Part shown: positions 1 through 44,513 of the stretch, piece after piece
Position numbering within the stretch: position 1 is the stretch's first letter
How the letters are laid out: every line of letters begins with the position of its first letter
NCBI GenBank assembly: GCA_945861935.1
Contig: CAMAVU010000006.1
Coordinates: 1-44,513, forward strand
Direction of reading: 5' to 3'
Length of the DNA: 44,513 bases
DNA from: Bifidobacterium breve
GTDB lineage: Bacteria; Actinomycetota; Thermoleophilia; Miltoncostaeales; Miltoncostaeaceae
Made by a program: the position numbers and the translations under genes
Notes under the pieces: generated by a model
Seen by the model: only the letters and a program-made list of their open reading frames with translations
What the model was told of the DNA's origin: nothing
The model's database searches: none

Positions 1-6
1 GGGGTT

Positions 7-94
7 GGGGACTGTCCCCGCGGGGGGACTGTCCCCGCGGTTGGGGTCGGGGTTGGGGTTGGGGACTGTCCCCGCGGGGGGACTGTCCCCGCGG
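7..94. repeat. Four copies of a palindromic 17-bp repeat
   Basis: The unit GGGGACTGTCCCCGCGG occurs four times without mismatch, at 7-23, 24-40, 61-77 and 78-94. Each pair is head to tail with no spacer, and a 20-bp G-rich spacer (41-60) separates the pairs. The core GGGGAC-T-GTCCCC is self-complementary, so each unit can fold into a short hairpin. The array begins 18 bases beyond the prfB stop codon. The form resembles REP-type intergenic elements. A link to a REP-associated tyrosine transposase is inference; no such gene lies in the window. Confidence 0.85.
43..64 (+). other. G-quadruplex motif
   Basis: Four GGGG tracts at 43-46, 49-52, 55-58 and 61-64 are separated by loops of exactly two bases (TC, TT, TT). 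This is a canonical intramolecular G-quadruplex pattern. The last tract is also the first four bases of the third palindromic repeat. The G-rich strand is the plus strand, which is the template strand for prfB transcription running off its 3' end. Confidence 0.7.
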
Positions 95-111
95 TTGGCG
101 ATTTCCGGGCC

Positions 112-1257
112 TCAGTCCTCACCCACGACTCCCATGCCCTTCGCCCGGCGCTCCAGCTCGGCCCGCATGAAGGGGTCGAGGGCGCCGTCAAACACGGCCT
201 GCGTGTTACCGCTCTCATAGCCGGTACGGAGGTCCTTGACCATCGAATAGGGGTGGATCACGTATGAGCGGATCTGGCTGCCGAACCCGATGGTCATGCT
301 GTCGCCGCGCAGCCTGGCCGCCTCCTCCTCGCGGCGCTGGAGTTCGAGCTCCAGGATGCGGGCGCGCAGGAGGCTCATCGCCGTCGCGCGGTTCTGGGTC
401 TGCGAGCGCTCGTTCTGGCACTGCACCACCACGCCCGTCGGCATGTGGGTGATGCGCACGGCGGAGTCGGTCTTGTTCACGTGCTGACCACCGGCGCCGC
501 TGGCGCGGTAGGTATCAACACGGATGTCCTTGTCGTCAATCTCGACGTCGGTATCGTCGGTGACGAGCGGCGCCACCTGCACGGCCGCGAACGACGTCTG
601 CCGACGGTTGGCGGAGTCGAACGGGGACATCCGGACCAGCCGGTGCACCCCGCGTTCGGCCGACATCAGCCCGTACGCATTCGCGCCCGACAGCGTGAAG
701 GTGACGCTCTTGATGCCCGCCTCCTGGCCGTCCTGACGGTCCTGCACCGCCGCGGCGAAGCCCCGGGTCTCAGCCCAGCGCAGGTACATGCGCAGCAGCA
801 TCTCGGCCCAGTCCTGCGCATCGGTACCGCCCTCTCCCGACTGGATCGTCACCACCACGTCGCCCGCGTCGTGCTCGCCGCCGAACAGCCGCGACTCCTC
901 CAGCGAGAACAGGCGGTCCTCGGCCCGTGTGAGACCGGCCACGATCTCCCCGGTGAAATCCGGCGCGAGCCTGCCGGCGCGCTCCTCCTCGCGCGCCATC
1001 GCGGCGAGTTCGGACAGGTCGGCCACCTCGTCGGACAGCGCCCGGTACTCGTCGAGGCGCCCCGTGTGGCGCGCGTGCTCAGACGAAACGCCGGCAGCAC
1101 GCTGCTGGTCGTCCCAGAAGCCCGGGGCGCCCATCTCCTGCTCCAGATCCGCGATACGCCCAGCGAGCGCCTCGGGGTCGAGATAGCCACCCAGAAGTTC
1201 CACGCGCTCGGCGAGACGTCCGGCCTGCTGTGCCAATACGTCGGGGTCGGTGGTCAC
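112..1257 (-). CDS. prfB: Peptide chain release factor 2
   Basis: Class I release factor that reads UGA/UAA and triggers peptidyl-tRNA hydrolysis. The RF2-specific SPF recognition tripeptide (in VRMSPFD) is at about residues 211-213 and the catalytic GGQ (in GAGGQHVNKT) at about 256-258. That is six residues beyond the E. coli positions, so the protein is full length at 381 aa. I chose the GTG at 1257 because it gives the usual N-terminal length; an upstream GTG at 1284 adds nine residues unlike the family and overlaps the secA stop by 14 bases. Where E. coli prfB carries the CTTTGAC frameshift site, this gene reads in frame through GGCTATCTCGAC (Gly-Tyr-Leu-Asp), so autoregulatory frameshifting is absent. 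It follows secA, with which it is probably cotranscribed. Confidence 0.95.
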   Translation of the reverse strand: MTTDPDVLAQQAGRLAERVELLGGYLDPEALAGRIADLEQEMGAPGFWDDQQRAAGVSSEHARHTGRLDEYRALSDEVADLSELAAMAREEERAGRLAPDFTGEIVAGLTRAEDRLFSLEESRLFGGEHDAGDVVVTIQSGEGGTDAQDWAEMLLRMYLRWAETRGFAAAVQDRQDGQEAGIKSVTFTLSGANAYGLMSAERGVHRLVRMSPFDSANRRQTSFAAVQVAPLVTDDTDVEIDDKDIRVDTYRASGAGGQHVNKTDSAVRITHMPTGVVVQCQNERSQTQNRATAMSLLRARILELELQRREEEAARLRGDSMTIGFGSQIRSYVIHPYSMVKDLRTGYESGNTQAVFDGALDPFMRAELERRAKGMGVVGED

Positions 1258-1270
1258 CCGAGCACCCGCG

Positions 1271-3910
1271 TCAAGCGGCGCCACAGCACTTCTTGTACTT
1301 CATGCCGGATCCGCATGGGCACGGGGCGTTACGCCCGATGCGGTCCTCATCGTTGATGACCACGGTCGTCACCACGGCCGGGCGCGGCTCCTCGGCGGCG
1401 GGCTCGTCGGCGTGGTGCGCGGGCTCGGTCGCCTGGGCGGCAACCTCATCGGGCGACTCGATCATGCCCTGCTCCAACCCGGCGAACCCCTGCACCGGGT
1501 CGTCCTGGGCGCTGTAGGTGATCCCGTCCACCGGCGCGGCCTCCACGGGCTCCGGAGTGGTGTCAACCTCGACGTGGAACATGTACCGGACGAACTCGCG
1601 GGTGACGTTCTCCATCATCTCGTCGAACATCTGGTGGCCCTCGAGCCGGTACTCCGAGAGCGGATCCTTCTGGCCGAGCGCGCGAAGATGGATGCCCTCA
1701 CGCAGGTAGTCCATGCTCAGCAGGTGCTCGCGCCAGTCCACGTCGATGAGCTGCAGCAGCACCCAGCGTTCGAGGTCGCGCACCAATTCGGCCCCGAGGT
1801 CGGTCTCGCGGCGCTCGTAGGCGTCCATGGCGTCATCCTCGAGGCGGTCGAGGAGTTCCTCCCGGGTCATCCCGTCGTGGCGCACATCGCCTGCCCCGAC
1901 CGACATCGGGTACAGCTGCCCGATCTCGGAGAACATCCCCTCCAGATCCCAGTCGGCGACGGCGGCGTCATCGTCCTCGTACCGGTCCACGGTTTCCACC
2001 AAGACCTCGGCGATCCAGTCCCGGGCGCGGTCCCCGAGGTCAGCCCCCTCCAGTACCTGCCGGCGTTCCGCATAGACGACCTCGCGCTGCTTGTTCAGTA
2101 CGTCGTCGTACTCCAGCACCCGCTTGCGGATGTTGAAGTTGTATTCCTCGACCTTCTTCTGGGCACCCTCGACCGTCTTCGTGAGCATTCGCGAGTCGAG
2201 CGGAAGGTCGTCTCCCGGACCCAGGCGGTCGAGGATCTTGTACATGCGGTCGCCCGAGAAGATGCGGATCAGGTCGTCCTCGGCCGACAGGAAGAAGCGC
2301 GACACACCGGGGTCGCCCTGACGGCCCGAGCGGCCGCGCAACTGGTTGTCGATGCGACGGCTCTCGTGCCGTTCGGTGCCCAGCACGTAGAGGCCACCGA
2401 CATCGGCGACTCCCTCGCCCAGTTTGATGTCCACACCACGCCCGGCCATGTTCGTGGCGATCGTCACCGACCCGCGCTCGCCCGCGTTCTGGATGATCTG
2501 GGCTTCCTGTTCGTGCTGCTTGGCATTGAGCACGGTGTGCGGGATGCCGCGCCGCTCGAGCATTCCCGACAGCATCTCGGAGATCTCGACGCTGATGGTG
2601 CCCACCAGTACGGGCTGCCCGCGGTCGTGGGCGTCCCTGATGTCCTCGACGACCGCGTTGAACTTGGCGTCCTTGGTCTTGTAGATCAGATCGTTCTGGT
2701 CGTCACGGACCATCGGCCGATGCGTGGGCACGCTCACCACGTCGGTCTCGTAGATCTTGTGGAACTCGTTGGCCTCGGTGGAGGCCGTGCCGGTCATCCC
2801 CGACAGCTTCTCGTACATGCGGAAGTAGTTCTGCAGGGTGACCGTGGCGAGGGTCTGGTTCTCCTCGCGGATCTTCAGGCCCTCCTTGGCCTCGATGGCC
2901 TGGTGCAGCCCCTCCGAGTAGCGCCGCCCCTCGAGCACCCGGCCGGTGAACTCGTCCACGATGAGCACCTCGCCATCGCGGACGATGTACTCCTTGTCCT
3001 TGCGGAAGAGCGACTCCGCCTTGAGTGCCTGGATGAAGTGGTTCACCAACTGGCCGTGTACATCCAGATACAGGTGCTCGATCCCGAGAGCGCGCTCGAT
3101 CTTCTCCACACCGCTCTCGAGCGGGGCGACGGTGCGGTGCTTCTCGTCCACCTCGTAGTCATCGCCCTTCTTCAGGGTGGGCACAACGCGCGCGAAGCGG
3201 TAGTAGGTGTCGGCCGCGGCCTCGGGGATGCCGGAGATGATGAGCGGCGTGCGTGCCTCGTCGATGAGGATCGAGTCCACCTCGTCCACGATGCAGAACG
3301 CATGCCCGCGCTGCACGCAGTCCTCGAGGCGGACCGCCATGTTGTCGCGCAGGTAGTCGAATCCGAACTCGGAGTTGGTGCCGTAGGTGACGTCCGCCGC
3401 GTACGCGACCCGGCGCTGGTCCTCAGGCATCATCGCGCTGATCACGCCCACGCTCAGCCCCAGGGCCTCGTAGATGGGGCCCATCCACTTTGCGTCGCGC
3501 GAGGCGAGGTAGTCGTTGACCGTCACGAGGTGGACACCTCTGCCGGTGAGCGCGTTCAGGGCCACCGTGGCCGTGGCGGTGAGCGTCTTGCCCTCACCGG
3601 TCTTCATCTCGGCGATCTTCCCCTCGTCCAGAACCATCGCACCGACCATTTGGACGTCGAAGTGGCGCAGGCCGAGGGTGCGCCACGAGGCCTCACGCAC
3701 CAGCGCGAACGTCTCGTCGAGCACCTCGTCGGTGGTGGCGCCGTCGGCCAGCCGGGCGCGGATGGCCTCGGCGTGCTCGCGGATCTGGGCGTCCGAGAGA
3801 TCCTGAATCCCGGGCTCGAGCACGTTGATGCGCTGCACGCGGTCCACGCGCTGCTTCATCCCACGTCCCTCGCCAAGGCGCAGGACCTTGTTGATCAGAT
3901 CGGTGCTCAT
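1271..3910 (-). CDS. secA: Preprotein translocase subunit SecA
   Basis: ATPase motor that drives proteins through the SecYEG channel. The start ATG at 3910 gives 879 aa beginning MSTDLINKVLR, a normal SecA N-terminus; the open frame extends further upstream but that part is antisense to the neighbouring gene. Walker A GEGKT is at about residues 105-109, the DEAD-type VDEVDSILIDEARTP motif is near 210, and the helicase motif MAGRGVDIKLGEG is present. The C-terminus carries the SecB/lipid zinc site CPCGSGMKYKKCC, which is complete. The prfB start follows at once. A 58-bp gap separates it from the upstream hydrolase-like gene. Single-copy SecA1 type is most likely, since it is long and has the zinc tail. 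Confidence 0.97.
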   Translation of the reverse strand: MSTDLINKVLRLGEGRGMKQRVDRVQRINVLEPGIQDLSDAQIREHAEAIRARLADGATTDEVLDETFALVREASWRTLGLRHFDVQMVGAMVLDEGKIAEMKTGEGKTLTATATVALNALTGRGVHLVTVNDYLASRDAKWMGPIYEALGLSVGVISAMMPEDQRRVAYAADVTYGTNSEFGFDYLRDNMAVRLEDCVQRGHAFCIVDEVDSILIDEARTPLIISGIPEAAADTYYRFARVVPTLKKGDDYEVDEKHRTVAPLESGVEKIERALGIEHLYLDVHGQLVNHFIQALKAESLFRKDKEYIVRDGEVLIVDEFTGRVLEGRRYSEGLHQAIEAKEGLKIREENQTLATVTLQNYFRMYEKLSGMTGTASTEANEFHKIYETDVVSVPTHRPMVRDDQNDLIYKTKDAKFNAVVEDIRDAHDRGQPVLVGTISVEISEMLSGMLERRGIPHTVLNAKQHEQEAQIIQNAGERGSVTIATNMAGRGVDIKLGEGVADVGGLYVLGTERHESRRIDNQLRGRSGRQGDPGVSRFFLSAEDDLIRIFSGDRMYKILDRLGPGDDLPLDSRMLTKTVEGAQKKVEEYNFNIRKRVLEYDDVLNKQREVVYAERRQVLEGADLGDRARDWIAEVLVETVDRYEDDDAAVADWDLEGMFSEIGQLYPMSVGAGDVRHDGMTREELLDRLEDDAMDAYERRETDLGAELVRDLERWVLLQLIDVDWREHLLSMDYLREGIHLRALGQKDPLSEYRLEGHQMFDEMMENVTREFVRYMFHVEVDTTPEPVEAAPVDGITYSAQDDPVQGFAGLEQGMIESPDEVAAQATEPAHHADEPAAEEPRPAVVTTVVINDEDRIGRNAPCPCGSGMKYKKCCGAA

Positions 3911-3968
3911 GCAGGCGTGTCCGGGCGGCCGCTTACGAGAAGTCCAAGCGTACCAACGGCAGGGGTAC

Positions 3969-5882
3969 CTACCGGGTGCGTGATGTCGTGAGCGACCCTT
4001 CGCCCTGCAACAGGTCGGCCCATACCGCGTCGTCGGTGCGCGAGGCGGGGGCAAGGCCGCGCTCTGCCCGGTAGGTCGCCAGGGCCCCCCGGGTGGCAGC
4101 ACCGAAGACGCCGTCCACCGGGATCCGGTACCCCCGGGTTCCCAGCAGTTCCTGCAGGCGGCGCACCGTGTCGCCCCGCGATGTCGCCCCGAGCGACGGG
4201 TAACGCGGCTGGGCCGGAAGGGCGGTCTGGCAGGTGAGCGGGGCGGCCAGTTCGCGCCACTGGGCCACGCGCGTGCCCTGCCACGCCCACCAGCCCTCGC
4301 CCTGTACCCCGGCAGCCCGGGAGGCGCACCGGAACCGGCGGATCTGCGCCGGGCTTTCACCCAGAGAGGTGCCGCCCAGCAGGGCGATGGGCCGTCCATA
4401 GATGCGGTTCCACCGCATGGTGCGCTCGACGGCGACGGTGGGCGCAACCCGAAATGCCCGCCAGTAGACCTGCGGCATCGTGAACTGGGCGGCGTCCGGC
4501 CCGCTCAGGAATGCGGTGTAGGGAAACCTGCCGTGGAGGTCGACGTACGGGAACGTGGTGAGGCCAACGGGGTAGGCGGTGCCGACGCGGGCCCGCAGAG
4601 CACGCATGTAGCGCCGTGCCCGCACGTACCGGGACGACAGGGTCTCGAACTCCGTCTCCGCGTCCACCATGAAGCAGTCGGCACCGGCCCGCACCGCGCG
4701 CGCGGCCACCGCGGCCTCGGCCACAGGTGTGCGCCCCCGCACGTACTGCCACGCGCACACGCGCAACCCTGCAGCCTTCAGGGGTCCGACAGCCCGGTCG
4801 AACTGGCTCCAGTAGGTGACCCCATCGCCCGACTTGATGTACACCGTGCGGATGCCGTGGGTGCGCGCACGGTCGATAATGGCCTGAAGCGAGCGCTCCG
4901 ACTCGCTGACGTACCAGATCCACATGCCGACCCCGCGGACCGGCTCCGGCAACATGCCCGCGGGTTCCGTGCCGGGGAGCGGCACGCCGGTGTCGCCCGT
5001 CACACATTCCGACTGGAAGCCCCAGGCATCGCGCAGGGCCATGGGAATCGCCGGGCAGGCCCCCGGCAGAGGCACGGCCCCCTCGGCCCGGAACCCGCCC
5101 GGCGTTGCCTCGCGGAACAGTTGCAGGTCCACCACCCCCGAGGTGCCCATGTCGGCCATCACCCAGACGGCCCCCTCCACCCGCGCGGCCAGCATGCTTC
5201 CTGGCACCTCGGCGCCCTGGCGTCCCGCGGCAGCCCAGGTTGCGCGCACCTGCAGGCGCAGGGCGTCGGTGACGGCGACCTCCTCCACCACCCCGGGCGC
5301 AGGGGGCGGCAGGGCCTGCCATGCGAGGACCACCGCGGTGACGAGTGCCGGCAGGTCCTGGCTGTCGCTTCCCGGACGCGCGGTGACGGTGCCGACCATG
5401 TGCTCGCCACGGGAAGCGATGGCGAGGGTGCGCAGGCCGCCGCCGGGCATGACGGCGATGGCCACACGACCACCGGGAACCGCATCAAGGCCGGAGTCGA
5501 GGCCTGTCGCGGCACCCGACTGGGCGAGCAGGACCCGGGTGGCACGACGCACCACCGCACGGGCCCCCGGCACGGTGGCGAAGGCGACCGCGAATGATGT
5601 GACGGTGCCGCCGTCCGGGAGCGTCGCGCTCCGCACCGACGCCGCCTGGGCGCCCATCGCGGCCATGACGGCGGTCAGTACCGCGAACTGGGGGTCGGAC
5701 GCTGGCACGATGGCGACGACGGCCGCTTCGCCGCCGTCGGTACCCACAGATGTTCCGGTGCCCTCCCCCACCAGCACCGGCCGGGGCGTGAATCCGTCAA
5801 GCAGGTGGATCAGGGCCGGGTCCGCAGCCACCGCCCCACCCGCAAGGACGAGGACTGCGACCAGCGCGGCGAGGACCCTCAG
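3969..5882 (-). CDS. Secreted glycoside-hydrolase-like protein with C-terminal peptidoglycan-binding domain
   Basis: Three parts are visible: an N-terminal region of about 220 residues of unknown type; a middle region starting near VGMWIWYVSE with IRTVYIKSGDG, CAWQYVRG and CFMVDAETEF, which looks like a TIM-barrel glycoside-hydrolase-like domain; and a C-terminal PG_binding_1-type module (LQELLGTRGY, VDGVFGAATRGALATYR). The first canonical start (GTG 5831) would remove a strong signal peptide encoded just upstream (RVLAALVAVLVLAGGAVA). In frame after the stop at 5913-5915 there is no ATG, GTG or TTG before that peptide; CTG at 5882 is the best candidate and gives 637 aa. It lies 16 bases after the hpf stop. 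It is likely exported and acts on or binds the cell wall; the catalytic activity is not proven from sequence. Confidence 0.75.
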   Translation of the reverse strand: MRVLAALVAVLVLAGGAVAADPALIHLLDGFTPRPVLVGEGTGTSVGTDGGEAAVVAIVPASDPQFAVLTAVMAAMGAQAASVRSATLPDGGTVTSFAVAFATVPGARAVVRRATRVLLAQSGAATGLDSGLDAVPGGRVAIAVMPGGGLRTLAIASRGEHMVGTVTARPGSDSQDLPALVTAVVLAWQALPPPAPGVVEEVAVTDALRLQVRATWAAAGRQGAEVPGSMLAARVEGAVWVMADMGTSGVVDLQLFREATPGGFRAEGAVPLPGACPAIPMALRDAWGFQSECVTGDTGVPLPGTEPAGMLPEPVRGVGMWIWYVSESERSLQAIIDRARTHGIRTVYIKSGDGVTYWSQFDRAVGPLKAAGLRVCAWQYVRGRTPVAEAAVAARAVRAGADCFMVDAETEFETLSSRYVRARRYMRALRARVGTAYPVGLTTFPYVDLHGRFPYTAFLSGPDAAQFTMPQVYWRAFRVAPTVAVERTMRWNRIYGRPIALLGGTSLGESPAQIRRFRCASRAAGVQGEGWWAWQGTRVAQWRELAAPLTCQTALPAQPRYPSLGATSRGDTVRRLQELLGTRGYRIPVDGVFGAATRGALATYRAERGLAPASRTDDAVWADLLQGEGSLTTSRTR

Positions 5883-5898
5883 GAGGCGACGTCCCGCG

Positions 5899-6486
5899 TC
5901 AGGTCCCCTCGATCAAGCCGAAGTCGCCATCGCGCCGACGGTAGATCACGCTCACCTCGCCGGACCCCTCGTTCCGGAAGACGAAGAACGAATGGTCGAT
6001 GAGATCCAGCCGCACCGCAGCATCCTCCGGCGTGAGCGACGGCATCTCGAATCGCTTCATCCGCACGATCCGGATGGGCGGCGGCGGCTCAATCGCGTCG
6101 GTGGCGTCCTTCCCCACGTGATCGAGAGCCGCGATCTCGGCTGAGGTGGACGCCACGGCCTCGATACCGGGCCCATGGTGATCCTTGCGGCGCCCGCGCA
6201 GGCGCTGAGCCGCGCGCTCGATGCGGTGGGCCGCCAGATCGATTGCCGCGTACATGTCGGAATCGGCCTCGCGCACACGGATGACCGGACCCTTCGTCCG
6301 GACCGTCACCTCGGCGATCTGGCTCTTCGAGATGCTCGGGTTGTGCTCGACGGCGAGTTCCACCTCGATCTCAGCCGTCTCGGCGAACGGCCCGAGCACA
6401 CGCTCGATCTTGTGCATGCGCTTCTCGGCGTGCACCGCCAGCGCGTCGGTCACCGGGACGTTCCTGCCCCTCACATGCAGTTCCAT
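5899..6486 (-). CDS. hpf: Ribosome hibernation promoting factor, long form
   Basis: Binds the 30S decoding region and, in the long form, dimerises ribosomes to 100S when growth stops. At 195 aa it has both parts: the N-terminal S30AE/YfiA domain (about residues 1-105, starting MELHVRGRNVPVTDAL) and the C-terminal dimerisation domain (about 135-190, RMKRFEMPSLTPEDAAVRLDLIDHSF in part, then VIYRRRDGDFGLIEG). The ATG at 6486 follows GGGGGAA with fair spacing. A likely -10 box TAGAGT (6528-6523) lies within the 3' end of comFC, so hpf can be transcribed independently of comFC. The next gene starts just past its stop. Confidence 0.95.
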   Translation of the reverse strand: MELHVRGRNVPVTDALAVHAEKRMHKIERVLGPFAETAEIEVELAVEHNPSISKSQIAEVTVRTKGPVIRVREADSDMYAAIDLAAHRIERAAQRLRGRRKDHHGPGIEAVASTSAEIAALDHVGKDATDAIEPPPPIRIVRMKRFEMPSLTPEDAAVRLDLIDHSFFVFRNEGSGEVSVIYRRRDGDFGLIEGT

Positions 6487-6515
6487 GTCCGTGTTCCCCC
6501 TGACTCGGTCTGCCG

Positions 6516-7226
6516 TTACCCGACTCTAGTGCTCCCGGGGTGCACGGCGACCCGTGTCAGGGCCACGGCGCCAACGTGTGCGGCGCCGGCGGCCCGGAGC
6601 ACACGGGCAGCCTCCGACAGAGTCGCCCCCGTCGTGACCACATCGTCCACGAGAACCGCGTGCAGCGGAACGTCGCCCACCGCCCGGAACGCACCGCGCA
6701 CCTGGGCGCGCCGATCGCGGGCGGACGACCCGCGCTGGCGCGGGCCGTGCCCGGCGCGATCGAGTACCGGCCGGACCGGGGTGCCCCACTGCCGGGAGAG
6801 GACGGCCGCGAGCAGCGCTGCCTGATTGAACCCGCGGTCGGCCAGGCGCTGGCGGGCGAGCGGAACCGGGACCAGCACCACGCCGGCGGGCGGCGGCCCG
6901 AGGTGGGCGGCCATGAGCGCACCGAGGGGCGCGGCGAGGGATCGCCGATGCCCGTCCTTGAGGGCGGTGACGAGAGCGGGCACCGGAGGGTCATACGCCA
7001 GGGCCTGCCGCGCCCAGCCGACCCCGGGGATGCACTGCCCGCACGCGCCGACGGGGGCGGGCCACGGATGACCGCACCGGTGGCACGCGCCGACTGCCGC
7101 CAGCACGGGCAGCGAGTCACGGCACGCGTCGCAGAGCGGAGGCCCGGGAATGGCGCAGGCGGCGCACCCGTCGCCGATGACGAGATCGAGGATGGCAGTG
7201 AGCAGGCCGGGCACGGGCACCACCAT
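6516..7226 (-). CDS. comFC: ComF family phosphoribosyltransferase-like protein
   Basis: 236 aa. The N-terminal half has paired CxxC-type cysteines (CAAC, CDAC, CHRCGHP, CGQC) typical of the ComFC zinc finger. The C-terminal half is a type I phosphoribosyltransferase fold with VPVPLARQRLADRGFNQA and the PRPP-binding VLVDDVVTTGATLSEA. Family members are linked to DNA uptake in competent bacteria, but many non-competent species keep the gene, so the role here is open. It diverges from infA across a 126-bp gap and ends inside the hpf promoter region. Confidence 0.9.
   Translation of the reverse strand: MVVPVPGLLTAILDLVIGDGCAACAIPGPPLCDACRDSLPVLAAVGACHRCGHPWPAPVGACGQCIPGVGWARQALAYDPPVPALVTALKDGHRRSLAAPLGALMAAHLGPPPAGVVLVPVPLARQRLADRGFNQAALLAAVLSRQWGTPVRPVLDRAGHGPRQRGSSARDRRAQVRGAFRAVGDVPLHAVLVDDVVTTGATLSEAARVLRAAGAAHVGAVALTRVAVHPGSTRVG
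6523..6528 (-). promoter_or_regulatory. Putative -10 box of hpf
   Basis: TAGAGT on the minus strand fits the actinobacterial TANNNT -10. It would give a leader of about 30 bases containing the GGGGGAA ribosome-binding site. It overlaps the last codons of comFC. Confidence 0.5.
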
Positions 7227-7296
7227 CGTGCCCCTGCCCGCCGCGCGCCATGCCCTCGGATGGACCCCTCTCCGTGACGATCGCCCTCCATCGCGC

Positions 7297-7302
7297 TACG
7301 GT
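7297..7302 (+). promoter_or_regulatory. Putative -10 box of infA
   Basis: TACGGT in the gap between the divergent comFC and infA fits TANNNT. Transcription would begin near 7309, giving a leader of about 44 bases that ends in the AGAGGA ribosome-binding site at 7341-7346. Confidence 0.45.
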
Positions 7303-7340
7303 TCCACGCGCACGCGGGGCGAGGGGTCCCGGAAGCAACG

Positions 7341-7346
7341 AGAGGA
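7341..7346 (+). promoter_or_regulatory. Ribosome-binding site that decides the infA start
   Basis: AGAGGA lies six bases upstream of ACG 7353. Its spacing is right for ACG and wrong for the only other near-cognate codon in reach (ATC at 7347, directly abutting). Confidence 0.7.
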
Positions 7347-7352
7347 ATCACC

Positions 7353-7580
7353 ACGGCGTCAACCGAGAAGGAACAGGCAATTGAGTTCGAGGGCGAGGTC
7401 ACCGAGGCCTTGCCCAACACGTTCTTCCGTGTCGAACTGGACGGCGGTCACATGGTGCTGGCCAAGTTGGCCGGGCGCATGCGCCGGAATTACATCCGGG
7501 TGAACCCGGGTGACCGCGTGAAGGTCGAGGTCTCCCCGTACGACCTCACCCGCGGGCGGATCACCTACCGCCTGAAGTAG
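7353..7580 (+). CDS. infA: Translation initiation factor IF-1, with an apparent ACG start codon
   Basis: IF-1 binds the 30S A site and helps set start-codon fidelity. The frame ending TAG 7578-7580 encodes a clear 75-aa OB-fold IF-1: [19 protein letters not shown], then [19 protein letters not shown] and [13 protein letters not shown]. The frame opens at 7278 and holds no ATG, GTG or TTG before the conserved body. ACG at 7353 is six bases after AGAGGA (7341-7346) and gives the expected N-terminus (M)[14 protein letters not shown] 7347 is too close to that site and ATT 7380 would cut off nine residues. A single T instead of C would make ATG, so an ATG-to-ACG change or a base error is possible. 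It is transcribed alone, away from the ribosomal protein cluster where infA often sits. Confidence 0.9.
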
Positions 7581-7589
7581 CCCCGGATC

Positions 7590-7622
7590 GACGGAATCCC
7601 CTCCGGAAGGGGAGTTTCCGTC
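7590..7622 (+). terminator. Hairpin after infA, probable terminator
   Basis: The inverted repeat GACGGAA-TCCCCT / AGGGGA-GTTTCCGTC folds around CCGGA, starting ten bases after the infA stop. The stem has about 13 pairs with a small bulge. Only a weak T run follows (TTG), as is common in high-GC actinobacteria. Confidence 0.6.
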
Positions 7623-7642
7623 TTGCCATCCGAGACGGGCGC

Positions 7643-7687
7643 TAGCGTTTCGGTCGTCGGGCGTCCCCCCAAAGGAACCCGGCAATG
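7643..7687 (+). promoter_or_regulatory. Promoter-like TAGCGT, AAAGGAA and ATG in the gap before mtnA
   Basis: TAGCGT (7643-7648), the ribosome-binding-like AAAGGAA (about 7671-7677) and ATG (7685) are spaced like a real expression signal. The frame after the ATG is open for 110 codons, but from 7775 it is antisense to mtnA and resembles no family I know. This may be a small-protein start, a decayed gene start or chance. Confidence 0.3.
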
Positions 7688-7774
7688 GCGTTCGCGCCAG
7701 CGGGTCCCGCGGTTCTCGGCAGGCCGCGGGGCCTCGTAGTGCCGGTTGCGTCCGTGACCGCTCCGGCGCGTCGC

Positions 7775-10212
<2,438 letters not shown>

Positions 10213-10220
10213 CCAGCGGT

Positions 10221-10287
10221 ACCCCGGTGCCAGGCACTTAACAGAAGGAGCCTCCGGCTCCTTCTGTTAAGTGCCTGGCACCGGGGT
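10221..10287. repeat. Composite perfect hairpin, copy 1
   Basis: A 32-bp perfect inverted repeat (10221-10252 / 10256-10287) with loop TCC. The outer 20 bases, CCGGTGCCAGGCACTTAACA and its complement, are the same as in copy 2. The inner stem (GAAGGAGCC / GGCTCCTTC) is unrelated to that of copy 2 but is also perfectly paired. It lies between the ahcY promoter and copy 2. Confidence 0.9.
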
Positions 10288-10325
10288 TCGGAATGCAGGA
10301 GGCCCGAGGCGCCGACTCCGAACCC
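10284..10325. repeat. Bridging inverted repeat between the two hairpins
   Basis: GGGTTCGGA (10284-10292) pairs with TCCGAACCC (10317-10325). The left arm overlaps the last four bases of hairpin copy 1, so the two structures exclude each other in part. Confidence 0.6.
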
Positions 10326-10340
10326 AGGAAACGTCGAACC

Positions 10341-10403
10341 CCGGTGCCAGGCACTTAACAATGGGGGGCCGAAGGCCCCCCATTGTTAAGTGCCTGGCAC
10401 CGG
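10341..10403. repeat. Composite perfect hairpin, copy 2
   Basis: A 30-bp perfect inverted repeat (10341-10370 / 10374-10403) with loop GAA. It has the same outer 20-base arms as copy 1 but an inner stem ATGGGGGGCC / GGCCCCCCAT. It abuts the stop codon (10406-10404) of the isomerase gene with no base between, so it can act as that operon's terminator, though no T run follows. Confidence 0.9.
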
Positions 10404-11504
10404 TCAAATGGATCCGCTTTCCCCGGCTCTCAGGCGCTGGTTGCCCGTCGTGGCCAGACCCGCCTTCAGGCGGCCGATGCTGTCCACCGGGTCCGGGTCC
10501 ACGCGGCGCAGGCATGCGGCGTAGAGGGAGATGTAGTCGCCCAGCAGCACGAGGTCGATCACCCGTGCGAGGGGGCTGTCGCCCTCACCCTCGATGGTCA
10601 GTACGTCGGTCACCGAGGGACTGATGATCTCGCGGGTCAGGGCAAGACGGCGCTCCACCTGGCGGTGCTGGCGCGGGTCCCGCAGCATGACCACCTGCGC
10701 CTGCTCCCCGAATGTGCCGGGCTGCTCCCAGCCCACGATCTCGTTGTGGTTCATCTCGGGGAGGGTGGCCCAGAACGCGGGCTGCTTGGCGTTCTCATTG
10801 AACTGGCACTTCCAGCGGAATGCGACACCCGACGTGACCTCGGCGCCGTAGATGACCGGCACCTTGTCGTACAGGCGCATGGCCAGTTGCTTTGCCGGGT
10901 TGGCCCCTGTGGGGCGTGCGGGGCCATAGGCGTCGATGGCGGCCGCGATTGCGACCCGGGCGGCGTCCAGTTCCTGATCCTGCGGAGGGATGACCCCGAT
11001 TCGCGCGAGGATGACCACCACGGGAATGAGCATGTGCAGCAGCGCCATGCGCGGCTGCAATCCCGAGGGGATGGGCAGCATCGGCATGCCATGCCTGCCG
11101 TGGTACCACGTGTCCATCTTGCCGCCGCTCGTCACGGCGATGGCCGGCGCCTCACGCTCCAGCGCCTGCATCGCGGCGGTGAGGGTCTCCTCGGTCTCGC
11201 CCGAGTACGACATCAGCAGCGCGAGTGTGTGGTTGTCGGCCCAGCCCGGCAGGTAGTAGCCGCGGTGCACGAACAACGGCACCCGCGTGCGCTCGTAGTA
11301 CATGCTGGCGATGAGGTCCCCGGCCACCGCCGACCCGCCCATGCCACAGATGAGAACGTTGGCGATGGTCTCGCCGGGGAACGGGATGTCCAGCGCCTCG
11401 GCCCCGGCACGCGCCGTGTCGAAGACATCCACCGACGACGCAATCCCGTCGATGAGGCCCGCGCGGTCCACGGCGAGCACCTCGGGAAGGTCCAGTTCCT
11501 CCAT
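10404..11504 (-). CDS. Bifunctional phosphoglucose/phosphomannose isomerase (SIS domain)
   Basis: 366 aa from ATG 11504 (MEELDLPEVLAVDRAG). Two SIS sugar-isomerase halves are visible: VLICGMGGSAVAGDLIASMYY and LLMSYSGETEETLTAA in the first, and the family's C-terminal PGI/PMI region with FNENAKQPAFWATLPEMNHNE in part. The family interconverts glucose-6-P or mannose-6-P with fructose-6-P. It is the last gene of the polysaccharide operon; its ATG overlaps the upstream stop by one base (TGATG). Next to a nucleotidyltransferase it probably feeds mannose-6-P or glucose-6-P into nucleotide-sugar synthesis. A phosphomannomutase, needed in between, is not in the window. Confidence 0.9.
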   Translation of the reverse strand: MEELDLPEVLAVDRAGLIDGIASSVDVFDTARAGAEALDIPFPGETIANVLICGMGGSAVAGDLIASMYYERTRVPLFVHRGYYLPGWADNHTLALLMSYSGETEETLTAAMQALEREAPAIAVTSGGKMDTWYHGRHGMPMLPIPSGLQPRMALLHMLIPVVVILARIGVIPPQDQELDAARVAIAAAIDAYGPARPTGANPAKQLAMRLYDKVPVIYGAEVTSGVAFRWKCQFNENAKQPAFWATLPEMNHNEIVGWEQPGTFGEQAQVVMLRDPRQHRQVERRLALTREIISPSVTDVLTIEGEGDSPLARVIDLVLLGDYISLYAACLRRVDPDPVDSIGRLKAGLATTGNQRLRAGESGSI

Positions 11505-12565
11505 CAGGTGGAGGCTACCGCCCCGGTGGGCACCGTTGCGGGGCCCCTGATGGCCATTCCGTCGGGCACCGTGGCGCCGTCGCCGGCGACGACCGGACCG
11601 GTGAGGCACGCCCCGGCCCCGACCGTGACATCGCGGCCCAGCACGGCACCGTCCACCGTGGCCCCCTCCCCCACCGATGTGCCGGCCCCGATGACGCACC
11701 TGGCCACCACGGCATGCGGGCCCACCCTGGCGCCGGGTCCCACGCAGGCGCCTGAGCCGACCGTGGCGGAGGGGTCCACGGAGGCCCGGGGCGATACCCA
11801 CGACGACCCGGGCGAGGCAATGGAGCCCACGCGCCCCGCCAGCAGGTCGAGGTGGGCCTCCAGATAGGAGGCCGGGGTGCCGATGTCGCGCCAGTAGCAG
11901 TCCGAGGCCAGGGCGCCCATTCCGCCCCGTGCCGCGAGCCGCGGGAAGGTGTCACGCTCGATCGACACCTGCTGCCCACGCGGGATCTCCGTCAGGGCCG
12001 ACGGGGCGAGCACGTACGTGCCGGCGTTGATGCGGTAGGGCTCGCCCGGGGTGAGGTCGTCGGGCCCGGGCTTCTCGACGAACCCGGTCACGCGGCCATC
12101 CGCATCGGTGCGCACCAGGCCGAAGGCGCTCGGATCGTCCACGGGGGTGAGCGCGATGGTCGCCTCGGCACCGAGGTGGTGGTGATGGGCCACGAGCGCC
12201 GTGAGGTCGAGGTCGGTGAGGATGTCCCCGTTCAGCACGAACACGTCCCCGTCGGCCAGCAGGGCCTCCGCGTTGGCGATGGCCCCCGCCGTCCCCAGCG
12301 GCTCGGGGTCCACCACGTAGCCCACCTCCAGACCGCGGGACGACCCGTCGCCGAAGTAGTCCTCGATCTCGCGCGGGCGGTAGCCGCACGAGAACACGAT
12401 GCGCTGCACGCCCGCTCGGTGCAGATGGTCCACCTGACGCTCGACAAAGGGGAGGTCCAGAAGCGGCAGCATGGGCTTGGGAAGGGTGTCGGTGAGCGGT
12501 CGCATGCGTGAGCCCTGCCCGCCCACCAGAATGACGGCTTGGTGCACCCCCTCCGGGGCGCTCAT
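11504..12565 (-). CDS. NDP-sugar pyrophosphorylase (mannose-1-phosphate guanylyltransferase-like)
   Basis: 353 aa. The N-terminal nucleotidyltransferase domain begins QAVILVGGQGSRMRPLT then LPKPMLPLLDLPFV, with the metal-binding VLNGDILTD and the sugar-binding FVEKPG and NAGTYVL. From about residue 245 there is a left-handed beta-helix of hexapeptide repeats (PSATVGSGACVGPGARVG and similar). The layout matches GDP-mannose pyrophosphorylases of the ManC/GMPP type; glucose-1-phosphate thymidylyl- or uridylyltransferase remains possible because the base specificity cannot be read from sequence alone. Neighbours (isomerase and ugd) overlap it by 1 and 4 bases, so it is cotranslated with them. Confidence 0.88.
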   Translation of the reverse strand: MSAPEGVHQAVILVGGQGSRMRPLTDTLPKPMLPLLDLPFVERQVDHLHRAGVQRIVFSCGYRPREIEDYFGDGSSRGLEVGYVVDPEPLGTAGAIANAEALLADGDVFVLNGDILTDLDLTALVAHHHHLGAEATIALTPVDDPSAFGLVRTDADGRVTGFVEKPGPDDLTPGEPYRINAGTYVLAPSALTEIPRGQQVSIERDTFPRLAARGGMGALASDCYWRDIGTPASYLEAHLDLLAGRVGSIASPGSSWVSPRASVDPSATVGSGACVGPGARVGPHAVVARCVIGAGTSVGEGATVDGAVLGRDVTVGAGACLTGPVVAGDGATVPDGMAIRGPATVPTGAVAST

Positions 12566-13866
12566 GACGGGACGACCCGTCCGATCCCCTCGTAGGAGAA
12601 GCCCGCGGCCACGAGCGCCGCGGGGTCGAGAGCGTTACGGCCGTCCACCAGCACACGACCCCGCATCACCTGAGCCACCCTGACCCAGTCGAGGCCGATG
12701 ATCTCAGGCCATTCGGTGACGATGACCACGGCATCGGCGCCGGTGACGCAGGCCATCGGATCCTCGTGCAGGTCCACGGCCTCCAGGCGATGCCGCGCCG
12801 CCTCGACCGCCACGGGGTCGTAGCCGCGCACCCGTGCGCCCTCGGCCAGCAGCCGGCCCGCAAGGACCAGACTGGATGCCTCGCGCATGTCGTCGGTACC
12901 CGGCTTGAAGGCGAGCCCCAGAAGGGCGATCTCCATCCCCTCGAGGTCGCCCAGATGCCGCTTGAGTTTCCCCACCACCCTGCGCTTCTGGAGTTCGTTC
13001 ACTTCGATGACCGAGGTGAGCAGTTGGAAGTGATAGCCCGAGTTCCCCGCCAGTTGCTTGAGGGCCGAGACGTCCTTGGGGAAGCACGAGCCCCCGAAGC
13101 CCACACCCGCCGACAGGAAGGCAGGGCCGATCCGGGCATCCAGCCCCATGCCCTCGGCGACCTCGGTGACATCCGCGCCGACCTCCTCGCACACGTTGGC
13201 GATCTCGTTGATGAACGAGATCTTGGTGGCGAGGAATGCGTTCGAGGCGTACTTGATCATCTCGGCCGTGGGAACGGATGTGCGCAGGATGGGCGCACCC
13301 AGCGACTCATACAGGGCTGCCACCGCGTCGCCGTCGGCGGCACGGAAGTCACCCACCACCACGCGATCGGGCCGCATGAAGTCGGTGATCGCCGCGCCCT
13401 CCCTCAGGAACTCCGGGTTCGAGCAGTAGCCCACGTCACCCAGGCCGCGCCGGTCCATCTCTGCGCGCACCCTCTCCCCGGTGCCCACCGGAACGGTGCT
13501 TTTCATCACCAGGATGTGGCCTCTGGTGGCGTCGGGACCGATGGCCTCGAGCTCGTCGAGCACGGTCATCACCCGCGAGAGGTCGGCATCACCGGAGTGG
13601 GTGGGCGGGGTGTCCACGGCGATGAACACGATCTCGGAGTTCGCCAGCATCTCCCTGAGATCGAGCGTCGCGCGAAGGCGGTCGCCGTACTCGTGCATGA
13701 TCTCCCGCAGGCCCGCCTCGTGGAACGGGGGCTCACCGCCGCCGATCATCCCGACCTTGGCGGCATCGATGTCGCGCAGGGTCACCTGATGCCCCAGCGA
13801 CGCCAGACAGGCCCCCGTCACGAGGCCCACGTACCCGGCCCCGATCACACCGATCCGGGCACGCAT
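12562..13866 (-). CDS. ugd: UDP-glucose 6-dehydrogenase
   Basis: Oxidises UDP-glucose to UDP-glucuronate with two NAD+. 434 aa. N-terminal Rossmann motif GVIGAGYVGLVTGACLA; VDTPPTHSGDADLSRV; the active-site cysteine in VGFGGSCFPKDVSAL; and the C-terminal UDP-binding region with LGLAFKPGTDDMREASS. A closely related UDP-ManNAc dehydrogenase is less likely because the FKPGTDDMREA signature is typical of Ugd. The start overlaps the LCP stop by one base (TGATG) and its stop overlaps the next gene by four (ATGA). It would supply an acidic sugar for a wall polymer. Confidence 0.93.
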   Translation of the reverse strand: MRARIGVIGAGYVGLVTGACLASLGHQVTLRDIDAAKVGMIGGGEPPFHEAGLREIMHEYGDRLRATLDLREMLANSEIVFIAVDTPPTHSGDADLSRVMTVLDELEAIGPDATRGHILVMKSTVPVGTGERVRAEMDRRGLGDVGYCSNPEFLREGAAITDFMRPDRVVVGDFRAADGDAVAALYESLGAPILRTSVPTAEMIKYASNAFLATKISFINEIANVCEEVGADVTEVAEGMGLDARIGPAFLSAGVGFGGSCFPKDVSALKQLAGNSGYHFQLLTSVIEVNELQKRRVVGKLKRHLGDLEGMEIALLGLAFKPGTDDMREASSLVLAGRLLAEGARVRGYDPVAVEAARHRLEAVDLHEDPMACVTGADAVVIVTEWPEIIGLDWVRVAQVMRGRVLVDGRNALDPAALVAAGFSYEGIGRVVPS

Positions 13867-15743
13867 CAGGGGGTGTACGCGTCCTGCTCGATCGGGATGT
13901 CGACGGGCTGGGCCCCCGGCCGCAGCGTCACCCGGTTGAGCGGCCGCGCGGACTTGGCAATGGCGTACATCGTCTCGTCCGAGAGCGCGTAGTCAAGGGT
14001 GTTGGAGATCCAGTACGTGACGCCATCCTTCTGCCACGCCAGACGCATGAGGTTCCGACCGTCGTAGAACGTTGAGTACTGACGGCCCCCGCTGGTCACC
14101 ACGCCGGTCCGGCCCTCAAGCAGCGGCGGGTCTGCCCAGTCGATCACCTGATAGCCCCAGTACGAGCCATACGATACGCGGAACACCATTTTCAGGGCCT
14201 TCGGGCCCTCGCCACCGGTATTGACGCGGTACGCCCGGACGATCTTCAGTGCCGAGCCGCTCGGCACACGGGTGGGCACCATGACCTTCAGCCCCGTGGC
14301 CTTCTGGATCCGCTGGACCAGCGGAACCAGCGACCGGGTGTCCACCACATAGGCCCGCGGCTTGGGCTCGGCCTTCTTCTTCCTCGGCGTGACGAGCGAG
14401 CCGGTGTACGACTCGCCGACGGTCACCCGCACATCCACGCCCTCCCGCGTCTGCGATCTCGGCAGCGCGGCCAGAACCGCGCGGGATCCGAACAGCAGGG
14501 CAATGTTCTTGGCCGCCTCGCGCTGGCCGTCGGCATACGCGACGAGGGTCTCAGGGACCCCGAAGGACGGCGCGTTGCCATCGGACGCGGCGTCGTAGCC
14601 CTTCCGGCGCAACTGGTCGGTGGCGGTCTCGGCCTCGAGCAGGCGGCCGTTGCCGTTACGCACCATCACCTGGATGTCGTTGCGGCTCACGACCGCCGTC
14701 GCGGCGCCCTGCACGAACTCGGGGTTGAGCCAGGCATCGACCTTCGCGTCGACCTCCGACTGCGACATCTCGACGATGGACGCACCGTTCAGGTGGGCAC
14801 CCCTTCCCGAAATGCTGTTGCGCGCAATGCGGTCCTTGTCGGTGGTGATCACCTGCTCCATGATCCCGAGGAGCCGCGGCACCGAGCGGATGTTGGTGAC
14901 GATGTTGTTGGCGAAGATGCTCGCGTACGCGGGAATCTCCGGCAGGTTGCCGAAGCGGTTCGTCTGGCGCTTCAACTCCGAGAGGAACGCTTGCTGGCGC
15001 GCAATGCGCGCGAAGTCCGAGTCGGTGTGGCGGTACCGCACGTAGTCGAGCGCGTCGGCGCCCTTCAGGCGCTGGTAGCCCGGCTGGAGATCGATCTCGT
15101 CGTAATCGTCGATGCCGTCGCCCTCGATGTTCTCGTGGAAGTACCGGCGGTCCACGTCCAGATACACGCCGCCCACCTGATCCACCAACGTCACGAAGCC
15201 CTTGAAGTCGATGTTCACGAAGTAGTGGATGGGCTGGCCGGTGAGTGCTTTGATCGTCGCGATCGTCATCGCCGGGCCACCGAACGCGTACGCCGCGTTG
15301 ATCTTGCTCATGCCCATCCCGGGGACGTTCACGTAGAGATCGCGGGGGAACGACAGCATCGATATGAAGCCCCGGTCCCCGTCCATGCGGATCAGGATGA
15401 GGGAATCGGAGCGTCCCCGGGTGTCGACGCCGAGTGCACCTGATCGCTGGTCGGACCCGATGAGCAGGATGTTCACGGGCTCACCGGGGACGTCGGGGTC
15501 CACCGCCTGCTGCGCCGCCTGCACCGCGGCGGTGTTCGGGCTGGCCGTATCGAGGGTGTCGCCCAGCAACTGGTAACTGGCCACCGCGAGGCCGGCCCCT
15601 GCCCCCACGAGCACGATGGCAATCCACATGGCGACCCACGGCCAACGACGCCGCTGGCGGGGAACATGGAACCAGTGCGTCGGGCGGTCGACCTCGTCCC
15701 CCCCGGCCTCCGGCCCGGCGGTCGTTCCATGGTCGTCACTCAT
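13866..15743 (-). CDS. LytR-CpsA-Psr (LCP) family wall-polymer ligase
   Basis: LCP enzymes move undecaprenyl-linked glycopolymers onto peptidoglycan outside the membrane. 625 aa: a short cytoplasmic tail, one membrane segment (about residues 35-57), then the LCP catalytic domain with ILLIGSDQR, DTRGRSDSLILIRMD, LSFPRDLYVNVPG, KINAAYAFGG and YVRYRHTDSDFARIARQQ, which supply the conserved Arg and Asp residues. A LytR_C-like region follows (IQVMVRNGNGRLLEAE) and a further domain of about 200 residues that I do not recognise. It lies between an M20 peptidase (ATGA overlap) and ugd. Confidence 0.92.
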   Translation of the reverse strand: MSDDHGTTAGPEAGGDEVDRPTHWFHVPRQRRRWPWVAMWIAIVLVGAGAGLAVASYQLLGDTLDTASPNTAAVQAAQQAVDPDVPGEPVNILLIGSDQRSGALGVDTRGRSDSLILIRMDGDRGFISMLSFPRDLYVNVPGMGMSKINAAYAFGGPAMTIATIKALTGQPIHYFVNIDFKGFVTLVDQVGGVYLDVDRRYFHENIEGDGIDDYDEIDLQPGYQRLKGADALDYVRYRHTDSDFARIARQQAFLSELKRQTNRFGNLPEIPAYASIFANNIVTNIRSVPRLLGIMEQVITTDKDRIARNSISGRGAHLNGASIVEMSQSEVDAKVDAWLNPEFVQGAATAVVSRNDIQVMVRNGNGRLLEAETATDQLRRKGYDAASDGNAPSFGVPETLVAYADGQREAAKNIALLFGSRAVLAALPRSQTREGVDVRVTVGESYTGSLVTPRKKKAEPKPRAYVVDTRSLVPLVQRIQKATGLKVMVPTRVPSGSALKIVRAYRVNTGGEGPKALKMVFRVSYGSYWGYQVIDWADPPLLEGRTGVVTSGGRQYSTFYDGRNLMRLAWQKDGVTYWISNTLDYALSDETMYAIAKSARPLNRVTLRPGAQPVDIPIEQDAYTP

Positions 15744-16855
15744 GCGCGCGCCCCGTCCCCGCGCAGGCGGGCAACCGTGGGTGCGAGGGCCCCCGCCGCG
15801 GCGGCGAACTCCTCGAGCACCCGCCGGTAGGCGAGCAGGCTCGGGATGTCCACGTACTCATCAGGCCCATGATGGCCGGCCCCCCGGGGACCGAACTCGA
15901 CCGCGGGGACCCCGACCTGGAGGAACGCCACGGCGTCCGAGGCCCCGTCGCGGCCCACCGACGCCGACGACGCGTCGTGGCGCGATGCGCACTCGACGAG
16001 CGCACTCACCAGCGGGTGCGCGGGATCGGTGTCGGCGGGCGGCCGTGAGATGCCCACCTCCACCGACGCGGCGCCCACATCACGTGCCTGGTGCAGGATC
16101 TCCTCCGGGTCCTGCCCCGGCAGATAGCGCACGTCCACCTGCATGCGACAGCGGTCCGGGACCTTGTTGACCGCATCGCCACCCTCGATGCACCCCAGAT
16201 TGACCGAGGGCCGGGCGAACATCGGCGTGGATGCCCGGGTGAAAGGCAGCGACTCCAACCGCCGGTACACCTCCAGGGCACGGATGATCGCGTTGTCCCC
16301 CAGCCACGGGGTGGAACCGTGGGCGGCCCGTCCCTCCACCACCACATCGAGGATCATCACGCCCTTCGCCTGCACGCCCACCTGCATGTCGGTGGGCTCA
16401 CCGCACACCACGACATCGGCGCGCAGCCCCTGCCCGACGAGCATCTCCGTGGCGTTCGGGCCCGCCTGGGTGCGCTCCTCATCCGGCACGATGACCAACT
16501 CCACCTGCACGCCCACGGGTGACCGGGCGGCAAGATTCGAGGTGGCGATCATCATCGCCCCGAGCGCAGCCTTCATGTCGTAGGCACCACGACCGATCAG
16601 GTGGTCGCCGCTGATCCGGGGGCGGAACTGCGCGGGATAGCCGGGAACGACGTCCAGGTGACCGTTGAAGATGACCCGCACCGGCCCCTCACCGGCACGT
16701 GCAATGAGAACCTCGCGGTCCCCGAGATCACGTCGGATGAGGTCGGTGCCCCGCGACTCCAACCATCCGGCGACGAAGTCCATCGCCACAGCGAGTCCCG
16801 CCGGATGCGATGTGTCATGGGCGATCAGCCGCTCGGCGAGACGGACTTCCTCCAC
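15740..16855 (-). CDS. M20 family metallopeptidase / deacylase
   Basis: 371 aa from GTG 16855. The M20 fold is clear: VIFNGHLDVVPGY, the metal-bridging GRGAYDMKAALGA, PDEERTQAGPN with the catalytic Glu, and a dimerisation insert followed by GVPAVEFGPRGAGHHGPDEYVDI with the last metal His. The family includes ArgE acetylornithine deacetylase, DapE desuccinylase and CPG2-type peptidases; nothing here decides the substrate. I chose 16855 because -10 box TATGCT lies six bases upstream and the upstream extension is low-complexity. It is the first gene of the LCP-ugd operon, which hints at a cell-envelope substrate, but this is only context. Confidence 0.88.
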   Translation of the reverse strand: MEEVRLAERLIAHDTSHPAGLAVAMDFVAGWLESRGTDLIRRDLGDREVLIARAGEGPVRVIFNGHLDVVPGYPAQFRPRISGDHLIGRGAYDMKAALGAMMIATSNLAARSPVGVQVELVIVPDEERTQAGPNATEMLVGQGLRADVVVCGEPTDMQVGVQAKGVMILDVVVEGRAAHGSTPWLGDNAIIRALEVYRRLESLPFTRASTPMFARPSVNLGCIEGGDAVNKVPDRCRMQVDVRYLPGQDPEEILHQARDVGAASVEVGISRPPADTDPAHPLVSALVECASRHDASSASVGRDGASDAVAFLQVGVPAVEFGPRGAGHHGPDEYVDIPSLLAYRRVLEEFAAAAGALAPTVARLRGDGARA

Positions 16856-16861
16856 CCGACC

Positions 16862-16867
16862 AGCATA
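16862..16867 (-). promoter_or_regulatory. Putative leaderless -10 box of the M20-LCP-ugd operon
   Basis: TATGCT on the minus strand ends six bases before GTG 16855. This places the expected transcription start at or within a base or two of the start codon; no Shine-Dalgarno-like sequence fits between. Confidence 0.55.
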
Positions 16868-17029
16868 CCCAACCCCGCCGACGCGACCCGGGAGGTCGGG
16901 TCCACCCCGAGCGTTCACCCGGGCGGGGCGACCGCGGGGTCCCGCCATGGTCACGTCATCCCGGCAAACGTCCTGTTACCGGTACGGGTACGCGTCATCG
17001 TCCCCGCCCTGCCCCGGCCGTCCCCCGGT

Positions 17030-17071
17030 GCACCACCACCGTTCCCGGCACCGCCGGCGGGCCGGTGGTGC
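17030..17071 (-). terminator. Hairpin after the MFS gene
   Basis: GCACCACC (17030-17037) pairs with GGTGGTGC (17064-17071), with a GC-rich inner part that can extend the stem. It lies 15 bases beyond the MFS stop codon. There is no clear T run. Confidence 0.4.
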
Positions 17072-17085
17072 TCCTCCCGGCGTCG

Positions 17086-18306
17086 TCAGTTCCTGATCGT
17101 GCGGATGTCCCGGTCGATCTCGGGAACCGGATGCACGAGGGTCCACCCACCCCAGGCAACCAGTCCACACGCCGCGATACCCAGGCTCCCGCCGATGCCG
17201 ACCACGCCTGCCAGCGCCCCGAACGCAACGGATCCGAGAGCGATCGGCGTGATCACCGACAGTTGGTAGAAGCCGAGCATCCGCCCCAGCAGGTTGGAGG
17301 GTGACGACAACTGGATGGACGCATTCGTGATCGTGAGGATCCAGATCCAGAACGCGCCCGCAGAGACCATCCCGATCACCGTCACCCACAGCACGGGCGA
17401 GGCGGCCACCACCACCAGGGCGGCCCCGAACGCCAGGGTGCCGATGGGTATCGCCCGATGCCGGGGCAGGCCGCGCCGCGAGAGGACCTGAAGCAACCAT
17501 GCACCCACGAGCGCGCCGGCACCCATACCCCCCAGGATGATCCCCAGCGCCACCGGACCGCCCCCCACACGACGGGCCACGACGGGGGCGAGTTCCTGAA
17601 TGGGACCCGCGCACAACATGAACAGGAACATCCCGGACAGGAGGCGCCGCGCCGCCCGGTCCGTGACGGCGTAGCGCAGGGCGGCGCGCAGTCGCTGGGG
17701 CACCTTCGGGCCCTGATGCACATGGGGGGCGGCCGCCAGGGCCACCACCAGAGCCAGAAACGACGCCGCATTCACGAGGAAACACCATGCGGCATCCGTG
17801 AACGCCAGCATGACGCCCGCAAGCATGGGCCCCACTGCACGCGCCACGTTGATGCCAGCGGCGTTCACGGCGACGGCCTCCTGCAGACGAGGCGTGGGGA
17901 CGAGTGCGGGAACCAGTGCGAGCACCGATGGCAGGCCGATGGCGAATGCGGCACCCATCACGGCCGTCGCCGCGAAAATGGCGCCCACCGACAGATGGCC
18001 CGCGAACGCCAGCGCCGCGAGTGCCAGGGCGCCTGCGGCCTCCACCGCGAATGTGATAATGCCGATCCGACGCCAGTCGTGGCGATCGGCCAGCGTGCCG
18101 CCCCATGTGGAGAGGACGAACGCCGGGGCCCTGTACGCCAGGGCCAGCAGGCCGACCATCATCGCGCTGCCGGTGATCTGCAGCACGAGCCACCCCGCGG
18201 CCACGGCCTGGAACCACGTGCCCCCGTTCGACAGGACGCTGCCAATCCATACGTGCCGGAACGCCGGAACGCGAAGGACGGACGGTATGCCGACGCCGAG
18301 GGACAT
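17086..18306 (-). CDS. MFS transporter, EntS-like exporter family
   Basis: 406 aa from ATG 18306. About twelve hydrophobic segments. The loop 2-3 motif reads GGTLADRHDWRRI, and N-terminal features (FRHVWIGSVLSNGGTWFQAVAAGWLVL in parts) resemble the MFS_3/enterobactin-exporter-like group. These proteins usually export small molecules; the substrate cannot be told. A longer reading from 18402 adds a low-complexity arginine-rich stretch and is rejected because -10 box TACCGT (18318-18313) ends six bases before ATG 18306. It lies downstream of mdh but has its own promoter. Confidence 0.9.
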   Translation of the reverse strand: MSLGVGIPSVLRVPAFRHVWIGSVLSNGGTWFQAVAAGWLVLQITGSAMMVGLLALAYRAPAFVLSTWGGTLADRHDWRRIGIITFAVEAAGALALAALAFAGHLSVGAIFAATAVMGAAFAIGLPSVLALVPALVPTPRLQEAVAVNAAGINVARAVGPMLAGVMLAFTDAAWCFLVNAASFLALVVALAAAPHVHQGPKVPQRLRAALRYAVTDRAARRLLSGMFLFMLCAGPIQELAPVVARRVGGGPVALGIILGGMGAGALVGAWLLQVLSRRGLPRHRAIPIGTLAFGAALVVVAASPVLWVTVIGMVSAGAFWIWILTITNASIQLSSPSNLLGRMLGFYQLSVITPIALGSVAFGALAGVVGIGGSLGIAACGLVAWGGWTLVHPVPEIDRDIRTIRN

Positions 18307-18312
18307 AGGGAC

Positions 18313-18318
18313 ACGGTA
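18313..18318 (-). promoter_or_regulatory. Putative leaderless -10 box of the MFS gene
   Basis: TACCGT on the minus strand lies six bases before ATG 18306, in line with leaderless transcription and with the choice of this start. Confidence 0.55.
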
Positions 18319-18407
18319 TCCGAGCCGCGTCCGCGGCTGGCAGCGGATGATCGGTTCCCGCCGGGGCCGGGGGCGGCGCCCGTGCTCGCGGCGAGGTCGC
18401 ACGCATG

Positions 18408-18431
18408 GGCCTCCCGGCGGACCGGGAGGCC
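18408..18431. terminator. Hairpin between mdh and the MFS gene
   Basis: GGCCTCCCGG (18408-18417) pairs perfectly with CCGGGAGGCC (18422-18431) around CGGA. It is the second of two stem-loops in this gap and may back up the one at 18478-18505. Confidence 0.45.
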
Positions 18432-18477
18432 GCAGGGCGATGCTCCGCCCGTACCCGGGAACCCCTCCCCGGAACGG

Positions 18478-18505
18478 CGCGAGGGGCCCTTCCGGGCCCC
18501 TCGCG
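18478..18505 (-). terminator. Strong hairpin after mdh
   Basis: CGCGAGGGGCCC (18478-18489) pairs perfectly with GGGCCCCTCGCG (18494-18505) around TTCC. It lies 46 bases beyond the mdh stop. All twelve pairs match, most being G-C. No T run follows on the minus strand. Confidence 0.6.
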
Positions 18506-18551
18506 TTGACGCCAATCCTACCGACCCCGGACCCGGCTACGGGCGCTGGGA

Positions 18552-21459
<2,908 letters not shown>

Positions 21460-22356
21460 TTACGTGAGTGCATCCGCGCCCGCAACCACCTCAAGGATCT
21501 CCTGGGTGATGGCGGCCTGACGGGCACGGTTCATGGCGAGGGTGAGGTCCCCGATGAGCTGCTCGGCATTGTCCGAGGCGTTCCTCATCGCGGTGCGCCG
21601 GGCGGCATGCTCGGCGGCGGCGCTCTCAAGGAGCGCGCGGTAGATGGTCGTGTTGATGTACGTGGGCAGCAGCCGTGCAAGGAGCACGTCGGGCTCCGGC
21701 TCGAACTCTGCGAGCGCCTTCGAGAACGCGGGCTGTCCCTCCTCGTCCGGCACCGCCTCCACGGCGCCACGCGGCACGGGCAGCAGCACTTCCACGCTCA
21801 CGCGCTGCTCCATGACCGACTTGAACTCGTTGTAGACGAGGACCACGCGGTCCGTCTCGCCCTCCAGAAAACGACCCGTGACGAACTCGGCAACCACGTG
21901 GGCGTCGTCGAACGTGGGCTCCGACGAGAAGCCCTGGAAGTGGTGATCCACCTCGCGACCGCGGAACCTGAGCGTCCCGCCGCCCTTCTTGCCGACAGCG
22001 GTGAACACGACCTCCGAGAAGCCCTCGGCGAGCAGATCATCTGCCGTGGCGAGGGCCGCACGCACGACGTTCACGTTGAACGCACCCGCCAGGCCCCGGT
22101 CCCCGGTGACCGCGATCACCGCGGCCCGGCGGCGCTCGTCGCGCTCCTCGATAAGCGGGATGCCGGACAGGTTGCCCGCGCGGCGCGCGGCACCCGACAT
22201 CAACTGCGCCATGCCCTTGGCGTACGGGCGCAGGGCCTCGATCCGCAACTGCGCCCGGCGCAACTTCGCCGATGCGACCAGCTCCATCGCGCGCGTGATC
22301 TTGCTGGTCCCGGTGACCGACCTGATCCGCTGCTTGATGTCCTGCTGGCTTGGCAC
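21460..22356 (-). CDS. atpG: ATP synthase F1 subunit gamma
   Basis: Rotor shaft of F1. 298 aa. The conserved N-terminal helix QDIKQRIRSVTGTSKITRAM and the C-terminal helix region MRNASDNAEQLIGDLTLAMN with NRARQAAITQEILEVV are both present, so the coiled-coil shaft is complete. The GTG start overlaps the atpA stop by one base (TAGTG). Confidence 0.97.
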   Translation of the reverse strand: MPSQQDIKQRIRSVTGTSKITRAMELVASAKLRRAQLRIEALRPYAKGMAQLMSGAARRAGNLSGIPLIEERDERRRAAVIAVTGDRGLAGAFNVNVVRAALATADDLLAEGFSEVVFTAVGKKGGGTLRFRGREVDHHFQGFSSEPTFDDAHVVAEFVTGRFLEGETDRVVLVYNEFKSVMEQRVSVEVLLPVPRGAVEAVPDEEGQPAFSKALAEFEPEPDVLLARLLPTYINTTIYRALLESAAAEHAARRTAMRNASDNAEQLIGDLTLAMNRARQAAITQEILEVVAGADALT

Positions 22357-23882
22357 TAAGCGATGTCCTCCGCCGGCGCACCCACCAGGCGGCTCATCAG
22401 GCCCTCGAGGAACGTGGACAATCTGGCCTGCAGCGCGTCCGAGAGGTCCTGCGTGTCACGGATCTCCGCGAGGATGGTTCCCTCGTCGCGCAGCGCGGCA
22501 CGGATCTCCTCGTTGGTGCGCGCGACGTCCCCGGGAGTCACCGCGTCCAGGAACCCGCGGCCGGCCGAGAAGATGATCACGACCTGCTCCTCCACCGGCC
22601 ATGGCTGGAAAGCCGGCTGGTTGAGCGACGCCACCAGACGCGCGCCACGGGCCAGCGTCTGCTGGGTGGCTGCGTCGAGTTCCGACCCGAACTGGGAGAA
22701 CGCCTCCAGGTCGCGGTACTGGGACAACTCGATCTTCAGGCGGCCCGCAACCTTGCGCATGGCCTTGATCTGCGCGTTGCCACCCACGCGTGACACCGAG
22801 ATGCCCACGTTCACGGCCGGGCGCACGCCCGAGTAGAACAACTTGGACTCGAGGAAGATCTGGCCGTCGGTGATCGAGATCACGTTGGTCGGGATGTACG
22901 CCGAGACGTCACCCGCCTGGGTCTCGATGATGGGCAGTGCGGTCAGCGACCCGCCACCCATCGCATCCGACAACTTGCAGGCACGCTCGAGCAGGCGCGA
23001 GTGCAGGTAGAAGACGTCCCCGGGGAACGCTTCGCGACCCGGCGGGCGGCGGAGGAGCAGCGACATCTGCCGGTAGGCGTCGGCCTGCTTCGACAGGTCG
23101 TCGTAGATGCACAGCGCGTGCTGGCCGTTGTAGAGGAAGTACTCGGCCATGGCGGCCCCGGAGTACGGCGCGAGATACTTGAGCGGTGCGCTCGCAGATG
23201 CGCTCGCGACGACGACCGTCGTGTACTCCATCGCGCCGGCATCACGCAGGCGCTCGACGACCTGGGCCACCGTGGAGGCCTTCTGGCCGATGGCCACGTA
23301 GAAGCACTTCACGTCCTGGCCGCGCTGATTGATGATCGTGTCGATGGCGATCGTGGTCTTGCCGGTCTGCCGGTCACCAATGATGAGTTCGCGCTGGCCG
23401 CGGCCGATCGGGATGAGCCCGTCGATCGCCTTGAGGCCAGTCTGCAGGGGCTCCTTGACCGGCTGACGCTGCACCACGCCCGGCGCCTTGAACTCGACGG
23501 GGCGGAAGTGATCGGTCTGGATCGGCCCGCGGCCGTCCAGCGGGGCACCCAGCGGGTCCACGACACGCCCCAGAAGGGCCTCGCCCACCGGGACCTGGAT
23601 GACCTTCCCGGTACGCCGCACGGGGTCGCCCTCCTTGATGAGGACGTCATCGCCGAGGAGGACGACGCCGACGTTGTCCTCCTCGAGGTTGAGGGCGAGT
23701 CCTGACACACCATGCGGCAGGTCGAGCATCTCAAGGGCGAGTACGGACGGCAGCCCGTAGACGCGGGCGATGCCGTCACCCACCTGGAGGACGGTACCGA
23801 CCTCGTCGGCCTCCGCGACACCCTCGTACTGCTCGATCTGGGCGCGCAGGACCTTCGTGATCTCGTCGGGGCGGAGCTTCAT
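22356..23882 (-). CDS. atpA: ATP synthase F1 subunit alpha
   Basis: Non-catalytic nucleotide-binding subunit of F1. 508 aa. N-terminal helix that meets delta ([19 protein letters not shown]), Walker [16 protein letters not shown], and the conserved [28 protein letters not shown] region in parts. The length is normal. A 45-bp gap to atpH leaves room for its own ribosome-binding site (AAAGAGGAA before ATG 23882). Confidence 0.98.
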
Positions 23883-23927
23883 CGGTCGGTGTTCCTCTTT
23901 CTCGGTTGGTGCGACGAACGCAGCCGG

Positions 23928-24485
23928 TCAGGCCTGAATGGCGTTCGAAAGGTCAGCAGGTGCGGTCTCGAGGGAGCGGCGCATCTCCTCGAGGCGGGTC
24001 CGGAGCGACGCGTCCACAACCACATCGCCCACCCGCAGGACGAGCCCACCGATGATGGACGGGTCAACGGACTCCTCGATCTCGGCGTCGCGCCCGGTCT
24101 GGGCACGAACCTTGTCGCGGATCTGGTCGCGAAGTTCGGGTGTGAGCGGAACGGCGGTGATGGCGGTCACCACCACGCGGCCCTCGGCCGTGTCCACCCG
24201 CCGGGAATAGGCAGTGGCCATCTCTCCGATCTGACTGATCCGGCCACGATCCACGAGCACCCGTGCGAATCCCGTGGTCACCGGATGCGCGTCCGCCATC
24301 AGGTCGGCCAGGACCGCATGCTTCGCGGTGATGGCCACCTCGGGGCTCAGCATCGCCTCGCGCAGTTCGGACCCCTCGGCCATGGCGGCTGCGAGCGCGC
24401 CGAGTTCGTCGCGCACGCGGCCCACCGCAGCCTGGGCCTCTGCGGCCTCGAACAGGGCCTGGGCGTATGTGGCCGCGACGCTCAT
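23928..24485 (-). CDS. atpH: ATP synthase F1 subunit delta
   Basis: Peripheral-stalk cap joining b to alpha. 185 aa, starting MSVAATYAQALFEAAEAQ, with the conserved C-terminal IIGGLVLRVGDVVVDASLRTRLEEM in parts. It is a separate gene, not the b-delta fusion found in mycobacteria. The start overlaps the atpF stop by one base (TGATG). Confidence 0.96.
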   Translation of the reverse strand: MSVAATYAQALFEAAEAQAAVGRVRDELGALAAAMAEGSELREAMLSPEVAITAKHAVLADLMADAHPVTTGFARVLVDRGRISQIGEMATAYSRRVDTAEGRVVVTAITAVPLTPELRDQIRDKVRAQTGRDAEIEESVDPSIIGGLVLRVGDVVVDASLRTRLEEMRRSLETAPADLSNAIQA

Positions 24486-25039
24486 CAGGCCTTCCGCAGC
24501 CCGCTGAGGTCGGCCTCTGTCAGTGCATCCTCCACCAGACGGCGGTGGTCGTCATCCGACAGCGACTGCTTGGTCACCTTCTCGGCGGCCGTGAGTGCCA
24601 ACGTCACCACGTCGGAACGTACCGTCGCCACGGCGGCCTGGGCCTGGGCGTCGAGCTGCGTCTGCGTGTCGCTCACGATGCGGTCGCGCTGCTGCTCCGC
24701 CTGCCCGACGATGTCGATCTTCTGACGCTCGCCCTCGCGACGGCCGGCGTCGCGCAGCTCCTCCGCCTCGCGACGGGCATCGGACAGGCGGGCCTTGTAG
24801 TCGTCGAGCAGCCGGACGGCCTCGTCGCGACTCGACTCGGCCTCCTCGATGCTCAGGGCGATCTTGGCCCTGCGCTTCTCGACGGCCTGGGCAACCGGCC
24901 CGAAGACGAACTTCTTCAGGATGAAGAGCGTGAGGAAGAACATCACGATCGTCCAGATCATCAGGCCCGGACTGGCCATCAGGAGAGGGTTGTCTCCCGA
25001 CGCTGCCGTTACCGGATGAATGTGCTCGAGGGAGTTCAT
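24485..25039 (-). CDS. atpF: ATP synthase Fo subunit b
   Basis: Peripheral-stalk subunit. 184 aa: a single N-terminal membrane segment (about residues 26-46, MIWTIVMFFLTLFILKKFVF) followed by a long charged coiled coil rich in Arg, Glu and Ala, which ends in the delta-binding region. Only one b gene is present. It begins four bases after the atpE stop. Confidence 0.96.
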   Translation of the reverse strand: MNSLEHIHPVTAASGDNPLLMASPGLMIWTIVMFFLTLFILKKFVFGPVAQAVEKRRAKIALSIEEAESSRDEAVRLLDDYKARLSDARREAEELRDAGRREGERQKIDIVGQAEQQRDRIVSDTQTQLDAQAQAAVATVRSDVVTLALTAAEKVTKQSLSDDDHRRLVEDALTEADLSGLRKA

Positions 25040-25043
25040 CGCC

Positions 25044-25310
<267 letters not shown>

Positions 25311-25329
25311 TCAGATGGAGATTGGTGAC

Positions 25330-26283
25330 TCAGTGCCCGTGCTCGACGGCGAATCCGATGTAGATGCCGCTGAGCATGGCGAAGATGAATGCCTGGAGTC
25401 CCGCGATCAGGACCCACTCGAAGAAGTAGAAGAACAGCCCGAACGGGATGGCCACGAGCCCGACGAAGCTCCCGAGCAGAACCGCGAAGCCCGACGCCAT
25501 GATGATGAGCAGGTGCCCCGCGAGCATGTTGGCGAACAGCCGGACCGAGAGGCTGACGAGGCGCAGGACGTTCGAGAGGAACTCCAGCGCGAAAACGACG
25601 CCCTTCATGAACGGGTTGATGTCACCACTCGGCACAAATGTCTTCAGATACCCGAACGGCCCGTGCTCCCGGATGCCCTCGTAGTTGTAGATGAAGAAGG
25701 TGCAGAGGGTCAGCGCCAGCGTGACGTTGATGTTGGCCGTCGCGGCGTACAGCGACAGGTCGGGCACCCACCCGATCGCCGAGTGCTCGCCTCCCGGAAG
25801 CGGGATGAAGCTGATCAGGTTGTTGATCGCGATGAAGAGGAAGAGCGTCGCAATGTAGGGGAAGTAGCGCGCGAACATCTTCGGAGGCAAGGTCGCCTTC
25901 GCGATGGTCTCCTCGGTGAACTCGTATGCGATCTCGAGGAGGTTCTGGCCGTTACCCGGCGTGTCGCGCAGGCCACGCCGGATCACCAGCAACCCGAACC
26001 CGATCGCGATGACCGACGAGAGGATCAGGTACATGACGGCCTTGTTGATCGACATGTCGATCGGGCCGAGGTGGAGCGACACCCACGGGTTCAGTCCGAA
26101 CTCGTTCTGGGGCTTGAACTCGTCGATTCCCGTGACCTCGGGGGCCATGACCACGCTGAGGGCCGCCCAGACGACCAGGAAGGCCAAGAAGGCCCACACG
26201 ACGTAGGTCGCGGCGCCACGCTTCTTCCGGCGGGTCACCCCGGAGTCGACCGGTGGTGTCCCGGTCCCGACGTCGGTGCTCAC
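25330..26283 (-). CDS. atpB: ATP synthase Fo subunit a
   Basis: Stator subunit with the ion half-channels. 317 aa from GTG 26283; the open frame continues upstream but is a shadow of atpI. Several membrane helices. The essential Arg is in VSLSVRLFANMLAGHLL, and the final helix has FEWVLIAGLQAFIFAMLSGIYI in part. The N-terminal tail is Arg/Lys-rich and cytoplasmic. Its GTG start overlaps the upstream stop by four bases (GTGA). Confidence 0.96.
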   Translation of the reverse strand: MSTDVGTGTPPVDSGVTRRKKRGAATYVVWAFLAFLVVWAALSVVMAPEVTGIDEFKPQNEFGLNPWVSLHLGPIDMSINKAVMYLILSSVIAIGFGLLVIRRGLRDTPGNGQNLLEIAYEFTEETIAKATLPPKMFARYFPYIATLFLFIAINNLISFIPLPGGEHSAIGWVPDLSLYAATANINVTLALTLCTFFIYNYEGIREHGPFGYLKTFVPSGDINPFMKGVVFALEFLSNVLRLVSLSVRLFANMLAGHLLIIMASGFAVLLGSFVGLVAIPFGLFFYFFEWVLIAGLQAFIFAMLSGIYIGFAVEHGH

Positions 26284-26714
26284 GTTGTGGGGTTCTCCCC
26301 CGCGATGCGACGCTTCTTCTCGAGGATCGAGAAGAGGACCGTGCGACCGATCAGGTCGAGGGTGAATGCGGCGGCGAACACGCCCCCGGCCACCAGACCC
26401 ACCGTCTCGTCCACCTTGAGGGCGATCACGAACAGGATCGCGACGACCAGCATGGCCCGCCCGATGGACGAGATGCCCGTGACGCCAACAGCGTGGGTCG
26501 GATCCATGCGCTCCGACATCCGGGTCACGAAGCGCTGCCCCGCCCAGCTGAGTGAGAACAGGACCGCGCCGAGGAACCATCCCGCGAACGGCCCCGACAG
26601 GATCAGCACGAACGGAAGCAGGAGGATCAGGGCGATGAACCCGACGACAGCGAGGACGAACTCGATGAGATCAACGCGGGGTGCCTCGGGTGCCACGGCC
26701 ACGGTGCTCGTCAT
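26280..26714 (-). CDS. atpI: AtpI-like small membrane protein
   Basis: 144 aa from ATG 26714 (MTSTVAVAPEAPRVDLIEF). Four hydrophobic segments at about residues 19-36, 41-62, 88-106 and 109-126, ending in a basic tail. Position directly before atpB with a GTGA overlap, size and topology match AtpI/AtpZ-type proteins thought to help c-ring assembly or Mg2+ uptake. Sequence similarity to a named family is weak by eye, so the name rests mostly on context. It has its own 120-base leader from a TATAGT box. Confidence 0.75.
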   Translation of the reverse strand: MTSTVAVAPEAPRVDLIEFVLAVVGFIALILLLPFVLILSGPFAGWFLGAVLFSLSWAGQRFVTRMSERMDPTHAVGVTGISSIGRAMLVVAILFVIALKVDETVGLVAGGVFAAAFTLDLIGRTVLFSILEKKRRIAGENPTT

Positions 26715-26835
26715 GCCCTCTGCTCGCTGAATCGGAAGCCGCACGTGCTGATGATGCCGGGCCTCCTCAGGGCTCGGGATGCGGGTATTGCGCCAGCGGG
26801 CGACCAGCCGGCGGGGTCCCCCGGGTACGGGCGCC

Positions 26836-26841
26836 ACTATA
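26836..26841 (-). promoter_or_regulatory. Putative -10 box of the ATP synthase operon
   Basis: TATAGT on the minus strand is the best -10 match in the wecA-atpI gap. The leader would be about 115 bases and contains CCTGAGGAGGCCC. No good -35 hexamer is seen at 17 bases; a palindrome occupies that place instead. Confidence 0.55.
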
Positions 26842-26856
26842 CGCAATCGCCATCGG

Positions 26857-26876
26857 GCGGATGCCCGGGCATCCGC
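26857..26876. promoter_or_regulatory. 20-bp perfect palindrome over the -35 region of the atp promoter
   Basis: GCGGATGCCCGGGCATCCGC is fully self-complementary. It ends 15 bases upstream of TATAGT (26841-26836), exactly across the -35 region on the minus strand, where an activator or repressor dimer could bind. It could also be read as a hairpin. Confidence 0.5.
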
Positions 26877-26883
26877 ACCTGCC

Positions 26884-26914
26884 GGGGCGGGTCGGGACGT
26901 TCGTCCCGCGCCCC
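26884..26914 (-). terminator. Hairpin abutting the wecA stop codon
   Basis: Inner stem CGGGACG/CGTCCCG (26893-26899 / 26902-26908) and outer stem GGGGCG/CGCCCC (26884-26889 / 26909-26914). It begins on the minus strand with the first base after the wecA TAG. It probably ends or attenuates wecA transcription before the ATP synthase promoter. Confidence 0.55.
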
Positions 26915-28021
26915 CTATTGCCGGGTGGTCAACCGTCGGCGGCGCACGATCTGCACGACCGGCTCGCTCCTCCATTTGAGGATCTCGAGCACGTACACCA
27001 TGTACACGGCCCCCGCCATGCCGATGAGCGCGACGGCCGCGAGCAGCAGCGTCCACCCCGCGTTCCAGTTCCCGTGCCCGTCCGTGTAGGGCACGAAGCG
27101 CATCGCCAGCGCCAGGCCCGACATCAGGGCGGTCCACGCATAGATGGACAGGACGGTGCGCCGCTGGCTCCAGCCGATTGCGAGGAACCGGTGATGGAAG
27201 TGGGTCGTGTCGGCCGAGTACACCGGGTTGCCGTACTTGATCCGCTTGAGGATGACGAACGACGTGTCGAGGATCGGAATCGCCAGCACCACGAGCGGCA
27301 GCACGAGCGCCACGGCCGCGGCGCTCTTCATCACGCCGCTGATGGCGATGCCGGCCAGCATGAAGCCCATGAACATCGAGCCGCCGTCGCCCATGAAGGT
27401 GCGGGCCGGGTTGAAGTTGAAGCGCAGAAAGGCCACGCAGGCCCCCGCGAGCGCCGCCGCGAGGATGGCCGCGTCGGCACGGCCCAGAGATGCGGCGATG
27501 ACCGCGAAGGTGGTGGCGCTGATGCCGACGACCCCGGCGGCCAGACCATCCACCCCATCGGTGAAGTTGATGATGTTCACGATCGCGACGAACCAGAGAA
27601 TCGTGACCGGGTACTGGACAGCACCCAGATCGAAGGCCCCCACGAACGGCAACGTGAGGTGGTCGATGGCCAGACCCGCGGCCACCGGGACGGATGCGCA
27701 GGCGATCTGCCCGGCCAGTTTCACAACCGGCTGCAGACCCAGGATGTCGTCGGCAACACCGAGGGCGGCGATGAGCACGGCACCCGCGACGAGCCCGCGC
27801 ACCGCGGCATCGCCGGGAAGGAACCACACCGCGGGCAGGAGGAAGCCCAGGACGATCGCGATTCCCCCGAGCCGGGGCACGGGGTGCTCGTGGATACGCC
27901 GCGCCGAGGGACGGTCCACGGCGCCCACGCGCCGGGCGAGCACCATCGTCGCGGGCGTGATGGCGAGGACGACCAGCGCCGCCGCGATCGCGCTGAGTAT
28001 GGGGATCAGCGTCGTGGTCAT
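26915..28021 (-). CDS. wecA: Undecaprenyl-phosphate glycosyl-1-phosphate transferase, WecA/TagO family
   Basis: Transfers a sugar phosphate (usually GlcNAc-1-P) from a UDP-sugar to undecaprenyl phosphate, the first step of wall-polymer synthesis. 368 aa with about 11 membrane segments. Family motifs: PRLGGIAIVLGF, the Mg-binding LGVADDILGL, NIINFTDGVDGLAAG, FNFNPARTFMGDGGSMFMGF, and HFHHRFLAIG. Its product lipid would be a suitable substrate for the LCP ligase at 13866-15743. A -10 box TAGAAT overlaps the stop of the upstream SDR gene, so it has its own promoter. MraY is less likely because of the HFHHR form and the position next to atpI. Confidence 0.93.
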   Translation of the reverse strand: MTTTLIPILSAIAAALVVLAITPATMVLARRVGAVDRPSARRIHEHPVPRLGGIAIVLGFLLPAVWFLPGDAAVRGLVAGAVLIAALGVADDILGLQPVVKLAGQIACASVPVAAGLAIDHLTLPFVGAFDLGAVQYPVTILWFVAIVNIINFTDGVDGLAAGVVGISATTFAVIAASLGRADAAILAAALAGACVAFLRFNFNPARTFMGDGGSMFMGFMLAGIAISGVMKSAAAVALVLPLVVLAIPILDTSFVILKRIKYGNPVYSADTTHFHHRFLAIGWSQRRTVLSIYAWTALMSGLALAMRFVPYTDGHGNWNAGWTLLLAAVALIGMAGAVYMVYVLEILKWRSEPVVQIVRRRRLTTRQ

Positions 28022-28057
28022 GACAGGTGGGCGCCACGTTCGGGACGCCGATTTCCC

Positions 28058-28063
28058 ATTCTA
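28058..28063 (-). promoter_or_regulatory. Putative -10 box of wecA
   Basis: TAGAAT on the minus strand includes the TAG stop codon of the SDR gene. It would give a leader of about 30 bases before ATG 28021. Confidence 0.5.
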
Positions 28064-28891
28064 CGAACGGTGGGGGCGCCCCTCTGCCGCGGTGGGTTCC
28101 CGGCGCGGGCCGTGGGGCCGGTGGTACAGGCCGGCGACCCACGCGGAGATGGCCTCGCCCAGCAGGGCGGTGAGCGGCATGGAGAGAGCGGCCAGGGGTC
28201 CGCTGGCGACCACCGGGTGGCGCCCGGGCCGGTCGAGCACGCGCACGATCCGCGCAGCCACCGAGCCGGCGGACTCGGTGGGCATGAGCCGGGGCAGGTC
28301 CTTGCCCCACCCGAGGCGGTGGAACGCCGTGCGCACGGGGCCCGGACAGATCGCAAACGCGCGCACCCCGGTGCCCTGGAGTTCGTGATCGAGACCGCGC
28401 ACGAACCGCATCTCGAAGGCCTTCGTGGCCGCGTAGGTGGACATGAACGGGATCGCCTGCGCGGCGGCCGCCGATGACATCACCACCAGGTCCCCCCGGC
28501 CATTGGCGACCATACCCGGCAGGACATGCGCAGCCAGGTCCACCACCGCCACGCAGTTGAGACGGATCTGGCGGACCTCGGTCGCGGGGTCGAGATCGGT
28601 GAAGCGGCCCTGCGTCCCGATGCCGGCATTGAGCACGGCCACCTCGATGGGGGATCGCAACTGGTCGAGCACCCCCCGCACCGCCGCCCGGCCCTCCTCC
28701 CGCGACAGATCCGCGGCCACCCCGCGCACCTCCACCCCGTGCTCGCGCCGGGCCTGAGCAGCAAGGGCGGCCAGACGATCACCACGGCGCGCCACCACCA
28801 CCAGCGGGTGGCCCCGGCGGGCCAGCCGCAGCGCCACCTCGGCGCCGATGCCCGCGGACGCCCCGGTGACGAGGGCCCAGCCGCGGCCCAT
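28061..28891 (-). CDS. Short-chain dehydrogenase/reductase
   Basis: 276 aa from ATG 28891 ([16 protein letters not shown]). Classical SDR: cofactor motif TGASAGIG, VLNAGIG (variant of NNAG), catalytic Ser in VVMSSAAAAQ and the YAATK tyrosine-lysine pair. The Arg pair after beta-2 (VVVARRGDRL) suggests NADP(H). The substrate is unknown. The start overlaps the glyA stop by one base (TGATG), so it is cotranslated with glyA; the longer open frame through 29443 is a shadow of glyA. A Sua5/TsaC gene that often lies in this gene cluster is absent. Confidence 0.9.
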   Translation of the reverse strand: MGRGWALVTGASAGIGAEVALRLARRGHPLVVVARRGDRLAALAAQARREHGVEVRGVAADLSREEGRAAVRGVLDQLRSPIEVAVLNAGIGTQGRFTDLDPATEVRQIRLNCVAVVDLAAHVLPGMVANGRGDLVVMSSAAAAQAIPFMSTYAATKAFEMRFVRGLDHELQGTGVRAFAICPGPVRTAFHRLGWGKDLPRLMPTESAGSVAARIVRVLDRPGRHPVVASGPLAALSMPLTALLGEAISAWVAGLYHRPHGPRREPTAAEGRPHRS

Positions 28892-30183
28892 CAGACGGGC
28901 GTGGTCTCGTTGATGAGCTGGGGGTACAGGGGGAACCGCGCGCCCAGCGCCCCGCTGCGTGCGCGGAGGGCATCGAGGTCGGCGTCGGCGGTGGCGGGCG
29001 TGAGCGCCTCGGCGATGATGGCCGCGACCTCCCGTAGATCGTCGGGACCCATCCCGCGCGTGGTCAGCGCGGCGGTGCCGATGCGCACGCCCGAGGTGAC
29101 CGTGGGCGGGCGCTCGTCGAACGGCACGCCGTTCTTGTTGACGGTGATGCCGGCGCGCTCCAGGCGCTCCTCCCCGTCCTTGCCCGTGAGCGGCGTTTTC
29201 GACAGGTCCACCAGCACGAGGTGGTTGTCGGTCCCACCGGTGACCAGATCGATGCCATTCGCCACCAATACCTCGGCGAGTGCCGCGCAGTTGTCCACCG
29301 TGCGCTGCTGGCGCTCGCGGAACTCGGGTGTGAGGCACTGGCCGAATGCGATGGCCTTCCCCGCGATCACGTGCATGAGCGGGCCGCCCTGCAGACCGGG
29401 GAAGACCGCACGGTCGATGCCGGTTGCGAACTCCTCGTCGCACATGATGAAGCCCGACCGCGGGCCGCCAAGGGTCTTGTGCATGGTCGAGGTGACCACA
29501 TGCGCGATGCCGACCGGGCTCGGGTGCACCCCGCCCGCAACCAGACCGGCGACGTGGGCCATGTCCACCATGAGGCGGGCCCCGACCTCGTCGGCGATGT
29601 CGCGGAACGCCGGGAAGTCCAGCGTGCGCGGGTATGCGCTGGCACCCGCCACGATCAACTTGGGCTTCACCTCGTGCGCCTGCCGCCGGATGTCGTCCAT
29701 GTCCAGACGGTGGGTCTCGGGGCTCACGCCGTAGCCGTGGAACTCATACATGCGCCCGGAGAAGTTCACCTTGAGGCCGTGGGTCAGGTGGCCGCCGTGG
29801 GCGAGCGACATGCCCATCACCCGGTCCCCCGGCTGCACCAGCACGCTGTAGGCGGCCTCGTTGGCCGTGGAGCCCGAGTGGGGCTGCACGTTGACGTGGT
29901 CGCAGCCGAACACCTGCGTGGCGCGCGCGATGGCCAGATCCTCGACCTCGTCCACCACCTCGCACCCGCCGTAGTAGCGCTTGTGCGGGAGCCCCTCGGC
30001 GTACTTGTTGGTGAGCACCGAACCCACGGCCTGCAGGACGGCGATGCCGGTGAAGTTCTCGCTTGCGATCATCTCGAGCGTCCCGGCCTGCCGCTCGAGC
30101 TCGCGGCGAAGCAGCGTGGCGATGGCCGGATCGGCCACCGACACATCCTGGGACAACTGGCTCTCGGGATCGAAGAAACTCAC
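28891..30183 (-). CDS. glyA: Serine hydroxymethyltransferase
   Basis: PLP enzyme that makes glycine and 5,10-methylene-THF from serine. 430 aa from GTG 30183, preceded by GGGAG at good spacing. Motifs: [52 protein letters not shown] and the PLP-lysine region [15 protein letters not shown]. Both substrate and cofactor residues appear complete. A longer reading to 30252 is not needed. The TACCAT box at 30219-30224 fits a promoter with a 28-base leader, too short for a riboswitch. Confidence 0.97.
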
Positions 30184-30218
30184 GCAGGCACTCCCGCAGT
30201 CGGTGACGGACTCACGCC

Positions 30219-30224
30219 ATGGTA
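30219..30224 (-). promoter_or_regulatory. Putative -10 box of glyA
   Basis: TACCAT on the minus strand, about 36 bases before GTG 30183, fits TANNNT. It lies just downstream of the hairpin that follows prmC. Confidence 0.45.
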
Positions 30225-30227
30225 GCC

Positions 30228-30267
30228 GGGGGTCGTGACCCCCCACCGGCACGCGGGGTCGGTGGGG
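30228..30267 (-). terminator. Paired hairpins after prmC
   Basis: GGGGGTC/GACCCCC (30228-30234 / 30237-30243) and CCCCACCG/CGGTGGGG (30241-30248 / 30260-30267) overlap by three bases, so only one can fold at a time. They lie between the prmC stop and the glyA promoter. Confidence 0.4.
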
Positions 30268-30301
30268 CCGCCATCCGTGCGCTGCCCCGGCGTACGGGCG
30301 G

Positions 30302-31141
30302 TCATCCCTCCCGGTGGCCCCACGTCACCCGGGTGCTACCCGCGAGGTCCGCCCGCCGCCCGATGCCCGCGAATCCCGCCGCGGCGAGAATCGCGCCCAC
30401 TGCATCGGCCTGCCCCTCCCCCACCTCCAGAACCACCCGGCCACCCGGCACAAGCACGGGGGCGGCCTCGGCCACCACGCGCGCGTGGACCTCGGTGCCC
30501 ACGGGCCCGGCCACCAGTGCCCGCTCGGGCTCGTGGCGGAGCGCCGGGTACCGGTCGAGGTCGCCGGGTATCAGGTACGGCGGATTGGACACCACCACAT
30601 CGAAGCGCTCACCGGCCACGGCGGCCATGCCGTCGCTTGCCAGCATGCGCACGCGCGCACCGAGGGCCGGGTGGGCATCGAGGTTCCGCCGCGCCACCGC
30701 CAGCGCCTCCGGGCTCACTTCGAGCGCCGTCACGGTGACGTCGGGACGCAGGTCGGCCACCGAGAGCGCGATGGCGCCGGAGCCCGTTCCCCAGTCGGCG
30801 ATGCGCGCTCCCTCGGGTGCGATCTCCACCACCACATCCACCAGCACCTCGGTGTCCGGGCGCGGCACCAGCACATCGGGGGTCACCTCGAGGTCAAGCC
30901 GGCCGAAGGCCCGGTGCCCGGTGATGTGGGCGACCGGCTCCATCCCGCCGCGCCGGGCGATGAGCGCCCGGCAGGCGGCCACCTCGTCGGGCATGAGCGG
31001 TCGCTCGCCCTCGGTGTACAGCCGGATGCGCTCCATCCCCAGGGCATGACCGATGAGCACCTCGGCGTCCAGACGGGGCGTGTCGCTGCCCCTCCCCGCC
31101 AGCCAGTCGGTGGACCGCCTGAGGACGTCGGCGATCGTCAC
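30302..31141 (-). CDS. prmC: Release factor glutamine methyltransferase
   Basis: Methylates the Gln of the GGQ motif in RF1 and RF2, both encoded in this window. 279 aa: N-terminal helical domain ([17 protein letters not shown]), then a Rossmann methyltransferase domain with [15 protein letters not shown] and the catalytic/substrate NPPY in [12 protein letters not shown]. It starts six bases after the prfA stop, the conserved arrangement in most bacteria. Confidence 0.95.
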
Positions 31142-31147
31142 GGCGCC

Positions 31148-32218
31148 CTAGAGCGTCTGCTGCTCCAGCAGCAGACGGCGCTCCTCGGCCTGCAGGGCGT
31201 CGGTGAGGGTCGCGAGATGCCCCTGCAGGACCTGCTCCTTGAGCGCCACCGTGACCCCGATCCGGTGGTCGGTCACCCGGTTCTGCGGGTAGTTGTAGGT
31301 GCGGACCTTCTCGGAGCGGTCGCCACTGCCCACGTGCGCGCGCCGGGTGTCGCGCATCTCGGCCTCCCGCTCGGAGCGCGCCTTCTCGAGCAGGCGCGCG
31401 CGCAGCACCCGCATGGCGCGCTCCTTGTTCTGGAGTTGGCTCTTCTCGTCCTGCATGGACACCACGATGCCGGTGGGCGCGTGGGTGATGCGCACCGCGG
31501 AGTCGGTGGTGTTCACGCTCTGGCCGCCCGGGCCACTCGACCGGTACACGTCAATCTTCAGGTCGTTCTGGTCGATGGTGATGTCCACCTCCTCCGCCTC
31601 GGGCAGCACGGCGACCGTCGCCGTGGAGGTGTGGATGCGCCCTTGGCTCTCGGTCGCGGGCACCCGCTGCACGCGGTGTACGCCCCCCTCGTGCTTGAAC
31701 ACGCTGAACGCCCCACGGCCCTTCACCGCGAAGGTGGCCTCCTTCACGCCACCGGCGTCGGCCGCGCTCACGTCCAGCAACTCCACCTGGAACCCGCGCG
31801 CCAGCGCATAGCGCCCGTAGATGTCCAGGAGGTCACGGGCAAACAGGGCGGCCTCTTCGCCCCCGGCCCCCGCCCGGATCTCCACGATCACGTCGCGCTC
31901 GTCGTTGGGGTCGGGCTCCACCATGGCCTGGCGGATGAGGGGCTCGAGTTCCTCCACCTCCGCCTCTGCCTCCCTCAGAAGGGCGCGGATGTCCTCGTCA
32001 TCGTCCTCGACCAGCATCTCACGGGCCTCCGCGGCCCGCTGCTCGGCGTCGCGCCAGCGCACGGCCAACGACGCGACCTCCGTGAGGCCAGCGAACCGGC
32101 GCGTGAGGTCGGCGTAGCGCGTGCGGTCCGACGCCGCGTCGGGGTCCGACAGCGCATCGGACAACTCGGCGCGGGTGCGCTCAACCTGCTCGACAAGGCG
32201 TGCGACACCGCTACTCAC
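31148..32218 (-). CDS. prfA: Peptide chain release factor 1
   Basis: Reads UAA/UAG. 356 aa. The RF1 tripeptide region is [15 protein letters not shown] (PAT) and the catalytic GGQ is in [17 protein letters not shown]. The length matches E. coli RF1. The start GTG 32218 gives [19 protein letters not shown]. It lies between rpmE and prmC, a very widely conserved order. Confidence 0.96.
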
Positions 32219-32320
32219 CCGCGCACCTCACCATGACGCTCCCCCGGATGCCCTCCCGTGCCGCCAGAGACCCGGTGGTGGCCGGGGCACGGGGGCCTCC
32301 ACTCCGCCCCCGCAGGGCGT

Positions 32321-32524
32321 CTACTGAGCCTGCTGGCGCTTCTTGTTGAAGCGCTCGATGCGGCCACCCGTGTCCACGATCTTCTGCTTGCCGGTGTAGA
32401 AGGGGTGGCACTGGGAGCAGATCTCCACGCGGATCTGAGGCGAGGTCGAGCGGGTCGTGAAATCGTTGCCGCAGGTGCAGGTGACGTGCGAAATCACGTA
32501 CTCGGGGTGGATCTCGGCCTTCAC
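32321..32524 (-). CDS. rpmE: Ribosomal protein bL31, zinc-binding type
   Basis: 67 aa from GTG 32524 ([16 protein letters not shown]), preceded by GAGAGGGAAC. Four cysteines, CTC and CSQC, keep the zinc site, so this is the C+ form rather than the zinc-free YkgM-like paralogue used under zinc starvation. An upstream ATG would add 15 residues outside the family length. It is 102 bases upstream of prfA. Confidence 0.95.
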
Positions 32525-32578
32525 GTTCCCTCTCGATTCCCTCGGTGTGCGTGGCCCGGTCGGCGCCACGGGGGCGGC

Positions 32579-32584
32579 ATCATA
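32579..32584 (-). promoter_or_regulatory. Putative -10 box of the rpmE-prfA-prmC unit
   Basis: TATGAT on the minus strand, about 55 bases before GTG 32524, is close to the TATAAT consensus and is the best candidate in the gap. Confidence 0.5.
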
Positions 32585-32680
32585 GCGCGGCCCGGGTCCA
32601 GCGGTAACCGGTCATCCACCCCGGGCCCCTCGGGTGGCGGGGATCAGACACCCACAGCCTCGCGGGAGACCGGGCGGGAT

Positions 32681-32697
32681 CACCTGTCGCGCAGGTG
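32681..32697 (-). terminator. Small hairpin after etfA
   Basis: CACCTG (32681-32686) pairs with CAGGTG (32692-32697) around TCGCG, 24 bases beyond the etfA stop. A second possible stem, CCACCC/GGGTGG, is at 32616-32637. Neither has a T run, so the call is weak. Confidence 0.3.
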
Positions 32698-32720
32698 TGT
32701 GGCTACAGCACCTCGGTGAT

Positions 32721-33695
32721 CTATCCCCGGCGCTGGTTGATGAGCGCCGTGAGCGCCGGGACCACCGTGAACAGGTCGCCCACCACGCCCAGATCCGCGA
32801 ACTGGAAGATCGGGGCGTCCGGATCCTTGTTGATCGCCACGATCACGTCGGACGTCTGCATTCCCACCTTGTGCTGCACCGCGCCGGAGATACCGCACGC
32901 GATGTAGAGGTTCGGCGACACGGTCTTGCCGGTCTGGCCGACCTGCTTCGGGTGGGGGTACCACCCGGCGTCCACCGCAGCGCGTGAGGCGCCCACGGCC
33001 GCACCCAGCGAGGCGGCGAGCGCCTCGACCACTGAGAAGTTCTCGGGTGCCCCCAGCCCGCGGCCGCCCGACACGATGATGCTGGCCTCCTCAAGGCTGA
33101 CGCTGCCCTGGTCGGCAGGCTTGCGACCCGTGACCGTGGCGCGCAGCGCAGCGGCCGAGATGTCCGGGCTCACCGCGATGACCTCGGCCGACCCACCGCT
33201 CTCGGACGCCTGGAACGAGTTCGGGCGTACAAGGGCCACCTGCGGGCCGCCGGTCCACTCGCAGTCCACGAGGTTCTGGCCGCCGAACGCCGGGCGACGT
33301 GCGCGCAGCACCGAGCCGTTGGCCATCAGGTCGGTGGAGTCCGAGTTGAGTCCGGCACCCAGACGCGCGGCGAGGGCCGCAGCGGTGTCACGGCCCAGAG
33401 CGGTGCCGCCGAAGAGGATGGCCGCGAAGTCGTTCTCCGCGTGCAGCCTCGCGATGACGTCCACGTGCGGGGCACCGAGGCCCATGCCCAGCGCCTCGTG
33501 CTCGGCGACGAACACCTTCTCGGCGCCATACGCGCCCAGCGAGGCGGCCTGACCGGCCACACCCACGCCACCGACGTAGGCCGCGAGCGGCCCACCGAGT
33601 GCGCCCGTGATCTCGCGTGCCTTCGAGAGGATCTCGAGGCCGACGCGCCGGAAGCCGCTGCCCTGGGGCTCGGCGACGACGAGGATTCCTGCCAT
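32721..33695 (-). CDS. etfA: Electron transfer flavoprotein subunit alpha
   Basis: Binds FAD and passes electrons from acyl-CoA dehydrogenases to the quinone pool via an ETF oxidoreductase. 324 aa. The C-terminal FAD domain is complete: VSGGRGLGAPENFSVVEALA, AVGASRAAVDAGWYPHPKQVG, SPNLYIACGISGAVQHKVGM and the final INKDPDAPIFQFADLGVVGD in part. Fixation-type (FixB) or bifurcating variants are not suggested by the neighbours. It starts 33 bases after etfB. Confidence 0.95.
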   Translation of the reverse strand: MAGILVVAEPQGSGFRRVGLEILSKAREITGALGGPLAAYVGGVGVAGQAASLGAYGAEKVFVAEHEALGMGLGAPHVDVIARLHAENDFAAILFGGTALGRDTAAALAARLGAGLNSDSTDLMANGSVLRARRPAFGGQNLVDCEWTGGPQVALVRPNSFQASESGGSAEVIAVSPDISAAALRATVTGRKPADQGSVSLEEASIIVSGGRGLGAPENFSVVEALAASLGAAVGASRAAVDAGWYPHPKQVGQTGKTVSPNLYIACGISGAVQHKVGMQTSDVIVAINKDPDAPIFQFADLGVVGDLFTVVPALTALINQRRG

Positions 33696-33728
33696 GTCGT
33701 TAGGTCCTTTCGGTTCCGGGTCCGGGGG

Positions 33729-34511
33729 TCAGACGATCTTCTTCTCGATCAGGAAGTCGAGGATCTGCTGGGCGCCGTCGCCCTCGTCCTTGACCACCCG
33801 ACCGGCGGAGCGCGGCGGTGGTGTCTCCACACCCACCACCTTCGTCCGCGCGCCCTGCTCGCCCACCCCTGCGGCGTCGATGCCGGCCTCGGCCAGCGAC
33901 TTCACGTCCTGCGGCTTCTTCTTCGCGCCCATGATGCCCTTGAGCGACGGGTAGCGCGGCTCGTTGATGGCCTTCGTCACCGAGACGACGGCCGGGAGCG
34001 GCGCCTGGACGGTGTCCACCCCGTCATCGCCCTGGCGCTCGACCGTGATGGTGGATCCCGAGACCGACACCGAGTTGGCCGAGGTCACCCAGGCGCGGCC
34101 CGAGACCTCTCCGAGGGCGGCCGCCATCACACCCGAGCGGGCGTCGGTGGCCTCGGCGCCCAGGAGCACGAGCTCCGCGCCGGTCTCCTCGATCACCGCG
34201 GCAAGCGCCCGGGCGGTGCCCAGGTAGTCCGAGCCGGCGGCGGCGGGGTCCGACACCAGCACCAACCTGTCGGCACCCATCGCGAGGGCCTGGCGCAGGG
34301 ATTCGACGGCCTTCTCCGGACCCAGGGAGACGAGGATCACCTCATCGGCGGTCCCGGCCTCCTTCAGGCGGATCGCTTCCTCGATCGCGTACTTGTCGAA
34401 CTCATTCAGCATGCGGTCGCCCTCGTCACGGACGAGGCGACGGGTGCCGGCGTCGATCCGCTTCTCGGCGGTCGTGTCCGGCACCTCTTTGACGCAGACG
34501 GCGATCTTCAC
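33729..34511 (-). CDS. etfB: Electron transfer flavoprotein subunit beta
   Basis: 260 aa from GTG 34511 (MKIAVCVKEVPDTTAEKRID), with AGGAG nine bases upstream. Contains the family features NEFDKYAIEEAIRLKEAG and PAVVSVTKAINEPRYPSLKGIM in parts, which hold the AMP site. The reading from 34649 adds an unrelated arginine-rich stretch and is rejected. A -10 box TATGCT (34586-34581) would start a leader of about 60 bases, so etfBA can be expressed apart from the hydratase gene. Confidence 0.95.
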   Translation of the reverse strand: MKIAVCVKEVPDTTAEKRIDAGTRRLVRDEGDRMLNEFDKYAIEEAIRLKEAGTADEVILVSLGPEKAVESLRQALAMGADRLVLVSDPAAAGSDYLGTARALAAVIEETGAELVLLGAEATDARSGVMAAALGEVSGRAWVTSANSVSVSGSTITVERQGDDGVDTVQAPLPAVVSVTKAINEPRYPSLKGIMGAKKKPQDVKSLAEAGIDAAGVGEQGARTKVVGVETPPPRSAGRVVKDEGDGAQQILDFLIEKKIV

Positions 34512-34580
34512 GAAGTCGTGCTCCTGGACGTTGGTGGGGCCAGCGCGAGGGTGATGGGCAGGGCCCCGAGAGCGACGGCG

Positions 34581-34586
34581 AGCATA
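34581..34586 (-). promoter_or_regulatory. Putative -10 box of etfB-etfA
   Basis: TATGCT on the minus strand in the 169-bp gap upstream of etfB, 69 bases before its start codon. Confidence 0.45.
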
Positions 34587-34680
34587 CCAACGGCATACGC
34601 CACAGACAGGACCGAACCGGCAGGGTGGGCGTTGAGGTGGCGGACACACCCCGCAGAACGAGCCGGTACCTGCCGGGAGG

Positions 34681-35445
34681 TCAGCCCGCCCAGACGGGCG
34701 GCCGCTTCTCGAGGAAGGCGGTCATCCCCTCGCGCCGCTCGGGGTGGTCGAACTGGAGCGCGAAGGCCTCGGCCTCCGCGGCCAGCAGCCCGGTCCGGTC
34801 CCCGAGGGCGGCGTGGATGAGCGACTTGGAGAGGGCCACGGCGGACGGGGACATCCGGGCGATCCCCTCGCCCATCGCCACGGCGGCGTCCAGCAGCGCG
34901 TCAGGCGAGTGAACCGATGTGACCAGCCCCGCGGCCAGGGCCTCGTCGGGACCGATCATCTCCCCGGTCAGGATCATCCGCTTGGCAAACCCCTCCCCCG
35001 CGATCCGGGCCAACCGCTGGCTGCCGCCCCAGCCCGGCGGGATCCCCAGAGCCACCTCCGGCTGGGAGATCGTCATCGCCTGGGAGGCCACGCGGATGTC
35101 GCAGGCCAGTGCCACCTCGCAGCCACCGCCAAGAGCGAAACCGTTGAGTGCCGCGATCACCGGCACCGGCAGGGCCTCGATGGCGTTGCACATCGCATGC
35201 CCCTGGGCCGCGAAGACGCGCGCGCCCTCCACATCCATCCCGACCATGACGCTGATGTCTGCGCCGGCCGAGAACGCCCGGCCCGCCCCGGTGAGCACCA
35301 CGGCCCTCACGGAGGGGTCACCCGCGGCCGCGGCCAGCGCACCGACCAACTCGTCAATGAGTTCCGGGGAGAACGCGTTCAGCGCCTCCGGACGGTCGAG
35401 CACCAGCACCTGCACCGTCCCGCGGCGCTCGCGACCGATGGGCAC
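34681..35445 (-). CDS. Enoyl-CoA hydratase/isomerase family protein
   Basis: Crotonase fold, 254 aa. Oxyanion-hole loops AFSAGADISVM and NGFALGGGCEVALACDIRVAS. The acidic residue usual after GGGCE is present and the second catalytic Glu position in PEVALGIPPGWGGSQRLARI reads Pro-Pro-Gly-Trp rather than the common LLPGAGGTQ pattern. It is therefore a crotonase-family member but the reaction (hydratase, isomerase or other) is uncertain. Its GTG start overlaps the mutase subunit stop by one base (TAGTG), so the two are coupled. Confidence 0.9.
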   Translation of the reverse strand: MPIGRERRGTVQVLVLDRPEALNAFSPELIDELVGALAAAAGDPSVRAVVLTGAGRAFSAGADISVMVGMDVEGARVFAAQGHAMCNAIEALPVPVIAALNGFALGGGCEVALACDIRVASQAMTISQPEVALGIPPGWGGSQRLARIAGEGFAKRMILTGEMIGPDEALAAGLVTSVHSPDALLDAAVAMGEGIARMSPSAVALSKSLIHAALGDRTGLLAAEAEAFALQFDHPERREGMTAFLEKRPPVWAG

Positions 35446-35840
35446 TAGACCTCGACAGCGCCCTCGAGGAACGACACCATGTCGCCCACCGGGGCCCCGG
35501 GGGTGTACACGGCGGCCACGCCCAGAGCGCGCAACTCCTCGGCGTCATCCGAGGGGATGGTCCCGCCCACCAGCACCAGAACATCCTCGGCGCCCTCCGC
35601 GGCAAGCAACTCCATGATCCGCGGCACCAACGTCATGTGTGCGCCCGACAGGATGGACAGCCCCACCGCGTGGGCATCCTCCTGCACCACGGTCGCCGTG
35701 ATCTGCTCGGGCGTCTGGTGCAGGCCCGTGTAGATGACCTCCATGCCGGCGTCGCGAAGCGAGCGCGCGACGATCTTGGCTCCGCGGTCATGGCCGTCGA
35801 GGCCGGGCTTTGCGATGACCACTCGGATGGGGCGTCCCAT
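35445..35840 (-). CDS. Stand-alone cobalamin-binding subunit of a methylmalonyl-CoA-type mutase
   Basis: 131 aa that match only the C-terminal B12-binding domain: the lower-ligand motif DGHDRG (DxHxxG) at about residues 15-20, LSILSGAH (SxL) and LVGGTIPSDD (GG). In bacteria and archaea with split mutases this part is a separate small subunit that joins a larger substrate-binding subunit, which is not in the window. Ethylmalonyl- or isobutyryl-CoA mutase is possible too. The chaperone MeaB is encoded 3.2 kb further on. A TATCCT box lies eight bases before the ATG, so the mRNA is probably leaderless. Confidence 0.9.
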   Translation of the reverse strand: MGRPIRVVIAKPGLDGHDRGAKIVARSLRDAGMEVIYTGLHQTPEQITATVVQEDAHAVGLSILSGAHMTLVPRIMELLAAEGAEDVLVLVGGTIPSDDAEELRALGVAAVYTPGAPVGDMVSFLEGAVEV

Positions 35841-35848
35841 GGCGGGTC

Positions 35849-35854
35849 AGGATA
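35849..35854 (-). promoter_or_regulatory. Putative leaderless -10 box of the mutase subunit gene
   Basis: TATCCT on the minus strand with eight bases between it and ATG 35840. Confidence 0.55.
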
Positions 35855-35979
35855 CCGATCATGTGGCCGGGGCAGAGCCCGGGACCGCACGGAGGGGGGA
35901 CGCGAGCTGCCCCACGGCTCGGCGGGGGGCGAGCGGGCACACTACCCATGCAGCGACCGCGAACGAATGGACAGGCCTG

Positions 35980-37464
35980 ATGGACGTCTCGAGCACCCGC
36001 ACTGCCGACCCCGCCCGCATCCGCGCCGACGTCCTCGTGGTTCCGGTGCCCTCACCGCCCGGCGACCCCGAGGGCCCGCTCGCGGCTGTGGACGCCGCGC
36101 TGGGCGGGCTGGTCTCGTCCGTCATCAGGGACGGCGAGGTGACGGGGGCCGTGGGCCAGGTGCGCGTGCTCCACACACGGGGCGACCTGCCCGCCGCGCG
36201 GGTGCTGCTGGCCGGGGTGGGCGAGGATCCCGACCGGACCGCCTGGGCGGCCGCCGGACGCGCAGCCGCACGCGTCGCGCGCGATGCCGGGGCACGCCGC
36301 GTGGCCCTGCTCGCGGGGCCCGGCACGGAGCGCGGTGACGTCCGCGCAATGGCGGAGGGTCTGGCCACGGGGGCTTGGCGGCTGGACACCTTCCGCTCGA
36401 AGCCCCGGCGCGGCGCGACGGGCCGCACGGGGAGTGGGGAGCCCCACGTCGTGGTGGCGGGAGGTGGGCTGCCGCCTGCCATGGCCCGGGCTGTGGGGGC
36501 CACCGCGGCGGCGGTGAACCTGGCACGCGAACTCGCCGAGACGCCGTCCAACCACATGACCCCCAGGATCCTCGCCCGGCGGGCACGACAGGTTGTGCGC
36601 GGCCGCCCGAGCCTGTCCATCGACGTCCTCGGGGTGCCTGAACTCCGGAGACTGAAGGCCGGCGCGCTGCTTGCCGTGGCCCAGGGGTCGGCAGAACCGC
36701 CCCGGATGATCGTGATGCGGCACCGGCCGCCCCGGGCCGCGCGGACCACGCGTGAGGTGCTGGGGCTCGTCGGCAAGGGGGTGACCTTTGATACCGGCGG
36801 CATCTCCATCAAGCCATCCGCCGGTATGGAGGAGATGAAGATGGACATGGCGGGCGGCGCCGCGGTGATCGCCGCCATGGGTCTGATCGCCGACCTCGAG
36901 GTGCCAACCGAGGTCATCGCCGTGGTGCCGGCCACCGAGAACATGCCGAGCGGCACGGCCATGAAGCCCGGGGATGTCTTCACCGCGATGAACGGCATGA
37001 CCATCGAGGTCACGAACACCGACGCCGAGGGCCGCCTCATCCTGGCCGACGCGCTCACGTACTGCGCACGCCAGGGCGCCACGCGCATCATGGACATGGC
37101 CACGCTGACGGGCGCCATCGTCGTGGCCATCGGTGAGGTCTATGCGGGGCTCTTCGGATCGGACGCGGCATTCACCGAACTCGTGCGCGAGGCCGGCGAC
37201 GAGACCGGCGACCTGTGCTGGCCCATGCCCCTCCATCCGGGCTACGACCCCCTGGTCAAGAGCGCCGTGGCCGATCTGAGCAACGCCGCGAAGAAGCGGC
37301 AGGCGGGCGCTGTCTATGCGGCGCGCTTCCTGCGTGACTTCACCGAGGGCCGTCCGTGGTGCCACGTGGATGTTGCGGGGACGGCGATGCAGGGGGATCA
37401 CGCCTCCGGGTTCGGCGTGCGTCTGGCCGCGGACGTGGCCCAGCGGGTCGCCCGCCTCCGGTGA
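35980..37464 (+). CDS. pepA: Leucyl aminopeptidase, M17 family
   Basis: Cytosolic two-metal exopeptidase removing N-terminal residues. 494 aa from ATG 35980. The C-terminal catalytic domain is complete: LVGKGVTFDTGGISIKPS, MKMDMAGGAAVIAAM, VPATENMPSGTAMKPGD, and the signature NTDAEGRLILADAL with the metal ligands and catalytic Arg. The N-terminal domain (about residues 1-170) is diverged, as usual. Upstream in-frame codons are possible but the region is antisense to the mutase gene. Its stop overlaps the next start by four bases (GTGA). Confidence 0.95.
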   Translation: MDVSSTRTADPARIRADVLVVPVPSPPGDPEGPLAAVDAALGGLVSSVIRDGEVTGAVGQVRVLHTRGDLPAARVLLAGVGEDPDRTAWAAAGRAAARVARDAGARRVALLAGPGTERGDVRAMAEGLATGAWRLDTFRSKPRRGATGRTGSGEPHVVVAGGGLPPAMARAVGATAAAVNLARELAETPSNHMTPRILARRARQVVRGRPSLSIDVLGVPELRRLKAGALLAVAQGSAEPPRMIVMRHRPPRAARTTREVLGLVGKGVTFDTGGISIKPSAGMEEMKMDMAGGAAVIAAMGLIADLEVPTEVIAVVPATENMPSGTAMKPGDVFTAMNGMTIEVTNTDAEGRLILADALTYCARQGATRIMDMATLTGAIVVAIGEVYAGLFGSDAAFTELVREAGDETGDLCWPMPLHPGYDPLVKSAVADLSNAAKKRQAGAVYAARFLRDFTEGRPWCHVDVAGTAMQGDHASGFGVRLAADVAQRVARLR

Positions 37465-38153
37465 GGCGCATCCTCACCCTCATCCTGCTGATGGCCATTG
37501 CCGCGGGCGTGGCCGCCCTGCTCGCGCGCACGGTCGTGCGGACCGAGGTGACCGACGTATTCACGGCGCCCGCACCCGTGACGGAGGTCACCATCGAAAC
37601 CGGCGCGGGCTCCATCGCCGTGGACGCGGGGCCCGACGACGCCCTCACGGCGCGCATCACACGCGGCTATGCCTTCTTCGCGCCCGAGATCATCACGACA
37701 ACCTCCGGGGGCCGGGTGGTGCTCGACACCGACTGTCCGGTGCTCGGCGTGCTCACCGGGTGCTCGGTGGGGTTCGACGTCACTGCCCCACCCGATGCCG
37801 CGGTGCGGGCCACCAGTACTGCGGGGTCGGTGATGATCACGGGCATGTCCGGTGTCACGAGCGTGAGGAGCACGGCGGGAGGGGTGGCCGTGCTCCGCTC
37901 GCGATCATCCGACATCCGGGCATCGAGCACCGCGGGGGACGTGGTCGTGGAGGCCGAGACGGCGCCCCAGCGCATCGAGGCGTCCACCACGGCGGGCGGG
38001 GTGACCGTGACCGTGCCGCGGGGGGCCTACCGGATTGATGCCAGCTCCGGCACGGGCTCGGTGGACCTGCAGGGCATCTCGGACATCCCCTCGGCCACCC
38101 GCCTGATCATCGCCAGCGCCTCGGCCGGAGACGTGACCATCCGCGCGCGGTGA
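37461..38153 (+). CDS. Membrane-anchored DUF4097-like beta-repeat protein
   Basis: 230 aa from GTG 37461, overlapping the pepA stop by GTGA. An N-terminal membrane anchor (about residues 4-22, ILTLILLMAIAAGVAALLA) is followed by a repeated beta-strand pattern: IETGAGSIAVDAG, ATSTAGSVMITG, VRSTAGGVAV, ASSTAGDVVVE, ASTTAGGVTVTV, SSGTGSVDLQG, SASAGDVTIRA. Such repeats form a one-sided beta-solenoid in the DUF4097/adhesin-like group. It is exposed outside the membrane; the function is not known. Translational coupling to an aminopeptidase is conserved only if confirmed elsewhere. Confidence 0.8.
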   Translation: MRRILTLILLMAIAAGVAALLARTVVRTEVTDVFTAPAPVTEVTIETGAGSIAVDAGPDDALTARITRGYAFFAPEIITTTSGGRVVLDTDCPVLGVLTGCSVGFDVTAPPDAAVRATSTAGSVMITGMSGVTSVRSTAGGVAVLRSRSSDIRASSTAGDVVVEAETAPQRIEASTTAGGVTVTVPRGAYRIDASSGTGSVDLQGISDIPSATRLIIASASAGDVTIRAR

Positions 38154-38156
38154 GCG

Positions 38157-38768
38157 TCAGGCGGTGAGGCGCGCCTCGAGCCCCCGCAAGAGGGCTTCGA
38201 GGCCGAACTCGAACACATCGTCCTCACCCTTGGCGATGTCCGTGAAGACCTCGACCAGCAGGGGCTCGTCGAAATCCGCGGCGGCCTCGCCGTCCTCCAG
38301 CGCCGAGGCCTCACCCAGGGTGAACCCGATGGTCCAGCGCGAGACGACGCGCACCGCGCGCAGGGCGTCGGAACGGGGGAAACCCGCCGCCTCCATCGAG
38401 TCGAACAGGGAGCCCACCAGCGAGGTGCTGCTGCGGTAGGCCACCGAAGGCCGCGCGGCGATCATGGCGACGACGTTGGGGTGGCTCGACAGCGCGAGGC
38501 GGTAGGCGCGTGCGAAGGAGGCCATGTCCTCACGCCACTCGTCGGTCATGTCGAGGGACTCGATGAACTCCGTCTGGACCAGGGCCACCACGCCATCAAT
38601 CATCTCGTCCTTGCCACCGGGGACGTGGTGGTAGAGCGACATCGCCTCGACGCCGAGTTCTCCCGCCACTGCACGCATGCTGCACCCGTTCATGCCCGAG
38701 CGATCAATGACCGCGAGCGCGGCCGCGACCACGCGCTCGCGCGAGAGGGGCTCGCGAGGGGCGGTCAT
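38157..38768 (-). CDS. TetR family transcriptional regulator
   Basis: 203 aa. The N-terminal helix-turn-helix is clear (LSRERVVAAALAVIDRSG, then SMRAVAGELGVEAMSLYHHV) at about residues 8-55. The C-terminal ligand domain resembles TetR_C_1. It ends the hisC-meaB-lapA-tetR operon, with ATGA overlap to the LapA-like gene, and converges on the DUF4097-like gene with only three bases between stops. Its target is unknown; autoregulation of the operon is possible but no operator repeat was found. Confidence 0.9.
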   Translation of the reverse strand: MTAPREPLSRERVVAAALAVIDRSGMNGCSMRAVAGELGVEAMSLYHHVPGGKDEMIDGVVALVQTEFIESLDMTDEWREDMASFARAYRLALSSHPNVVAMIAARPSVAYRSSTSLVGSLFDSMEAAGFPRSDALRAVRVVSRWTIGFTLGEASALEDGEAAADFDEPLLVEVFTDIAKGEDDVFEFGLEALLRGLEARLTA

Positions 38769-39034
38769 CCCGGATCACCATCCTGGACGTCGTGCTCGCG
38801 CGCCGGACGCCGGCGCAAGCGCATCAGGAGGTAGGTGACGCCCGCGCCGAGCAGGGCCGACACCAGGATGACCACGAAAAGGCTCGTCGAGGTGTTGAGC
38901 ACCCACCAGGTCACCTCCACCGGCTGGGAGTTCGCGATGATGAACCAGACGAGCAGGATGCCTGCGGCGACCCCGAGGATCGCCTTGAGGTTGATGTCGT
39001 TCCCGCGGTCCGGCGGTGGGCGGTCGTCTGCCAT
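38765..39034 (-). CDS. LapA-like (DUF1049) membrane protein
   Basis: 89 aa with two membrane segments (about residues 17-36 and 46-68) and a basic tail RLRRRPAREHD. The pattern IANSQPVEVTWWVLNTSTSLFVVILVSALLGAG in parts matches the LapA/DUF1049 group, in which the first helix is followed by NxQxVxVxF and the second lies near a Gly-rich turn. Family members assist envelope assembly; the specific role here is unknown. Start overlaps the meaB stop by one base. Confidence 0.8.
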   Translation of the reverse strand: MADDRPPPDRGNDINLKAILGVAAGILLVWFIIANSQPVEVTWWVLNTSTSLFVVILVSALLGAGVTYLLMRLRRRPAREHDVQDGDPG

Positions 39035-39984
39035 CAGGGCTCCTCGGGACGTGGCAGGCCGAGGATAGTGTCCACCGCGCGTGCCGGATCGATCTCACGT
39101 GCCACCACCCGGTCGGCCAGGCGCTGGATCTCACCGGAATCCGAGCGGGCGTCCAGATCGCGCACCACGCGCTCGACCACGAGCGACCGGAGGTGGCGAC
39201 GCATGCCGTCCCGCGCCCGTGCGTCGGCGCGACCCGTGGCACGGAGGTCTGCATGGTGCCGCTCCACGGCGGCCCAGGCCTCCTCGACCCCCTCTCCCGC
39301 CAGGGCCTGCGTGAGCACCACCGGGGGCACCCACCCGTCGGACGGCACCAGGTGGAGCGCCGACTCGACATCGCCAGCCAGGATGTCGGCCCCCGGCCGG
39401 TCGCACTTGTTGATGACGATCACGTCGGGGATCTCCATGACCCCCGCCTTGATGGCCTGAATGGAATCGCCGCTCCCGGGCATCAGCACCAGCATCACCG
39501 TCTGCGTGAGTGCCTGCACCTCGACCTCGTTCTGCCCGGCCCCGACGGTCTCGATGAGGACCACGTCGAACCCGGCGGCATCCAGGATGGTGACGGCGTC
39601 TCCCGTCGCCTCGGCCAGACCTCCCAGATGACCGCGGGTCGCCATGGACCGGATGAACACGCCCTCGTCCAGGAAGTGATCAACCATGCGCAGGCGGTCG
39701 CCCAGCACTGCGCCGTGGGTGAACGGGCTGGTGGGATCCACGGTGACGATTGCCACAGTGCGGCCGCCGGCACGCAGGTGGCGCACCAGGGCGGCGGCCA
39801 GGGTGCTCTTGCCGCTGCCGGGCGATCCGGTGATGCCCACGCAGACCGCGCGACCGGCCCGCGGATGCAGGGCGCGCATGACCTCCCGACCCCCGGGACC
39901 GCGCGACTCGGCCATGCTGATCGCACGGCCGATCGCACGTCGTCGTCCCTCACGCACCCCCGCGACGACCTGCGCAGGGGTCAC
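39034..39984 (-). CDS. meaB: Methylmalonyl-CoA mutase-associated GTPase
   Basis: G3E P-loop GTPase that protects and reloads B12-dependent mutases. 316 aa from GTG 39984 (MTPAQVVAGVREGRRRAIG), which matches the N-terminal helix of MeaB/ArgK. Motifs: Walker A GITGSPGSGKST, DPTSPF, the switch region IETVGAGQNEVEV and NKCDRPGAD. The longer frame to 40383 is a shadow of hisC. Its start overlaps the hisC stop by four bases (GTGA). It is the natural partner of the mutase subunit at 35445-35840, although it is in a different operon. Confidence 0.95.
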   Translation of the reverse strand: MTPAQVVAGVREGRRRAIGRAISMAESRGPGGREVMRALHPRAGRAVCVGITGSPGSGKSTLAAALVRHLRAGGRTVAIVTVDPTSPFTHGAVLGDRLRMVDHFLDEGVFIRSMATRGHLGGLAEATGDAVTILDAAGFDVVLIETVGAGQNEVEVQALTQTVMLVLMPGSGDSIQAIKAGVMEIPDVIVINKCDRPGADILAGDVESALHLVPSDGWVPPVVLTQALAGEGVEEAWAAVERHHADLRATGRADARARDGMRRHLRSLVVERVVRDLDARSDSGEIQRLADRVVAREIDPARAVDTILGLPRPEEP

Positions 39985-41105
39985 ACGCCCTCCCCCATCG
40001 CCTCGTGCATGGCCGCGAGCAGCCGGTCGGTCTGCTCGGGCGTGCCCGCCGTGATCCTCAGGCCCCCCGGCGCGCCGAAGGCCGCAGTGGGACGCACAAT
40101 GACCCCGCGGGCCGTGAGGGCCCGGTCCAGGGCGGCGGCGCGCTCCTCCCCCACCTCGACGAAGACGAAGTTGGCCTGAGAGGGCAGCGGCTCCAAACCC
40201 AGCGCTCGCAGGCCATCGGCCATGCGGTCCCGCTCGGCGCGGACCGCCTGGATGCGCGGCGGCAGTTCGACCGCGGCATCGGCCAGAGATGCCAGGGCAG
40301 CGGCCTGCGCGACGGCGTTCACATCGAACGCGTTGCGCACCGGGGACAGAGCACGGGCAAGACCCCTCGGACCCGCCATCCACCCGATGCGCAACCCCGC
40401 AAGGCCGAAGGCCTTGCTGAAGGTACGCATCACCACCAGCGACCGGCCGGCGCGGACGAGCGCCATCCCGTCGTGGGACCCGGCAGGCAGGAACTCGAAG
40501 TAGGCCTCGTCGAGCACGGGCAGCACGTGCGGAGGAAGGGCGTCCAGGAACCCCTCGAGGTCCCGGCCACTGACGGCGCCCCCGGTCGGGTTGTTGGGGC
40601 TCACCACCACGGCAATCTTGGTGCGGGGGCCCGCCGCCGCGGCCAGCGCCTGCAGGTCATAGGTGCCATCCGGCGCCAGCCCGACCGGGGTCCAGATGGC
40701 GCCCTGGGCCATGGTGCCCGGACGGTACGAGATGAACGACGGCCACCCCATCACCAGCTCGTCACCGGGGTCGAGCATGGCCATGCACAGCAGCCTGATG
40801 AGACTGTCCACGCCGTTGCCCACCACGATGCGGTCGGGGTCCACCCCGTGCTCCTCGCCCAGCGCGTCGCAAAGAGCCCACGCACCCGGGTCCGGGTACA
40901 GGTTCTGCAGGGCCGCCTGATCGGCGATCGCACGCACCGCCGCGGGAAAGGGCGGGTACGGGCCCTCGTTTGAGGCAAGGCGGGTGATGGGGATCTCACC
41001 GAGCTCGCGCCTCAGCGCGGAGAGCGGACGACCCGGCACGTACGCCTGTACCGACGCCAGTGCCGGTCGGACGAGGGCGGGGGCGAGGGACGGCGCGTCG
41101 GGCAC
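39981..41105 (-). CDS. hisC: Histidinol-phosphate aminotransferase
   Basis: PLP class I/II aminotransferase. 374 aa from GTG 41105 (MPDAPSLAPALVRPALAS). Motifs: RLASNEGPYPPFP, VGNGVDSLIRLLCMA, SPNNPTGG, LDEAYFEF and the PLP-lysine region TFSKAFGLAGLRIGW, ending with the Arg of LRITAGTPEQ. HisC fits best; other family members (aromatic or phenylalanine aminotransferase) are close in sequence. I chose 41105 because -10 box TAGCCT (41118-41113) lies seven bases upstream; upstream codons of the longer frame are not family-like. It is the first gene of the operon with meaB. Confidence 0.88.
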   Translation of the reverse strand: MPDAPSLAPALVRPALASVQAYVPGRPLSALRRELGEIPITRLASNEGPYPPFPAAVRAIADQAALQNLYPDPGAWALCDALGEEHGVDPDRIVVGNGVDSLIRLLCMAMLDPGDELVMGWPSFISYRPGTMAQGAIWTPVGLAPDGTYDLQALAAAAGPRTKIAVVVSPNNPTGGAVSGRDLEGFLDALPPHVLPVLDEAYFEFLPAGSHDGMALVRAGRSLVVMRTFSKAFGLAGLRIGWMAGPRGLARALSPVRNAFDVNAVAQAAALASLADAAVELPPRIQAVRAERDRMADGLRALGLEPLPSQANFVFVEVGEERAAALDRALTARGVIVRPTAAFGAPGGLRITAGTPEQTDRLLAAMHEAMGEGV

Positions 41106-41112
41106 ATGACGG

Positions 41113-41122
41113 AGGCTACACT
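41113..41122. promoter_or_regulatory. Overlapping divergent -10 boxes shared by hisC and the LON-domain gene
   Basis: TACACT (41117-41122, plus) and TAGCCT (41118-41113, minus) share the central TA step. They are eight and seven bases from the two start codons (ATG 41131 and GTG 41105). One melted region could thus serve both directions, each as a leaderless transcript. Confidence 0.6.
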
Positions 41123-41130
41123 CGCCGCCC

Positions 41131-41754
41131 ATGCCGGAATCGGACGACCTCGGGCTCTTTCCCGTCGGACTGGTGCTGCTCCCCGGCGAGCGGGCTCCGC
41201 TCCATCTGTTCGAGCCGCGGTACCGGCAACTGCTCGCCGACTGCGTACTGGACGACCGTCCCTTCGTCATGCTCCGGAGCCACGGCGACGACGCATCGCC
41301 CATCGGATGCACGGCCCGGTTCGCGGCCCTCGGGCGACGCTTCGCGGATGGCCGGATGAACGTGGCGGTGGACGGCGACCAAGTGGTCCGGGTCGGCACC
41401 GGGACAACGGGGCGCATGTACCTGTCGGCGTGGGTCGAGCCCGTGCCCGACGACAACTCCCACGCGACGGACGAGATCCGGACGGAGGTGCTCGACCTCT
41501 TCGCCCGTCTCGTCACCGAGGTCGCAGGGTCATCCGCTCCCCCGTCCGTGCGCGAAGACGTCCCGCTGTCCTACGCGATCGCAGGCATGATCGAGATGCC
41601 CGCCGAACCCAAGCAGGAACTGCTGGAGTGCCGCGACGAGCAGGTGCGGCTGGGGGTGGTACGCGACATCGTGAAGGCGGCTCTTCAGGGGGCCGACCGC
41701 GAACGCCTCGCTGCTGCGCGGGCGCGGACCAACGGGAAGGTCGCGCTGCCGTGA
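41131..41754 (+). CDS. LON-type substrate-binding domain protein
   Basis: 207 aa comprising only the N-terminal LON domain, without the AAA+ or protease parts: LFPVGLVLLPGERAPLHLFEPRYRQLL, in parts, and GCTARFAAL, followed by a helical tail. Stand-alone LON-domain proteins are common in actinobacteria; function unknown. The ATG follows TACACT by eight bases. The stop overlaps the next start by GTGA, so it is coupled to the YgfZ-type gene. Confidence 0.88.
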   Translation: MPESDDLGLFPVGLVLLPGERAPLHLFEPRYRQLLADCVLDDRPFVMLRSHGDDASPIGCTARFAALGRRFADGRMNVAVDGDQVVRVGTGTTGRMYLSAWVEPVPDDNSHATDEIRTEVLDLFARLVTEVAGSSAPPSVREDVPLSYAIAGMIEMPAEPKQELLECRDEQVRLGVVRDIVKAALQGADRERLAAARARTNGKVALP

Positions 41755-42578
41755 CGGGCGCCATCCTGGTCGTCCGGCCACGGCGCATCGCATGGGTGGA
41801 GGGTCCGGATGCCGCGGCGCTGCTGCACGGCCTGCTGACCGCTGACGTGCAGGCGCTCGCGGTGGGCGACGCCATGAGGTCGCTCGTGCTCACCACGCAC
41901 GGCCACGTGGTGGCGCACATGGCTGTGGCGCGGACCGGCCCGGATGCCTTTACGCTCATCCTCGACCCCGCGCCTGCGCCCGACGGCGTGGCGGTCATCA
42001 CCGCGCACCATGTGTCGGAGGATGCAGAGGTGCTGGGTCCCGAGGACGCCACGGTCCTCGTGGCCACCGACGACCTGATGGGGGTGCTCGACGGTGCCGG
42101 CGCCCTGACGGTGCCCGGCGCGATCCCGGGCACGATCGAGGTGCTGGCCGACGACCCAGCGGCCCTCGCCGCCAGATGCGGGCTCGTGCCGGCGGACGAC
42201 GCCGCGCTCGAGGCCCTGCGGGTGGAGCGCGGCGCACCCGCCATCGGCGTGGACACGGGCGAGCGAACGCTGGTGCAGGAGGCCCTGCTGCAGCATGCCG
42301 TCTCGTTCAGCAAGGGGTGCTACCTCGGTCAGGAGACGGTGGCGCGCCTGCACTACCGCGGGCACCCCAACCGGCGCCTGACGCGTATCGCACTCGACGG
42401 CCCCGTCGTGCCGGGCACGCCCATCACCGTCGGCTCAAGGGCGATGGGCACGGTGACCACCGTGGCGCAGGTGCCCGGGCAGGGATGGATGGCGCTCGGC
42501 ATGGTCCGGCGGGAGGTCGTCGATGGCGCACCCGTGGATGTCGGCGGCACAGCGGGTCAGGTCCTCCTCCCTGCCTGA
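41751..42578 (+). CDS. YgfZ/GcvT-domain, folate-binding protein
   Basis: 275 aa from GTG 41751. Contains the YgfZ signature KGCYLGQE (in SFSKGCYLGQETVARLHYRG), whose Cys is needed in E. coli for repair or maturation of certain Fe-S enzymes with a folate cofactor. The GcvT-like N-terminal barrel is present (VRPRRIAWVEGPDAAALLHGLL in part). Aminomethyltransferase activity is not expected. It overlaps the LON-domain gene by four bases. Confidence 0.92.
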   Translation: MTGAILVVRPRRIAWVEGPDAAALLHGLLTADVQALAVGDAMRSLVLTTHGHVVAHMAVARTGPDAFTLILDPAPAPDGVAVITAHHVSEDAEVLGPEDATVLVATDDLMGVLDGAGALTVPGAIPGTIEVLADDPAALAARCGLVPADDAALEALRVERGAPAIGVDTGERTLVQEALLQHAVSFSKGCYLGQETVARLHYRGHPNRRLTRIALDGPVVPGTPITVGSRAMGTVTTVAQVPGQGWMALGMVRREVVDGAPVDVGGTAGQVLLPA

Positions 42579-42589
42579 AGGGGCGGTGC

Positions 42590-42595
42590 TAGCGT
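42590..42595 (+). promoter_or_regulatory. Putative leaderless -10 box
   Basis: TAGCGT with eight bases to ATG 42604. It lies 11 bases after the stop of the YgfZ-type gene. Confidence 0.5.
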
Positions 42596-42603
42596 CGGAC
42601 GCC

Positions 42604-43116
42604 ATGGGACTTCGGCGCGAACACCGGGCGGCAGCCGCGCGTCAGTCGTGGGTGGTGCGGCTGTTCTACGACACCGAGGGCGATCTGCGGGGATGGAGGG
42701 CGCTCGCCGTGGTCGGAGTGCTGGCCGCAACCGTGGTGCTCGGCACGGTCATCGTCTCGCTCGCGGGCGCGGCGTTCGGGCCCCAGGCGCTCAGCATCGG
42801 TGCGCTGGTCGTATTCCTGGCCATCAAGATCCCGCTCCTGGGGTTCGTCTTCTGGGTCCTCATGCGCAAGGGCGGCGGCTACACGCAGGTGGAGATGAGC
42901 GCGGTGGAGCGCAGCCGGGTGCTCGCGAGCCTGCTCGAGCAGGCCCGGACGGCGAAGGGTGCTGCCGACGAGGCCGACCGCCTGCGCTGGGCCTCACGCG
43001 AGGCCTGGCGCATCGCCGACGAGGCCCCCGACGCCGAACGCCAACGTGCCATCGCGGTCGCGGTGGAGATCGGCGGCATGGCCCCCGTACGGCACGACTC
43101 CGCTCGCAGCCGCTAG
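42604..43116 (+). CDS. Two-helix membrane protein of unknown function
   Basis: 170 aa that I do not recognise. Two hydrophobic segments at about residues 33-55 and 62-86, after a positively charged N-terminus. The rest is an Ala/Arg/Glu-rich helical tail (SAVERSRVLASLLEQARTAK in part) likely to be cytoplasmic and possibly coiled coil. The start is fixed by the upstream TAGCGT box and the positive-inside pattern. Confidence 0.7.
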   Translation: MGLRREHRAAAARQSWVVRLFYDTEGDLRGWRALAVVGVLAATVVLGTVIVSLAGAAFGPQALSIGALVVFLAIKIPLLGFVFWVLMRKGGGYTQVEMSAVERSRVLASLLEQARTAKGAADEADRLRWASREAWRIADEAPDAERQRAIAVAVEIGGMAPVRHDSARSR

Positions 43117-43776
43117 CCCGGGAATCGGGCGACCACGGGCGCGCACAGGCACCGTTACGACCGTCTCGCGGTCGGCTTCGATGCCCGCATCACCAGCACC
43201 GTGGCATGAGCCCTTCATGATCCCCCGGCCCGGTGCACGGGCGGTGGAGAGTCTGGGGGTCGAACGGTGCGATGTCCCCGCTGCACACGACCTCTACCGA
43301 CTGCCGGGGACCGACCGGCTCACCACTGGACGGGTGCCGCACCCTCTGGCTGGGGCCCCCACCTGCGATCTGGTGAAGACGGGTGGGGACGACCTCAGGC
43401 GCGTGCGCACCACCCGTCGGGGTCCGGCCTCCGGAACGGGCACCTGTGTGCCTGGCCAACTGCCGTGGACCGCCCGGGGCAGGTTCTACATCGCCGGAAT
43501 CCCCATGGATGGCCCGATTTCCCCGCAGTGGGGTCCTGTCGCCCGGTCACCTCATCGCCCCACCACCTCCACCATTCATCCGTGGGGCACGTCCGGACGC
43601 TCGTTGCCGGGTGCCCGGCATCGCGGCGCGACACGTCGGCAGTGCGTCGTGGGCACCACCGGGTGCACCGCACCCACCGGGTAGCCTCCAACCTACCGGA
43701 CCTGCCCTTCTTCACCGGTCCGTCGTCCCGATGAGGGCATCTGACCAGCGTCGCACGCGCACGCCGGTGACCACTG
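43117..43776. other. About 660 bp without a convincing gene
   Basis: Several open frames cross this stretch on both strands, but all lack a family match, show Pro/Arg/His/Ser-rich shadow-like composition and overlap each other. A TAGCCT box at 43682-43687 may serve the repeat gene at 43828 with a leader of about 130 bases. No tRNA, array or long repeat is visible. Confidence 0.5.
43682..43687 (+). promoter_or_regulatory. Possible -10 box for the repeat-protein gene
   Basis: TAGCCT (43682-43687) is the best TANNNT in the 150 bases before the gene. It is distant from ATG 43828, unlike the leaderless genes elsewhere. Confidence 0.3.
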
Positions 43777-43827
43777 ATGGATTCCATGACACGCGGTTAC
43801 CCGCCGCTGGATGAAAGGCCGGATCAC

Positions 43828-44513
43828 ATGAGCAGTCTCCCGCGTAGGACGCAGGGCCCCCGTCACCCCGGAAGGCTCCTGCTCGCGCTCGTGATGCTCT
43901 GCACCGCCGGGGTGGGCGCCGCTCTGGCGCTTACCCCCTCGCTTCCGTGGGCGACCAGGGGCGGGGGGACAGGATCGGACACTGGCTTCCGGGTCTCCGC
44001 CCTCCCCGACGGCTCGGCCATCGTCACCGGCTTCTTCAATGACACCGCGACCTTCGGCTCCACCACGCTTACGAGCAGCGGGGAGAATGACGTATTCACC
44101 GCGAAGGTGAACACCGATGGGACCTACGCCTGGGCGATCAGGGGCGGGGGGGCCGGTTCGGACTTCGGCTTGGGGGTCTCCGCACTCCCCGACGGCTCGG
44201 CCATCGTCACCGGGCGCTTCGATGGCACCGCGACCTTCGGCTCCACCACGCTCACGAGCAGCGGGAACACTGACGTATTCACCGCGAAGGTGAACGCCGA
44301 TGGGACCTACGCCTGGGCGACCAGAGCCGGCGGGGCAGGATTGGACGGTGGCCAGAGCGTCTCCGCCCTCCCCGACGGCTCGGCCATCGTCACCGGGATG
44401 TTCAATGACACCGCGACCTTCGGCTCCACCACGCTCACGAGCAGCGGGGGCGTTGACGTATTCACCGCGAAGGTGAATGCCGATGGAACCTTCGCCTGGG
44501 CAAGCAGGGGCGG
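43828..44513 (+). CDS. Secreted SBBP-like beta-propeller repeat protein, partial at window end
   Basis: ATG 43828 follows AAAGG by about ten bases; in-frame ATGs at 43786 and 43777 would lengthen the N-terminus. A signal peptide is clear (RLLLALVMLCTAGVGAALAL). After it come 61-residue repeats: GFRVSALPDGSAIVTG, FNDTATFGSTTLTSSG and DVFTAKVNTDGTYAWA, each with minor changes. Three full units (43948, 44131, 44314) and the start of a fourth (44497) are seen, and the frame is still open at the window edge. The pattern matches SBBP-type beta-propeller repeats found in large surface or secreted proteins. Function is unknown. Confidence 0.85.
   Translation, partial: MSSLPRRTQGPRHPGRLLLALVMLCTAGVGAALALTPSLPWATRGGGTGSDTGFRVSALPDGSAIVTGFFNDTATFGSTTLTSSGENDVFTAKVNTDGTYAWAIRGGGAGSDFGLGVSALPDGSAIVTGRFDGTATFGSTTLTSSGNTDVFTAKVNADGTYAWATRAGGAGLDGGQSVSALPDGSAIVTGMFNDTATFGSTTLTSSGGVDVFTAKVNADGTFAWASRG
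43948..44513 (+). repeat. Tandem 183-bp repeats inside the propeller gene
   Basis: Units start at 43948, 44131, 44314 and 44497, an exact 183-bp (61-codon) period. Long blocks such as GACGGCTCGGCCATCGTCAC are unchanged between units at DNA level, which points to recent duplication or gene conversion. The array runs off the window. Confidence 0.9.

Follow-up and report, generated by a model that had tools for sequence, protein, structure and literature searches.

Introduction

REPINs are built from two inverted conserved repeats around a less conserved spacer that still pairs and shows compensatory changes; they occur in tandem clusters and as extragenic copies, and are accompanied by their own RAYT gene with matching repeats. 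REPIN spacers are already known to change in sequence without losing their pairing (PMC3116915); the cause is not settled. In TIRtrons, or TIRYTs (PMC3733652; subclass 2.1 in PMC6006769), a RAYT-like gene lies between terminal inverted repeats that are partly self-complementary; these repeats are also found as genomic dimers and prefer convergent and co-directional junctions. In published REPIN and TIRtron systems the repeat type matches the enzyme clade (PMC3116915, PMC3733652). Template switching within hairpins, finally, is known to yield perfect stems, paired changes and inversion of the spacer (PMC8794818, PMC8604942). It has been described for RNA genes and yeast coding sequence, and the literature that we searched held no report of it in RAYT-linked bacterial elements such as those considered here.

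Here, we follow up two hairpins in a window of 44,513 nucleotides, the whole stretch of DNA analysed, using pattern searches, profile searches and comparison of orthologous junctions. We consider it likely that these hairpins are non-autonomous, RAYT-linked inverted-repeat elements of the REPIN or TIR type, belonging to one genus of aquatic Actinomycetota, that were spread by a RAYT, had their cores rewritten by template switching and survived at gene ends. The REPIN features listed above all recur: inverted repeats and spacer form one hairpin, the many copies are extragenic and in part clustered in tandem, spacers pair and show compensatory changes, and a cognate RAYT is flanked by the same repeats in G028, G035 and G038. 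The TIRtron features recur as well, namely the partly self-complementary terminal inverted repeats around a RAYT-like gene, the dimers that form a repeat family in the genome, and the choice of junctions. Unlike in REPINs, the short cores bear no resemblance to one another and in many cases pair perfectly, and exchange, reversal and the gain or loss of arms can be traced at orthologous sites across species.

Results

Two perfect hairpins upstream of ahcY

The hairpins lie in the intergenic region between a gene for a SIS/phosphoglucose-isomerase-type protein (bacterial phosphoglucose isomerase C-terminal domain; 10404..11504, start set by homology) and the downstream gene ahcY, encoding adenosylhomocysteinase (8905..10173), both on the minus strand. 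Element 1 (10221..10287) has a 32-bp stem, the halves of which (10221-10252 and 10256-10287) are 100% complementary, and element 2 (10341..10403) has a 30-bp stem (10341-10370 with 10374-10403); both have a 3-nt loop. No perfect hairpin elsewhere in the window comes near them in length, and their folding z-scores range from -12 to -16 against shuffles. As the original prediction had it, the two share an outer arm of 20 nt, CCGGTGCCAGGCACTTAACA, with four mismatch-free copies at the hairpins and none expected in 100 shuffles. It runs on the plus strand at 10224..10243 and 10341..10360, and on the minus strand at 10265..10284 and 10384..10403, the last copy directly adjoining the stop codon of the upstream gene. 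The inner stems were correctly described too: they measure 9 and 10 bp, are unrelated to one another, and pair fully around their 3-nt loops, with GAAGGAGCC-TCC-GGCTCCTTC as the core of element 1 (10244..10264) and ATGGGGGGCC-GAA-GGCCCCCCAT as that of element 2 (10361..10383). A unique spacer (10288..10340) separates the elements and, together with the facing arms, could alternatively pair over 26 bp (10265-10290 with 10335-10360).

The same prediction held that the cores look like ordinary terminators, of which we saw no indication. A consensus scan gave no terminator-like site at 10221-10403, and the cores are followed only by TGTTAAG, with no T-tract. An assembly artefact was considered for the pair and rejected, as the pair sits well inside its 44.5-kb contig and the independent assemblies of sister species share the design.

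One base separates element 1 from a block at 10203-10219 (CCGCTGGTAGCCTGCGG, minus strand) that is recognisable upstream of ahcY throughout the genus. Across the genus, the stretch 10174-10219 ahead of ahcY is conserved; it comprises a GCTGGTAGCCT block flanked by an inverted repeat and is possibly a promoter or leader. An Rfam scan of the window, this stretch included, matched no family.

The arm is a repeat family of gene ends

Pattern searches, on which all our genome-wide statements about arms rest, found 45 exact copies of the 17-nt GTGCCAGGCACTTAACA in the window's own assembly, G000 (1.6 Mb in 78 contigs), so the arm is not confined to the window locus. Some of these stand alone, others in inverted pairs or in direct tandem, and many lie at contig ends. 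Several contigs (L032, L049, L051, L216, L217, L218) end in head-to-tail arrays of arm plus half-core with periods of 29-45 bp, which are either real tandem arrays or assembly loops; arrays at contig ends, where the assembly stops, were given no weight in our conclusions.

The arm encloses the palindrome GTGCC-A-GGCAC. Its exact 18-mer had no match in any of the 41 other family genomes searched. Close variants, mostly GGTGTCAGGCACTTAACC, stand in inverted pairs in sister species of the genus, and arms of this type bracket variable cores in eight other species; inverted pairs with other cores were found in G023, G024, G027, G028, G030, G033, G035, G037 and G038. Inverted arm pairs were found in none of 11 other genera tested, and literature searches for the arm sequence returned nothing relevant. 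Both the GTAG tetranucleotide foot and the GGGGWSAS motif are missing from the arms, which sets them apart from GTAG-type REPs and from many, not all, described TIRtrons.

The elements keep close to gene ends, as 71 of 85 neighbouring gene ends lie at most 24 nt from one. By a simple open-frame rule, 24 elements are in convergent, 35 in co-directional and 3 in divergent settings, the rest being unassigned; REP families prefer the same gene-junction settings (PMC3733652).

RAYT genes with matching repeats

A PF01797 profile search for RAYT genes, as the original prediction had proposed, detected a single gene in G000 and a further 14 across the other species of the genus. In the sister species G028, G035 and G038, a RAYT sits between inverted arms of the TTAAC type; the three proteins form one clade (support 0.96), with their genes at one orthologous locus. 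Since inverted arms flank a RAYT in three species, we assign the elements to the non-autonomous REPIN/TIR type. The G028 RAYT scores 45.8 bits against PF01797 (Y1_Tnp; cut-off 23), a cut-off that the G000 RAYT also exceeds, and 78.6 bits against NF047646, to which the G000 protein scores 69.8 bits (curated cut-off 80). Pfam gave no extra C-terminal domain on the RAYT.

The sole RAYT of G000 (L055:6680-7470, contig 63) is flanked by a different palindrome, GGTGACAGTCACC, with GGGGWSAS beside it, and a second RAYT of G028 has this repeat type. As its repeat is of another family, we rejected this gene as the cognate enzyme of the window arms; a RAYT between TTAAC arms was not found in G000, an incomplete genome. 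A third repeat type, GGTGCCAGACACC, with variable centres of 3 nt, flanks the RAYTs of G034 and G040 (L236, L235) and recurs in both genomes. Repeat type and enzyme clade thus go together, in line with the published systems. One arm pair in G028, 969 bp apart (L193:594-1580), was examined as a second autonomous element and discarded: the enclosed frame resembles uracil-DNA glycosylase, a label given by eye and not by profile search, and not a transposase.

Cores pair across unrelated sequences

The cores vary between sites. Our catalogue holds 68 elements, a few of which are nested readings of one array. In 26 of the 68 the core is 37 nt long and built on a common, only partly paired skeleton, GTCACG...GCGCGCG; this related core seems to travel together with the arms. 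Short or perfect cores were compared in 29 elements (26 from the catalogue, with a core of at most 35 nt including arm ends, and three read at contig edges). There, 143 of 162 mirror positions pair; 2000 shuffles gave 49 on average and 70 at most. Of the 29 cores, 18 are perfect, with 16 distinct sequences among them. The 37-nt class changes on both sides in 5 of 23 pairs, and its covariation score is above 500 of 500 shuffles and above every slid version, a control that keeps the relatedness between rows.

The same junction in different species

Comparison of flanking genes gave 17 orthologous sites with an element in at least two species; at 13 of them at least one pair agrees in both flanks, and the remaining sites rest on a single flank (contig end or differing second neighbour). 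Between species, the core at a shared site is replaced, altered by a paired change or, in four cases, reversed. At site 1, where a pyruvate kinase gene faces an SMR-type gene, the core is ATCGGGC..GCCCGAT in G028, GTCGGGC..GCCCGAC in G033 and G035, and GTTCGTCAGAAC in G030; a single paired change separates G028 from G033. G023 has a shortened palindrome within the same flanks as G033, arm remnants are left in G024, G027 and G032, and six species (G025, G026, G029, G031, G034, G036) have a gap of 12-69 nt with no arms. No core match was found in the element-free species at this site.

At sites 5, 7, 9 and 12, the core matches its counterpart more closely when it is reversed; for site 12 it is the exact reverse complement over 25 nt, with flanks and arms unchanged. 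At sites 1, 3 and 4, both the core and the arm ending of G000 (TTAACA) differ from those of its relatives (TTAACC arms, other cores), which may be replacement by a newer wave. This comparison between species takes in sites that are occupied, empty or reduced to remnants; it showed neither excision nor a new insertion, and no target duplication is evident. At site 15 of G033 (L255:744-806), the core GGGGCGCGCGACCTGGGCTAACCCC repeats the sequence immediately beyond the element (gcgcgcgacctgggctaacccc); it looks as though adjoining DNA had been copied in with core length unchanged.

Site 17, a junction of convergent genes, carries the terminator-like hairpin GAAGGGCCCGC-NNNN-GCGGGCCCTTC. It is arm-free in G029 and G040, has one arm in G030 and decayed arms in G031, and is enclosed in G033 by two arms at unequal distances. 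In G028, two flush arms surround the core AAAGGG...CCCTTT and the whole is one perfect hairpin. This site bears directly on the idea that arms settle around a pre-existing hairpin, and the comparison of species would fit gain or loss of arms.

The original prediction had offered two explanations: that the arm is a mobile or spreading module that settles around existing terminator hairpins, or that cores are replaced as units. Spreading is favoured by the repeated arm and by the RAYT between arms in three sister species. Settling is favoured by the site 17 hairpin with no, one or two arms; against it, relatives show no arm-free version of either core at the window site, and it does not hold in general, as in 26 of 68 elements arms and core seem to move together and site 1 is empty in some species with no matching core there. 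Replacement as units agrees with cores that differ between species at the same site. Both explanations thus hold in part, because one hairpin exists with and without arms and elsewhere a related core seems to be borne by the arms.

Discussion

What keeps the two halves of an element so exactly matched while the core changes? Our preferred explanation combines spread by a RAYT with template switching. The RAYT would act on single-stranded arm hairpins and thereby spread the arms, and copies would have survived mainly just behind stop codons. During replication, template switching within a hairpin could make its halves exact mirror copies, and could reverse, shorten or swap the core; in some cases, a hairpin already present at the insertion place may have ended up as the core. 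The outcome would be a single long hairpin in which the shell is constant and the core can change; the cell probably tolerates it or uses it at the 3' end, in termination or mRNA protection. The perfect pairing and core reversal in the elements fit template switching because these are its known products, and the species differences reported here match what it predicts (PMC8794818, PMC8604942), namely perfect stems, paired changes of several bases and inverted spacers. Counting against the explanation as a whole, G000 yielded no RAYT between TTAAC arms, neither excision nor new insertion was observed, no target duplication is evident, and the arms have neither the GTAG foot nor the GGGGWSAS motif of described REP and TIR families. 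We put forward only tentatively the more specific sequence in which RAYT-linked arms settle around pre-existing gene-end hairpins, giving long perfect hairpins, and template switching then acts on the core where it lies, turning it over, perfecting its pairing and replacing it.

Could the elements instead be structures that the host makes at its 3' ends, terminators or mRNA stabilisers in which selection on the RNA keeps the pairing and the link to the RAYT is incidental? The strong preference for places just behind stop codons would be expected then, as would paired changes in short and 37-nt cores, the conserved terminator-like hairpin at site 17 and the occupation of the same sites in several species. 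However, RAYT genes carry the same arms, and near-identical arms at dozens of unrelated sites imply that a sequence has spread, and not a shape alone. The empty and remnant states at site 1 and the lack of a T-tract in the window hairpins also speak against a host structure, and selection for pairing alone does not predict reversed cores that are partly unpaired. We regard this explanation as improbable. A resemblance to integron attC sites was considered too: both arm variants agree, in ACTTAAC / GTTAAGT, with the R-box consensus RYYYAAC / GTTRRRY, and a variable centre lies between conserved arms. Cassette arrays were not seen, though, and no integron integrase rose above the model cut-off in genomes of the genus, the weak scores being the same size as in 14 of 14 control genomes; we give the attC reading almost no credence.

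A fresh insertion of the whole element, arms and core together, at a preferred site would account for species-specific cores by transposition and not by local mutation. The G000 elements at sites 1, 3 and 4, with a TTAACA ending and cores of their own against the TTAACC arms of relatives, are what such replacement would leave, and the 37-nt cores do form a family. Yet at site 12 the core alone is reversed between the same flanks and arms, G028 and G033 differ at site 1 by one paired change only, and at site 17 the hairpin is kept while the arms differ. We regard replacement by fresh insertion as rather unlikely, and RAYT spread followed by template switching within the hairpin remains our preferred explanation.

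If arms do settle around pre-existing gene-end hairpins and the cores are then rewritten, each such gene end in the genus would bear a cassette whose mobile shell is fixed and whose core can be exchanged. Relative to elements of the REPIN and TIRtron kind, what is new is the well-resolved exchange of cores at conserved sites and arms without the GTAG foot or GGGGWSAS. Sister species have element sites in common, so that they can be compared directly for a paired change, a core reversal and the gain or loss of arms. Two questions thereby become testable, namely whether REPIN evolution is driven by template switching in hairpins and whether gene-end hairpins and mobile arms become built into each other. 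As a minor observation, on contig 34 of G000 (L045 / L308) the pyruvate kinase frame runs into an arm, and the stop codon of the frame seems to come from that arm (TTAACA).
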